NCBI GenBank assembly: GCA_945898055.1
Contig: CAMDGV010000031.1
Span: forward strand, 1 to 51,455
Source of the DNA: Akkermansia muciniphila
GTDB taxonomy: Bacteria; Verrucomicrobiota; Verrucomicrobiia; Limisphaerales; UBA9464
Reading direction: 5' to 3'
DNA: 51,455 nt
The position numbers were made by a program, and so were the translations under genes. The notes below the pieces were generated by a model. That model had not been told where the DNA came from. It ran no database searches and saw nothing but the letters and a program-made list of their open reading frames with translations. The number at the start of each line of letters is the position of its first letter. The first letter of the stretch is position 1. Below are positions 1 to 51,455 of this stretch, one piece after another.

Positions 1-185
1 GCAGCGACCAGCCCTGGAAACAAGTCGCTACTTTCATCGTCTGGCATTCCCCACAATAAGTCTGCCTACGAAAAAAATCGCTCAAAATTCAGGGATTTGA
101 ACTCGCACCTGATTCCTAGGCTTTACCCCCATTCTTCTGAGGTCTGAAGCTCACACCTCGCGCACAGGACCTTGCCATTCTGCGT

Positions 186-1592
186 ATGGTTCCGTTCGTG
201 GAACGAAATTACAATGTGGTTGAACTCGGACCTCGCGGCACCGGAAAGAGCCACTTGTTTCAACAAGTCTCCCCGTACGCCCATTTGGTGTCGGGCGGTA
301 AGTCCTCCGTTGCCCGAATGTTCGTGAACAACACAAGCGGCCAGAGAGGCCTTGTTTGCCAGTACGACGTGGTCTGCTTCGACGAAGTCTCCGGCATTTC
401 CTTCGACTCAAATGATGGTGTGAACATCATGAAGGGCTATATGGAGTCTGGCGAGTTCAGCCGCGGCAAAGAGAGCATTCGCGCCGAGGGTGGCATCGTG
501 CTCGTCGGCAACTTCGACGTAGACGTCCAGCATCAGCAACGTGTGGGGCACCTGTTCGGACCACTCCCTCCAGAAATGCGCGGGGACACCGCTTTCATGG
601 ACCGTATCCACGCCTATATCCCGGGCTGGGACATCCCTAAGATTAGCAAGGCCGAGCTGACCAACCACTTCGGACTCGTCAGCGATTTCCTCTCCGAATG
701 CTGGAACCAAGTCCGCCGCCAAAGTCGGCAAAGTATCCTCACCGGACGTGTCCACCTGGGAGGAGCTCTCAGCGGACGCGATACCACAGCTATTCAAAAG
801 ACCGTCAGCGGACTCATCAAACTGATGTCACCGAACCCGGAGACACCGGTTTCGAACGAACTCTTGGAATGGGCCGTTCGCCTCGCTCTCGAATGCCGTC
901 GCCGGGTGAAAGAACAGCAAAAGCGAATCGTCCCGGCAGAGTTTCGAAATACTCAGTTCAGCTACTCCATCGGCGACGAAGGTGTGGAGAAGTTTGTCGC
1001 CACTCCTGAGCTTTACAGCGAAGATAGCGTGGGGAGCGACCCGCTGCCACCGGGTCAGGTCTGGGTGATGTCACCTGGAGGTGGAGATGAAGGTTGCGGC
1101 CTCTATCGTGTTGACGTGACCGAGGGCCCCGGCAGTGGAGTCAAGATTCTCAACCAACCCACCCCGGCCCCTTTCAAGGAAAGCGTTCGGTGCGCCGAAC
1201 AAAACCTATTCGTGCGTGCGCAAAGCCTCGTGGGAGACCGAGACCCACGCCAACACGAGTTCTGCATCCAACTCCGAGCCTTCGACGCCGCGAAAAGCGG
1301 AAACTCTGTCGGAATCGGTATCCTCCTCGCGCTCTGCTCTTCCCTACTCCAGAAGAGTCTCAAAGGAGGAACCATTGTAGCGGGTGGCCTCAACCTCGGT
1401 GGTTCCATCGAATCGATTTACAACCCGATCTCTGTCGTCGAGGTCGCCGTCGAAAAAGGTGCAGCGAACATCCTCATGCCCATATCCAGTCGCCGGCAAC
1501 TCAATGACCTGCCCGACGACCTCGCAGCGAAGATAACCATCCACTACTACCTCGATGCGAAGGATGCCCTGCTGAAGGCGTTGGCGGCTTAG
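186..1592 (+). CDS. brxL: BREX Lon-like protein BrxL, N-terminally truncated
   Basis: BrxL is the AAA+ Lon-protease-like effector of type 1 BREX phage-defence systems. Visible are the Walker A motif GPRGTGKS (residues 15-22), Walker B VVCFDE (62-67), and a C-terminal Lon-type domain from about residue 330, with KSGNSVGIG near 370 and VEKGAANILMP further on, where the Ser/Lys dyad of such domains would lie. Family members are usually about 650-700 residues; this one has 468, so roughly 200 N-terminal residues are missing. In-frame codons upstream of the ATG still read like BrxL (DLAILRMVPFVERNYN) back to a TGA at 138-140, so Met1 is probably an internal residue and the gene is 5'-truncated or disrupted. 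No other BREX gene is in the window; any would lie to the left. A DUF4268 gene follows after 16 bp. Family assignment is firm; activity is doubtful. Confidence 0.85.
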   Translation: MVPFVERNYNVVELGPRGTGKSHLFQQVSPYAHLVSGGKSSVARMFVNNTSGQRGLVCQYDVVCFDEVSGISFDSNDGVNIMKGYMESGEFSRGKESIRAEGGIVLVGNFDVDVQHQQRVGHLFGPLPPEMRGDTAFMDRIHAYIPGWDIPKISKAELTNHFGLVSDFLSECWNQVRRQSRQSILTGRVHLGGALSGRDTTAIQKTVSGLIKLMSPNPETPVSNELLEWAVRLALECRRRVKEQQKRIVPAEFRNTQFSYSIGDEGVEKFVATPELYSEDSVGSDPLPPGQVWVMSPGGGDEGCGLYRVDVTEGPGSGVKILNQPTPAPFKESVRCAEQNLFVRAQSLVGDRDPRQHEFCIQLRAFDAAKSGNSVGIGILLALCSSLLQKSLKGGTIVAGGLNLGGSIESIYNPISVVEVAVEKGAANILMPISSRRQLNDLPDDLAAKITIHYYLDAKDALLKALAA

Positions 1593-1608
1593 AGAAAAGG
1601 ACCACGCC

Positions 1609-2568
1609 ATGCCCTCCCCTCTCGGCTCCCTCGAACCCGTTGACCTCCGGACCATCTGGCCCGACGAGGCCCGCGACTTCACCCCTTGGTTAGCCCAAGA
1701 AGAAAATCTTCGCCGCCTGTCTGACGCCCTGAACCTGGAGTTGGAACTCGACCGGGTGGAGGTGGCGGTGGGCCCCTATTCTGCCGACATCGTTGCCACA
1801 GACGCCTCCTCCAACAGCAAGGTGGTCATCGAGAACCAACTCGAAAAGACCAACCACGACCACCTCGGGAAGGTCCTCACCTACGCCTCCGGGCTCGAAG
1901 CACGAATCCTCATCTGGATCGCCAAGAAGTTCACCGAAGAGCACCGGCAAGCCTTTGACTATCTGAACGAATGCACTGCTGGGCGTCTTCGCCTTTACGG
2001 CGTCGAAGTGGAGGTGCTTCGCATCGGGGATTCGCTCCCGGCACCTCACTTCCGCCTCGTTTTTACACCGAACGACTCTGTCGCTGCGGCGCACAACGCG
2101 ACCGCCGGAGTGTCGGACACCAAGTCGCTCTATCTGGATTTTTGGACGGGATTCCGGGACTTCTGCCGCACGGATGGAGAGACCTTCAGCCTTCAAACTC
2201 CAAGGCCTCAACACTGGTATACCGTCAGCATCGGACGCAGTGGTTTCTCCATCAGCCTGACCACCAGCACGCTGCACAACCGCATCGGCTGCGAACTCTA
2301 CCTGCGAGGACCGACGGCCAAGCAGTCGTTCAAGCGGCTTAAAGATGGCCAAGGTGAAATCGAAAAAGCTCGAGGCTCAATAGATTGGCAGGAGCCCCCA
2401 GAAAAACAGGACTGCCGGATTGTCGATTACCTGAAGGATTTCGACCCTAGTAACCGTTCAGGATGGGAACAGGGATTTCGCTGGCTGAAGAAACGCACTG
2501 AAGAATTCAGAAGCGTATTCGGGCCCCGAATCCGAGCGATTTCGGGAGTGGATGAAGCCGATTCATAG
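1609..2568 (+). CDS. DUF4268 / PD-(D/E)XK nuclease-like protein
   Basis: This 319-residue protein has the two parts typical of DUF4268 proteins. The N-terminal half is a restriction-endonuclease-like fold with Asp60 (SADIVATD), then E75-N76-Q77 in VVIENQLEKTNHDHLGKVL; the D...ExQ pattern matches a PD-(D/E)XK-type active site. The C-terminal half (about 150-319) is the DUF4268 region. Such genes are common next to restriction-modification and BREX loci, which fits its place 16 bp after brxL. An AAAGGA ribosome-binding site stands about 7 nt before the ATG. A nuclease role in defence is inferred from the fold and neighbourhood; nothing here shows its target. Confidence 0.8.
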   Translation: MPSPLGSLEPVDLRTIWPDEARDFTPWLAQEENLRRLSDALNLELELDRVEVAVGPYSADIVATDASSNSKVVIENQLEKTNHDHLGKVLTYASGLEARILIWIAKKFTEEHRQAFDYLNECTAGRLRLYGVEVEVLRIGDSLPAPHFRLVFTPNDSVAAAHNATAGVSDTKSLYLDFWTGFRDFCRTDGETFSLQTPRPQHWYTVSIGRSGFSISLTTSTLHNRIGCELYLRGPTAKQSFKRLKDGQGEIEKARGSIDWQEPPEKQDCRIVDYLKDFDPSNRSGWEQGFRWLKKRTEEFRSVFGPRIRAISGVDEADS

Positions 2569-2570
2569 CG

Positions 2571-3143
2571 ATGAGCAATCCCCTTAATTCCGAGGACTAT
2601 GTCTCAGGTGCGTTGGCCGCTGCTACCGGGGACATCGAGGTGAAACCGGTGGCGGGGGGCAATTATGAATCAACGGTGTACCAATGGTATCGGGTCTACG
2701 ACACGAGAAGCGACGAATGCCGAGCCGTACTAGCAGGAGACAACGATGATGGCGGAACTCCGTTTTGTGAACCCTGTGACCCAGACGACAAAACCGAATT
2801 CACGAAGGCCTTTATCAAGACATTGAGGTTTGGTGGATCAGAGGATGACCCATCTTCTTGGACGTGCATTTTGGAGGACGGTTGGGTGGACCAAGAATGG
2901 ATTGATTTACAGGTTATGAGACCAATTCTCGAAAAGGGCGCTGCGGAACTTGGAACCAATTTTGACTTCAACGTTTGGGCAGTAAAAGGAGTCCTAGGGA
3001 AGAAACCTAAAGGGAAAAAACGGAAGCAGGCGGAACCACAACCTGCGATACTTCAGGCCGAACCACCGGTACCGCTACTAAACGGCGTTGATAGGCCGGT
3101 GGCTGATAGGGCTGAAATCGCAGTGCGACGCTCGTCGGGCTGA
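2571..3143 (+). CDS. hypothetical protein
   Basis: I do not recognise this 190-residue protein. It starts 2 bp after the DUF4268 stop, so it is probably cotranscribed with it. The first ~145 residues are acidic and look like a folded domain with several Cys and Trp (FCEPCDPDD, SWTCILEDGW). A basic linker follows (KKPKGKKRKQ), then a Pro-rich low-complexity tail. The last ~20 residues (from NGVDRPVADR) look like read-through into non-coding DNA, so the original stop may have been lost. It has no signal peptide and no membrane segment. Confidence 0.55.
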   Translation: MSNPLNSEDYVSGALAAATGDIEVKPVAGGNYESTVYQWYRVYDTRSDECRAVLAGDNDDGGTPFCEPCDPDDKTEFTKAFIKTLRFGGSEDDPSSWTCILEDGWVDQEWIDLQVMRPILEKGAAELGTNFDFNVWAVKGVLGKKPKGKKRKQAEPQPAILQAEPPVPLLNGVDRPVADRAEIAVRRSSG

Positions 3144-3161
3144 AATTTTTGCGCGTTCTGA

Positions 3162-3209
3162 GAAAACCGGACACCTGTCGGTTTCGAATCGGATTTGGTG
3201 TCTGTTTTC
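3162..3209. terminator. hairpin between convergent genes
   Basis: An inverted repeat lies between the rightward gene ending at 3143 and the leftward gene ending at 3234. Arms GAAAAC (3162-3167) and GACACC (3170-3175) pair with GGTGTC (3197-3202) and GTTTTC (3204-3209), with a 2-nt versus 1-nt bulge. There is no clear T-run on either side, so a terminator role is a guess from its position. Confidence 0.35.
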
Positions 3210-3233
3210 CCCGCGAAACCTTATTTCACTGAC

Positions 3234-3506
3234 CTACTTCTTGCCGAGACGCTTGGCCCTCATTCGGGCCGTCCATGACGCTGCCGCATCCATCGCTCCC
3301 GATTGCGCGTGCTCGTCCTGTTCCTCCTGCAATGACGCCAAATGATCGTCTAACCACTGACCGGTAGAAGGAGGAGGCTCAGGAGACGATGTTTGCGTCC
3401 GGACCAGTGGCCCCTTGGCCAATTGGCGCACCATCGAGCGGCGTGAGACTTCCGACCGAATAGTTGCCTGCCCCTCATCCCCTGAGTTGTCCTGATTGTT
3501 CTTCAT
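3234..3506 (-). CDS. small charged hypothetical protein
   Basis: A 90-residue hydrophilic protein, not recognised. It begins MKNNQDNSGDEG, has a Ser/Pro-rich middle and ends basic (MRAKRLGKK). The ATG at 3506 is chosen over the GTG at 3524 because a GGTGGAG sequence lies about 13 nt upstream of it. It is the last gene of the leftward block and starts 37 bp after the first of three tandem paralogues. It shares their size, charge and basic C-terminus, but I see no convincing alignment to them. Confidence 0.5.
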   Translation of the reverse strand: MKNNQDNSGDEGQATIRSEVSRRSMVRQLAKGPLVRTQTSSPEPPPSTGQWLDDHLASLQEEQDEHAQSGAMDAAASWTARMRAKRLGKK

Positions 3507-3542
3507 AGATTTTTGCTTCTCCACCGAGCATGAAGCGCTGCC

Positions 3543-3755
3543 CTATTTCTTCCTGGGACGGTAATCCCGCTGGCTGAACATCTCGGCCAGCAACTGGAAG
3601 TCCTCCGGACCTGGGGTCCACGGCTTGGCTGGCATCTGGCCCGCTAGGAACCTGTCGTCTTTGCTCGGCGATGGGGAGCCTGCGACCCAGTTCCGCAGCA
3701 CGGCTAGTACTTCCTGGTTCGATTGGTCGGGCTGTGGCGTATTCTTTAAGTCCAT
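3543..3755 (-). CDS. tandem small paralogue A
   Basis: A 70-residue unknown protein, one of three tandem paralogues downstream of the SNF2 helicase. Its order is MDLKNTPQPDQ, a variable stretch, LRNWV, SKDDRFLAGQM, then the block WTPGPEDFQLLAEM and the basic end SQRDYRPRKK. The ATG at 3755 is taken over a TTG six bases upstream. Copies A and B are almost identical except at about residues 13-31, and the 3' half is conserved in all three. Such strong conservation of the C-terminal ~35 residues with changes elsewhere suggests a translated protein under constraint, or recent gene conversion. No known domain is recognised. Confidence 0.65.
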   Translation of the reverse strand: MDLKNTPQPDQSNQEVLAVLRNWVAGSPSPSKDDRFLAGQMPAKPWTPGPEDFQLLAEMFSQRDYRPRKK

Positions 3756-3795
3756 AAACAATTGTGGAAACAGTTCCGTTTTTCTTGTGGCTGAC

Positions 3796-4008
3796 CTACT
3801 TCTTCCTGGGACGGTAATCCCGCTGGCTGAACATCTCGGCCAGCAACTGGAAGTCCTCCGGCCCTGGGGTCCACGGCTTGGCTTGCATCTGGCCCGCTAG
3901 GAACCTGTCGTCTTTGCTCTGCGATTGAGCGCCTCCTACCCAGTTCCTGAGCAAGGCTACTCGATCCAGGCTCGATTGGTCGGGCTGTGGCGTATTCTTC
4001 AAGTCCAT
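3796..4008 (-). CDS. tandem small paralogue B
   Basis: A 70-residue protein nearly identical to copy A. It differs mainly in the segment after PQPDQS (LDRVALLRNWVGGAQSQ against QEVLAVLRNWVAGSPSP). It ends with the same WTPGPEDFQLLAEM and SQRDYRPRKK. Its stop lies exactly 253 bp from that of copy A and 253 bp from that of copy C, so the array is a tandem duplication of one gene plus its leader. The short leader upstream of the start (containing ACAATTG and GTTTCC) is also repeated. Function unknown. Confidence 0.65.
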   Translation of the reverse strand: MDLKNTPQPDQSSLDRVALLRNWVGGAQSQSKDDRFLAGQMQAKPWTPGPEDFQLLAEMFSQRDYRPRKK

Positions 4009-4048
4009 AAACAATTGTGGAAACAGTTCCGTTTTTCTTGTTGTTGAC

Positions 4049-4264
4049 CTACCTCTTCCTTGGACGGTAATCCCGCTGACTCAACATCTCGGCCAGCAAC
4101 TGGAAGTCCTCCGGCCCCGGGGTCCATCCCTTCGACGGAACTTGGCCCATCAGATACCTGTCCTGAGTCGAGGACGGCTTTCCGGCGCCCCAGTTCATCT
4201 CCAAGCATAGTTCCGCCAATGTCCTTGGCTTTTGCGGTGGCGTATTCGTGTCTTCGGGTTTCAT
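4049..4264 (-). CDS. tandem small paralogue C, divergent N-terminus
   Basis: A 71-residue protein beginning MKPEDTNTPPQKPRTLAE. The N-terminal half is clearly diverged from copies A and B, but the motif order is the same: NWGAGKPS, DRYLMGQV, KGWTPGPEDFQLLAEM, SQRDYRPRKR. The start at 4264 gives a length like the sister copies; a longer reading frame upstream would run into the helicase gene. It begins 59 bp after the helicase stop and is probably in the same transcript. It is probably the oldest copy, with A and B produced by a later duplication. Confidence 0.65.
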   Translation of the reverse strand: MKPEDTNTPPQKPRTLAELCLEMNWGAGKPSSTQDRYLMGQVPSKGWTPGPEDFQLLAEMLSQRDYRPRKR

Positions 4265-4323
4265 TTTTATGCGGTTCAGTTTCTGTGGTCTAAATTTGAG
4301 AATGAGGGCGTTCCTGAAAGGTC

Positions 4324-6123
4324 TCACCCGAAGACTTCTTCGAATCCGATCGGGGTCGAGCCAGCTCGCAGAGCCCGTTTCAGGTTGGTAGCATGACGGC
4401 ACGCTCCCCGATACTCGAAGCCAGGACAGGAACAGGTGACGTCGGATTCCTCGTAGGTCAGTTCGTAGTGTTTTCCGCGGCCCGAAGAACTTTCGATCCG
4501 GAAGCGTCGAGACTTCGGTCGGGCCAGTACCCGGGCCAGTGCCAATAAGGTGTCCCGCGTGACATGGGTCGATAGCCGGCGCTCACCGCTAGTGTCTGCG
4601 GTGGCAGTTGCCTCATCGCGCCGGACATCCTCCAAGACCGCTTCCGCCCATTCCTCCGGGGTCAGTGGAACCTCTGCTTCAGCGAGTCGAGGGGATATCC
4701 GGGCCACCAAAGACTCCAACTCCATCAGAACGTCACGGGTAGCCAATGGGGACAACGCTCCGCCATCCACGACGGCTTCAATCAATGCAGTTTTCACCTG
4801 CAGGACGTTTCGAACAAACTCGTCGATGCTTCCACGGGCTGTGAGATAGTGGACGGTAACCGATGCCTGCTGACCGATGCGATAGGCCCGATCTTCTGCC
4901 TGCCAATGGTTGGTGGGCACCCAATCTAAGTCATTGAAAACCACGTGACGCGCCTGCGTGAGATTCAGACCAACTCCGCCAGCAATCAAATTGGCCAAGA
5001 ATATCCGCACGGTGGAATCTTGTTGAAAGCGGTCCACCAAGGCCTGGCGTTTGTCGGTAGGAGTGCTGCCCGTCAGTGTCACGGCTGCCTCACCAAAGTG
5101 GCGGGTCAAGGCAGCGATGGGTGCGTCGAAGCATGAAAAAACGATCACTTTCTCGCCCTGTGCCACAATTGATTCGGCAAGGTCTTGTGTGGACTGGATC
5201 TTGGCGCGGGCAATTTTTTCCCGAGCCTTGATGATCTTCGCCAACAGACGACTGCGACTCGCCTGTGGGCGGTCATCGGCCTTGCTGGCGACGAGCGTGG
5301 CAAACACTTCGCGAATCTCGGCGGCGGCAGTCTCGGGAGCTATTTCTACATCCACCCACGTGCGGGTTTTTGGCGGCAGGTCGAGCACGTCTTCCTTGCG
5401 CCGGCGCAGCATCGAACCGTGGAGTTGCAGGGTGAGTTCCTCGAGGTTGCTGGCACCGTCAGTGACCCAGCCGTAATCGTTTTTCTCGGCCGCGCAGTAA
5501 CGCTTGGCGAAACTCAGAAAACTGCGACCCAGCGGGTGGTGAATGAACTGGAGCAGAGGAAAGAGATCCCGGGGTCGATTGGTGAGTGGTGTACCGGTCA
5601 GGGCGTGAACGGCCGCCTCAGGCGCTATCTCAAGCACCAAGCGTCGCCCCAGCTTGCTTCGCTGACTTTCGTGATTCTTAAGAAGATGGGCCTCATCGAA
5701 CACGACACCTTTCCATTCCATCAGTTCCAACTCTTTGAAGCGTTTTCCAAGGATGTCGTAGTTTAGGATCACCCACCCGGTGAAGCCATCGGCAGTCCCC
5801 CCATCTTTACTTCCAGACAGGACAGCGCACTCGGCCTTTGGATCAACGTTTCGTATTTCCCTCACCCAGTTCCACTTCACGGAGGCAGGACAAAGGACCA
5901 AGTAAGGGCCTGTAGGTTCGGCGTGGCGCAGGGCTAGAATTGATTGCCGGGTTTTCCCTAAGCCCATGTCGTCGGCAAGGATGGCGCGACGGCGGGCCAA
6001 GAGAAATGCAATACCCTCGACTTGATGGGCAAACAGGCCTTTCGACAAGGTGAGTGCTTGATCAAAGGCGGCTTCCTCAACTTCCGAGGAAGGGGAGATA
6101 GTGGAGAAGTCAGAGGTGTTCAT
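4324..6123 (-). CDS. SNF2-family helicase with C-terminal SWIM zinc finger
   Basis: A 599-residue SNF2/SMARCAL1-like ATP-dependent DNA translocase. Visible are the Q-like FAHQVEGIAFL, Walker A DDMGLGKT (51-58), the DEAH box (142-145), TGTPLTNR, and the C-terminal helicase half with FLANLIAGGVGLNLT and motif VI QAEDRAYRIGQ. The C-terminus carries a SWIM zinc finger, CSCPGFEYRGACRH (564-577, CxCx8CxH), expected to bind DNA or a protein partner. The ATG at 6123 is chosen because the upstream in-frame extension is Pro/Arg-rich and does not resemble the family. In many bacterial SNF2 proteins SWIM is N-terminal, so the C-terminal placement is worth noting. It sits between an unknown 350-residue gene and the triplicated small genes, all leftward. 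A role in DNA repair, defence or chromatin remodelling is inference. Confidence 0.88.
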   Translation of the reverse strand: MNTSDFSTISPSSEVEEAAFDQALTLSKGLFAHQVEGIAFLLARRRAILADDMGLGKTRQSILALRHAEPTGPYLVLCPASVKWNWVREIRNVDPKAECAVLSGSKDGGTADGFTGWVILNYDILGKRFKELELMEWKGVVFDEAHLLKNHESQRSKLGRRLVLEIAPEAAVHALTGTPLTNRPRDLFPLLQFIHHPLGRSFLSFAKRYCAAEKNDYGWVTDGASNLEELTLQLHGSMLRRRKEDVLDLPPKTRTWVDVEIAPETAAAEIREVFATLVASKADDRPQASRSRLLAKIIKAREKIARAKIQSTQDLAESIVAQGEKVIVFSCFDAPIAALTRHFGEAAVTLTGSTPTDKRQALVDRFQQDSTVRIFLANLIAGGVGLNLTQARHVVFNDLDWVPTNHWQAEDRAYRIGQQASVTVHYLTARGSIDEFVRNVLQVKTALIEAVVDGGALSPLATRDVLMELESLVARISPRLAEAEVPLTPEEWAEAVLEDVRRDEATATADTSGERRLSTHVTRDTLLALARVLARPKSRRFRIESSSGRGKHYELTYEESDVTCSCPGFEYRGACRHATNLKRALRAGSTPIGFEEVFG

Positions 6124-6299
6124 ACTGATGGTTTTGAGGATACCGCAGGGGGTCAGACATCTGCTGGGGTAGGGAGGGCGGTGGCTAGGGAAAACCGGAG
6201 GTGACGCGTGTTCCAAAGCCCTGGTGTGCCGATGCATCACCGAGGTGCGTCCAGTGACATTGATTCATGTTGATGCCGTTTTTATGGATATCTACCCGG

Positions 6300-7352
6300 C
6301 TACTTGGGTGTTGTTTCAATAAATCCCCGCCACCAGAGGAAGTCGTAGGCGTGACGGAGGGCCACGTTTTCTGCACCGGGATCGTTCGCTCCGAACAGGC
6401 CAGGATGGGTCCGGAAGATCCACAGACGAAGGGTCTCCAGGAGAGTGCCTTCCGATGCTGCGTCCGATGTCGGGCCGGAGTTTGCCTCATAGAACGAGCG
6501 GAGATGCCCCATCTGATCCTGTCCGATTTCGGTCAATAGGGCGTTTACCACGGGCGACGACGACTCGCCGTGGCTACGACCCTGTATGACGGCATCGAGA
6601 AGGAACGATCGCAGTGTTCCCTGCGTGCTCCGCATGTGACCGAGGCTGACGCCAATGGCTGCTGACAGTACTTCGCCCTCGGCGGGGCGTCCGTAGGTGC
6701 TGCGGATGAAGGCCTGCCATGGATTCATGTCCCGGCGCAACCTCGTGGCCAAAAGAGCCTGGCTAGCGAAGCGTTGATCAAACCGGGCAGCATCGAGTTC
6801 CGCGGCCAGCATCCCGCACACCAAGGGGTGGGTTTGCGCCGCGCCGTGCCCCATCGATAATCCAAGGCGCCACAGCGACGTAGGCATCTCCATGGACTCA
6901 TGCGTCAGCCACTGACCGACCCAGTTCCGGAGACGACTCAATGGAGCGGGGCCTGCAACGGTATCCAAACTTGCCGCCACGGCAGCTCCCCGGGTCACCA
7001 GAGTGTCCGGGACAGGGTCGAGCAAAGCGTCGGGGAGAGGTAGCCCTTGTAGGGCCATCTCCGCGCCCTGAGCAAATCCTAGCGCGAAGTAGCGCGGTGC
7101 TTCCGTAGGCCGATCGGTGAGCCCAAGGAAAGTCTTCAGCCAAGCCAACACCTCATCGAGCGTCGGACACGGATCCGGTTGGCGGTCCCGGAGCCAGGCC
7201 CAGTAGGCCGCTGCCTCAACCGGCCGGGTCCAGAGGCCACCGGGAGCCAGTTCGAACCCAAGCTGCGCCTCTGCGGCCCGCTCCTCGGGGCTCTTCTTGG
7301 GTAGGTCTACCGATGGGCAGAAGCGGAGACCGGAGTACAGTTGCTCAGACAT
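6300..7352 (-). CDS. hypothetical protein upstream of SNF2 helicase
   Basis: An unrecognised 350-residue soluble protein. It is rich in Ala, Leu and Trp, with many amphipathic helices predicted by eye and no signal peptide, membrane helix or catalytic signature I can name. It contains LSRLRNWVGQWL near residue 140, which resembles the LRNWV of the downstream small proteins; the match is short and may be chance. It is the first gene of the leftward block, 177 bp upstream of the helicase start. The initiator ATG at 7352 follows a separate short intergenic region after the surface-protein gene, so a promoter is expected around 7353-7400. Confidence 0.6.
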   Translation of the reverse strand: MSEQLYSGLRFCPSVDLPKKSPEERAAEAQLGFELAPGGLWTRPVEAAAYWAWLRDRQPDPCPTLDEVLAWLKTFLGLTDRPTEAPRYFALGFAQGAEMALQGLPLPDALLDPVPDTLVTRGAAVAASLDTVAGPAPLSRLRNWVGQWLTHESMEMPTSLWRLGLSMGHGAAQTHPLVCGMLAAELDAARFDQRFASQALLATRLRRDMNPWQAFIRSTYGRPAEGEVLSAAIGVSLGHMRSTQGTLRSFLLDAVIQGRSHGESSSPVVNALLTEIGQDQMGHLRSFYEANSGPTSDAASEGTLLETLRLWIFRTHPGLFGANDPGAENVALRHAYDFLWWRGFIETTPK

Positions 7353-7400
7353 GGGAGATTCCTAACTTTACCCGCAATTATTCTTCGCCGTCAGCACCGA

Positions 7401-8759
7401 TCAAAGCGCCAGTCGGTAGAAGCCGTTTCCGGCTCCTGGCAGCGCCTGGTAGCCGCTCACAGCGCCAGGAACCACATTGAAAGGCCCGGGCAGCGCCGGT
7501 GACCACGTTAACCGGGCAGCGCCTGTCCAGGTGAAGGTCAGGCGTCCGTTCGTTTCCAGCTTCAGGTTCAGCTTGGGGACCGTTGCCGGATTGACCGTGA
7601 GGACCGCTGGGAAGCTCAGAACTTCGCCGGCGTTGTTCCGGACTCCGGCCGTGTAGGCACCCGCATCGGTCAGCGCCATGGCCGGAAGCGTGTAGGCGGA
7701 GGCATTGGCCCCGGCGATAGGAATGCCATTGAGGTACCACTGATAGCTCAAGGGTCCGGGTCCCGATGCAGTAATGGAGAAGGTCACTGACTGGCCAACG
7801 GTTCGAGTCGCTCCATCGGGTCGGGTCACTATGACAGGTGGCGATCCAGAAGGGGTTGAATCCGACAGGTTTGGGATACCATCACCGTCGTTGTCGGCAG
7901 GATCCGTCAACTGCAGGGTCCACCGCCGGAAGTCGTGGTAGCCGGTGCTCAGGTTGCCATCGACGAACTCGATGATGCTTCGGTAGGTCTTGCCGACCCG
8001 TGTAAAGGTGACCGGTGTCGCGGTCAGTCGGTTCCCCGAATCCAACTGCAGGAGAATGTTGGACATCGTCACGCTGTCATCCGAGTTCACCTGATAGGTG
8101 CCGGTGAAGTTTCCCGGTGTGAAAACCGATGAGCTCGCTCGGAGTTGGATAGTGCGCTGATTTGCGTTGTAGGTTCCTGCCACATCCATGAGCGGTAGGA
8201 GCCAGGATCCGGTGAAGATTTCCCCGGTCGTGAATCGGGTCACTGAGCTGCCGCTGGTTTGGCCTGCACCTCGGTTCAGAGTAATGGTCCCGGCCGCAGA
8301 ACCGCCGGTGACCCATGAGACGGTGACCAGACTGGCAGAGACATTCGCTGTGAGGCTTCTCTCGGCGAAGTTCGGGATACCGTTCGCATCGGAATCCGGC
8401 AAAAGGCTGGAGCCTCCGATTCCGACCATTCCGAGGTCGGCCAACTGATTGCCTTGATACATCGCCCAGAAGGACTGGTAGAGGTTGATGTTGCCCGGGT
8501 AGTACTCAACTTCCCCATTGAGCGGCAATTGTGGGTTCCCCCCCGCAGTCGAAGAAGGGGTGGTAAACCCTACAGTCAGATTATTCGGCCCAGTGCCGTT
8601 GTTGATGACGATCGATTGGCACTGAAACGTGCCGCTGATGCTCTGCGCCATTGTTGGCAAGAGCAATGAGGTGGCGGCGACCTTTCCGAGGGTCTGGAGC
8701 CAGTTCAGTTGGCGACGTGTCGAGACGATAGTCGCAAGAAACCGGTCAAGGAGTTGCAT
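7401..8759 (-). CDS. secreted Ig-like surface protein
   Basis: A 452-residue exported protein. The start at 8759 gives a signal peptide (basic n-region, KVAATSLLLPTMAQS); the open frame upstream of it crosses the regulator gene and is not coding. A β-rich unknown domain comes first. A calcium-type motif follows (DPADNDGDGIPNLSD), then an Ig-like domain (PPVIVTRPDG to VLTVNP), with the usual Trp in SYQWYLNGIPI. The C-terminal module (about 400-452, LETNGRLTFTWTGAARL to NGFYRLAL) has the same plan as the end of the FGE protein at 29183-32545. The gene is divergent from an XRE regulator and has a palindromic operator 9 bp before its start, so it is probably a regulated surface or secreted protein. 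Ligand unknown. Confidence 0.8.
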   Translation of the reverse strand: MQLLDRFLATIVSTRRQLNWLQTLGKVAATSLLLPTMAQSISGTFQCQSIVINNGTGPNNLTVGFTTPSSTAGGNPQLPLNGEVEYYPGNINLYQSFWAMYQGNQLADLGMVGIGGSSLLPDSDANGIPNFAERSLTANVSASLVTVSWVTGGSAAGTITLNRGAGQTSGSSVTRFTTGEIFTGSWLLPLMDVAGTYNANQRTIQLRASSSVFTPGNFTGTYQVNSDDSVTMSNILLQLDSGNRLTATPVTFTRVGKTYRSIIEFVDGNLSTGYHDFRRWTLQLTDPADNDGDGIPNLSDSTPSGSPPVIVTRPDGATRTVGQSVTFSITASGPGPLSYQWYLNGIPIAGANASAYTLPAMALTDAGAYTAGVRNNAGEVLSFPAVLTVNPATVPKLNLKLETNGRLTFTWTGAARLTWSPALPGPFNVVPGAVSGYQALPGAGNGFYRLAL

Positions 8760-8768
8760 GGTGTAAAT

Positions 8769-8784
8769 GTTCTGAAATCGGAAC
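8769..8784. promoter_or_regulatory. palindromic operator O1
   Basis: GTTCTGAAATCGGAAC, an imperfect 16-bp palindrome ending 9 bp from the start of the surface-protein gene. It matches O2 (8815-8830) read in the opposite orientation. Consensus GTTCYGAAATCRGAAC. Confidence 0.75.
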
Positions 8785-8814
8785 CACAATATCTTTGGCA
8801 GCAGGCAGAGTAAA

Positions 8815-8830
8815 GTTCTGATTTCGGAAC
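8815..8830. promoter_or_regulatory. palindromic operator O2
   Basis: GTTCTGATTTCGGAAC ends 2 bp before the ATG of the XRE regulator. Its centre is 46 bp from that of O1, about 4.4 helical turns. Binding of the regulator here would block its own transcription, so autorepression is expected (inference). Confidence 0.75.
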
Positions 8831-8832
8831 AA

Positions 8833-9066
8833 ATGGCAACTGAGCAAAACATGATAGGACCAACGCTGCGGTCTCTCCGGGAGGCCGAGGGGCTGACGCA
8901 GGCCGAATTGGCTGGGCGGCTCCAGATCGCTGGCTGGGACATCAGCCGCGAGACTCTGGCCAAGGTCGAATCCCGGGTTCGGTGCGTCACCGACCGGGAG
9001 TTGGTTCGCTTCGCCGAAGCTCTGGAGGTGAATCCGTCCGAGCTACTGAAGCCGACAAAATTCTGA
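8833..9066 (+). CDS. XRE-family transcriptional regulator
   Basis: A 77-residue single-domain helix-turn-helix protein of the Cro/C1 (XRE) family. It reads IGPTLRSLREAEGLTQAELAGRLQ for the first helices, then ISRETLAKVESRVRCV for the recognition region, and ends with the typical EALEVNPSELL. It is divergent from the surface-protein gene. The two 16-bp palindromes in the 73-bp gap are likely its binding sites. No ribosome-binding site fits between O2 and the ATG, so the message may be leaderless. No ligand domain is present. Confidence 0.88.
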   Translation: MATEQNMIGPTLRSLREAEGLTQAELAGRLQIAGWDISRETLAKVESRVRCVTDRELVRFAEALEVNPSELLKPTKF

Positions 9067-9304
9067 CCGGGTAGGGGGTGAAAAGGGTGGGCAGGAGGTA
9101 TGGTTTTGAGGCCTCCGCAATCGAGCGACTCGAGGTGACCAGGGGTTGCCCAAGAACTCCGCCGCCGCCCTGCTTCAGCTGATCTCTGCTTTGAGTTCAC
9201 CGAACTGAACTGAGGACGGGGCGGAAGCCCAAAAAGCGCCCGGGTCTTGGTCAAGGATCTACTCGCCGAGGAACACGCCCTCCTGGCCCACACGCGTCGA
9301 GAGT

Positions 9305-9373
9305 CACAGGTAGCCTGCCCCATAGTTTGCTCTCAGAGAGAAATAAATAGCCTGCCCCATAGTTTTGCCCTCT
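9305..9373 (-). repeat. two copies of the ATGGGGCAGGCTA dispersed motif
   Basis: On the minus strand AACTATGGGGCAGGCTA occurs twice (about 9311-9328 and 9350-9367), with TTTATTTCTCTC between them. The same string lies inside the ~180-bp repeats near 18120, 51100 and 51280. Here it follows the GHSDLK of the recombinase relic, so it replaced the end of that gene, including the expected catalytic Tyr. Confidence 0.8.
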
Positions 9374-9840
9374 CTTGAGGTCAGAGTGGCCACTGAGCTT
9401 CATTCGGAGTTCGGCTGGGATGTCCGCGGCCGCCAGGGCTGAGATGAACGTGTGGCGCAGGGAATGGAACCCTCGCTCATTCTGTTTGCGCCGGGTGCCC
9501 GAGGTGATCTTGCCGGCGGACACCCCGGCCTCCCTCATGATCGCAGCGAACTACAGAGAGAGCCCATGGGCTCCACCGGTCTCGGACCCAGCGAGTGGTG
9601 GTGTCAGGAAAGCCTCAACCTGATCGCCAGTGTTCAACGACGATTATTCTTCCCCCTGGGAATAATAATCGTCGTTGTACACGCCAGTCTGAGATGCGTG
9701 GGCTTCTAGGTGCTCCAGCAGGGCAGGGTGGATCGGAATCTGGATCCGAGACCCAGTCTTGAGTTGGTGGAGGCTCAGCGTGGCTTCGGCGAGGTCGATG
9801 TCTTCCCACTCAATCCGGCAGCAGTCGCGCAAAAACCCAT
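9374..9840 (-). pseudogene. tyrosine recombinase/integrase relic
   Basis: Fragments of one phage-integrase-type gene read in order on the minus strand. They are LRDCCRIEWEDIDL (start of the catalytic domain), LKTGSRIQIP, LEHLEAHASQTG, then DQVEAFLTPPLAG, FAAIMREAGVSAG, and FHSLRHTFISAL with GHSDLK (the HxxR and GHS catalytic boxes). It is broken four ways. The 5' end is lost beyond about 9840. A 57-bp in-frame insertion with a stop splits SQTG from DQVE. A TAG replaces a codon just before FAAIM. The C-terminus with the catalytic Tyr is replaced by a dispersed repeat at 9373. Removing the insertion restores ASQTGDQVEAF exactly. It was part of an integrated element that is now dead. Confidence 0.85.
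9632..9681. mobile_element. 50-bp palindromic insertion with 7-bp target duplication
   Basis: A near-perfect hairpin. CAACGACGATTATT (9635-9648) pairs with AATAATCGTCGTTG (9664-9677), and the inner stem continues after one mismatch to a 3-nt loop. CGCCAGT flanks it on both sides (9625-9631 and 9682-9688). Deleting the palindrome and one flank leaves an intact recombinase reading frame, so it is a true insertion. It carries no gene, so it would have to be moved in trans, as REP or palindromic MITE-type elements are. I see no second copy in the window. Confidence 0.8.
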
Positions 9841-9863
9841 CAGTGGACGTTCTGAACTGAGTC

Positions 9864-9891
9864 AAGAGTTCGATTCTTCCCGCTGGCACCA
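9864..9891 (+). other. 3' tRNA fragment, probable attachment-site relic
   Basis: From TTCGATT (T-loop) to CCA is exactly 23 nt, the spacing of a real tRNA end: T-loop, 3' T-stem, acceptor strand CGCTGGC, discriminator A, CCA. The 5' T-stem strand does not pair beyond three positions and no D-arm or anticodon arm lies upstream, so only the 3' end is present. Tyrosine recombinases often integrate at tRNA 3' ends and duplicate them, and a recombinase relic lies 24 bp away, so this is probably an att remnant. Confidence 0.65.
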
Positions 9892-10098
9892 ACCCGTTTT
9901 CATTGAGGGTTTAGAGGAAACCTGACCGTTGGCGCCGATACCGGTGGCAGCGTCGTGTGAATTCCAACTCCGACTGCCTATCCAGCCTGGCTACTGCGGA
10001 TCACGGCATCGATTGGTTCCCTGTTCCCAAGTGCCCGGGGGAGGGGGGAGGCTACCGCTGTCGAACTAGCAACGACGACCGATTCCGTTGGGAAAAAA

Positions 10099-10245
10099 AT
10101 GAACAAACATTCAAAGCCTAATCCGGATGATGGTAACCATTCGGTTGGGAGCGTAGTGAAACATCTCTTTACCTCTGACTATGATCTCAGCACTGACCGG
10201 AAGCGCTGGATGAAATGTGCCAAGAATAATCCGAACATTTCCTAA
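10099..10245 (+). CDS. possible small ORF, 48 residues
   Basis: MNKHSKPNPDDGNHS to KCAKNNPNIS, a hydrophilic, Lys/Asn-rich peptide in the 600-bp stretch between the recombinase relic and the methyltransferase. GGGAAAAAA precedes the ATG and may serve as a weak ribosome-binding site. No homologue is recognised. The rest of 9892-10491 holds no other convincing gene. Confidence 0.3.
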   Translation: MNKHSKPNPDDGNHSVGSVVKHLFTSDYDLSTDRKRWMKCAKNNPNIS

Positions 10246-10491
10246 CAGTCTGAGTGCCTTTTTGTTCCTTTTCCTTCCACTCGACAAGGGCGATCTGCGA
10301 CTTTAAAAAATGCTATTTAACCAATAAAATAGGGTATTAACGCACTTTTAGCATGAATCGTGATTTAGTGTGTAAACGGTTTTGGAAATCGAGTTTGGGC
10401 GATGCTTGGAGAGGAAAATTTAGCGTCGATGTGATCAACGGTAATTCGGCGAACGAGTTGCGATTGGGGCCGAAAATTCTGAGGTCTGAAG

Positions 10492-11304
10492 TTAGCGTCG
10501 GTTCTCGAGCTTATAGTTAGACTGGGCCCATTCGGGATCCATCTCAGGACGGCCGTCAGTCCAGCGAATCCATTTCGGGGATCCCTCGGGGAGGGAAGGT
10601 TTAAGGACGGCAAAAGCGAAACAGTTGGTCTGGCTTGGGAAGATCAGTGCCAACAGGCGTGAGAGTGGAATTGCAAGGCGTAAACTGGCTCGAATAAGCG
10701 GGCTTGAACTCGAGGCGGCTCCCGACGGAGGGCGAATAGCATAAGCGTAGTTAAATCGGCAAAGCATCCAGGGGGTCGCACTATGAATCGTCTTTTCGAT
10801 CTCTCGCTCAGTCCATCGGTAAACAAAATTGGGGACAGGCCCATTCCTCCAACCTCCATGGGATCCATCGGCACTTAAGGCGACAGCGGCCGTCTCGTAT
10901 TCTTGTCCGATCCCCACCCAAATGGACAGGTTGGAGAGGAGCGAATCTCGAGGTTCAAACACCAGTAGGCCGTATTTGGCCACGCGGTGCATTTCTAGAA
11001 GACCTCGGTGAGGAGAAGCGCAGTGATGCAACCCGTAGTGAGCAATGACGAAGTCAAAGTCGCCCGACGGGTAAGTGAGGGCTTCTACATCGCCGCTAGC
11101 GAGTTGGTGAGGACCTGGGTCGTCGATATCAAAGCGGGTCTCGAGGTTAGTGAGGGTTACATTCTTAAAACCGGCCTCCAGCAGTATCCGGTGATCATTC
11201 CCAGAAGCGCACACTGCCAGCACACGCATGCCGGTGTTCATCACCCCCTCTTTGATGAGTCTTTTGAGGGTAGAGAGATAAAAATTTTCGACTCTGAAGG
11301 CCAT
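10492..11304 (-). CDS. class I SAM-dependent methyltransferase
   Basis: A 270-residue protein of the Methyltransf_11 type. Motif I is RVLAVCASGNDHRILLEAG (about residues 27-45) in place of the usual GxGxG, followed by NVTLTNLE for the acidic end of strand 2. DFDFVIAHYGLHHC is motif IV/post-motif, and HRGLLEMHRVAKYGLLVFEPRD is motif V. The C-terminal half (about 150-270) is substrate-specific and carries a hydrophobic stretch LRLAIPLSRLLALIF. Family members methylate small molecules or sugars, often in surface-glycan loci. It stands alone here with intergenic DNA on both sides, so the substrate is unknown. Confidence 0.78.
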   Translation of the reverse strand: MAFRVENFYLSTLKRLIKEGVMNTGMRVLAVCASGNDHRILLEAGFKNVTLTNLETRFDIDDPGPHQLASGDVEALTYPSGDFDFVIAHYGLHHCASPHRGLLEMHRVAKYGLLVFEPRDSLLSNLSIWVGIGQEYETAAVALSADGSHGGWRNGPVPNFVYRWTEREIEKTIHSATPWMLCRFNYAYAIRPPSGAASSSSPLIRASLRLAIPLSRLLALIFPSQTNCFAFAVLKPSLPEGSPKWIRWTDGRPEMDPEWAQSNYKLENRR

Positions 11305-11741
11305 TGGAATTTGAGGTTGGAAAAGCGAACTCCGACTAAACCAGTCAAGGTGTAAGACATCTGCTCTCTAGTTGGGTGCTCTTACCAGAAAAGTATTTAA
11401 GTTGTTTGAGGTGGGGGTGGAATTGGAACTCTAAAGGCTCAGGGCTACTTCCCAGAGACTGAACTTCTCTCTTGAGCGTGTTCAATACCCATTCAGATTT
11501 CCTTTCGTCAATCCGGTATTAGTCTCATGGCTCGGTTTGAGCGGTGAGAATTGGGGAGGCAAGAATTTCTTTTTAAGGGTGGGTCCTGATTGATCGGGGT
11601 CTTCAAAAAACCTCAAAAATGATAACAAAAGTGCCTTGGGTTACCCCTCATTGGCCACCGTCCAACTGAGAGAAAAGTGAACCAATTAAAAAACAGTCTT
11701 GCCAAGAGGTGGGTCCGAACCGTTCTATCTGCCCTCGCGTT
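11305..11741. other. intergenic region upstream of tRNA-Phe
   Basis: 437 bp separate the methyltransferase start from the tRNA. I find no coding frame worth calling. It has A-rich patches near 11600-11640 and presumably contains the promoters of both flanking genes, but I cannot identify a convincing -35/-10 pair. Confidence 0.5.
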
Positions 11742-11817
11742 GGCTGTGTAGCTCAGTTGGTAGAGCATGCGACTGAAAATCGCAGTGTCGCCGGTTCAAT
11801 TCCGGCCGCAGCTACCA
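11742..11817 (+). tRNA. tRNA-Phe (GAA)
   Basis: A 76-nt cloverleaf with encoded CCA. Acceptor GGCTGTG pairs with CGCAGCT (G·U pairs at positions 1-72 and 6-67). The D-arm is GCTC-AGTTGGTA-GAGC. The anticodon stem TGCGA/TCGCA holds the loop CTGAAAA, anticodon GAA. The T-arm is GCCGG-TTCAATT-CCGGC and the discriminator is A. All stems close. Confidence 0.95.
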
Positions 11818-11911
11818 CGCTTCTTTTTACTTCTGAGTCCCTTCGATTAGCTCCCTAAAACTTGGGACCTTTCCGCTCTTTCTTGGTTTTTGTCGACCGT
11901 ATCTGTTTGGG

Positions 11912-14227
11912 TCAATGGATTCGCTTTGGTGATCGTAAGCGTTGCGCATTCGCAATAACGATCAGGTCGGAGAGGCCCATCGTCAGGGCGCAGAGCATTG
12001 GGTTGATCAAGCCGAGTGCCGCGAGCGGAATCGCGGCGGCATTGTAAAAGAAAGCCCAGAACAGATTTTGTCGCACGATTCGCAAGGTCTGGTTTGCTAA
12101 ATCGAGGGCCTCAAGGACCGGAAGCAACCCGGGTCGTAACAGGACAATGTCGGCCGCATCGCGTGCCATATCTGTCGCGCGCCCTACCGCAATTCCAAGG
12201 TCGGCCGCGGCGAGTGCCGGTGAATCATTTATTCCTTCTCCGACAAAGGCGACCCTATGTCCTTGCGCTTGAATCTTCTTTAGGAAATTCAGTTTGTCTT
12301 CTGGACTGCAGAGGGCATGGACCTTGTCCTCTGGAATTCCAACGGCCTTGGCGACCCACAGGCAAGCAGCGGCAGAGTCGCCGGAAAGAAGGTGAACGGA
12401 ACGTCCCGAGGTGATGAGACGTTGAATGAGGGTGCTGGCCTCAGGTCGGATGGAGTCGGCAATGGTGAGGAATCCGATCACCTCTGTTGTGTTGGCCAAG
12501 AGCACCACCGCTTCTCCTTGGGTAGCCGCTGCCTGGGTTTGGGCACGAGCCCCAGTCACATCGAGATTGAGAGATTCCATCCACTGAAGAGATCCAAGAA
12601 ACATCTGCTGCCGCAAGGGACCGGAGCCGATGAAAGCTTGGATCCCTAAACCTGGCAACTCGCGCCACTGGAAGGCAGGGTCAGGGGCAGGGGCAGCCTT
12701 GAGGTTGGCAATTGTTGCAGCTCGGAGGATGGCCCGGGAGAGGGGATGGTTGGAGGGAGCAGCTAGGGTGGCAGCGAGCGAGAGGAGCGTGTCGTCCGAA
12801 TGAGTAAACTCCGACAGGCGAAGGCAAAGAGAGAGAGTAGGTTCACCCGTGGTTAGAGTACCGGTTTTGTCGAAAGCCACTGCAGTAATTGATCCGGACT
12901 TTTCCAGTGCGATTGCATCACGGATAAGAATTCCACGGCGCGCAGCAGCGTTGATGCCAGCCATGAGCGCCACCGGGGTGGCTAGGCCCATGGCACACGG
13001 GCAAGCGACAATGAGCACCGCGCAGGTGGCGGTGAGGGCGGCAACCGCGGGAGATGCCATCGTATGCGCTGACCAGAGCCAGCCTGCGAGAATTGTTTGA
13101 ATCTGGATTGCGGTCTCGAAACGGGTCAGCCAATAGGTGGCAGTGAGAAGAGCGATGATTACGACGACCGGGACAAAGACCGAGCTAACCTGATCGGCGA
13201 GGCGTTGAACAGAGGCTCGACTGGATTGAGCACGGCGGACGGTAGCGGCGATATGGGCCAACGTTGTTGCTTCGCCGACGGCAGTGACTCGGGCAATAAG
13301 GTAGCCATCACGATTGATGGTCCCGGCAAACAAGCTTGCTCCCGTTGATTTAGAGATCGGAAGGGGTTCTCCGGTGAGCATCGATTCATCCAGAGTGGAA
13401 CGTCCCTCAGTGATGATAACATCGACGGGAACACGGTCGCCAGGGCGCAGAGCGATGCGGTCATCTAGGGCGAGAGACTGGACGGCAACCTCCTGTTCCG
13501 AATCATCGGCCTGAAGCTTTCGAGCTGATGAGGGAGAGAGAGACAAGAGTGTTTTTAAAGCATCGCCGGCGCGTTCACTCATCCGAGCTTCGAGCCAGTG
13601 CCCTAAGCTGATCAGAGTAAGGATGGTAACCGATTCAGTAAAAAAAAGGTGCAAATGAGGGGCGTTAATAAGAGCCCAAGTACTAAAAAGCCAAGCGGAG
13701 CCAGATCCCAAAGAGACCAAGGTATCCATTGTCGATTTACCGACCCGAAGCTGTCGCCAAGCACCGATGAAGAAACGTTTTCCTAAGCTGAATTGAATCA
13801 GGGAAGCGATGAGGAAAGCGATCCACCGAAAGATTTGATTCATGCCCAGTCCGAAGACCCATTCTGCGGCCAGAAGCAGGGCCGTGGCGGGAACGCCGAT
13901 TTGAAGAGAGCGTTGCCAAGAATGAAACCCAGCCGGGGACGAAGCCGCTTGATTGGATGAAACCAGTGACGCCTTGTAACCGGCGAGGCGAACGGCTTGG
14001 AGGAGGGACTCTGTTTTTCCGGGGATCGGCGAATTCCAGAGAACCCGTGCGGTTCGTGTCTGGAGATCTACTGTGGCGAGAAAGACGTGAGAAACAGAGC
14101 GGAGGGCGGTGGTGACACTTTGAGCGCAGTTGCCACAGTCCATACCTTCTACCTTCAAAAGGGTGATGGCACCGGCCGAGGGTGGAGGTGTCCGAGGCTT
14201 GCGAAACTCAATTCCTAGGTCGGCCAT
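11912..14227 (-). CDS. copA: copper-translocating P-type ATPase (CopA type)
   Basis: A 771-residue P1B-type ATPase exporting Cu(I) across the inner membrane. An N-terminal heavy-metal domain holds GMDCGNCAQS (CxxC, about residues 29-38). After membrane helices come the actuator motif LTGEPLPIS and the transmembrane metal site CPCAMGLATP (about 408-417). The phosphorylation site DKTGTLTTGEP (Asp about 452), the HPLSRA motif and the hinge GEGINDSPALAAADLG follow. CPC with a C-terminal YN...P helix fits the copper-type P1B-1 subgroup. GMDCGNC in place of the usual GMxCxxC is still a CxxC site. It is monocistronic, convergent with the tRNA and divergent from a ROK kinase. No CueR- or CsoR-type gene is adjacent. 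Confidence 0.92.
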   Translation of the reverse strand: MADLGIEFRKPRTPPPSAGAITLLKVEGMDCGNCAQSVTTALRSVSHVFLATVDLQTRTARVLWNSPIPGKTESLLQAVRLAGYKASLVSSNQAASSPAGFHSWQRSLQIGVPATALLLAAEWVFGLGMNQIFRWIAFLIASLIQFSLGKRFFIGAWRQLRVGKSTMDTLVSLGSGSAWLFSTWALINAPHLHLFFTESVTILTLISLGHWLEARMSERAGDALKTLLSLSPSSARKLQADDSEQEVAVQSLALDDRIALRPGDRVPVDVIITEGRSTLDESMLTGEPLPISKSTGASLFAGTINRDGYLIARVTAVGEATTLAHIAATVRRAQSSRASVQRLADQVSSVFVPVVVIIALLTATYWLTRFETAIQIQTILAGWLWSAHTMASPAVAALTATCAVLIVACPCAMGLATPVALMAGINAAARRGILIRDAIALEKSGSITAVAFDKTGTLTTGEPTLSLCLRLSEFTHSDDTLLSLAATLAAPSNHPLSRAILRAATIANLKAAPAPDPAFQWRELPGLGIQAFIGSGPLRQQMFLGSLQWMESLNLDVTGARAQTQAAATQGEAVVLLANTTEVIGFLTIADSIRPEASTLIQRLITSGRSVHLLSGDSAAACLWVAKAVGIPEDKVHALCSPEDKLNFLKKIQAQGHRVAFVGEGINDSPALAAADLGIAVGRATDMARDAADIVLLRPGLLPVLEALDLANQTLRIVRQNLFWAFFYNAAAIPLAALGLINPMLCALTMGLSDLIVIANAQRLRSPKRIH

Positions 14228-14447
14228 AGATTGAGCCTTGGGGTCGGGTGCGTTTAGGACAAGGGGAACTGTGGTTCCCTAGAAATAATATTAAGGAAAG
14301 GGTCGAGACTCATTTCAAGCGAGATCCTGTTGCGTGAACTGAGGTCGGTCGGTGAATCTTCGATCTGGAGTCGGTGAGCAGTTCGCGGTTCAATCTCTAA
14401 AACGAATAGAAAACAAGTTTTCGCTTAGCGAACAGTTCATCTTTTTT

Positions 14448-15383
14448 ATGACATACATTGGAATCGAAATAGGGGGTACCAAGATCCAGATCGTCGCCGG
14501 TGACGCCGCGGGCTTCATTAAGGAACGGCATCGGCTGATCGCCGACCGGGTCCGAGGGGGTGCGGGCATTCGAGAACAAATTGCGGCAGTTTTACCCTCA
14601 CTCATTACCTCGCATCACCCCGTATCGGTCGGAGTCGGATTTGGAGGGCCAGTCGATCACGAAACCGGATTGATTTGTTGCTCGCACCAAGTGGAGGGAT
14701 GGCATGAGTTTCCGCTGGGTGACTGGTTGCGGGCTCTTTCGGGATTGCCGGTCGTGGTGGAGAATGATGCAAACGTAGCGGCTTTAGGCGAAGCGTTGTG
14801 TGGAGCGGGACGTGGGCATCGTCGGGTGTTTTGGGTTAATATGGGAAGTGGAGTCGGAGGCGGGATGGTGATTGATGGAAGCCTCTATCACGGTGCAAAG
14901 CCGGGTGAAGCTGAGATCGGACACCTGCGGTTAGATAAGTCGGGAGTCACCCTTGAGCAGAGGTGTTCTGGTTGGGCGGTAGATCGACGAATTCGCGAGG
15001 CAGTGAGCGCATTAGATCCGTCGGTTGGATTCGGTTTTCTTGCGCAGGCGGTGAATGCTCAGTTGGAGGCCGGAGGTGAGGCAAGTCATTTGGCAGCGGC
15101 GGTGGCGGCGGAAGATGCCTTGGCGCTGCAAATTATGGCGGCGGTGGCTGATGATCTCGCCTTTGGATTATCGCATGTCGTCCAGTTGTTCCACCCTGAT
15201 CGTGTGGTGCTGGGAGGCGGACTTTCGCTGGTAGGCGATCCATTACGGGCGGCTATCGCGACTGCATTACCCAAGTATGTGATGGATTCCTTTCAACCGG
15301 GGCCGGAGGTAGTTCTAGCAGGTTTGGGAGAGGACTCGGTTCCAGTAGGGGCGTTGGTTCTAGCTGCGGTGCACAGTCGGTAA
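14448..15383 (+). CDS. ROK-family sugar kinase / glucokinase-like
   Basis: A 311-residue ROK protein. The start at 14448 is chosen because it puts the phosphate-binding motif GIEIGGTKIQIV at the N-terminus; the in-frame upstream extension is unlike the family. Further signatures are GVGFGGPVDHETG, VVVENDANVAALGE (catalytic Asp in ENDAN), VFWVNMGSGVGGGMV, GEAEIGHLRLD and the C-terminal VVLGGGLSLVGD. The usual ROK zinc motif CxCGxxGC is replaced by LEQRCSGWAVD, so structural zinc binding is probably changed or absent. There is no HTH domain, so it is an enzyme and not a ROK repressor. The likely substrate is glucose or another hexose, which cannot be told from sequence alone. Confidence 0.82.
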   Translation: MTYIGIEIGGTKIQIVAGDAAGFIKERHRLIADRVRGGAGIREQIAAVLPSLITSHHPVSVGVGFGGPVDHETGLICCSHQVEGWHEFPLGDWLRALSGLPVVVENDANVAALGEALCGAGRGHRRVFWVNMGSGVGGGMVIDGSLYHGAKPGEAEIGHLRLDKSGVTLEQRCSGWAVDRRIREAVSALDPSVGFGFLAQAVNAQLEAGGEASHLAAAVAAEDALALQIMAAVADDLAFGLSHVVQLFHPDRVVLGGGLSLVGDPLRAAIATALPKYVMDSFQPGPEVVLAGLGEDSVPVGALVLAAVHSR

Positions 15384-15689
15384 GCGGGAGATTCAAATGT
15401 CGACGGGGTTGGTTTCAAGCGGTTCGAAACAATGATCGAGGCCTTCAGAGGGGCATCGCCCGCAGTTTAAATGGAGAAAATCTCGAGGCACTGGCCGCTG
15501 ATCCCCAGTTGATCGAGGCGCTTTTTGGTTTCAATCAGCGAGGGTTGGGCACGCTATGGGGACGGACCTCGACACCGATCCCCATGACAAGGACAACACC
15601 GGCGAGCAGAATCTGTTGAAGGGCTGGTGAGGCACAGAGAGCCTGCCCCTTAGTTTACTCACTGCGCCATCTTCGGATCGTCCTTCGGT
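15384..15689. other. intergenic region, fragment of dispersed repeat
   Basis: 306 bp between the convergent ROK kinase and CarH-like genes. No gene is seen. GCCTGCCCCTTAGTTTACTC at about 15639-15658 is, on the minus strand, one base off the ATGGGGCAGGCT core of the dispersed repeat, so it is another partial copy. Confidence 0.5.
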
Positions 15690-16664
15690 TCACGTCGTCA
15701 CCGCCGGCCCACGCCGCATCTGGTCCAACACCTCGGCAAGCTGCGGAAGACCTGCGACTCGAATGGCACCGATCTCTGCCAGCACGGCCTCATACCCTGC
15801 CGAAGCCCGTCCACCCACTAGGATGTGGATCCCCGCGGGCAAAAGTCGACGCAACCGTCTCAGTTCCGTCGGAAGATCGGGGTCATCCTCCGGGTGGACG
15901 ATGGAAAGTGCTACCGCCCTCGCCCCTTGGGCGAGGGCGACCGAGACGATCTCTTCGGAAGGCAGACTTATTCCGGCATAGACGACCCGCCATCCACCGT
16001 GAGTCGCCGCCGCCGCCACTAGCACCGCACCCAACTCGTGCAATTGGCCACTGGGCGTCGTCGCCACCATTACTGGTGCCCTTGGGTGCAAGGCGACGGG
16101 ACGCGTCATCTGAGTCACAAAGGTCCGGATGCAGGACGACGCCACGTGCTCATGCGCCACCTTCAATGTTCCGGCTCGCCACGCCTCCCCGATCTGGGCA
16201 ACCAAGGGAGCGATGATCTCCCCGAGAAGTCGCAGTTGCCCCAAATCAACCGAGCCTCGATCCAAAATATCTTCCAGACGGGTGCTGTCCATGGCTTCGA
16301 CTGCCGAATACGCCTCCCCGACCAGGTCCACGACCGTTAAGCCACCGATCGTAGTCGGTCGCTTGGCGGTCGGCTCCGGCGCCGGCGCGGGAGCCGGAGC
16401 CGATAGTGCCGCATCCTCCGCGACCAAAACGTTCAATCGATCGGTCGGAAGCTGGGCGATATCGCCAATGCTATGACCGACATCCGTCGCCCGCTTCAAG
16501 GCCAGCAATCGCTCGATGTCTTCGGTGGTGTACAGTCGGCGGTTCCCCTCGTTCCGTTCCGGCTGGATCGTGGAGTAACGCTTTTCCCAAGCCCGGATCA
16601 AGTGCGGGCTGAGCCCGGTCTTGCGAGCCACCACCTTGATCGAATGTCTTAATTCATTTGCCAT
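15690..16664 (-). CDS. MerR-type regulator with B12-binding domain (CarH/LitR-like)
   Basis: A 324-residue regulator. A MerR helix-turn-helix lies at the N-terminus (about 1-75, KTGLSPHLIRAWEKRY, NRRLYTTEDI). A Pro/Ala linker (APAPAPAPEP) leads to a B12-binding helical domain and a Rossmann cobalamin domain. W162 and E172-H173 form the Wx9EH signature of adenosylcobalamin photoreceptors of the CarH family. H209 in SGQLHELG matches the lower cobalt ligand. CarH-type proteins repress as tetramers in the dark and release DNA when light breaks the Co-C bond. The ATG at 16664 starts directly before the HTH; a GTG at 16745 is an alternative. It is divergent from a sigma-70 factor, which suggests they work together. 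Light sensing is inferred from the residues present. Confidence 0.85.
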   Translation of the reverse strand: MANELRHSIKVVARKTGLSPHLIRAWEKRYSTIQPERNEGNRRLYTTEDIERLLALKRATDVGHSIGDIAQLPTDRLNVLVAEDAALSAPAPAPAPEPTAKRPTTIGGLTVVDLVGEAYSAVEAMDSTRLEDILDRGSVDLGQLRLLGEIIAPLVAQIGEAWRAGTLKVAHEHVASSCIRTFVTQMTRPVALHPRAPVMVATTPSGQLHELGAVLVAAAATHGGWRVVYAGISLPSEEIVSVALAQGARAVALSIVHPEDDPDLPTELRRLRRLLPAGIHILVGGRASAGYEAVLAEIGAIRVAGLPQLAEVLDQMRRGPAVTT

Positions 16665-16759
16665 AGAATGCACAGAAACCTCAGCGAACTGCCCCCTTGA
16701 ATTCAGGAGATCCGGTAACTCCCCTTCGGTTCCAGTAAAGTGCACGTTTTTATCAAAAC

Positions 16760-16788
16760 ATCAATCAGACAAACCATGAACACGTCAA
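16760..16788 (-). promoter_or_regulatory. candidate promoter of the CarH-like gene
   Basis: On the minus strand TTGACG (16788-16783) is followed after exactly 17 nt by ATTGAT (16765-16760). It would give a leader of about 90 nt to the ATG at 16664. Strength unknown. Confidence 0.4.
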
Positions 16789-16823
16789 AACAAGCAGTTG
16801 ACAGCACTCTGAATAAAGCGCAG

Positions 16824-16858
16824 AAGTGTAACAGGTATTAGACAATAGCTTTACACTT
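16824..16858. promoter_or_regulatory. inverted repeat, possible operator
   Basis: AAGTGTAA (16824-16831) and TTACACTT (16851-16858) are perfect inverted repeats 19 bp apart, 39 bp upstream of the sigma-factor ATG. They lie in the divergent region of the CarH-like gene, so they are a candidate operator for it. Confidence 0.5.
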
Positions 16859-16896
16859 AATTCACAAGAGTTAGTCAGCCGCGAACTCGATTCCCC

Positions 16897-17973
16897 ATGA
16901 AAACCCTTAATATTCCCGCCGTCGCAAGTCCGGTGTCGCCCTCGAAGAGCCGCCAGCCGGCCAGTCGAGCGAAGAGAATCTCCACTGGCAGAGTAAAGAC
17001 CACGACCTCGACTGCACCCACCTCTGCCCCCGCCCAGATCCAACTCCCTCGGGAAGGAGTCCGGTACGACGTGGAATCGGCCCCAGTGGAGACGCGATCG
17101 GCCTTAACATTGTACATGCGGGACGCCTTCGAGGTCCCCCTGCTGTCGATTCAGGAGGAGATCGAATTGGCGGCGCGCATCAAGGCGGGCGATATGGAAG
17201 CCCGAGAGCATATGATTCGGGCGAACCTCCGTCTGGTGGTGAAGATCGCTCGGGATTACGATGGATTCGGCCTACCGCTGCTCGACCTGATCAACGAGGG
17301 CAACATCGGGCTGATGAAGGGAGTTGAGCGATTTGATCCGTCCAAGGGGGGGAAGCTTTCCACCTATGCGTCTTGGTGGATCAAGCAATCGATCAAGCGG
17401 TCCCTCGCCAACCAGTCCAAGACTATCCGTCTCCCGGTGCATGTGGTGGACAAGATTTCGAAGATGCGTCGGGCCACGATGGAGCTCCAGGAAGTGTTCG
17501 GTCGTGAACCGACCGACGAAGAACTGGCCGAGGAAATGGAGGTGCCCCTTCGCAAGGTGAAGCTTTGGCAGCACGCCTCGATGAAGACGGCATCTCTCGA
17601 CCAGCCCCTCGGCGACGATGACTCCAGCCAACTCGGTAACGTCGTGCCGGACGAGGGGCTGACCGATCCCTATCGTACGCTCGAGCAGGCAACCACCCAC
17701 GCGATGGTCCGCAACTTCCTCGAAGTGCTAGCCCCACGGGAGCTGACAATCCTGCAGGAACGGTATGGTCTGAATGGCGGACCCGGGAAGACCTTGGACG
17801 ACATCGGCCGCAAGTTCGGTGTGACGCGGGAGCGGATCCGTCAGTTGCAGAATCTAGCGCTGGCAAAGCTGCGCGGGCAGATCGAGAAACTGGAAGCGAT
17901 CCGGTTGCCCAGCCAAGATCCGTTGCTGGCTTTTTACCGTCCGGGTCAAAAGCAAACTCCGGTCAGTGTTTGA
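16897..17973 (+). CDS. RNA polymerase sigma-70 factor, RpoD-like group 2
   Basis: A 358-residue sigma factor. A basic, Ser/Thr-rich N-terminal stretch of about 60 residues replaces the long region 1.1 of housekeeping RpoD. Region 1.2 is YMRDAFEVPLLSIQEEIEL. Region 2 includes DLINEGNIGLMKGVERF, STYASWWIKQSIKRSL (2.3-2.4) and IRLPVHVVDKI (3.0). Region 4 includes LAPRELTILQERYGL and GVTRERIRQLQNLALAKL (the 4.2 helix-turn-helix). The short N-terminus suggests an alternative group 2 factor, not the essential sigma. It is divergent from the CarH-like regulator, recalling LitR-sigma pairs known in actinobacteria, although that partner is an ECF factor. A decayed copy of its 3' end lies at 18510-18585. 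Confidence 0.85.
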   Translation: MKTLNIPAVASPVSPSKSRQPASRAKRISTGRVKTTTSTAPTSAPAQIQLPREGVRYDVESAPVETRSALTLYMRDAFEVPLLSIQEEIELAARIKAGDMEAREHMIRANLRLVVKIARDYDGFGLPLLDLINEGNIGLMKGVERFDPSKGGKLSTYASWWIKQSIKRSLANQSKTIRLPVHVVDKISKMRRATMELQEVFGREPTDEELAEEMEVPLRKVKLWQHASMKTASLDQPLGDDDSSQLGNVVPDEGLTDPYRTLEQATTHAMVRNFLEVLAPRELTILQERYGLNGGPGKTLDDIGRKFGVTRERIRQLQNLALAKLRGQIEKLEAIRLPSQDPLLAFYRPGQKQTPVSV

Positions 17974-18016
17974 TTGGTTTTTCAAGTGGGCCACTTGTCA
18001 TGCAAACTCCCAAACC

Positions 18017-18395
18017 ACTGATAGGAAATTGCTTTTCGACGGGGAACGGAAAGGGCGGAGGAGTTCTCACGCGAAGACGCGAAGACGTGAAGGGGAGAAG
18101 AGGATTGGGAGGGTCAAAACTATGGGGCAGGCTATTTATTTCTATGGGGCAGGCTGTTTATTTCTCTCCCTTGAATCCTTTGCGTCTTAGCGTCTTGAGC
18201 GAAGCGGGCGTGAGAAACTGATAGGAAATTGCTTTTCGACGGGGAGCGGAAAGGGCGGATGAGGTCTCACGCGAAGACGCGAAGACGCGAAGGGGAGAAG
18301 AGGATTGGGAGAGGTATTTCATGGCTTTCTTGAATCCTTTGCGTCTTAGCGTCTTGAGCGAAGCGGGCGTGAGACTGAGAGGAAACTGCTTTTTT
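18017..18395 (+). repeat. dispersed ~180-bp repeat, two units plus a partial third
   Basis: Units begin with ACTGATAGGAAATTGCTTTT at 18017 and 18217, and a partial one (ACTGAGAGGAAACTGC) at 18374. Each holds TCTCACGC-GAAGACGCGAAGACG on the left and a roughly complementary right arm CTTTGCGTCTTAGCG to GCGTGAGA (18065-18215 and 18265-18374). Unit 1 has a 22-bp tandem duplication of TATGGGGCAGGCT-type sequence (18121-18164); unit 2 lacks that core altogether. The same family fills 50998-51455. Confidence 0.9.
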
Positions 18396-18509
18396 AGGGT
18401 CACCGCAACGACTCCCTAGCTCATCCAAGTTTAAAAAAGCGACCGCCCTTTTTATTTCTCGGCGTGATGGTTTCACGCACCCAGGTAGGAGACGCTATCA
18501 AACGCAACA

Positions 18510-18585
18510 AAAACTCTTAATGCTCCGGCATCCCAGCCAACACCCGTTGCTGACTTTTTATCCTCTGAGTCAAAAGCAAATTCCT
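18510..18585 (+). pseudogene. remnant of a sigma-factor 3' end
   Basis: By manual alignment 57 of 76 bases match 17885-17960, the last codons of the sigma gene (CCCAGCCAA, GACTTTTTA and AGTCAAAAGCAAA are well preserved). Translated, PSQHPLLTFYPLSQKQIP matches PSQDPLLAFYRPGQKQTP. It is a decayed duplicate of the sigma 3' end, now separated from the gene by the 18017-18395 repeats. The remaining gap to 18867 shows no gene. Confidence 0.65.
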
Positions 18586-18807
18586 CTAATTAAGTTTCTC
18601 AGAGGTGAGCAGTCCCTTGACCGCCATACGCTCCATCAGAGTTCGGACCGTGGAGACCGACCAGTCACGCTGACCTACTAGGTGCCCCTGCACGGTCGGT
18701 TCTCCAAAGGTTGCGAGTTTTCCAAGCTCACACCCAAGGAAGTCCATTGCGTCGAAACCCTGCTCAACTCACACCTCAGAAAATGCCTTTCCTACCACAC
18801 CCTTTGC

Positions 18808-18827
18808 GACAATTTTTAAAAATCGTC
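18808..18827. promoter_or_regulatory. AT-rich palindrome upstream of the porin operon
   Basis: GACAATTTTTAAAAATCGTC is a palindrome with one mismatched pair; its core ATTTTTAAAAAT is perfect. It lies 40 bp before the porin ATG, in operator position. The porin has a good ribosome-binding site, AGGGAGA, 4-5 nt before its ATG. Confidence 0.4.
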
Positions 18828-18867
18828 TCGCCTTAGCACTTTGAATCGGGATCTTTAAGGGAGAGCT

Positions 18868-20232
18868 ATGCATTCCTCTGCTTATCTGTATGCATCTATT
18901 CTACTACTTTGTCTTCCACTAAACAAAGTGGATTTCAGCGTACTTAAGGCAGATGAAGTAACGGATCCACGTAGAGAATTACAGTTGTTACGTGAGCAAA
19001 ACGAGGCGTTACAACGCCAAATGCGCAAACAGGCTGAGCAACTGGATCGCTTAACCAAAATCGTCACAGAGCTTCAAGACTCCGTTCCCAAGAGCCAACC
19101 TCAAAAACCTCAAACGTCCGATCTTGATCCGTCGACGCCGCAAACACCGCGTCAAGAATCCATCTTTCGCTCGGCCGTTCAGGAGTCCTTAGGCAAGGTT
19201 CATATTAGCGGTCAAGGCGGGTTAGCTTTCTTTAGTCACGAGTCGAATGGGCGGTTTCCCGATGCGGCCTTCCGAGCGGACGAGGCCTATTTGTTTGTCG
19301 AAGCACCCGTCTTTGAGGACATTTACCTCTTCTCAGAGACAAAATTCTTTCGCCGAGAAGATCTGAGCCAACAAATTATTCCGGGAGAAATTTATTTGGA
19401 TTTTGAGAATCTCTCTCGCTGGTGGAATCAAGAAAGCCAACTAAGCCTTAGAATGGGGCGTTTGGATATTCCATTTGGTGAAGAATATCTGTCCAGAGAT
19501 GCCAGCGACAACCGTTTGATTTCGCATTCTCTCAGTGATTTCTGGGGCATCGATGAAGGGGTCGAGGTCTACGGGACACTCAAACATATTCAATATGTCT
19601 TGGCCGTCCAAAATGGCGGTCATCCTTCAATCAATGATTACAACTCCGATAAGTCGGTGACACTCCGACTGGGAGGAGACCCAGTGAAATGGCTGCATCT
19701 GGGGGTTAGCCTGATGCGCACTGGCGATCTAGACGTCAAGAACGACCAACTTTCTGAACTCTGGTTCGGCAACGGCTTCTTTCGCTCAGTCGGTTCTACG
19801 AATACAACCACTTTCGAGGCCAATCTAGTTCAAGGGGATACCACCTTTCGATGGCAAAATGGGCATCTAGGTTTGTCCGGCGGCGCCATCCAGTATTCAG
19901 ACAACGACCCGCGTTCATCTAATTCTCGCACTGTCTTCTTTTACTCGACTGAAGTCGTTCAATACCTCAGTAAAAAATTCTATCTTGCGGGCCGCTTTAG
20001 CGAGATCTGGACCGATCGCGGATTTCCGATGGTCGGTGACGGTGGGTATTCTAAATACCTTAACCAAGTCCTGACGAAAGACCTTTGGAGGTTCAGCATC
20101 GGCGTTGGCTACCAGATTGGTCCTAGCCTTCTGCTTAAAGCGGAGTACAGCATAAATCGGGGCCATGAGGCTAACGGAAACACACGCGATCAGGAAAATC
20201 TTTCCGCCGTGGAAGCTTCATTTAAATTCTGA
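18868..20232 (+). CDS. outer-membrane porin-like β-barrel protein
   Basis: A 454-residue exported protein. It has an N-terminal hydrophobic signal (YLYASILLLCLPL) and a coiled coil of about 45 residues (ELQLLREQNEALQRQMRKQ...). A Pro/Gln-rich linker leads to a long β-rich region from about residue 105 that ends in Phe (VEASFKF), as outer-membrane barrels do. The coiled coil before the barrel is typical of porins that anchor to peptidoglycan. It is the first gene of a three-gene unit: the cupredoxin-like gene starts 2 bp after its stop. A substrate channel or electron-transfer scaffold are both possible. No haem motif is present. Confidence 0.75.
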   Translation: MHSSAYLYASILLLCLPLNKVDFSVLKADEVTDPRRELQLLREQNEALQRQMRKQAEQLDRLTKIVTELQDSVPKSQPQKPQTSDLDPSTPQTPRQESIFRSAVQESLGKVHISGQGGLAFFSHESNGRFPDAAFRADEAYLFVEAPVFEDIYLFSETKFFRREDLSQQIIPGEIYLDFENLSRWWNQESQLSLRMGRLDIPFGEEYLSRDASDNRLISHSLSDFWGIDEGVEVYGTLKHIQYVLAVQNGGHPSINDYNSDKSVTLRLGGDPVKWLHLGVSLMRTGDLDVKNDQLSELWFGNGFFRSVGSTNTTTFEANLVQGDTTFRWQNGHLGLSGGAIQYSDNDPRSSNSRTVFFYSTEVVQYLSKKFYLAGRFSEIWTDRGFPMVGDGGYSKYLNQVLTKDLWRFSIGVGYQIGPSLLLKAEYSINRGHEANGNTRDQENLSAVEASFKF

Positions 20233-20233
20233 G

Positions 20234-20977
20234 ATGAAACACTCTTTGGCTCTACTCGCCCTCTTGGCATTGCCCTATTATTTACACCTCCAAGCTGGAT
20301 CTCTGACGGGAACTATTCAGGCACGAGGAAAAACAGAGAATTCAGAATCGGCCGGGAAGTATGACAGCCGAAAGTTTAAGTTTATCGAGCGAGTCAATTA
20401 CGAGGCTCTGCGAGACTTTGTGGTTTACGTCGAAGGGACTTCGCTCGCTAACACCTCCACAAACGAGACCCCAACTCCTCCATTAGATCCCTCAACTTTT
20501 GTTCCAATACCAGCCAAAATTTTTACTAAAAAATTAGTGTCGCAGAAAGGGGCTGTTTTCTCACCGCATATCAATCCCATTATCAGGGGAGCCTCTATTG
20601 AATGGCCCAATGAAGATGAGATTTTTCATAATGTTTTTTCGATATCGGAGGCTAAGGAATTTGATCTTGGTTTATATAAAAAACCCGATATCAAAAAGGT
20701 CGTTTTTGATAAATTAGGAAGGGTTGATGTCTTCTGCTCAATTCATTCAACAATGAATTGTGTTGTTTTAGTATTGCCTAATAAATATTTTTCTGTAACC
20801 GATTCGAAAGGACGTTATTTGATACCAGATTTGGCGCCTGGAAAATATGAGATTCGAGTCTGGCACGAGCGTCTACCAAGTCTGCGAAGAACTGTTACAA
20901 TAATAGATTCAAAAGAGACTAATATTAATTTTATATTAGGCCCGGGTGGGATGACAAAAATAGGCTCAGAACTATGA
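20234..20977 (+). CDS. cupredoxin-like exported protein with carboxypeptidase-regulatory-like domain
   Basis: A 247-residue protein with signal peptide MKHSLALLALLALPYYLHLQ. The ATG at 20234 is preferred; a longer frame overlaps the porin gene. The middle is a plastocyanin-type β-sandwich. His132 (IFHNVFS), Cys168, His171 and Met174 (CSIHSTM) match the type 1 copper ligands of CxxHxxM cupredoxins, often annotated as methylamine utilisation proteins. The C-terminus (about 190-235, SKGRYLIPDLAPGKYEIRVW) is a carboxypeptidase-regulatory-like β domain. It overlaps the histidine-kinase gene by 4 bp (ATGA). A periplasmic copper protein feeding the kinase or porin is inferred from the layout. Confidence 0.75.
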   Translation: MKHSLALLALLALPYYLHLQAGSLTGTIQARGKTENSESAGKYDSRKFKFIERVNYEALRDFVVYVEGTSLANTSTNETPTPPLDPSTFVPIPAKIFTKKLVSQKGAVFSPHINPIIRGASIEWPNEDEIFHNVFSISEAKEFDLGLYKKPDIKKVVFDKLGRVDVFCSIHSTMNCVVLVLPNKYFSVTDSKGRYLIPDLAPGKYEIRVWHERLPSLRRTVTIIDSKETNINFILGPGGMTKIGSEL

Positions 20978-22791
20978 CCCGCCAAGGTCGTCCCTGGCTT
21001 TATGGTTTGCAGAGTAAGTTGCAGTTGCCCATTTTATCGCTGCTCGTAATTTTGATAATTGGGGCGGGCTTGTTTTTAAATCAGCGTCTTGAGGCGGAAT
21101 ACAGACGCGATATGGAGGGGATACTTGCGCGCGCTACTTTTTTAGTTGAAAAGGCCGAAATACTCCGAAATCAAAATCTAATCCTTAGATTTCAGGGAGT
21201 TTCTACTGAACCCCGTTTTAAGGCAATGGCTCAACTTGGAGACCCCGTTACCTTTGAGGAGATGCTTCAAAAACAAACTGGGGAACTGAGTGTCGATGCC
21301 GTCTTGTTTACCTCAGTTGAGGGTAAAACGGTCGCCTTTAGCTCGCCTAAAACTAATCTGGATCGAGACTATTTTACGACCGCTAGTGCCGACTCTATTG
21401 ATAGGGCGTTTAAATTTACTCGCCCCTCAATTGACCTTGTTCAGATTGGCAATAAACTATTTAATTTAATATCAGTTCCAACGTTGATCGGTGATAGAGT
21501 GATCGGAGTTGTTACTTTTGGATTAGAGATGGGAGATAAAGTTGCAGAAGAATTCAAGAAACTGTCGAACGCAGATGTTTTGTTTGTCGCCAACAATAAA
21601 GTTCTCACCACAACTTTATTAAAAAATATACCTCCGTACTATGAGCTCCATCAAGTAGGTATCGCCCGAGAAATACTAGTAGAGCATGAGCATTATTTTA
21701 TATCAACTGGAAAATTTTCAGGTTTTATATTAGATCAAAACTTCAAATTTACCTTATTTTATTCAAGTAATATTGAATGGGTGGAACTAAAATCGACTCG
21801 TTTTAAAATTTTTTCATTTGCTCTGTTAATTCTCTTCATAGGCTGCTTTTTTATTTGGACAATTATCCAAAATACGCTAGATAACCTGCAAATCTTGAGC
21901 CGAGCTGTTGAACACTATGGATCCGATGAAATCTTTACTCCAGTAGCAATTAAGTCGAATGACCAAATTGGTGATCTTGCTCTGATTTTTAATCAGACAC
22001 TGCTTAAGCTGAGTGCTGCAAAGGGGGAAATGGTGCAGTTAAATAGCGATTTAAGGTCAGCGAAAGAGAATGCGGAAGCTGGCAATAGGGCCAAGAGCGT
22101 CTTCTTAACAATTATGTCTCATGAACTTCGAACTCCATTGAACGGAATTTTAGGGATAAGCTCTATTTTTAATAGCCAAGATTTAGATAAGGAACACCAA
22201 GAATTCATTAAAATAATTGAATCGAGCGGGCGTTCTTTATTATCTATTATTGATTCTATATTAGAATTTGTGCAACTGGAATCAGGTCGTCTAGTACTTG
22301 CAAGTTCCCGAGTATCCTTGACGGAGATGGCTCAATATATTATAAAATTTTTTGAGGAAGAGGCTTCGAAAAAAGGGGTGGTTCTGACTTTTCAAGATTC
22401 AGAAATAACACCGCAGATTTTTCTTGGAGATCCAGATCGCCTCCGGCAGATCCTTTCAATTCTAGTTTCCAACGCCATTAAGTTCACCCCCAAAGGCTCA
22501 GTGAAAGTGACACTCCAAATTGGCCCGGTGATAGGCGGACGAGTTTCAAGTACTTTTAGGGTCTGCGACACCGGCATTGGTATGAGTCAGGCAGTTCGAG
22601 GGAAGCTATTTGAGCCTTTTTTTCAAGCGGACGCGACAAACAGTCGATCCTTTGACGGAGCAGGTCTTGGCTTAAGTATTTGCAGTCGATTGGTCGAAAG
22701 AATGGGTGGAGTGATCGGTGTGGAAAGCGCGATTGGCCATGGATCAGAATTTTATTTCACCGTGCCTTTGGAACTTTATTTATCGGCTTAG
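20974..22791 (+). CDS. membrane sensor histidine kinase with periplasmic sensor domain
   Basis: A 605-residue hybrid-less kinase. TM1 lies at about 18-37. A periplasmic sensor of about 230 residues looks like a Cache domain (DAVLFTSVEGKTVAFSSP, NLDRDYFTTA, VIGVVTFGLEMG). TM2 is about 270-290 (ALLILFIGCFFIWTII), followed by a HAMP-like linker. HisKA has His383 in MSHELRTPLNGILGIS. HATPase_c shows SNAIKFTPKGSV, VCDTGIGMS and GAGLGLSICSRLV. No receiver domain or response regulator is adjacent, so its target is elsewhere. The gene is clearly more A+T-rich than its neighbours (with the 3' half of the preceding gene), which suggests acquisition by transfer. Confidence 0.88.
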   Translation: MTRQGRPWLYGLQSKLQLPILSLLVILIIGAGLFLNQRLEAEYRRDMEGILARATFLVEKAEILRNQNLILRFQGVSTEPRFKAMAQLGDPVTFEEMLQKQTGELSVDAVLFTSVEGKTVAFSSPKTNLDRDYFTTASADSIDRAFKFTRPSIDLVQIGNKLFNLISVPTLIGDRVIGVVTFGLEMGDKVAEEFKKLSNADVLFVANNKVLTTTLLKNIPPYYELHQVGIAREILVEHEHYFISTGKFSGFILDQNFKFTLFYSSNIEWVELKSTRFKIFSFALLILFIGCFFIWTIIQNTLDNLQILSRAVEHYGSDEIFTPVAIKSNDQIGDLALIFNQTLLKLSAAKGEMVQLNSDLRSAKENAEAGNRAKSVFLTIMSHELRTPLNGILGISSIFNSQDLDKEHQEFIKIIESSGRSLLSIIDSILEFVQLESGRLVLASSRVSLTEMAQYIIKFFEEEASKKGVVLTFQDSEITPQIFLGDPDRLRQILSILVSNAIKFTPKGSVKVTLQIGPVIGGRVSSTFRVCDTGIGMSQAVRGKLFEPFFQADATNSRSFDGAGLGLSICSRLVERMGGVIGVESAIGHGSEFYFTVPLELYLSA

Positions 22792-22904
22792 ACGGCGTTT
22801 TATGTGAAGTGGGTTCTTCGCGGTGGAGAAAGGCCTTGAAGATTTATTCCAGAGTGAGCGCGGAGATCTATTGGCAGCATGAAGTAAGACCTGACGAGCC
22901 AATT

Positions 22905-22936
22905 AAAAACCCAGAACCGTCTGCGACGATTCTGGG
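22905..22936 (-). terminator. Rho-independent terminator of the rhodanese gene
   Basis: On the minus strand CCCAGAATCGTC, loop GCA, GACGGTTCTGGG (12-bp stem with one G·T) is followed by TTTTT. It stands 27 bp past the rhodanese stop. Confidence 0.85.
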
Positions 22937-22962
22937 GAAGTAAAAAAGAAATCGAAACTGGA

Positions 22963-23349
22963 TCAGTGAGCCGTCTCAACCTTTTCGCCGGCTTTGTTCC
23001 AACCGGAGATGCCAGCGGACATGTGTTTGACGTTCTTATATCCAAGTTTGTTAGCCGCATCGGCGGCGGCTTGGTACGCCTTACAACGAGGATTGCCGCA
23101 ATACGCAACGATCAGGGCATTCTTATTGGCAGGAAGAGACTTGGCCAATGAACCCTCGATCTTATCAAAGTTTAAGGCGCCCGGAACGTGCCCCTTATTG
23201 TAGGAGTCAGAGCCGTTGACGTCGATAAACGTGGCTTTTTTAGTGCCGACCAGAGCCTTGACTTCGGCAACACTGATATCTGGGTATTCTCCGGCAAAGG
23301 TAGCGCCGGCGATGACGAGAGTAGCTAGGAACGCGACAATTTTTTTCAT
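22963..23349 (-). CDS. periplasmic rhodanese-like protein
   Basis: A 128-residue single-domain rhodanese with a signal peptide (KKIVAFLATLVIAGATFAG). The fold shows ATFIDVNGSDSYNKGHVPGALNF, and the active-site loop holds Cys84 in YCGNPRCKA. Cys84 would carry the persulfide; the loop has a second Cys (Cys89), which is unusual for a simple sulfurtransferase and could allow a disulfide. Family members transfer sulfane sulfur or act in periplasmic redox. It is monocistronic with its own terminator. TAAAAT lies 9 nt before the ATG, which suggests a nearly leaderless message. Confidence 0.88.
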   Translation of the reverse strand: MKKIVAFLATLVIAGATFAGEYPDISVAEVKALVGTKKATFIDVNGSDSYNKGHVPGALNFDKIEGSLAKSLPANKNALIVAYCGNPRCKAYQAAADAANKLGYKNVKHMSAGISGWNKAGEKVETAH

Positions 23350-23788
23350 ATGATTGAGATTTTACCGAGGTTCGACCCAGTTTGTTTTGTGACTGGAGTT
23401 CGTTGTTTCTAAGAAAGTCCAAATTTAGTCCGTCTGCAACTTCATTTCGCTGAGGATTCAACTGCTAACGACATCTCAAACGGACGCATTGCTTGTGCCC
23501 CCTGTGGTTTGGGTTTCTTGATCGCAGCGATTAAGTTGGGTAAGGCACTCTTTTTCGTCGATCAAGAGGTAGCCGATTCACTGGATATTTACAGCCTGCT
23601 GGCTTGGTTTTCCTACGTTATTTTCTAACGAAAGACCTTTGTCGCGTAATCGGATTCAATTTTGGGGCCTAGGCGTGGGAACAGCAATTGAGCCCCTCTT
23701 CTGCTCGATTGAATTCGAGTTCATTGGCTTATTGGCAATTCCCTCGCTTTGCCTTAGAGACCGATTCAGTCATGGTCCTCAGCCCAAG
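23350..23788. other. intergenic region upstream of hrpA
   Basis: About 440 bp between the divergent rhodanese and HrpA genes. An in-frame TTG at 23639 could extend HrpA by 50 residues, but that extension is hydrophobic and unlike the family. I see no separate gene and no clear hrpA promoter. Confidence 0.5.
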
Positions 23789-26700
23789 ATGACGGATCCC
23801 CGGATTGAGGAACTTAAATCGCTGCTACCACGTTGCATGCTCCCAGATTGGGTGCATCTCGGCGCCCGTGCCATCCGGCTCTTCCGGGATCAGCAGCACC
23901 CCAAAACCCACGATGCCGTTCTGCAACGTCTCATCCAACAGGCCCAAGAGTCAGTTAATCGACGTGAAATCCGTGCTCAGAATGTTCCACGACCCGAATA
24001 CCCTCCCGGACTTCCCATCAGCGCGCGCCGCGAGGATATTGTCGCGGCTATTCGTCAGCATCAAGTGGTGGTGATCGCTGGCGAAACGGGTTCCGGCAAG
24101 ACAACTCAGATACCCAAAATGTGCCTCGAGGCCGGACTCGGTGTTCGAGCTTTTATTGGCTGCACCCAACCCCGCCGAGTCGCTGCTGTCTCCATCTCTC
24201 AGCGTATTGCCGAGGAACTGGGGGTCACTTGGGGACGCGAAGTGGGTTGCAAAATCCGGTTTGATGATCGGTCCGGTTCCAGTACTTACATCAAGCTGAT
24301 GACAGACGGTATTCTCCTCGCCGAAACACAGGGGGATCCAACGCTCGCCGACTATGATGCCATCATCATCGATGAGGCCCACGAACGCTCGCTCAATATT
24401 GATTTCCTGCTTGGACACCTCAAAAACCTGCTCACCCGACGGAACGATCTTAAACTAATCATAACCTCGGCTACCATCGATACGGCCGCCTTCTCTAAAG
24501 CCTTCAATGACGCCCCAATTATTGAGGTCTCTGGGCGCACTTTTCCAGTCGATGTCGAATACCGTCCGCTGGGTGGTGAGGGGCAATCTGTCGACCCAGA
24601 AGAAGCCGATTTTGTCGAAGCCGCTGCCCAAGAATGCGAACGCCTTTTTTACGAGACAGGTTCCGGTGACGTGCTCATTTTTTTACCTGGGGAACGAGAC
24701 ATCCGGGAATGCGCCGACCAGATTGAGGGCCGACTCGGTAGTGAAGCGGAGGTGGTGCCTCTTTTCGGGCGCCTTAGTTCGGGCGAACAGCAACGGGTCT
24801 TCTCGACCTCTTCACGCCGTAAGGTGATCATCGCTACGAACATTGCTGAAACCTCCCTTACTATTCCGGGTATACGCTTTGTCATCGATGCTGGGTTAGC
24901 GCGGATGAGTCGGTATAATCCACGAACTCGCACCAAACGATTACCGGTCGAAGCGGTCTCTCAGAGCAGCGCAAATCAGCGCAAAGGACGGGCTGGACGA
25001 GTGGAAGCCGGCCTTTGTATTCGCTTATATTCCGAGGAGAATTTTCTCGCTCGCCCTCCTTTCACTCAACCCGAGATTCAACGCGCTAATCTAGCTGAGG
25101 TCATTTTGCGAATGAAGGCGTCTCGTCTCGGCGATATCGAGACGTTTCCTTTCTTGAATCCACCCGCACCCATCTCAATTTCCGGTGGGTATTCCTTACT
25201 TCAAGAACTCGGGGCACTCGATGAACAGCGCGAACTTACCTCGCTAGGTCGCGATCTCGCTCGACTCCCCATCGATCCAACTCTCGGCAGAATGCTCCTT
25301 CAGGCGCAGCACGAGAATGCCTGTCGTGAACTTCTCATTATCGCCGCCGGCCTCAGTATTCAGGATCCCCGCGAACGTCCTCTTGATCAACGCGACGCTG
25401 CGGACGCCGCACATCGACGGTTCGCAGATCCTCGCTCGGATTTCCTGTCACTGCTCGGTATCTGGAATGCCGTCCACGATCGTTGGGAAGAACTACGAAC
25501 CCAAGGCGCTCGGCGTAAATTCTGCCGTCAACATTTTCTTTCCTACTTACGCCTGCGGGAGTGGCAGGATTTGCAGAGTCAACTCCAAGGCGCTTTGGAA
25601 AATATCGAAGGGTTTCGGCTGAATGGAAATAAGGCTGACTTCGATGCAATCCATCGCTCGATCTTAGCCGGGTTACTGGGGCACGTCGGAATCCGGCAGG
25701 AACGGAATGTGTATAAAGGCGCTGGGAACCGCCTCCTCGCCGTTTTTCCGGGTTCCTATCTTTACGAACGTCAAGAACGTCAACCGCGCCATGAACGCGG
25801 ACGAGAACGCGATCCTGTTTCGTCGCAAAAACCGGAAAAACCAAAGCAACCACAGTGGATCGTCGGAGGGGAGATCGTCGAGACATCTCAACTTTTTATC
25901 CGAACCCTCGCTGGAATTGATCCTCATTGGATTGTCCAGATCGCCCCACATCTCTGCAAGTTGACCTACCAAAATGCCCACTGGAGTGCGAGTGCTGGAC
26001 GAGTTTTAATCGAGGAGAAAACTAGCTTTCATGGGCTTGAAGTGTTCCACCGAAAGGTCGCCTTCGGAAATATCGATCCCAAGATGGCGACCTCCATCTT
26101 CATTCGGTCCGCGCTGGTGGAAGACGCTCTTTTACCCCCAGCACTTTCTGGACGAGCCGATGATTTCGATGCCGATGACGCCCGCGCGGCGATTCGAGCG
26201 GTACAAACGACGGGGCCTAGTTCCGAACCGGCCTTTATGGAAGCTAATCGGGCTCTACGAGAAAAAATCGAGAATTGGCAAACACGACTCCGCCGGACCG
26301 CGATTGATCTCGACCAAGCTCTCTTTGATTTCTACGCACTCCATCTGGAGAATGTGGCTTCCATTCAAGAATTACGCCGTGTGCTGCGAGAACATCCTGA
26401 ACCAGGCTACTTGTGCGCCGACGAAGTTGAAATCACTGGTGGGCGTGACTTCCGCTTTGATTCTGGGGCCTTTCCGGACACGGTTATGGTGGGAGGCCAG
26501 TCCGTACCGCTGACCTACGCCTATGCCCCGGGAGAAGAACACGACGGGGTCACGGTCAAATTACCAGCTACCTTGGCCGACTCCGCCCCAGCCGGAATCC
26601 TCGAATGGGCCGTACCCGGTTTACGCGAAGCGAAGATTGAGGAACTTCTGCGCGCCTTGCCCAAATCGTTGCGCCGTGAACTCATGCCTTTCCCACCGAA

Positions 26701-27946
26701 AATCGTAGAAATTGTTGATGAGTTCCGACCAACCGGCCCTTCGTTTCTTGCGGATCTAGCGAGGTTTCTCACCCGACGCTATGAGGTTCCTATTCCCCTC
26801 GATGCTTGGGGTGTCGACTCGGTTCCCGCTCATTTAAGATTACGCTTCGAATTAACGACTCAAGACCGTCGGGTCTTGGTGGCGGGACGTGACTTCGCGG
26901 ATGTCCGGGCTCGCCTGCCTCAGTCCGCGCCAAAACACCCAGAAGATCCCCCTGCGTGGGCTGAGGCAGTTCAGCGCTGGACGCGCCCCGCGGTGAGCAC
27001 TTGGAATTTCGGTGATTTGCCAGAGAAGCTGATCCTTATTGAAGATCCTCTCTTTCCCTTGCTGGCTTGGCCCGGGCTCGAATTGGAGGGATCCGCGGTG
27101 AATGTTCGCATCTTTCGTGCTCGGGATAGCGCGCGGACGGCTTCCCTTCCTGCCTTTCAGAGGCTGGTGGAGTTGGCCCTTTCCAAAGATCTGGCTTGGA
27201 TCGAAAAAGATCTTCGTGGACTTAGCCGAGTTGAAATCCTCTACCAACCCATCGGCAGCGCAGCAGAACTTCGCGAAACCGCGTTCCGCCATCTGCGCGT
27301 TTTCATTCTACCCGACACCCTGCCGGCCAGTCTGACCCGCGCCAATTTTGAGGTCGCCGTGACCGAGAGTCGTGCCCGAATATCTGGTGCCGCGCCACGC
27401 CTCATTGACCAACTGGTGCTCGTCCTTCAAGCGCTGCAATTAGCACGCTCTCGGGTGGGTACATCTCCCGCAGCAACGGCCAAGCCAAAGGAAAAAGCTC
27501 GAACCTTAAATGACTTAAGCCAATTGGGTTCGATCCTGTCCCAAGTGAAAATCCCAACAGGTGCCAAGACAGCTTCACCTCAGGAAATTCCTGCCACGCC
27601 CGCCGCTGAATTAGCCGCCCTTTTGCCGCCACGGTTCCTTGAGACCTTAGACTTCGAGCGCCTGAAGCAGTTTCCGCGCTATCTCAAAGCCCTCTCTATG
27701 AGGGTTGAACGTGCCTCGAACAACCCAGTTAAAGACCTAGAGCGGGCGCGTCAAATTCTGCCCTATGCCACGGCGCTGGCTAAGTTCCAAACCACTTTAC
27801 CGATGATTGCTGACGCTCAACTTAAGGTGGATGAATTCCGCTGGCTTCTCGAGGAGTTCAAAGTTTCTCTTTTTGCTCAAGAATTAGGAACAGCCGTGCC
27901 GGTCTCCGCAAAGCGGCTCGATCAGTGCTTAGAGTCACTGCGCTGA
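23789..27946 (+). CDS. hrpA: ATP-dependent RNA helicase HrpA
   Basis: A 1385-residue DEAH-box RNA helicase, full length for HrpA (about 1300 residues). Motif I is GETGSGKTTQ (near residue 97), then TQPRRVAA (Ia), DEAHERSLN (near 194), SATIDT (III), TNIAETSLTIPGI (V) and QRKGRAGR (VI). The HA2 and OB-fold regions are followed by the long C-terminal DUF3418 domain (from about 740), typical of HrpA. A basic stretch, RQEPRHERGRER-like, lies near 665. HrpA helps resolve stalled ribosomes and process mRNA. It is monocistronic. ATG 23789 is chosen over the upstream TTG because family similarity begins there. Confidence 0.93.
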   Translation: MTDPRIEELKSLLPRCMLPDWVHLGARAIRLFRDQQHPKTHDAVLQRLIQQAQESVNRREIRAQNVPRPEYPPGLPISARREDIVAAIRQHQVVVIAGETGSGKTTQIPKMCLEAGLGVRAFIGCTQPRRVAAVSISQRIAEELGVTWGREVGCKIRFDDRSGSSTYIKLMTDGILLAETQGDPTLADYDAIIIDEAHERSLNIDFLLGHLKNLLTRRNDLKLIITSATIDTAAFSKAFNDAPIIEVSGRTFPVDVEYRPLGGEGQSVDPEEADFVEAAAQECERLFYETGSGDVLIFLPGERDIRECADQIEGRLGSEAEVVPLFGRLSSGEQQRVFSTSSRRKVIIATNIAETSLTIPGIRFVIDAGLARMSRYNPRTRTKRLPVEAVSQSSANQRKGRAGRVEAGLCIRLYSEENFLARPPFTQPEIQRANLAEVILRMKASRLGDIETFPFLNPPAPISISGGYSLLQELGALDEQRELTSLGRDLARLPIDPTLGRMLLQAQHENACRELLIIAAGLSIQDPRERPLDQRDAADAAHRRFADPRSDFLSLLGIWNAVHDRWEELRTQGARRKFCRQHFLSYLRLREWQDLQSQLQGALENIEGFRLNGNKADFDAIHRSILAGLLGHVGIRQERNVYKGAGNRLLAVFPGSYLYERQERQPRHERGRERDPVSSQKPEKPKQPQWIVGGEIVETSQLFIRTLAGIDPHWIVQIAPHLCKLTYQNAHWSASAGRVLIEEKTSFHGLEVFHRKVAFGNIDPKMATSIFIRSALVEDALLPPALSGRADDFDADDARAAIRAVQTTGPSSEPAFMEANRALREKIENWQTRLRRTAIDLDQALFDFYALHLENVASIQELRRVLREHPEPGYLCADEVEITGGRDFRFDSGAFPDTVMVGGQSVPLTYAYAPGEEHDGVTVKLPATLADSAPAGILEWAVPGLREAKIEELLRALPKSLRRELMPFPPKIVEIVDEFRPTGPSFLADLARFLTRRYEVPIPLDAWGVDSVPAHLRLRFELTTQDRRVLVAGRDFADVRARLPQSAPKHPEDPPAWAEAVQRWTRPAVSTWNFGDLPEKLILIEDPLFPLLAWPGLELEGSAVNVRIFRARDSARTASLPAFQRLVELALSKDLAWIEKDLRGLSRVEILYQPIGSAAELRETAFRHLRVFILPDTLPASLTRANFEVAVTESRARISGAAPRLIDQLVLVLQALQLARSRVGTSPAATAKPKEKARTLNDLSQLGSILSQVKIPTGAKTASPQEIPATPAAELAALLPPRFLETLDFERLKQFPRYLKALSMRVERASNNPVKDLERARQILPYATALAKFQTTLPMIADAQLKVDEFRWLLEEFKVSLFAQELGTAVPVSAKRLDQCLESLR

Positions 27947-28438
27947 AAACATCGAATCGATCCATCACCCGGAGACCTTTTTGCACCGTGCTCGAATCAT
28001 CTACTCTCTGCACCGGAACAGCGGTGGACAAAGTTTGGAAGTTCATGATTGCTTGAGAATTCTCCTCTCCATGGCGGGAATCGAGCAAGCGACCCTTTTT
28101 TCCTAGGACTAAAATTTTACTTTCCTTGCTAATGAAGGGCAAAGTGTTGAGGCGCTGACCCTAGTAAATGGGATCCTGCCGAAGGATCTTGATCCGAGCC
28201 TCCATCTCGCACTTCTGGATTTTCTTGCCGTCCTCCCGCTCCGAGCGGCAGATCTCGAATTAAGGGAACCTTTTAATGTAAAACAGTAGTTAAAAAACTG
28301 ACAGCAATTTGCTTTTGAGCTGAAGGGTAAGGTCAAATATCTATGGGTCGGCCATCGGGGCCGCGATCTTCGCGAAGACCCCGACGGTGAAATCCGCCGT
28401 GGCTTGCCTCCTTACCGGCAACGGTTCCTAGAAATGGG
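27947..28438. other. intergenic region with decayed gene fragments
   Basis: No intact gene. A minus-strand fragment, EICRSEREDGKKIQKCEMEA then RIKILRQDPIY and a stop, lies at about 28160-28255. A plus-strand fragment, KGKVKYLWVGHRGRDLRE then DPDGEIRRG, lies near 28322-28410. Both look like pieces of unrelated proteins with no start codons. I recognise neither. Confidence 0.5.
28295..28316 (+). repeat. end motif of dispersed repeat, forward
   Basis: AACTGACAGCAATTTGCTTTT is a variant of the ACTGATAGGAAATTGCTTTT motif that begins each unit of the ~180-bp repeats. An inverted copy is at 29153-29173. Confidence 0.6.
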
Positions 28439-28930
28439 TCAAGTGGATCGAAGGCGCGGCCCACGGGATCGAGGCGTTTGGTTGGGCGCCTCGATGACGC
28501 GGGTCTCCAGCAATGGAGTCAACCCAGCGGAGTCGCGTTGTACGAGCACGTCGCGCAAGGTCTTGAACCAATCGGCTCCCTTGACCGCGGCGGCTGATTT
28601 CTCCTGCGCGGCGAAAAGCCGATAGGCCAGCGTCCCGATGCGTCCAGCGAGCGCGGCCTTGAACTGCTCGTAACCCAACGTCGCTAGATCGACCTCGTGG
28701 TTCGCGACGGTCTTGCGCAGTCCGAGGCTTCTCGGCCACTTGAACGGCTGCCTGATCGACACGGACTAGGCCACGCCTTCGGAGCCGAATCCGCCGCAGT
28801 GCGCAGCCTTGTGGCCGACGCTGCCGCCCAGTTCAGGATTTTTTTCTAACGCCTCAGCCACCAGCGCAGCGAGCGGGTGCGTGGTGGACAATTGATAGAT
28901 GGCATGAAAGCGAGCCGTCACGACTCTGTG
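28439..28930 (-). pseudogene. decayed gene of unknown function
   Basis: On the minus strand one frame runs from about 28930 (ARFHAIYQLSTTHPLAALVA, then EALEKNPELGG) through a single TAG at 28766-28768 to VSIRQPFKWPRSLGLRKTV, TLGYEQFKAALAGRI and a stop at 28439. The part after the TAG alone is a 107-residue frame starting GTG/ATG-less at 28762. Codon use looks like a former gene. The last ~30 residues (TPRSRGPRLRST) overlap the opposite-strand fragment and are doubtful. I do not recognise the family. Confidence 0.5.
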
Positions 28931-29152
28931 GGTTTAAAGACTCTCCCCATGAAAAGTCATCCTAATTCTTCATCGTCTCAAATCGTACAAGTTCGAGGAA
29001 CTTAGATTGCGGTTGCAAAGTCGGATCAGAAAGAATCAAATTAAGCCTTCACCTAGAACAAACGGGCGCAAATTCCGATGTTCGGGAGTTTTGCGTCTAA
29101 CCTAATTAGCGCGAGAAATATAATAAATTATATCCCTTTTTACCCTCCACAT

Positions 29153-29173
29153 GAAAAAGCAATTTCCTATCAA
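29153..29173 (-). repeat. end motif of dispersed repeat, inverted
   Basis: GAAAAAGCAATTTCCTATCAA is the reverse complement of TTGATAGGAAATTGCTTTTTC, the first part of the ~180-bp repeat unit. It lies 10 bp before the start of the next gene and may replace its original leader. Confidence 0.7.
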
Positions 29174-29182
29174 TTTAACCCC

Positions 29183-32100
29183 ATGAAATTAACAGTATTG
29201 AGAAACCGTGCCTTGATCGGAATCGTTGGCTTGGTAACGGCGTTTTTCGCCCAAGCACAGGGCGATCTCACCCCACCCGAACTGAGTCGTCATGCCTTGT
29301 CGCCCTTCCTAAGCAAGGGCGCTGCCAATAAAACGTCGACCCGGATTTCCGTGTATTTCAATGAGCCCATGGATGAGGTCTCCGCAAAAGACACCTCACA
29401 TTATAATTTTCCTGGTTCGAGCATCGTCAGCGCAAGGGTCGCCCTTAGTGTCAAAGTATTGGACGATCCACTCGAGCCGGATGGCCCTTTCAAGACCGGA
29501 GCTACGAAAGTGGTTCTCGAAGTATCACCGGCGCCTGCATCCGAAACGGCTTATTCGCTGACCGTACGGGACCTCAAAGACCTCGCTGGAAATGTGCTGG
29601 TTGCCAAGTCGCTAACCGGGACGACCCCGTTTTACGAGGTCAATCTGGCCCTGACCGGAGTGGCCACCCAATCGTCGACTCCGGCGGATGCCGATCTGAA
29701 CGAATTCGGCAGCCCGGAATGGCATGGTAGCGGTTCGGCGGCTTTGGCGAACGACGGAGACATCGACGGATTCTTTAACAATGGATCGGTCACGATTAAC
29801 AAGGGGCCGGAGGATGACGGCTGGTTGGAGGTTGATCTGGGGACGACCCAGAGCATTGGTCGCCTGCAGGTCTGGTTTCGAACCCTGACCGCGGATGAAT
29901 GCCAAGCTTTGTTCAATTCCTGCGGGGTGCGAAACGACGACTTCCGGCTGCTGATTCTCGATGGTAACCGGAAGGAAGTTTTTCGTCATCAATACCAGGG
30001 CCGGCCCCCAGGGACGGTTGCCTTCAATCTTCCTCCGGGCATCAAGGGGCGACACGTTCGGTTTGAGGCCCAAAGCCCCCGTGCGACCAGTGACGGATAT
30101 TTTTCGCTGGCCGAACTGGCTGTCATTGCTCCGTATGAGAATGCCACCATCCAGGTGACCCAATCGCCCGCCGATCTCAGCGTGGTCGAAAACCGCACGG
30201 CCAAGTTTGGACCCGTTGCGGCCACCGTTAGCGGTGCACCGGCCGATCGCCTCCAAGTGCAATGGGAAGTCAACGGGGTGGCCATTGAGGGAGCCAGCGC
30301 ATCCAATTACACCACGCCACTGGCCCCACTCGCTAACAACGGAGCTCAGTACCGGGCGGTTTTCCTGCTCCCGGGACTCAGCCAACCGACTGCTGCAGCG
30401 ACGCTGAAAGTCACGGCTGATCCCGCTCCGCCGACCCTCCAAAATGTGGTCGGGAGTTCAGCCTACATCTACCTCACCGTCACGTTTTCTGAACCCGTGC
30501 GGACCCAGAGCGCTGAGTTGGTTGGGAACTATCAACTCGATGGTGGGCTGACCATCGTGGAAGTGACAAGTCTGAATGCAACGACGGTGCGGCTGACGAC
30601 GACCGCGCAAACCCCGGGAAAAACTTATACGCTGACGGTGAAAGGCGTCCGGGATCTTGCGGCAGGCACTGGAAATTTAATTGCCGCCAACAGCACCAAG
30701 ACGTTCAAAGCCTCCGAATCAGATCAGGCCCGGTTTGTGACCGTTGGGAACCCTAAAAATCCAGCCGATCAAGACTACTCCAACGGATCCGGCGCTCAGG
30801 GCTCGGTTGCTTACACCTATCAAATCGGCAAATACGAGGTGAACAACACGGAATATGCGCTCTTCTTGAATGCGAAGGCCAAGAGCGATCCTAATTCACT
30901 CTGGGATTCCGGGATGCAAATCAGCCGGGACGGTGAGGATGGATCTTATTCCTATACCGTGAAAGAGGGATCGGAAAAGAAGCCAGCCTATATGGTCGCG
31001 GGGGTCGATGCCATGCGTTATGTGAACTGGGTTAATAATGGCTCGAGGGACTCGAGTGATACGGAAGTCGGCACGTATGTTTTTACTGGCTACGATGTCG
31101 TCGGTCCCCGAAATCCGAAGGCGGATTACTTCCTGCCCAACGAAAATGAATGGTACAAAGCGGCCTATTATGACCCGACTAAAGAAGGCGCCAGCAGCTA
31201 TTGGCTCTATCCGAACCGAACCAGCAACCCGGCGGTGTTGAATTATCAGGAAGGCGCTGGCAATCAGTTCACCCTCTCCTTTTTGAGCGACACCGGCGGG
31301 CCTCCCGGACCGACCGACGAGGATGCCTACCCCTTGGCGTCGAGTTACTATGGGACTTTTAGTCAAGCCGGCAACCTTTGGGAATGGATCGAACTGCGCA
31401 CCGGGGACACGCGTCCACGGCGGGGCGGCGGAAGCTGGGGCAATAACGCCGCGCGCGTGGCTGCATCGGTCCGTGCGGATAACGCCATCGGTAACGGAGG
31501 CGCGAGTATCAATCAGGGCTTCCGAATGGCCCGGGTTTTCCGGCCACGGCCCGAATTTGTCACCGTCGGAAATCTCGGAAATACGGCGGATCAGGATTAC
31601 TCGAATGGATCCGGGCGTCAGGGCGCAGTCAATTACGAGTATCAGATTGGCAAGTATGAAGTGAATAACTCCGACTACGCCATTTTCTTGAATGCCAGTG
31701 CCAAAACCGACCCGAATTCCTTGTGGGATGGGGGCATGCAGATCACCCGAGATGGGGATGACGGCAAGTACACCTACGCCGTTAAGGAAGGTGGGGAAAA
31801 GAAGCCCGTTTACATGGTGGCAGCCGTCGATGCCATCCGGTTCGTTAATTGGTTAAACAACGGAGCTGGGGAATCGAGTGCGACCGAGACGGGTTCTTAT
31901 ACCCTGACGGGCTACGACGTGGTGAGTCCACGGACGGCCGAAGCGCAGTTCGTTCTGCCGAACGAAGACGAATGGTACAAGGCGGCCTACTACGACCCCA
32001 CCAAGGACGCCACCGGTGGCTATTGGCTGTATCCCAATCGGACTAGTAATGCCGCGCTGCTAAACTATCAGGAGGGTTCTGGAAATCAGTTCACTCTCTC

Positions 32101-32545
32101 CTTTTTGAGCGACACCGGAGGTCCTTCCGGACCGACCGACGAGGATGCCTATCCATTGGCATCGAGTTATTATGGGACTTTTAGCCAAGCCGGCAACCTT
32201 TGGGAATGGATCGAACTGCGCACGGGGGACACGCGTCCACGGCGGGGTGGCGGGAGCTGGGGCAATAACGCCGCCCGCGTGGCTGCATCGGTCCGCGCTG
32301 ACAATGCCATTGGTAATGGAGGCGCAAGCATCAATCAGGGATTCCGTATCGCCAAGGTCAGTCCGCGATCGAAGCTCACCATTCTCCTGCAAGGGAATTT
32401 TGTGAAGCTCGAGTGGACCGGAGTTGGAGTCTTAACGGCATCGCCGTCGATCCAAGGACCCTATACCGCGGTGGAGGGAGTGACGGGCAGTTCAGCACTC
32501 ATTCCCGCGAATCTGAGTCAGACTCGCTACTTCCGAATTCAATAG
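29183..32545 (+). CDS. secreted multidomain protein with two FGE-sulfatase (SUMF1) domains
   Basis: A 1120-residue exported protein. The start at 29183 gives the signal peptide LIGIVGLVTAFFAQAQ. In order: an SbsA-type Ig-like domain (about 30-150); a discoidin/F5-8C-like domain (about 155-310, DDGWLEVDLGTTQSIGRLQV); an Ig-like domain (about 320-405); a second SbsA-type domain (about 410-510); and two FGE-sulfatase-like domains (518-791 and 792-1060). The FGE repeats read YQIGKYEVNN, FLPNENEWYKAAYYDP and GNLWEWIE, then RRGGGSWGN. The C-terminal module (GNFVKLEWTGVGVLTAS to RYFRIQ) matches the surface protein at 7401-8759. The Cys pair of true formylglycine-generating enzymes is not seen, so a binding role for the FGE fold is more likely than catalysis. 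A strong terminator follows at 32602. Confidence 0.85.
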   Translation: MKLTVLRNRALIGIVGLVTAFFAQAQGDLTPPELSRHALSPFLSKGAANKTSTRISVYFNEPMDEVSAKDTSHYNFPGSSIVSARVALSVKVLDDPLEPDGPFKTGATKVVLEVSPAPASETAYSLTVRDLKDLAGNVLVAKSLTGTTPFYEVNLALTGVATQSSTPADADLNEFGSPEWHGSGSAALANDGDIDGFFNNGSVTINKGPEDDGWLEVDLGTTQSIGRLQVWFRTLTADECQALFNSCGVRNDDFRLLILDGNRKEVFRHQYQGRPPGTVAFNLPPGIKGRHVRFEAQSPRATSDGYFSLAELAVIAPYENATIQVTQSPADLSVVENRTAKFGPVAATVSGAPADRLQVQWEVNGVAIEGASASNYTTPLAPLANNGAQYRAVFLLPGLSQPTAAATLKVTADPAPPTLQNVVGSSAYIYLTVTFSEPVRTQSAELVGNYQLDGGLTIVEVTSLNATTVRLTTTAQTPGKTYTLTVKGVRDLAAGTGNLIAANSTKTFKASESDQARFVTVGNPKNPADQDYSNGSGAQGSVAYTYQIGKYEVNNTEYALFLNAKAKSDPNSLWDSGMQISRDGEDGSYSYTVKEGSEKKPAYMVAGVDAMRYVNWVNNGSRDSSDTEVGTYVFTGYDVVGPRNPKADYFLPNENEWYKAAYYDPTKEGASSYWLYPNRTSNPAVLNYQEGAGNQFTLSFLSDTGGPPGPTDEDAYPLASSYYGTFSQAGNLWEWIELRTGDTRPRRGGGSWGNNAARVAASVRADNAIGNGGASINQGFRMARVFRPRPEFVTVGNLGNTADQDYSNGSGRQGAVNYEYQIGKYEVNNSDYAIFLNASAKTDPNSLWDGGMQITRDGDDGKYTYAVKEGGEKKPVYMVAAVDAIRFVNWLNNGAGESSATETGSYTLTGYDVVSPRTAEAQFVLPNEDEWYKAAYYDPTKDATGGYWLYPNRTSNAALLNYQEGSGNQFTLSFLSDTGGPSGPTDEDAYPLASSYYGTFSQAGNLWEWIELRTGDTRPRRGGGSWGNNAARVAASVRADNAIGNGGASINQGFRIAKVSPRSKLTILLQGNFVKLEWTGVGVLTASPSIQGPYTAVEGVTGSSALIPANLSQTRYFRIQ
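30734..32360 (+). repeat. internal tandem duplication of the FGE domain, 822-bp period
   Basis: Equivalent codons lie exactly 822 bp (274 codons) apart, for example 30734 and 31556. The first half of the unit has diverged (NTEYALFLNAKAK against NSDYAIFLNASAK). The last ~95 residues are almost identical, also at DNA level over about 31270-31520 and 32092-32342. Confidence 0.9.
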
Positions 32546-32601
32546 GAGTCGCGCGACGGAGTTGGATCTGGGATCCGCTCTGATCTTTAGAGCAACCGAT
32601 G

Positions 32602-32636
32602 GTGGCCATGTCCTCGCTGGACATGGCCACTTTTAT
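32602..32636 (+). terminator. Rho-independent terminator
   Basis: A perfect 12-bp stem, GTGGCCATGTCC / GGACATGGCCAC, with loop TCGCT, followed by TTTTA. It lies 57 bp past the stop of the FGE protein. Confidence 0.93.
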
Positions 32637-32711
32637 TGGTTGGCAGGAGCTACGGACACCTTTGACCGAGCCAAAGCCCTTCGGTCTGGAGGAATCTGCC
32701 GTGCCTAGGGG

Positions 32712-32894
32712 GAGAGGGTCGGCGACAACGCCTCAATCGTAACGCCCATCGCCGGTCTGGAGTTGACAGCCGGCCTGTTCGCAGGTGGCACCAAGGGTTT
32801 AGAGAAAGCAACGCTGGTCGATGTCGTCGCGGAAGGTGGGTTCGCGGTGGTTCCCGCGGCTCTTGCTGCGAATGAAAAGAATCGAAAACACTAA
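32712..32894 (+). pseudogene. C-terminal gene fragment
   Basis: An open frame with no start codon, bounded by TAG at 32706-32708 and TAA. It reads ERVGDNASIVTPIAGLELTA then GLFAGGTKGLEKATLVDVVA, and ends ANEKNRKH. The Ala/Gly/Val-rich text looks like a former coding region. Family not recognised. The rest of 32637-33149 shows nothing else, apart from the -10 box below. Confidence 0.4.
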
Positions 32895-33078
32895 AGTCAG
32901 TGCGGCAAAGATTCACGGAGAGAAAGTCCCAACCTGAGAGTCGTATCGAGCCCTCCAAGTAGCTGTTAGGTTGATTTGACAACCGAGGCCCCATCACCGG
33001 GGCAGGTTAGAGGTTCGTCTCGGAAGACAACGGAGGTGTCCCCTCAAATTTTACTCGGGTGGAGTTTTGGATCTAAGC

Positions 33079-33084
33079 TATAAT
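33079..33084 (+). promoter_or_regulatory. -10 box TATAAT upstream of DUF1501 gene
   Basis: A perfect TATAAT 65 bp before the ATG at 33150, with no clear -35 element at 16-18 bp. Confidence 0.4.
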
Positions 33085-33149
33085 TCCCGTGGCTACGGCT
33101 TTTTATTTCCAGTACTTTGATTCCTTCGCCGCTCACTTTTTAGACTGTC

Positions 33150-34595
33150 ATGAAGTCCACCTATACTTCGCCAATCGAGTCCTTGCGCGAATCGACTCGA
33201 CGGCTTTTTCTCCAGCGCTGCGGAGCGGGGGTCGGTGCCATGGCCTTGCGATCCTTATTTGAGGATCAATTAGTTGCGGCGGACACCCTTCAGCCGGTCT
33301 TGGGTCGCCCGCACTTTGCGCCTAAAGCCAAGAACATTATCTACCTGTTTCAGTCCGGCGGACCTTCCCATCTGGACCTCTTTGATCCGAAACCAGAATT
33401 AGTCAAACGCAATGGTCAACAGGTGCCTGAGGAATTAGTAAGGAACATTCGTTTAGCCCAAATTGGCAAACAATCCAAACTACTTGCCTCTCCTTACTCC
33501 TTTTCGCAATACGGTAAATCGGGAGCTTGGCTCAGTGAATTGCTACCCCATATGAAGTCGATTGTGGACGACGTCTGTTTTGTGAAGGGCTTCCATTCGG
33601 AGGCATTCAATCATGATCCGGCGACTCTCTTCATGAATACCGGGGCACAATTAGCAGGTCGCCCTGGAATGGGGTCTTGGTTCAGTTACGGCCTCGGGAG
33701 CGTTAATAAGGATCTGCCCGCCTTTGTTGTCCTGATGACGGGGGCGGGCCAACCTCTCACCAATGCAGCTTGGGGTAGCGGTTTTCTGCCAACGGTTCAT
33801 CAAGGGGTGACGCTCAGGTCGCAGGGTGATCCTGTCCTTTTTGTCAGTAATCCAGAAGGCATGGGAAGTCGTCGTCGTCGTCAGTCGCTGGACGCCTTAA
33901 AGGATTTAAATACGCGTCGGTATAACCTACTGGGTGATCCCGAAATCCAAACGCGCATTGCTTCCTATGAACTCGCTTACCGAATGCAAACGAGTGTGCC
34001 GGAGGTGATGGATATTTCGAAAGAAACACCGCGAGTTCATGCTTCTTACGCCACGACTCCAGGGCAGGCCTCTTTTGCTAATAACTGCCTTTTAGCGCGG
34101 CGCCTGGTGGAACGGGGAGTTCGATTTGTACAACTCTATCATCGAGGTTGGGATCATCATGGTGGCCCAGACGGAAATTTGGTCTTTGATCTAAAAAAAC
34201 GCTGTGTCGAGACAGATCAACCCGCCGTGGCATTGGTGCAAGATTTAAAAGAGAGAGGGTTGCTTGATGAGACATTGGTGCTTTGGGGAGGTGAGTTTGG
34301 GCGCACTCCGATGATGCAAGGGGCCCTCCGATCGGATCAAATTGGGCGCGATCATCATCCACATGGATACACCGTATGGATGGCGGGTGGAGGGATCAAA
34401 CCGGGAACCGTCTATGGGCAGACCGATGACTTTGGATTCTATGCCACAGAGAATAAAGTTCACGTCCATGATCTCCATGCCACGCTCCTGCACTTATTCG
34501 GAATGGATCATCGGAAGCTGACCTATCGTTTTCAGGGGAGAGATTTCCGATTGACTGATGTCCACGGCGACGTTGTGAAGGGGATTCTCGCATGA
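33150..34595 (+). CDS. DUF1501 family protein, Tat-exported
   Basis: A 481-residue DUF1501 protein. An N-terminal twin-arginine signal, STRRLFLQRCGAGVGA (residues 16-30), targets it to the periplasm folded. The fold is related to alkaline phosphatase/sulfatase: IIYLFQSGGPSHLDLFDPKP, then VKGFHSEAFNHDPA, WGGEFGRTPMMQ, HHPHGYTVWMAGGGIKPG and HDLHATLLHLFGMDH with the final GRDFRLTDVHG. The conserved Asp/His positions would bind metal. These proteins are nearly always encoded beside DUF1549/DUF1553 partners in Verrucomicrobiota and Planctomycetota. Here the partner's ATG overlaps the TGA (ATGA, 34592-34595), so translation is coupled. The substrate is not known. Confidence 0.88.
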   Translation: MKSTYTSPIESLRESTRRLFLQRCGAGVGAMALRSLFEDQLVAADTLQPVLGRPHFAPKAKNIIYLFQSGGPSHLDLFDPKPELVKRNGQQVPEELVRNIRLAQIGKQSKLLASPYSFSQYGKSGAWLSELLPHMKSIVDDVCFVKGFHSEAFNHDPATLFMNTGAQLAGRPGMGSWFSYGLGSVNKDLPAFVVLMTGAGQPLTNAAWGSGFLPTVHQGVTLRSQGDPVLFVSNPEGMGSRRRRQSLDALKDLNTRRYNLLGDPEIQTRIASYELAYRMQTSVPEVMDISKETPRVHASYATTPGQASFANNCLLARRLVERGVRFVQLYHRGWDHHGGPDGNLVFDLKKRCVETDQPAVALVQDLKERGLLDETLVLWGGEFGRTPMMQGALRSDQIGRDHHPHGYTVWMAGGGIKPGTVYGQTDDFGFYATENKVHVHDLHATLLHLFGMDHRKLTYRFQGRDFRLTDVHGDVVKGILA

Positions 34596-37500
34596 GTTTT
34601 CGAAAGCTTTTTGGTCGGTCGCGAAGGGGAGTTGTCTCTTTTCTAAGAGGAGCTCTTGCTGCGGGTGTCTTTGGAGCGCTCATTTGGCCGGCCCACGCTG
34701 CCCCATCACCGATAGCCCATTGGGCTTTTCAAGCTGTGACCGATCCGAAGCTACCGGTTGTCACGAACAGCGCATGGTGCCGGACCGCTCTCGACCGATT
34801 TATTCTTCAGAAACTCGAAACGGATGGGATCCGTCCGGTCCCCGAGGCAACCCGAAGCGCATTGATCCGGCGGGTTTCTTTTGATCTGACCGGCTTACCT
34901 CCATCGGCAGAGTCTACGGAACGATTTGAAACAGATTTAGCACCAGAAGCCTACGAGCGTTTAGTAGATCGCCTACTCGCATCGCCTCAATACGGCGAAC
35001 GCTGGGGGCGGCACTGGTTGGATGTGGTCCGTTATGCTGATACGGCGGGGGAGACAGCAGACTATCCTGTACCGGTTGCTTGGCGGTATCGGAATTACGT
35101 CATTGATGCCTTCAACACTGACAAGCCCTACTCGACTTTTTTACGTGAACAAGTTGCCGGCGACATTCTAGCGCGCACCGGTCCACGAGAACGATATGCT
35201 GAGCAAGTGACTGCCACTGGTTTCCTCGCTTTATCGCGGCGCTTTGGTTTCGATTCGGAGAATTACCATCACCTAACCCTGCAAGATACGATCGACACCT
35301 TGGGTCAAGCGGCGCTGGGGCTGACCTTGGGCTGTGCGCGGTGTCATGCGCACAAATTTGACCCTATTTCATTGGAGGATTACTACGGGCTCTACGGGAT
35401 ATTTGAGAGTACCCGCTATGCCTTTCCCGGTTCGGAACAGAAGCAACGGTACCGCGCTTTGACCCCGCTTATCCCCTTGGAAGAATCCCATTTACAATGG
35501 GTTGAATTTGAACAACGAGTTGCTTCCCTTTCCTCGACCCTCCGACGAATTCAAAGACCAGTTCCTTCTGCGGTATTACGGTCCTCGGATGAATTAGATG
35601 GTGACTTTGAGATGCAGGCACCTGCTGCGGGTGGAAGCAACGGTGTCTTGGTGCCACCGTGGGTTTACCAAGGCCTCATTTCCGTGAGTACCGAAGCCCA
35701 AAGTCCATTTCGTCACTTGCATCCAACCGGTCGGGTCGGAGTTCGTATCGAGTCTGGGACAAATGGGTTTCAGATTAGACAAGCCTTGTATCTGTCGCCT
35801 CAGGTCATCCAGCAGGGTCTTTTGCATACCAGCTTCGATTTTCGAATTAAAGCCCCTACTCCAACCGGGCGGGTACCTCATCGGTTTTGGATTGGCGATT
35901 CAGTAAAACAATCCGCCCTTGAGCTTCTTTTATTCCCGGGTTCGGTGTCTCTCCGGGTTGATGGGAAAGAGAAATCTCTGGGTTCCTTGGAAACAGGTGT
36001 CTGGCAAACAGTGCAACTCACGCTTGATCTAAAGACGCGAACTGTCTCCGGCCACCTTGGACATCCCGGGAAGGTTCTGGATTTTGGGCCACTCGCCGTG
36101 TCCTCAAGTTGGAATGGACGCCTCGCTGAATTTGGAGTGGATTCCAAACCGCTCGAGGGTGCGATTCGGGATCAAATCGATCTTGATAATATTGCCGCCA
36201 GCGAACGTCCGCTCCCTCCGGTCTCAACTGAATTTGGAGTTCAATCCGTGGTCGGCGATGATCTGGAGCGATGGAGCAAGCAGGTTGCTGATTTGACAGG
36301 CATAGATGGAGACTTTGAATTGCAGTCCCAAGCCTCGTCGCTGACCACTCCCTGGAAGCTGGGTCCCAAGGGGGCAGTTAAGATTCAGGCCACCTCTCAG
36401 AGCCCTTTCCAAAATGTCTATTCGCAGGGGCAACAGGGCCTTAACTTACCCAATACCGGTTCCTACAATGGGTTTGATCAACTCTTGAGTCGCCCTTGGA
36501 AAGCCGATCAAACTAATCGGCTGGAAGCCGGATTTGATTTCCGTTGCGCCGAAGTTACCAAGGGCGGCGATGGGGCTTGGCGGATTTACTTTGGGCACGG
36601 TCCCGGGGCCTCGTCCGCAGTGGAGTTTTCCTTAAACGGACAGACTTTTTTTCAGCGTAACAGCGATCTTCATCAACCGGTGCAGGCCCTCAAAGTGGGC
36701 GAATGGTATCAGGTTCGAGTGATCTTTAATCTAACCAGAAAAACCTATACCGGTTGGATTGCCTCGGCTTCAGGCCAATCTCCGTTTGAAGGGAAATTTA
36801 CTCCAGGCTGGGATGGTATTCTGGATTTCGTTTTCATCGATAGCCAATCGCATCTCTCCGGCTTCAGGCCTTCATTGGACGTCGATAATTTTGTGCTAGG
36901 CACTGCCCCTCTTGCATCTTTCGGTACAGTTCTGTCACCCGCCACGGTTCCAAGAGCACCCTCTCGCGGTGAACAGTTAACGCAACTGCGAGCAATCATC
37001 GCAACTGCAGCGGATCGTGCCCAAAAGGAATTGGAAACACTGCTGGTGGAGGGCCCCTTTGATCTAGCCTACGGCGTTAGCGAGGGGACGCCGCAAGACG
37101 CTCGGATTCAGCTGCGCGGCGAACCGGAGCACCTGGGTGAAACGGTTCCACGCCGACTCATCGCCGCTGTTGGTGGCGGTCTCCTTCCCTCAACCACCAC
37201 CGGCAGTGGTCGTCTTGAATTGGCTAACTGGTTATCCGATCCTAAGAATCCATTGACCGCTCGGGTGATGGTTAATCGGCTTTGGGCTTATCACTTTGGG
37301 CGCGGACTTGTTTCGACGCCGAATGATTTTGGTCAACGCGGGCAACCTCCGACTCATTCGGCTTTGCTTGATTATTTGGCTAACCGTTTTGTCAGTGAAG
37401 GGTGGTCAATAAAGAACCTGCACCGATTGATTTTACACAGCGCTGTCTATCGTCAACAAAGTGATTGGGCTCCTGTTCAAACTCAAAAAACGGAGTCGGT

Positions 37501-38152
37501 CGGAACACAGCCTGACTGTCCTGAACCTGGAATACCTTCCCTTTTTCAGACGGGCCCACTTCACCGGACTGAGGCTCACTTTTCACCGTTCCCACGCCGC
37601 CGTCTCGGTGCTGAAGAGACAAGAGATAGCCTCCTCTTAGTCAGTGGTATTCTTGATTTATCGGTGGGTCGCGAGCATCCGTTCCCTCCCCCCACCGGAT
37701 GGGGATTCACTCAGCATGGCCCCTTCAGTGCCGTGTACGAACAGTCTCGCCGCAGCGTTTACCTGATGACCCAGCGGATTAAGAGGCATCCTTTTCTAAC
37801 CTTGTTTGATGGACCGGATCCCAATGCGAGCACGGCAGGTCGACGAACGACGACCGTGCCCACTCAGGCCCTCTTTTTTCTGAATGACCCCTTTGTCCAT
37901 TCAAACGCGGCCGCGCTCGCTCTTCGAAGTGTCGTGGCAGGTGAAAATGAGCGAGACCGCGTTGGTCGACTCTATCGGCTGACCCTGAGTCGATCTCCAA
38001 CAGCGATTGAGCAAACCGATGCGATCAACTTCCTAAAAGCCTATCGCGCAGCTCAATCCGCCAACCCTGCGGGTGAGTCTCTTCAGAGTAGCGAATTTGA
38101 GGCCTTCGCCCGCATCTTGTTTGGTAGCAATGAGTTTCTAACCGTCGACTGA
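34592..38152 (+). CDS. DUF1549/DUF1553 protein with two concanavalin-like inserts
   Basis: A 1186-residue exported protein. The signal peptide ends near AHAA (residue 37). DUF1549 (about 55-270) has FDLTGLPPS, YGERWGRHWLDVVRYAD and the CxxCH motif at 248-252 (CARCHAHKFDPIS). DUF1553 (about 870-1180) has SDPKNPLTARVMVNRLW, then RGLVSTPNDFG, LHRLILHSAVYRQQS, TTTVPTQALFFLNDP and GSNEFL. Between them (about 330-775) lies an unusually long insert of two related β-sandwich units, each opening GDFEMQ or GDFELQ. Single-insert or insert-free relatives are about 600-900 residues, as the one at 43460. It is in an operon with DUF1501 genes on both sides. CxxCH suggests a haem or metal, not proven. Confidence 0.87.
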   Translation: MSFRKLFGRSRRGVVSFLRGALAAGVFGALIWPAHAAPSPIAHWAFQAVTDPKLPVVTNSAWCRTALDRFILQKLETDGIRPVPEATRSALIRRVSFDLTGLPPSAESTERFETDLAPEAYERLVDRLLASPQYGERWGRHWLDVVRYADTAGETADYPVPVAWRYRNYVIDAFNTDKPYSTFLREQVAGDILARTGPRERYAEQVTATGFLALSRRFGFDSENYHHLTLQDTIDTLGQAALGLTLGCARCHAHKFDPISLEDYYGLYGIFESTRYAFPGSEQKQRYRALTPLIPLEESHLQWVEFEQRVASLSSTLRRIQRPVPSAVLRSSDELDGDFEMQAPAAGGSNGVLVPPWVYQGLISVSTEAQSPFRHLHPTGRVGVRIESGTNGFQIRQALYLSPQVIQQGLLHTSFDFRIKAPTPTGRVPHRFWIGDSVKQSALELLLFPGSVSLRVDGKEKSLGSLETGVWQTVQLTLDLKTRTVSGHLGHPGKVLDFGPLAVSSSWNGRLAEFGVDSKPLEGAIRDQIDLDNIAASERPLPPVSTEFGVQSVVGDDLERWSKQVADLTGIDGDFELQSQASSLTTPWKLGPKGAVKIQATSQSPFQNVYSQGQQGLNLPNTGSYNGFDQLLSRPWKADQTNRLEAGFDFRCAEVTKGGDGAWRIYFGHGPGASSAVEFSLNGQTFFQRNSDLHQPVQALKVGEWYQVRVIFNLTRKTYTGWIASASGQSPFEGKFTPGWDGILDFVFIDSQSHLSGFRPSLDVDNFVLGTAPLASFGTVLSPATVPRAPSRGEQLTQLRAIIATAADRAQKELETLLVEGPFDLAYGVSEGTPQDARIQLRGEPEHLGETVPRRLIAAVGGGLLPSTTTGSGRLELANWLSDPKNPLTARVMVNRLWAYHFGRGLVSTPNDFGQRGQPPTHSALLDYLANRFVSEGWSIKNLHRLILHSAVYRQQSDWAPVQTQKTESVGTQPDCPEPGIPSLFQTGPLHRTEAHFSPFPRRRLGAEETRDSLLLVSGILDLSVGREHPFPPPTGWGFTQHGPFSAVYEQSRRSVYLMTQRIKRHPFLTLFDGPDPNASTAGRRTTTVPTQALFFLNDPFVHSNAAALALRSVVAGENERDRVGRLYRLTLSRSPTAIEQTDAINFLKAYRAAQSANPAGESLQSSEFEAFARILFGSNEFLTVD

Positions 38153-38160
38153 TTTATCCC

Positions 38161-39576
38161 ATGAAACCAACTCCTGCTTTTGATCCCTGTCGCCGTGGAT
38201 TCCTAAGATCGATGGTGGGTGGATCGCTTTTGTTTCCGGGTCTCGTCTCGGAACTTCTCGCCGGTGAAGGCGAGGTCAGTAGTGCATTGGATCCTTTATT
38301 GCCTCGATTACCCCATTTTACGCCTAAGGCTAAGCGCGTCATTTTTCTCTATATGAGCGGTGGGGTATCCCACGTTGATTCTTGGGATCCAAAGCCCCGT
38401 TTATTCGCCGATGGCGGCAAGTCGATTTCGGTCAACGAATTCCAAGGGCGAAAGGGCGACTTTAAGATGTTCGCCAAACGGCCCCAGTGGGACTTTTCCC
38501 CGCACGGCCACTGTGGAACTGAAGTCAGCACCCTGTTTCCGCACATGGCTGGGTGTGTCGATGATTTGTGTGTGATCCGGTCGATGACTTCGGACCATAC
38601 CAACCATTATGAGGCCACCTTGGGTCTCCATACCGGCTCTTTTACTTTTGGTCGCCCTAGCCTCGGGTCTTGGGTCAGTTATGGATTAGGCACTGTGAAT
38701 CGGAATTTACCCTCTTTTGTGGTGATTGCTCCGAAAACCCCGTATGCGGGAGGCCAAGCTTGGGCGAGTGATTTTCTGCCTGGCGCGCATCAAGGAACAT
38801 TGGTCGCACCCGGCGCTGAGCCCGTGCCTAATTTACGACGACGGGTGGCGACCTCGCGTTTGCAAGAATTAGAATTAGAAGCCATGGCGACGATGAATCG
38901 GCGGCATCAGGCACCCCGGGTGGGAGATGCTTTGCTCTCGGCGCGGATGACCTCCTTTGAGACGGCCTTTGGGATGCAAATGGAATTGCCGGAGGTGTTT
39001 GATCTATCGCTCGAGACCGAGGCCACCCATCGCCTTTATGGTCTGGAGCGGGGCAGCACCCAAGGGTTTGCTTGGCAATGTCTCGTGGCCCGACGCCTAG
39101 CGGAAAGAGGCGTGCGATTTGTGGAATTGATCGACGTTGGATCGTCCGATAACTGGGATGCCCACGGGGATATGCTCACCCATCGTCCCTTGGCTAAAAA
39201 TGTGGATCAACCGGTTGCCGGTTTGCTGCGTGACCTAAAGCAAAGGGGTTTGCTCGAAGATACTTTGGTGGTGTGGACCACCGAGTTTGGTCGCACGCCT
39301 TTTAATAATGCGGTCGATGCGAAGGGTCGAGAACATCATCACTGGGTGTTCTCCTCTTGGATGGCTGGAGCTGGGGTTAAGGCCGGAACCGTGTACGGAG
39401 AGTCGGATGATCACGGAATCCGGGTGGCGCGGAACGGTGTTCACATGCACGATTTTCACGCAACAATTCTCCATTTAATGGGATTAAATCACGAACGATT
39501 GACCTTTCGCCAGACCGGTCGCGATTTTCGTCTAACTGATGTGTCGGGCGATGTTGTCCGAGGGATTTTAGCTTAA
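38161..39576 (+). CDS. DUF1501 family protein, Tat-exported
   Basis: A 471-residue DUF1501 protein with twin-arginine signal CRRGFLRSMVGG (residues 10-21). It has RVIFLYMSGGVSHVDSWDPK, SMTSDHTNHYEATLGLHTGS, WTTEFGRTPFNN, HHHWVFSSWMAGAGVKAG and HDFHATILHLMGLNHE, ending in GRDFRLTDVSGDVVRGIL. It differs from the copy at 33150 throughout and belongs to a separate DUF1501 subgroup. Its start is 8 bp after the DUF1549/DUF1553 stop, so the three genes form one operon. It is convergent with the DUF5690 transporter, 3 bp away. Confidence 0.87.
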   Translation: MKPTPAFDPCRRGFLRSMVGGSLLFPGLVSELLAGEGEVSSALDPLLPRLPHFTPKAKRVIFLYMSGGVSHVDSWDPKPRLFADGGKSISVNEFQGRKGDFKMFAKRPQWDFSPHGHCGTEVSTLFPHMAGCVDDLCVIRSMTSDHTNHYEATLGLHTGSFTFGRPSLGSWVSYGLGTVNRNLPSFVVIAPKTPYAGGQAWASDFLPGAHQGTLVAPGAEPVPNLRRRVATSRLQELELEAMATMNRRHQAPRVGDALLSARMTSFETAFGMQMELPEVFDLSLETEATHRLYGLERGSTQGFAWQCLVARRLAERGVRFVELIDVGSSDNWDAHGDMLTHRPLAKNVDQPVAGLLRDLKQRGLLEDTLVVWTTEFGRTPFNNAVDAKGREHHHWVFSSWMAGAGVKAGTVYGESDDHGIRVARNGVHMHDFHATILHLMGLNHERLTFRQTGRDFRLTDVSGDVVRGILA

Positions 39577-39579
39577 TAG

Positions 39580-40875
39580 TTACCTGAGTGAACTGGTTCG
39601 ATTGCGAATTAAAGTCCACCAAGATCCAGCAAGAAAGAGGGGAACAACAAGAGCGAGAGTGTAACCGCAATCGAGAGTAAGACGGGTCCACGCCGGTTTA
39701 GAGGTCGCAAAGGTTCGTTGTAAATAAAGAGATAATGAGGCGAGGTAGCCTAGTGAATCGGCGATCTGGATTAAAAACGCCGCCGTGCCGATCTGTCGAG
39801 TGGCAGCAAGAAAGCGGTCAAATAAAATGCTATTGAACGGGACGTAGCCGAGGTAGGCCCCGAGACCGGTGAGGATCATCCAAGCCCCCGGACCAACCCA
39901 GTTCTTAGAAAACGCCAACGTCCCAAAACCCACCAACAAGGACCCAAAACCAATCAGCAAATGATAAATGCCAAGGGCCTTCCAGTGGTCTCGAATAAAC
40001 CATAGTCCGGAAAGAGCGACGAGGACTCCGAGTCCTACCCAAGTCTCGACTCGAGCAAAGAAAGCAGGATCAGGTGGGTGCCCCAACTCCTTCAAGACAT
40101 CGGCCATAAAGGTGTCCCGCAAGTCACGGAAAACGGTCAAGGCAACATAGGGGATAATCAGGAAAGTGAGTGAAAGAAAATTTCCCCTCAGAAAACGAGC
40201 GCGATCGGCTCGGCTCATAGGATCACGCGAACTCCGATCAGCAATATCGAGGGGGCTCGGCGGGGGTAAAAGAGTTAATCCGATGAGGCAGACCATCAGC
40301 AAAGGAATAAAGGCCAACCCAGTCACGGCAGGCATCCAATTCTCAGGAATTCCTGCTGTTTTAATGGCGTAGCTACCCGCTGACTTAGTCCAACCGGAAG
40401 CAAAAATAAAACTGACACTCATCCCGAGTCCTAGAAATTCAGTGACCCGGCGGCCTTCGAGAAAACCGAAAATAAGACCCCAAACCATTCCGAGCGGCAG
40501 ACCATTGACGAACAGGCAGACGATTCGCGCCCAAGGCGGGACTAACGGGAAAACGAGAAGTGCTGCAAAAGCGAGACCGATCAACGCGCTGATCAAAGCC
40601 ACTCGCCGAGGGGCACCCGCCTCACTGACAATTTTAATTCCAATGAATTTCGAGAGAGTATATCCGACAATCTGAGCCACCACGAGAAGCGCTTTAAGAT
40701 CAAATCCCAACACCGATTGTCCGGAAAAAGTCCCAACCGAGAAAGGTTTCCGAAACGCATACATCGCTGTGTACGCTCCGAAAGCGGACGCGACTGCGAC
40801 CAAGGTTAGCAGGGTAGGACTGCGCTGAAGGTGAGCGGTAAAACGGGATGGACGCCCATGACGGTAAAGAGTCAT
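39580..40875 (-). CDS. DUF5690 family MFS-type transporter
   Basis: A 431-residue integral membrane protein with about 12 hydrophobic helices. It opens with VASAFGAYTAMYAFRKPFSV and QIVGYTLSKFIGIKIVSE, a signature of DUF5690. GMVWGLIFGFLEGRRVTEFL and SLGYLASLSLYLQ follow. The family is related to major facilitator transporters and is common in Verrucomicrobiota and Bacteroidota; its substrate is unknown. It converges on the DUF1501 gene and is divergent from the GT9 glycosyltransferase, with about 220 bp of regulatory DNA between. Confidence 0.75.
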   Translation of the reverse strand: MTLYRHGRPSRFTAHLQRSPTLLTLVAVASAFGAYTAMYAFRKPFSVGTFSGQSVLGFDLKALLVVAQIVGYTLSKFIGIKIVSEAGAPRRVALISALIGLAFAALLVFPLVPPWARIVCLFVNGLPLGMVWGLIFGFLEGRRVTEFLGLGMSVSFIFASGWTKSAGSYAIKTAGIPENWMPAVTGLAFIPLLMVCLIGLTLLPPPSPLDIADRSSRDPMSRADRARFLRGNFLSLTFLIIPYVALTVFRDLRDTFMADVLKELGHPPDPAFFARVETWVGLGVLVALSGLWFIRDHWKALGIYHLLIGFGSLLVGFGTLAFSKNWVGPGAWMILTGLGAYLGYVPFNSILFDRFLAATRQIGTAAFLIQIADSLGYLASLSLYLQRTFATSKPAWTRLTLDCGYTLALVVPLFLAGSWWTLIRNRTSSLR

Positions 40876-41058
40876 CGATTTAAAGTCTTAAGAATAAGGG
40901 TTCAACCCAGAAGATGCCGAGGTGAGTTCACTCTGAATTCCAACTCAATACCATCCGAGACGTCAGTTGTTTCGAGATTGTCATTTGGTTGATCCGTTCA
41001 AGGACGGTCCTTCCGATTGACCTAGAAAAGCCTAAAAATTTCCACCGAGCCCCGTTCT

Positions 41059-41086
41059 TTGCACGGAATCGAATTTAGGCTACGAT
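41059..41086 (+). promoter_or_regulatory. candidate promoter of the GT9 gene
   Basis: TTGCAC, 16 nt, TACGAT. The predicted transcript would start about 41093, only ~4 nt before the TTG start codon, so the message would be leaderless. Confidence 0.45.
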
Positions 41087-41096
41087 CACGGCCAAA

Positions 41097-42188
41097 TTGA
41101 ACCGCATTCTGGTTATCTCTCTGGCAGGTATTGGCGACACACTCATGTCGACGCCGCTTTTTCATGAACTGCAGACTCAGTTCCCTAAGGCTGAAATCGA
41201 CGGTTTGGTTTTATCGAAAGGGGCCCAACAGATCTTGCTCGGAAACCCACGGGTTCAAAAAACATTCCAACACGATTTCCTAAAGGCATCCAAGTTAAGT
41301 TCGCTCGTTCGCTGCTGGAAATTGCGCGGTAAGCACTATGATCTTTCCGTCAATACCCACACTCAGGGTCGGCGGGAGTATCGGGTTATTTCACGCCTAA
41401 TCGGGGCTCAGGTGCGACTGAGCCATCAGTATGAAAATGAGTCATGGTTGGACCGATTGCTGGTAACCCATTCGATCCCACAGGACTACACCCTCCATTC
41501 GATGGATAATAACCTCCGACTCTTGCGGTTGATTGGACGCGAGCCGCGCTTACCTCAGCACCAGTACGAAGTCTTTCTTTCCAAATCCGAAAAGGATTGG
41601 GCCACTGATTGGCTTCAAGAAAACCCTGTCGGTACTCAGAAATTACTCGGGATTCATATCGGATCTGGTGGCACCCAGAATCTTGCCCTTCGCCGTTGGC
41701 CATTGGCTCACTATGTGGCTTTTTTAAAGGAATTACCGAGACGCTATCCGACTCTTCAGCCGGTGCTTTTTGGTGGCCCTGAAGAAGCGACTGATCTTGC
41801 CGAATTACGAGCGGCCGGTTGCCAGTTTCTTGAGGTGAAATCAACTAACCTTCGGCAAGCCATCGCGCTGGTTAACCACTGTGACGCTTTTCTCAGCGTG
41901 GACACAGTCTTTATGCACATCGCCGCTGCGGTCAGGGTGCCGCATCAATTCGTTATAGAAACCCCCACTTTAAATCCCTCGGTCTACCCGCGTCGCAACG
42001 ATTGGATACTTATTCCAAATTCGGCGGTTGCGGGGCGGCATTTAGATTTTTATCGCTATGACGGGCGTGCCATCGCTGGAACAGCCGCTGAACTCCGTAA
42101 TATGATGAAACGTGTGACAGTCGAAAGCGTTTTGGAAGCTATGGGCAAAGCAGCGTCAGCGGTTCGAGACTCTCCGATCATAGATTGA
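41097..42188 (+). CDS. glycosyltransferase family 9 (heptosyltransferase-like)
   Basis: A 363-residue GT9 protein, starting at TTG (41097). The N-terminal Rossmann opens RILVISLAGIGDTLMSTPLF, the classic GT9/heptosyltransferase I motif. The C-terminal half has LGIHIGSGGTQNLALRRWP (donor binding), VLFGGPEEATDLAEL, and HCDAFLSVDTVFMHIAAA (active-site D/H region). Family members add heptose or related sugars to lipopolysaccharide core from ADP-heptose. LPS assembly in the inner membrane cytosolic face is the likely role. No other LPS gene is adjacent, so acceptor and donor remain open. Convergent with the aquaporin gene. Confidence 0.82.
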   Translation: MNRILVISLAGIGDTLMSTPLFHELQTQFPKAEIDGLVLSKGAQQILLGNPRVQKTFQHDFLKASKLSSLVRCWKLRGKHYDLSVNTHTQGRREYRVISRLIGAQVRLSHQYENESWLDRLLVTHSIPQDYTLHSMDNNLRLLRLIGREPRLPQHQYEVFLSKSEKDWATDWLQENPVGTQKLLGIHIGSGGTQNLALRRWPLAHYVAFLKELPRRYPTLQPVLFGGPEEATDLAELRAAGCQFLEVKSTNLRQAIALVNHCDAFLSVDTVFMHIAAAVRVPHQFVIETPTLNPSVYPRRNDWILIPNSAVAGRHLDFYRYDGRAIAGTAAELRNMMKRVTVESVLEAMGKAASAVRDSPIID

Positions 42189-42205
42189 AGCGAGAGAAGA
42201 AGAAG

Positions 42206-42868
42206 CTAAGGAGATGGGTTGCTAGGAACCGGACCGAGTAATTGGTCGGTAGGGATGGCTAGAAAAGCACCCAGAATTGGGGCCACCAGATAGATCCAAA
42301 GGTTGGACATTTGCCCAGAGACAACCGCTGGAGCAATGGACCGGATTGGATTCATCGACGCTCCACAAATTGGCCCGGCAAAGAGAGCTTCAAGCCCGAT
42401 CACCGCACCGACCACGAGTCCGGCGGTGATTCTCTTTTCACGAGCACCGATCGACACTCGTAAAATCACCACCATGAGGAACCAGGTGAGCACGACCTCG
42501 AGCAGAAAAGATTGCATGGACGACCCTGATGGAATCGTTGCCCCGAGGGATGCGTGCGATGGAAATAAAACACGCAGAAAGCCACTCGCGGCGAAACCTC
42601 CTGCAAACTGAGCCAATAAATAACCGAACACTTCCTCTTTTCGGAATCGCTTGGAGGCAGCAAAGGCGAGGGTCACCGCTGGATTAAAGTGAGCTCCGGA
42701 AATTTCTCCAAACGCGTAGATTAAAGTCAAAACAACCAATCCAAAGACCAGAGCGACTCCCAGATGGGTGATCTGGCCGCCTTGATCGTTAATGACCATG
42801 GCTCCAGTTCCGGCAAATACGAGGAAGAAGGTTCCGAAGAATTCAGCAGCGATACGATGGCGTTTCAT
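42206..42868 (-). CDS. aquaporin / MIP family channel
   Basis: A 220-residue MIP channel. The start at 42868 (MKRHRIAAEFFGTFFLVFAG) matches the family N-terminus; the longer frame upstream does not. The first half motif is canonical, HFNPAVTLAFA (N62-P63-A64). The second is GASMNPIRSIAPA (N173-P174-I175), with Ile in place of Ala. Six membrane helices are expected. NPI does occur in some TIP-like or AqpN-type members and may change selectivity. It moves water or small neutral solutes across the inner membrane. It is monocistronic and convergent with the glycosyltransferase. Confidence 0.88.
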   Translation of the reverse strand: MKRHRIAAEFFGTFFLVFAGTGAMVINDQGGQITHLGVALVFGLVVLTLIYAFGEISGAHFNPAVTLAFAASKRFRKEEVFGYLLAQFAGGFAASGFLRVLFPSHASLGATIPSGSSMQSFLLEVVLTWFLMVVILRVSIGAREKRITAGLVVGAVIGLEALFAGPICGASMNPIRSIAPAVVSGQMSNLWIYLVAPILGAFLAIPTDQLLGPVPSNPSP

Positions 42869-43459
42869 TTGAACAATCTCGGTTGAACCTGGCGAACCAT
42901 GACCCAGCGAGACTAGCTGAGTATGCTTGTCGAGGAATACAAGATTTCTTAACTGCAGATCAGATCGTGCCTTCAGGAGTTTGGGGTAGGTGTTCGGTCT
43001 CAAAGAAGCGATCGCCGATGGTTTTAGGCAGGGTTCACAGAAGTCCGGCCGCGCACTCCACGCGCATTGCACCCAGACCTCGCTTCGGAAGGTTCAAAGT
43101 CGTTAGCGTGGCCGGCCTTAATAGTGAGGTTTTTCAATCGAGGCCGTGCCGCTTTGCCTAGGATAAAGTCGCGTTGAGTTCGAGAATTAGACACCCCGGT
43201 GATCTGCTTTTGAAGTTTCGACCGAGGTTATTTCTATCGACGGCAAGACACGACTCTTCTGCCGAGCGGTGCTGGCGTCTTTGTGCGAGAGTAAAAAGGG
43301 CTCTCGGTGTTCAGGTCTCATCCGCTGTCGTTTATCCTGCGCCTCGTTTTTCGACCCGAGCGAGTCCCTAGGATGAAACCAGATCAGGGTTTATCCTTGC
43401 GGAAGAATTGGTAATTTTACCTTCCACCTTTTTAGTTTCCGTTCTCTATAATTCGACTA
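42869..43459. other. intergenic region, -10 box at its right end
   Basis: About 590 bp with no convincing gene; short open frames here lack family resemblance. TATAAT at 43447-43452 lies 8 bp before the GTG start of the next gene, which would make its transcript leaderless. Confidence 0.45.
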
Positions 43460-45274
43460 GTGAAACTCGCGTTACCCTCGATTCAACACAGAATCTCCCG
43501 ACTGCGGGTGGCGACGGTTGCTTTGCTAGGTTTAGCCGCTGGAATCTGTTGGGCCGAAGGGAACAAAGATCGGTCGGCTATTACGACTGAAGACCGGCAA
43601 TTTTGGTCCTTTCGACCGGTCGAAAGACCGGTGGTTCCTTGGGCCAATCATCGATGGGTGCGTAGTCCCATCGATGGCTTTATTTTAAAGGGTCTTCGCG
43701 ATGCCGGAAGGGAGCCTGCCACTGAAACTTCCAAGGCTCTTTGGCTCAGGCGCGTAACCTATGATCTAATTGGCCTGCCCCCGACGCCTGCCGAGGGTAT
43801 CGCGTTTGAGTCCGATGGACAGGTAGAGGCTTATGAACGGGTGGTCGATCGTTTGTTAAGTTCTCCGCGCTACGGTGAACGACAAGCGTCTCAATGGCTT
43901 GATGGGGTGCGTTATTTAGAAGAGGTGGGGTTTTACAATTTTGGCGATTTAGGATGGAGGTACCGAGATTGGGTGATCCGCGCATTCAATGCAGATATGC
44001 CCTACGACCGATTCGTCATTCACCAGATTGCCGGGGATCTGCTGCCAAGTTTAGGTGGCGACGGCATCATTGCCACCGGGATGCTTTGCATGGGTAACTA
44101 CGACGATCAGGAATCAGATAAGGAAAAGCTCTATGCTGAAGTCGTCGATGATCAGATTGATGTCGTCACTCGACAATTCTTGGGTCTCACAGTTGCCTGT
44201 GCTCGATGTCACGACCATAAATTCGATCCGATACCAACGCGCGACTACTATGCGATGGCTGGAGTTTTTATGAGTACTCGTATTCTCACGACTGACAATA
44301 AAAACGGGGCTGAGCGTTTGAAAATTCCTATCCCCGGCGAGAAGGCCGTAGCGATGGCGGTCCGTGAAGGAGGCTATAGTAATAGTCGACACAAGGAGAT
44401 CGGAGACATGCCCATCTACAAGCGGGGAAATCCAGCAAGTCTCGGCGAGGTTGTGCCGCGTGGGGTGTTACAAGTAATCGCCGGTAACCATAGCCAGCCG
44501 ATCGGCGAGCGAACCAAGGCATCGGGTCGAATGGAATTGGCTCAGTGGATTGGGGATCCCTCTAATCCACTCACGGCCCGGGTGATGGTGAATCGTCTGT
44601 GGCAGGGTCATTTCGGCCACGGTATTGTGAGGACTCCGAGTAATTTTGGTGCCCTCGGAGAGCGGCCTTCGCATCCGGCCTTATTAGACTGGTTGGCCGC
44701 GGAATTTACGGAGAGCGGTTGGTCACTCAAAAAACTGCATCGCCAAATGGTCCTGTCAGCGACCTATCGACAGCAGTCAAATGCAGCAGTCTCCAGGGAG
44801 AAAGATCCAGAAAATTATCTCTTCGCACGGTACGAACGGCGGCGCCTGACGGCCGAACAAGTTCACGATTCCCTGCTCTATGTAAGCGGTAGACTTCGAG
44901 TCGACACCCAGCTTGGCGAGACTGCTCGAGCCGTTTTCACCCATACGGGACAACTTAAGCCATGGCGATTTGGTCAGGTCTTTGATGCTCCGCCGACCGG
45001 AACGATGCTAGCGACCCGGAATGAATCCACCTCGGCTCCGCAGGCCCTTTATCTCTTAAACGATCCTGCGGCGATTGCCGCAGCGCGCGGCCTAGGGGAA
45101 ATTTCGGCGAACTCAGAGATAGAAAGAATCGCTTGGGTGTACCTTGCAGTCTACGGGCGTCCTTGCACTGCCTTGGAGAAAGAAAAAGCAATCGCTTATC
45201 TAAAGACCATCGATAAACCCTGGATATTTTATCAGGCCCTTTTGTGCTCGAACGAGTTTCTTCATATTGAATAA
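43460..45274 (+). CDS. DUF1549/DUF1553 family protein
   Basis: A 604-residue exported protein, GTG start. The signal peptide is VATVALLGLAAGICWA. DUF1549 (about 60-280) has YDLIGLPPTPAEG, YGERQASQWLDGVRYLEEV and CxxCH at 247-251 (CARCHDHKFDPIP). DUF1553 (about 345-600) has GDPSNPLTARVMVNRLW, RTPSNFGALGERPSHP, LHRQMVLSATYRQQS, TSAPQALYLLNDP and SNEFLHIE. Unlike the 1186-residue homologue at 34592 it has no β-sandwich insert, so it shows the minimal form. It is followed 2 bp later by a DUF1501 gene, the reverse of the order at 33150. Function in the periplasm unknown. Confidence 0.88.
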   Translation: MKLALPSIQHRISRLRVATVALLGLAAGICWAEGNKDRSAITTEDRQFWSFRPVERPVVPWANHRWVRSPIDGFILKGLRDAGREPATETSKALWLRRVTYDLIGLPPTPAEGIAFESDGQVEAYERVVDRLLSSPRYGERQASQWLDGVRYLEEVGFYNFGDLGWRYRDWVIRAFNADMPYDRFVIHQIAGDLLPSLGGDGIIATGMLCMGNYDDQESDKEKLYAEVVDDQIDVVTRQFLGLTVACARCHDHKFDPIPTRDYYAMAGVFMSTRILTTDNKNGAERLKIPIPGEKAVAMAVREGGYSNSRHKEIGDMPIYKRGNPASLGEVVPRGVLQVIAGNHSQPIGERTKASGRMELAQWIGDPSNPLTARVMVNRLWQGHFGHGIVRTPSNFGALGERPSHPALLDWLAAEFTESGWSLKKLHRQMVLSATYRQQSNAAVSREKDPENYLFARYERRRLTAEQVHDSLLYVSGRLRVDTQLGETARAVFTHTGQLKPWRFGQVFDAPPTGTMLATRNESTSAPQALYLLNDPAAIAAARGLGEISANSEIERIAWVYLAVYGRPCTALEKEKAIAYLKTIDKPWIFYQALLCSNEFLHIE

Positions 45275-45276
45275 AA

Positions 45277-46698
45277 ATGCCACTTTCCCCCTATCAAATC
45301 GTTGCGAAGAGTTCTCAGTTGAGCCGCCGCCAGGCACTTCAACGCGTTGGCGCAGGCTTTGGAATGGTTGCCTTGAAAGGGTTACTCGCCGATGAAGCCC
45401 GAGCCGGTTCGCAGAATCACTTTCCGGCACGGGCCAAACGCATCATTTGGTTATTTATGGGAGGAGGCCCCTCACACATCGACAGTTTTGATCCGAAGCC
45501 CTTGTTGGAAAAATATCACGGCAAGAAAATCCCTATCAAATTGCCGGGTCACCTTCGGGATGGAAGCGATGTTGTGCTGGGGTCTCCCTTTAAATTTAAG
45601 CAGTACGGACAGTCCGGTATTTCTGTCAGTGAACTTTTTCCTCACCTAGCTCGACAGGTCGACAAGCTCTGCGTCATTCGCTCGATGCATTGTGATAGTA
45701 TTGATCATACGGGTGCCACCTTGCAGACGTTTTGTGGTTCGGTCGCGCAGCCTCGGCCAGGTATTGGCAACTGGCTGCTTTATGGGCTCGGATCGGAGAA
45801 CAAGAATCTCCCTGGCTACGTGGTTATGGGACCAGACCAGCAGAGTGGCACTGCGACATACAGTCCACGCTTTCTGCCGGGTTCCACGGCCGGTACTCGG
45901 GTAAATTGGGACTACAGCACGACCGTCACCGCCCACAACGCACTTCCTAATCTCCGTAATTCAGGAGGATTAACCCCAGCGGAACAACGTTCCCAACTCG
46001 ATTTAATCCGAAGCATCAACGGCAGCTATGCGGAGGGAAGAGTGGGAATTGACCCGCTTTCAGCTCGAATGGAGACCTATGAATTGGCATTCCGCATGCA
46101 AACATCTGCCCCGGAAGCCTTCGATATCAGCGGCGAAAGCGCGGCGACAAAGTCGCTTTACGGGCTCGATAATCCACTTTGCCAGAGCTATGGATATCGT
46201 TGCCTGCTCGCTCGACGATTAGCCGAGCGGGGAGTTCGATTCATCCAGCTGCAATGCGGCAAAGGCGACGGATTAGATTGGGATCAACACGGTGAACTCG
46301 AGTCTGGGCACCGTCACAATGCACTCGCCACGGACCAACCTGTCGCTGGATTGCTGCAGGATTTGCAATCGCGTGGGTTATTGAAGGACACCTTGGTCGT
46401 TTGGGGAGGCGAGTTTGGCCGCACGCCAACGAGTCAGGGAAAAGATGGTCGAGAACATCATCCACACGGTTACACCCTTTGCCTAGCAGGGGGAGGGGTC
46501 AAAGCCGGTAGCATCTATGGTGCAACAGATGACTTCGGCTGGTATGCGACCGAGAATAAAATGCATATCAATGATTTCCACGCGACGCTTCTTCATCTAA
46601 TGGGGTTGGATCATGAAAAGCTGACTTACCACTATAGCGGTCGGGATTTTCGGCTGACCGATGTCGCTGGAAATGTTGCACACTCCATTTTGTCCTGA
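45277..46698 (+). CDS. DUF1501 family protein
   Basis: A 473-residue DUF1501 protein. A short twin-arginine-like signal, SRRQALQRVGAGFGM (residues 16-30), starts it. It has RIIWLFMGGGPSHIDSFDPK, RSMHCDSIDHTGATLQTF, WGGEFGRTPTSQ, HHPHGYTLCLAGGGVKAG and NDFHATLLHLMGLDHEK, ending in GRDFRLTDVAGNVAHSIL. It is most like the copy at 33150 and less like that at 38161. It is translated just after the DUF1549/DUF1553 gene and probably acts with it. Confidence 0.88.
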   Translation: MPLSPYQIVAKSSQLSRRQALQRVGAGFGMVALKGLLADEARAGSQNHFPARAKRIIWLFMGGGPSHIDSFDPKPLLEKYHGKKIPIKLPGHLRDGSDVVLGSPFKFKQYGQSGISVSELFPHLARQVDKLCVIRSMHCDSIDHTGATLQTFCGSVAQPRPGIGNWLLYGLGSENKNLPGYVVMGPDQQSGTATYSPRFLPGSTAGTRVNWDYSTTVTAHNALPNLRNSGGLTPAEQRSQLDLIRSINGSYAEGRVGIDPLSARMETYELAFRMQTSAPEAFDISGESAATKSLYGLDNPLCQSYGYRCLLARRLAERGVRFIQLQCGKGDGLDWDQHGELESGHRHNALATDQPVAGLLQDLQSRGLLKDTLVVWGGEFGRTPTSQGKDGREHHPHGYTLCLAGGGVKAGSIYGATDDFGWYATENKMHINDFHATLLHLMGLDHEKLTYHYSGRDFRLTDVAGNVAHSILS

Positions 46699-46980
46699 TC
46701 GCTTGAGGCTGTTTCGGTCAATCTTTCGTCGGCTTTAGTCCGAACGTCCCTGCCGAAAACGGGATTGACCTGAAACAAAGCGGTAAAGGCCCAAAAGGGA
46801 GTTTGATCGAATTACTCTGGGTAATTAGCGGAATACTGGCAATCATCGACTCCTGTTCGCTGAGCAGCGTAGCCAGTAGAGGTGGAAATGGGAAAACCTC
46901 CTTGCCTGCGGACGATGGCTCGGCCGAAATACCCAAACCATCGACCGCCCACTGATCTGTTTAACCCTATTTTCTCCCTC

Positions 46981-48063
46981 ATGAACCACGGTCTTCAAAT
47001 CCGCTCAAACGCGTCTCTCGATTTTGTTTCTCTCGGAGCCTTAGTTCACCGCCTCGACCCAGGCATTATTCCCTTTCGCAAGGCTAGTTCCTGCCAAATT
47101 CACGTGAGCGGGGGTGAGTTTAACGTCGCCGCCAATCTTTCAGACTGTTTTCAGCTCAAAACGGGCATCGCCTCGGCAATGGTCGATTACCCGATTGGCG
47201 ATTTAATCGCAGAGCGGGTTCGTGCCATGGGAGTCATGCCGTTCTACAAAAAATTTAAGCATGATGGCGTTCACGGTCCCAATATGGCCACCGTTTATAG
47301 TGATCGTGGGCATGGGGTGCGCGGTCCGGTGGTGTTTTATAACCGCTGTAATGAGGCGGCGGCACAACTCAAACCGGGCGACTTCAACTGGGCAGAGATT
47401 TTTGCCGGCGGCGTCCGTTGGTTTCATAGCGGCGGGATTTTTGCCGCGCTTTCTACGACGACTGCCGAGACGATTATTGAAGGATTACAGGCGGCAAAGG
47501 CGGCAGGAGCGGTCACCTCGTTTGATCTCAATTATCGGGCCAAGCTCTGGAATATTGTGGGTGGACCCGACCGCGCAGTGGCAGTCCTCGATCGCATCAT
47601 CAAGCACGTGGATGTCCTCGTGGGTAACGAGGAAGACCTGCAACTCGGTCTTGGCATCCCAGGACCGGAGGTAACCGCAAAGTCAAAATTGGATCCAGGT
47701 GCCTTTTTCAGCATGATGGGTAATGTCACTAAGAAGCATCCGCAGATCAAAATCGTCGCAACAACGCTCCGTGAAGTGCATTCAACCAACCGCCACTCTT
47801 GGGGTGCGGTCGCTTGGATCAACGGTTCCACCTACGTCTCACCGACCTGTGAACTCGACGTCGTCGATCGCGTCGGTGGCGGCGATGGTTATGCGGCTGG
47901 CTTTTTCTACGGACTCTTGAACGGCGAATCTCCCCAAGACGCCGTTAACTTGGGCTGGGCGCACGGTGCTTTACTCACTACCTTTCCCGGCGACACGACG
48001 ATGGCAACGGTGGAACAGGTGCGTGGAATGGCTGGTGGCGGATCTGCCCGCATCCAGCGGTAA
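46981..48063 (+). CDS. PfkB-family sugar kinase, KDG kinase-like
   Basis: A 360-residue ribokinase-fold kinase. The start at 46981 is chosen because the upstream frame does not match the family. Motifs: the substrate-binding GGEFNVAANLS (about residues 43-53), SFDLNYRAKLWN, LVGNEEDLQLGLG, and the signature VVDRVGGGDGYAAGFFYGLL with catalytic Asp302. This order fits 2-dehydro-3-deoxygluconokinase. KDG kinase phosphorylates KDG in uronate and Entner-Doudoroff-type catabolism, but no aldolase or uronate gene is adjacent, so the substrate is inferred. It is monocistronic. Confidence 0.82.
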   Translation: MNHGLQIRSNASLDFVSLGALVHRLDPGIIPFRKASSCQIHVSGGEFNVAANLSDCFQLKTGIASAMVDYPIGDLIAERVRAMGVMPFYKKFKHDGVHGPNMATVYSDRGHGVRGPVVFYNRCNEAAAQLKPGDFNWAEIFAGGVRWFHSGGIFAALSTTTAETIIEGLQAAKAAGAVTSFDLNYRAKLWNIVGGPDRAVAVLDRIIKHVDVLVGNEEDLQLGLGIPGPEVTAKSKLDPGAFFSMMGNVTKKHPQIKIVATTLREVHSTNRHSWGAVAWINGSTYVSPTCELDVVDRVGGGDGYAAGFFYGLLNGESPQDAVNLGWAHGALLTTFPGDTTMATVEQVRGMAGGGSARIQR

Positions 48064-48357
48064 TCTGGTTGGCCTCTTTTCTCGCCTTCTAGACGAAGAG
48101 GACCGAATCAACCGTGCAGGAACGTCCTAAGCTGAGGGACCGCTGAGCAAGGGTGGTCCTCCGGTGTTTGACCTAGTCTTGGAAGGTTAACCTTTCTAAG
48201 GCTCAACCAGGTTCAAAACTGGGTTTCATTCGATTCCCAGTCGAATCAAACTTAGACCTACTGTTTTAGGGTTAATCGACACCCGGTTTAATCAGCTCCC
48301 CCATCGAGCTAAGTTCAGAGAAGTTTCATCCTAAGGCGCGCCAGCTTTTTTATAAAA

Positions 48358-48726
48358 GTGCTTGAAGAAAGCTTCGGTTCCTGTCATTTTGCAAACGCTT
48401 TGCAAGCATGCCCACCCAAAAAACGACGTCATCCCGCTTTTAGGGCGGTGGCTGGGTTCTTGTGTGCGGTGGTGATCTTGTGCGGTGCTTTGGCTCAGAG
48501 CGAAGAATGGCATCATTGGTTCCACAGCCATGACCATGGAGACGAGACCTCTTGCGCTCTTTGTCTTTTCGCTTCAGGAGGATTAGATGCCCCCCCGGTT
48601 GACCCTCCACATCTGGTAGTTCCAGAGGGTTTGATGCAGGAGATTCTAGTCCGTGGGGCACTTTTTCTCCCCATTGGATTCCTTCAACACTTGTCCAATC
48701 GTGGTCCCCCGCCCGCCCGGTGCTGA
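48358..48726 (+). CDS. small exported His/Cys-rich protein beside TonB receptor
   Basis: A frame of 122 residues from GTG 48358. The real start may be TTG 48400 (MQACPPKKRRHPAF...). It then has a clear signal (AVAGFLCAVVILCGALAQS), followed by EEWHHWFHSHDHGDETSCAL and CLFASGG. The His/Asp cluster and CxxC pair suggest metal binding. Small DUF2946-like proteins of this kind often precede TonB receptors for zinc or copper. A TTGCAA-N5-TTGCAA palindrome lies at 48389-48405. The C-terminus is Pro-rich with no other recognisable fold. Confidence 0.6.
   Translation: MLEESFGSCHFANALQACPPKKRRHPAFRAVAGFLCAVVILCGALAQSEEWHHWFHSHDHGDETSCALCLFASGGLDAPPVDPPHLVVPEGLMQEILVRGALFLPIGFLQHLSNRGPPPARC
48389..48405. 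promoter_or_regulatory. TTGCAA-N5-TTGCAA palindrome
   Basis: Two TTGCAA hexamers, each self-complementary, with a 5-bp spacer. If the small gene starts at 48400 or later this is a possible metal-regulator operator; if it starts at 48358 the repeat is coding. Undecided. Confidence 0.3.
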
Positions 48727-48932
48727 ACAGCCTTGTTTCTGCCCAGTACGTCTATTTTGTTAGGCAAAAGTACTAGCGGATAATTTCACCGAGAGGCGTG
48801 CACTTGTTGCTCAACCTACTCTCTTGTTTGTTTTCCTGCCGGCACAGTGCGTGCTCGGCAGACCAACTTTAATTTAGTGGCTTTTGCAGTGCGTGGATCG
48901 CCCGCCTGGATCGCCCATAATTCGACTTATCT

Positions 48933-50996
48933 ATGAATTTTGTCCGTATTTCTTTACCTATTTTGCCCCGTTCGTCGCGGATTCTCACTGCCCTTGCGTT
49001 ATCCTCCATCGCCCAGGCAGCTGACCGCCCTCTCGTGAACACGACAACCAATGAACCGATTCAGCTCGAGAAGAAAATCATAACCGGGACCCCGCTCGAA
49101 CGAACCTTGTTCGACCTTGCCACTCCCGCCAGTGTTCTAAGTGATCAAGAACTCGCCGTCCGCCTTCAATCCACACTCGGTGAGACGATTAACACCCTGC
49201 CAGGTGTGAACTCGACCTCCTATGGACCGAATGCGAGTCGCCCGGTCATTCGCGGGCTCGATGGCGACCGCATCCGTATCCTCGAAAATGGTATCGGCCT
49301 GATCGACGCTTCCGGAACGAGCGTAGACCATGCGGTGGGCACGGATCCCTTGACCCTCCGTCGCATCGAGGTTCTGCGAGGTCCGGCGGCGTTGTTTTAT
49401 GGGAGCACGGCTGTCGGCGGGGTCGTAAACGTCATTAACAATCGCATACCCGATGCGATCATTAGGGCACCTCTTACAGGGGCTATCGAAGGGCGCTACG
49501 GTTCGGTGGATGCCCTCCGTGCTGGAAGTGGACTCGTTGAGGGCGGCTATAAGGGGTTGGCCTACCACTTGGATGGCTTTACCCGTCAGGCGGAGGATTT
49601 ACGGATTTCAGGCTTTGCCCGTTCAGAAAGGTTGCGTGCGCTTGATCCGCTACCACCGGGTGAAATCGAGTCGAAGGGCCAATTGATTAATAGCGCTGGC
49701 AAGGCTGATGGTGGCGCGGTCGGGTTATCCTATGTCTGGGAGAAGGGCTACGTTGGTTCCTCCGTATCGGGCTTTAACAATGCCTATGGTACCGTGGCTG
49801 AGAAAGACGTAACCATCCGACTTCACCAGCGTCGGGTGGGTGTGGCCGGCGAATTCATTGCACCAGCAGAAATAGTTAATAAAATCAGCTATAAGCTTGG
49901 CGTCTCCGACTACCGACACACCGAGTACGAAGGACTAGACACCGGCACGGTCTTCGACAACGGCGGCTATGACGGACGGGTGGAACTGACTCATGCGATG
50001 ATGGGGCGTTTCGAAGGAGCGATCGGTTTCGAGAGCCAGCGCAGCGACTTCTCTGCGCTCGGCGAAGAAGGTTTTTTACCCAAGACATCGTCACTTGCTA
50101 ACTCCGTTTTTGTGTTTGAGGAAATCAACTTTGATCCTGTTCGTTATCAAGTGGGCGGTCGCTTAGATTATCAGACAATCGATGCCGAGGCGGATCTCGA
50201 TTTCGGCCCCGCCGCATCGCGTCGGTTAACAACCGGCAGCGGTTCGGTTGGGGCTGTTTACACTTTTCTTCAAGATTACGCCGCTGTGCTCTCCGTCGCC
50301 TATACTCAACGTGCCCCTAATTATCAGGAATTATATGCCAACGGTGGGCACCTCGCGACTTCGATGTTTGAGATAGGAGATCGAGGGTTAAACATTGAAA
50401 GTTCCAATGGGACTGACTTTTCAATCCGTAAACGCGCTGGATGGCTGACAGGGAGTATTGGGACATTCTATAACCGATTTGATAATTTTATTGCGCTCCG
50501 GCCGAACGGTCAAACTGATCTCAATTTCAATTTGCCCAAGTACGAATACCTCGCCATGCCTGCCGATTTCTACGGTACCGAGACAGAGTTGGTATTTCAC
50601 TTGATCGATACCGAGCCAAACAAGCTACGCCTCGACACGCGATTTGACTGGATCGAGGCCCAGAACCGAAACACTGGCGAACCGCTGCCGCGCATCTCAC
50701 CCCTCCGTTTCGGGGGAGGCTTGGGTTACGATCATGGACTGTTTGGTGCGCGAATTGAGGCGCTCCGCTACCAGTCACAAACCAAAGTGTCAGTAGGTGA
50801 ACTGCCAACCGATGGGTACACAATGATTAACCTTAGCCTTACCTATCGCTTTAAGATCACCAGCGTTGACTTCGATCTGATGGTTCGTGGGGTCAACTTA
50901 CTTGATGAAGAGGCGCGCAACCACATCTCGTTCCTAAAAGACATCGCGCCCTTGGGCGGACGCGGTGCAACCCTGTCGTTACGAGGGTCGTTTTAA
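48933..50996 (+). CDS. TonB-dependent outer-membrane receptor, metal type
   Basis: A 687-residue TonB receptor. The signal peptide ends near IAQAA. A plug domain (about 45-170) has LGETINTLPGVNSTSYGPNA, then RPVIRGLDGDRIRILENGIG and RRIEVLRGPAALFYGSTAVG. A 22-strand barrel follows and ends in Phe (LSLRGSF). The plug text resembles zinc receptors of the ZnuD group and other metal receptors, and the preceding small protein carries a His/Cys metal-like site. Import of a divalent metal is therefore likely but not proven. A barrel loop without a His cluster argues against a simple ZnuD copy. A CATAAT box lies 11 bp before the ATG. Confidence 0.87.
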   Translation: MNFVRISLPILPRSSRILTALALSSIAQAADRPLVNTTTNEPIQLEKKIITGTPLERTLFDLATPASVLSDQELAVRLQSTLGETINTLPGVNSTSYGPNASRPVIRGLDGDRIRILENGIGLIDASGTSVDHAVGTDPLTLRRIEVLRGPAALFYGSTAVGGVVNVINNRIPDAIIRAPLTGAIEGRYGSVDALRAGSGLVEGGYKGLAYHLDGFTRQAEDLRISGFARSERLRALDPLPPGEIESKGQLINSAGKADGGAVGLSYVWEKGYVGSSVSGFNNAYGTVAEKDVTIRLHQRRVGVAGEFIAPAEIVNKISYKLGVSDYRHTEYEGLDTGTVFDNGGYDGRVELTHAMMGRFEGAIGFESQRSDFSALGEEGFLPKTSSLANSVFVFEEINFDPVRYQVGGRLDYQTIDAEADLDFGPAASRRLTTGSGSVGAVYTFLQDYAAVLSVAYTQRAPNYQELYANGGHLATSMFEIGDRGLNIESSNGTDFSIRKRAGWLTGSIGTFYNRFDNFIALRPNGQTDLNFNLPKYEYLAMPADFYGTETELVFHLIDTEPNKLRLDTRFDWIEAQNRNTGEPLPRISPLRFGGGLGYDHGLFGARIEALRYQSQTKVSVGELPTDGYTMINLSLTYRFKITSVDFDLMVRGVNLLDEEARNHISFLKDIAPLGGRGATLSLRGSF

Positions 50997-50997
50997 G

Positions 50998-51455
50998 ACC
51001 GATAGAAAATTGCTTTTTGACGTGGAGGAGCAAGGGCGGATGAGGTCTCACGCAAAGACGCGAAGACGCGAAGGGGAGAAGAGGATTGGGAGGTGGAAAA
51101 CTATGGGGCAGGCTATTTATTTCTCTCCCTTGAATCCTCTGCGTCTTAGCGTCTTGAGCGAAGCGGGCGTGAAAAACTGATAGAAAATTGCTTTTTTGAC
51201 ATGGAGGGGAAAGGGCGGATGAGGTCTCACGCAAAGACGCGAAGACGCGAAGGGGAGAAGAGGATTGGGAGGTGGAAAACTATGGGGCAGGCTATTTATT
51301 TCTCTCCCCTGAATCCTTTGCGTCTTAGCGTCTTGAGCGAAGCGGGCGTGAGAACTACTGATAGAAAATTGCTTTTTTGACATGGAGGGGAAAGGGCGGA
51401 TGAGGTCTCACGCAAAGACGCGAAGACGCGAAGGGGAGAAGAGGATTGGGAGGTG
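50998..51455 (+). repeat. array of the ~180-bp dispersed repeat, cut by window end
   Basis: Units start at 50998, 51176 and 51357 (periods 178 and 181). Each opens with GATAGAAAATTGCTTTTT and holds TCTCACGC-AAAGACGCG-type left arms (51045, 51225, 51405), the core AACTATGGGGCAGGCTATTT and a right arm ending GCGTGA. The third unit runs off the window, so the array is longer than seen. It begins 2 bp after the TonB-receptor stop. Units are more alike here than at 18017-18395, so this array is younger. Confidence 0.93.

Follow-up and report, generated by a model that had tools for sequence, protein, structure and literature searches.

Tandem genes of a small-protein family that overlaps a phage polyvalent gene, beside a SNF2-SWIM gene of Akkermansia muciniphila

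Gene content of the locus

The DNA analysed here, referred to as the window, is a stretch of 51,455 nucleotides from Akkermansia muciniphila (GCA_945898055.1, contig CAMDGV010000031.1). A preliminary description made from the sequence had grouped a leftward set of ORFs into one locus: a 350-aa gene, a SNF2 helicase gene, three small paralogues and a 90-aa charged ORF. All of these ORFs were found, and the features of the region are collected in Table 1. The small paralogues, which we call S, are three tandem ORFs of 70-71 aa on the minus strand with the exact 253-bp period noted earlier: the DNA repeat copies beginning at 3537 and 3790 are 253 nt each and 92% identical, a 118-nt stretch of the repeat occurs a third time at 81%, and the measured spacings are 253 and 253. 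The block WTPGPEDFQLLAEM and the end SQRDYRPRK are unchanged across the three copies while the N-terminal part varies, as had been described. Only 19 sites distinguish copies B and C, copy A is set apart from B and C by an alignment gap of only 3 nt, and all frames are open. Rickettsia-type palindromic inserts were rejected as an identity for the copies since each has its own start and stop. The family carries no name in Pfam and PHROGs (18 members scanned) or in NCBIfam and PADLOC (two window copies scanned), in agreement with the earlier statement that no system is known to have this small-protein family. The structure model of S is of low confidence (pLDDT 67.7, pTM 0.27), which counts against our main reading.

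Table 1. Features of the S array and its surroundings (window positions)
Feature	Position	Strand	Details or basis
90-aa charged ORF	3234..3506	-	final codons, the stop and the bases after it (3229-3251) match S unit ends
S copy C	3543..3755	-	70 aa, from ATG
40-nt scar of phage polyvalent gene (P frame), before copy C	3756..3795	-	identity to phage loci
S copy B	3796..4008	-	70 aa, from ATG
40-nt scar of phage polyvalent gene (P frame), before copy B	4009..4048	-	alignment, P-frame tblastn, P-frame reading
S copy A	4049..4264	-	71 aa, ATG start; 59 nt 3' of SNF2-SWIM stop
SNF2 family ATPase with C-terminal SWIM zinc finger, accessory	4324..6123	-	599 aa; Pfam
Chromosomal backbone: most of 350-aa gene (6300-7352) and Ig-domain protein gene	6321..9099	-	accessory block edge

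The SNF2 helicase with a C-terminal SWIM finger was recovered by Pfam as previously read, with matches to SNF2-rel_dom (1.9e-33), Helicase_C (2e-15) and SWIM (20.9 bits, cut-off 19.6). At 1e-60 the protein was found in its own genome only among 50 family genomes, and at 1e-80 in its own genome and one other, G054 (59% identity over residues 57-583), among 313 order genomes in a survey that scored up to four candidates per genome. The SNF2 motor is common to DISARM DrmD, Zorya ZorD and Dpd DpdE (PADLOC, NCBIfam), which align over much of residues 20-485; however, the window protein lies far below the NCBIfam equivalog cut-offs (ZorD 105 bits versus 1500) and, unlike these proteins, has the C-terminal SWIM finger. 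None of the papers searched joined SNF2, SWIM and anti-phage activity, and the titles and abstract openings of the literature on SWIM with Snf2 contained nothing on the S family. The 90-aa ORF was present only in its own genome among 195 order genomes, with no relative found, and gave a single Pfam row far below cut-off.

The earlier grouping holds for the small ORFs and the SNF2 gene but not for the 350-aa gene, which was rejected as a component of the accessory block and assigned to the backbone. Backbone DNA is 84% identical to that of two congeners, G010 (6321-9070) and G014 (6321-9099), five of the 50 family genomes, its own among them, hold relatives of the 350-aa gene (two at 77%), and the gene beside it within the backbone has an Ig domain in Pfam. 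No viral relative of the 350-aa gene was found, two pattern matches having both failed to be confirmed. The BREX and integrase relics reported nearby were located as a BrxL that lacks about the first 210 profile positions, with stops just upstream in the brxL frame, and as two integrase-like fragments, 9251-9538 (25.8 bits) and 9644-9892 (22.6 bits), both below the 27.1-bit cut-off.

Overlap of S with a phage polyvalent domain

Viral contigs hold genes of the S family over the 3' terminus of a polyvalent-protein domain that we call P. Fifteen viral contigs were found to carry P, and 14 of them encode S on the same strand in another frame; P stops inside S in 10 of these, 4-106 nt before the S end, and runs through S in four. 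Both frames are open across the overlap in all 14 S-bearing contigs, and the third frame holds 1-5 stops. S begins with ATG in 12 of the 14, and in the other two (L055, L056) the aligned start codon is ACG with an ATG 18 nt upstream. Scans based on S alone gave 11 contigs, all within the 14; weak S matches in L007, L009, L010, L011, L018, L068 and L069 were judged on frame reading to be chance and were dropped from the counts. A ribosome-site-like sequence, GAAGGNNATG, lies in the S frame inside P codons in 8 of the 14 contigs, an indirect hint that the overlapping S protein may be made in phages. In line with our main reading, five contigs also have an intrinsic-terminator-like sequence after S. 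Because GKENY is kept at the end of P in the single P contig without S, and GIENY is present in the P homologue from a plasmid, P looks like the older frame of the overlap.

P sits in giant phage ORFs that may belong with the polyvalent proteins which PMC5512222 describes for phages and for conjugative elements; unlike the polyvalent domains described there, S forms an additional gene that is read in a different frame over P. The available text of that paper contains no mention of a small or overlapping gene or of an immunity protein. The two P-bearing ORFs scanned are 1897 and 2088 aa, with DUF7178 just over cut-off in both and ART-PolyVal below cut-off in one; within P, Pfam gave no match at 0.01. 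A related ORF in L030, with both domains over cut-off, ends before P, holds neither P nor S and was set aside. Contig L025 has a ParB C-terminal domain (phrog_2579, 1.4e-33). P is internal rather than C-terminal in four phages, and its model resembles common ferredoxin-like/PII folds at Z of at most 7.5, which may be chance; both observations count against our main reading. For P as a putative acyltransferase, the Foldseek rows to N-myristoyltransferase have a TM of ~0.35, and a second comparison returned PII/ACT-like folds (Z at most 7.5). A P homologue on a Caballeronia plasmid, 30% identical, adjoins VgrG and DUF4150 genes, a context that is a hint only of a toxin role for P. Five S proteins (L035-L039) weakly match phrog_342, an internal virion protein, over residues 2-61 (E 0.005-0.14), and seven other S proteins scanned gave no match to it. 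Prompted by these matches, the S C-terminal motif was also considered as a copy of a polyvalent N-terminal motif; this was rejected, as the S profile was not significant against reversed controls.

Searches of named phage and plasmid records with copy B found no S, and P was absent from named phage records. P had no match in the genome of the window, no homologue in 387 Verrucomicrobiota genomes (a search without a positive control) and a single weak, chance-like match in 59 relatives (L040 in G002, E 0.005), which counts against our main reading and leaves any hosts of these phages putative.

A remnant of the P frame precedes two of the window copies. The 40 nt upstream of copy B are identical to the 14 phage loci at a mean of 23.3/40 nt and those upstream of copy C at 24.2/40 nt; for either copy, values as good were obtained in 0/5000 shuffles and 0/14448 window 40-mers. 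The 40 nt upstream of copy A are unlike phage and hold no scar. As judged from homology, the scar identifies copies B and C as derived from phage modules that consist of the P tail and S. The P frame is likewise open in all three window copies, which counts against our main reading. The phage homology of these 40-nt segments lay beyond the view of the preliminary description.

Reading-frame constraint and distribution of S

Comparison of four phages identified S as the constrained frame. Differences among clade-1 phages, those closest to the window copies, are concentrated at S codon position 3 (e.g. 4, 5, 22 and 12, 8, 27), and S pN/pS is 0.15-0.27 in the four of six pairs computed, while that of P in the C-half is at least 1.5. 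Among the window copies, variable sites by codon position number 0, 1, 6 in the C-half and 18, 25, 26 in the N-half, with pN/pS of 0-0.17 and 0.69-0.76, respectively. The C-halves thus look to be under purifying selection and the N-halves look nearly relaxed or nearly neutral; these values do not show the diversifying selection proposed earlier, and the near-neutral N-halves fit decay.

S was also found in other bacteria. The MAG G054 has S and the only close SNF2-SWIM relative among the 313 order genomes, on different contigs; its S is a diverged relative in which only the S frame is kept open. In G060, S lies beside phage-like genes, at a distance of 1.6 kb from an AAA_25 gene that shares 35-39% identity with its counterparts in two S phages, and G258 has a frameshifted S relic; the best-scoring SNF2 proteins of these two genomes are only 34-35% identical. 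The preliminary description had asked whether S is found only beside SNF2-SWIM genes, and had named homologues without the helicase as evidence against its reading. Such homologues are largely what was found, in the 14 viral contigs and in G060, where the best-scoring SNF2 proteins are distant, so S is not a family of SNF2-SWIM loci and that assignment was rejected. Because G054 alone shares a close SNF2-SWIM gene and S, a link with the helicase is conceivable.

Origin and function of the array

Taken together, the data point to S as a phage small-protein family overlapping the 3' end of P, from which the bacterium acquired P-tail and S modules, a conclusion well supported by the sequence comparisons. 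The source would be such a phage or an integrated element, with the modules ending up downstream of the accessory SNF2-SWIM gene and multiplying in tandem, for which recombination between conserved C-terminal halves is the probable route. S may be a binder whose chain is flexible except for two short helices (N-terminal TxAExxxxNWG and C-terminal WTPGPEDFxxLAEM). Within phages it may pair with, or work alongside, the polyvalent protein of the overlapped gene. The copies on the chromosome would then be like orphan immunity genes, kept after loss of the partner, and would dampen the effect of the polyvalent protein that related phages inject on arrival. This functional proposal is tentative, and the earlier guess that S is an immunity factor is a live one. 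Homology, the overlap, the frame constraint, the scar and the C-half constraint are visible in the sequence, whereas expression, binding and protection are putative. The account of origin and function as a whole is, in our assessment, the probable explanation. Its most specific form, a phage antidote or partner gene in an alternative frame over the polyvalent end, captured in several copies with its scar and protecting the bacterium against such phages, is rather unlikely.

The array could instead be a decaying phage relic without present function, its frames open by chance or recent arrival, an alternative that we regard as possible and that has to be taken seriously. The flat spread of N-half variable sites over codon positions is what decay would give, and the neighbouring DNA holds a truncated brxL and the integrase-like fragments. 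The ribosome-site-like sequence of the eight phages is missing before the window copies, as it is in the clade-1 phages, and with 19 neutral changes, as between B and C, 41% of simulations keep S open. A relic is harder to reconcile with the constrained C-half (Fisher p 0.003 for A-C, 0.05 for A-B and 0.04 for B-C, the pairs not being independent) or with three open frames, given that only 8% of neutral simulations keep S open at the divergence of A and B. Gene conversion of the C-half could mimic part of this.

It is doubtful that S is a small adaptor or regulator of the SNF2-SWIM ATPase in one operon, as the preliminary description had guessed. The layout would allow it, with copy A close behind the SNF2-SWIM stop and no terminator-like site between, and G054, the only other close SNF2-SWIM genome of 313, is among the few S genomes (chance ~3 in 312). 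A weak S-like stretch also lies 3' of the G054 SNF2-SWIM gene, equalled in 23/3000 dinucleotide shuffles and 12/2000 at the protein level, but it was sought post hoc and 5/818 real DNA windows reach its score, some of them overlapping S. The separate contigs of S and SNF2-SWIM in G054, the distant SNF2 proteins of G060 and G258 and the overlap with P in 14 viral contigs all argue against an adaptor.

That S is no protein and that conserved DNA matters, as an attachment site or RNA with incidental frames, is very improbable: an intrinsic-terminator-like sequence follows S in five contigs (read by eye), an opposite-strand integrase comes after S in those of them read (L036-L039) and the DNA is near-identical from mid-S to the terminator-like sequence, but the codon-position-3 excess across phages and the S frame alone kept open in the diverged G054 relative oppose it.

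For the phage-derived modules that we favour, the closest parallels are immunity-gene arrays left behind by displaced effectors, which are known (PMC5361080). Like the orphan immunity arrays of T6SS and rAID described in the available text of PMC5361080 and PMC12247911, the S array consists of tandem paralogues without a partner, here three copies with no P in their own genome. It also shares with them a scrap of the partner's 3' end, here before units B and C but not A, and diverged N-halves with a common C-half. It differs in that the scrap amounts to about 13 codons and the overlapped part, and in that its putative partner would be a polyvalent protein of phages and no known toxin; toxicity, binding and protection are putative. 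S further resembles the overprinted virus genes described in PMC8227390, in which an older gene gives rise to a protein through an alternative frame and the inner frame is conserved, but unlike those described there it is present in a bacterial chromosome as well, where a fossil of the older frame adjoins it. Titles and abstract openings of the literature on polyvalent protein overlap, captured phage immunity and small overlapping genes of Verrucomicrobia held nothing on S.

S is a new small-protein family, unnamed in the libraries searched, and its overlap with a giant phage gene makes it easy to overlook. By homology, the array is a clear molecular fossil of an overlapping gene of phages that has become a stand-alone gene in the host, with P as a named candidate partner. 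If the S copies protect against related phages, the logic of orphan immunity would extend from bacterial rivalry to the polyvalent proteins of phages.

Accessory and conserved parts of the locus

Every part listed in the preliminary description is present in the window sequence, with the copies of the ~70-residue protein S spaced at 253 bp. The parts had been taken as a single block; they all exist, but the 350-aa gene is backbone, because positions 6321-9099, which cover most of this gene and an Ig-domain gene, have 84% DNA identity to two same-genus genomes. Relatives of the 350-aa protein were found in 5 of 50 family genomes, its own included, two of them at 77% identity. The backbone homology stops ~20 nt short of the gene's stop codon, and the sequence left of ~6320 appears to be accessory, comprising the SNF2-SWIM gene, the S array, a 90-aa ORF, the DUF4268/PDC-S11 gene and a 5'-truncated brxL. 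The latter looks like a truncated BREX relic close to the contig end and, with the DUF4268/PDC-S11 gene, forms a defence neighbourhood.

Features of the accessory region (window coordinates)
Feature	Position	Strand	Remarks
brxL	186-1592	plus	lacks ~first 210 profile positions; stops in frame just upstream
DUF4268 gene	1609-2568	plus	strong match to PADLOC candidate family PDC-S11 (1.9e-113); adjoins truncated brxL
S copy C	3543-3755	minus	
S copy B	3796-4008	minus	
S copy A	4049-4264	minus	
SNF2-SWIM gene	4324-6123		

At the right-hand end of the backbone segment, two tyrosine-recombinase-like fragments (9251-9538 and 9644-9892), both below the Pfam cut-off, lie close to a Cro-type HTH ORF (8833-9066). 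The last bases of the 90-aa ORF and those just after it (3229-3251, GAAGTAGGTCAG) resemble the ends of S units, a pattern that would fit replacement of an S unit by another gene at its 3' end. A contig of the congener G010 carries a 175-bp direct repeat (91%; L048 14118-14292 and 15666-15839) past the backbone segment; the DNA around this repeat had no match to the window.

Distribution of S and its overlap with a phage gene

None of 18 S sequences matched Pfam at E 0.1, two window copies gave zero matches in NCBIfam and PADLOC, and PHROGs returned weak matches of the 18 to two families (best E 0.005). The S proteins of L035-L039 (5 of 5 viral loci) matched PHROG 342, an internal virion protein family, weakly and over near full length (E 0.005-0.14). 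Only one of 18 pattern matches in the genome collection was a true relative, in the Verrucomicrobiales MAG DUCD01000403, taken as contig C403 of genome G054. Besides the own genome, the final profile (E 0.01) matched G054 (2.9e-22), G060 (3.4e-7) and two genomes read as chance, making 5 of 320 at order level. An earlier search matched 7 of 293, including the own genome, G054 and G258, the other four being read as chance; G258, which the final profile missed, has a frameshift within S. At class level, 2 of 286 matched, the own genome and one chance match. Viral scans with S confirmed 2, 3, 4 and 7 loci (11 contigs altogether), and scans with P, a domain of a giant and putatively polyvalent phage protein, or with a P carrier gave 5, 9 and 15 contigs. 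S was present in 14 of the 15 P contigs, and all 11 S-scan contigs fall within these 14.

In these phages, S is encoded in a different frame over the end of the 180-aa P domain, within giant ORFs (2088 aa in L015, 1897 aa in L025, 1846 codons in L021, at least 1542 in L038). The P motif YGxEEY holds the S start in 12 contigs, while L055 and L056 have an ATG 18 nt upstream. P stops 4-106 nt ahead of the S end in 10 contigs and runs 182-1172 nt beyond S in four, and a terminator-like sequence was read by eye 3' of S in five. Within the P codons of 8 of 14 contigs lies GAAGGNNATG, plausibly a ribosome site and start codon, which is absent from clade 1, the phage group nearest to the window copies.

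Within clade 1, differences by S codon position were 14, 11, 30 (L014/L021), 12, 8, 27 (L014/L025) and 4, 5, 22 (L021/L025). Phage pN/pS for S was 0.15-0.27 (four of six pairs computed); for P it was at least 1.5 in the C-half and 0.50-0.66 in the N-half in three of four pairs, the fourth having three N-half changes of which none was synonymous. Plain pN/pS is biased where frames overlap; the codon-position counts are independent of it. Together these values argue that S is constrained along its full length and P mostly in its first half.

Probably phage-derived sequence in the window array

The strongest single result of this analysis is a probable phage-to-chromosome fossil in front of copies B and C. 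The 40 nt ahead of B and C were compared, ungapped, with the 40 nt ahead of S in 14 phages, some closely related to one another, and on average 23.3 and 24.2 of 40 positions were identical, a level reached by 0 of 5000 shuffles and 0 of 14448 window 40-mers (array excluded). The 40 nt upstream of copy A served as an internal negative control (mean 8.7 of 40). In the P frame this scar reads VSHKKNGTVSTIVYGLKEY in copy C and VNNKKNGTVSTIVYGLEEY in copy B, as compared to VSYKNPGWVSTTVYGIEEY in L021 and L025, and tblastn with P ORFs gave matches starting at 4048 for B and at 3795 for C (e.g. 57% over 42 aa). P is probably the older of the two frames, because GKENY is retained at the corresponding place in L064, the sole P contig without S (30% identity), and GIENY in a Caballeronia plasmid homologue; this would set the direction of transfer as phage to chromosome. 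A phage origin of the window array is thus very likely. The Caballeronia homologue (L041 4791-5738, C. grimmiae plasmid p2, 30% identity) adjoins pentapeptide, DUF3540, DUF4150 and VgrG genes, surroundings that are usual for type VI effectors.

The array may also be a relic, a reading that we regard as possible but short of probable, on a par with the function proposed below, and the state of the copies bears on it. In the C-half of S (from the W of WTPGPED onward), variable sites among A, B and C by codon position were 0, 1, 6, with pN/pS of 0-0.17 and Fisher p of 0.003 (A-C), 0.05 (A-B) and 0.04 (B-C). The N-half gave 18, 25, 26 and pN/pS of 0.69-0.76, which does not bear out the diversifying selection previously proposed for the small proteins. 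Copies A and B differ at 60 of 132 N-half sites vs 5 of 75 in the C-half (p about 1e-9), reflecting the C-half as an exchange site, C-half constraint, or both. The P frame, too, is uninterrupted in A, B and C; under neutral simulation at A-B divergence, both frames stayed open in 1%.

Neighbourhoods and putative function of S

The chromosomal relatives lie in varied surroundings. In G060, S is near a contig start, 1.6 kb from an AAA_25 gene with an integrase past it; the AAA_25 gene has 35-39% identity over ~600 aa to its counterparts in two S phages, and we infer that S is part of this element. Near S, G060 and G258 have in common a 67-81-aa ORF (L067/L072 112-357; L017 734-937; HLWNN..WWCHFTLH..TKQRIR) that looks like a lone integrase N-terminal domain and had no match in Pfam. 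Close to S in G054 are a Tn3 transposase and ORFs of NERD and helicase type.

It is unlikely that S is a helicase adaptor. In the window, 59 nt separate the SNF2-SWIM stop from the copy A start, and a weak S-like stretch was found post hoc behind the G054 SNF2-SWIM gene. That gene is the one relative (59%) recovered at 1e-80 from 313 order genomes, with up to four candidates scored per genome, and is on a contig other than that of S. SWIM-associated SNF2 ATPases are widespread in mobile systems according to PMC5512222, and SNF2 motors matched 1469 phage records (<60% identity); a common mobile neighbourhood could therefore explain the co-occurrence.

S was modelled as two short helices (pLDDT 67.7, pTM 0.27) and P with pLDDT 76.9 and pTM 0.74. 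The top two BFVD matches to P, with query-based TM of 0.66 and 0.60, are large and come from uncultured Caudovirales phages; giant-virus N-myristoyltransferases and two proteins named polyvalent-associated were among the lower-ranking matches. PDB matches were common ferredoxin-like/PII folds (Z <= 7.5), which do not point to a function.

Taken together, the family, the overlap, the frame constraint, the scar and the C-half constraint are the steps that the sequences establish. Beyond these, S would be made as a protein, and its two helices would bind a partner, with the putatively polyvalent protein encoded by the overlapped gene as the likeliest candidate. The window array resembles displacement arrays, as described in PMC5361080, in that a partner scrap and a small gene are repeated in tandem. 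An orphan-immunity-like function with P as putative partner is proposed only tentatively, because the toxicity of P is hypothetical and P is internal in four phages; on this proposal, the chromosomal S copies would act like orphan immunity genes.
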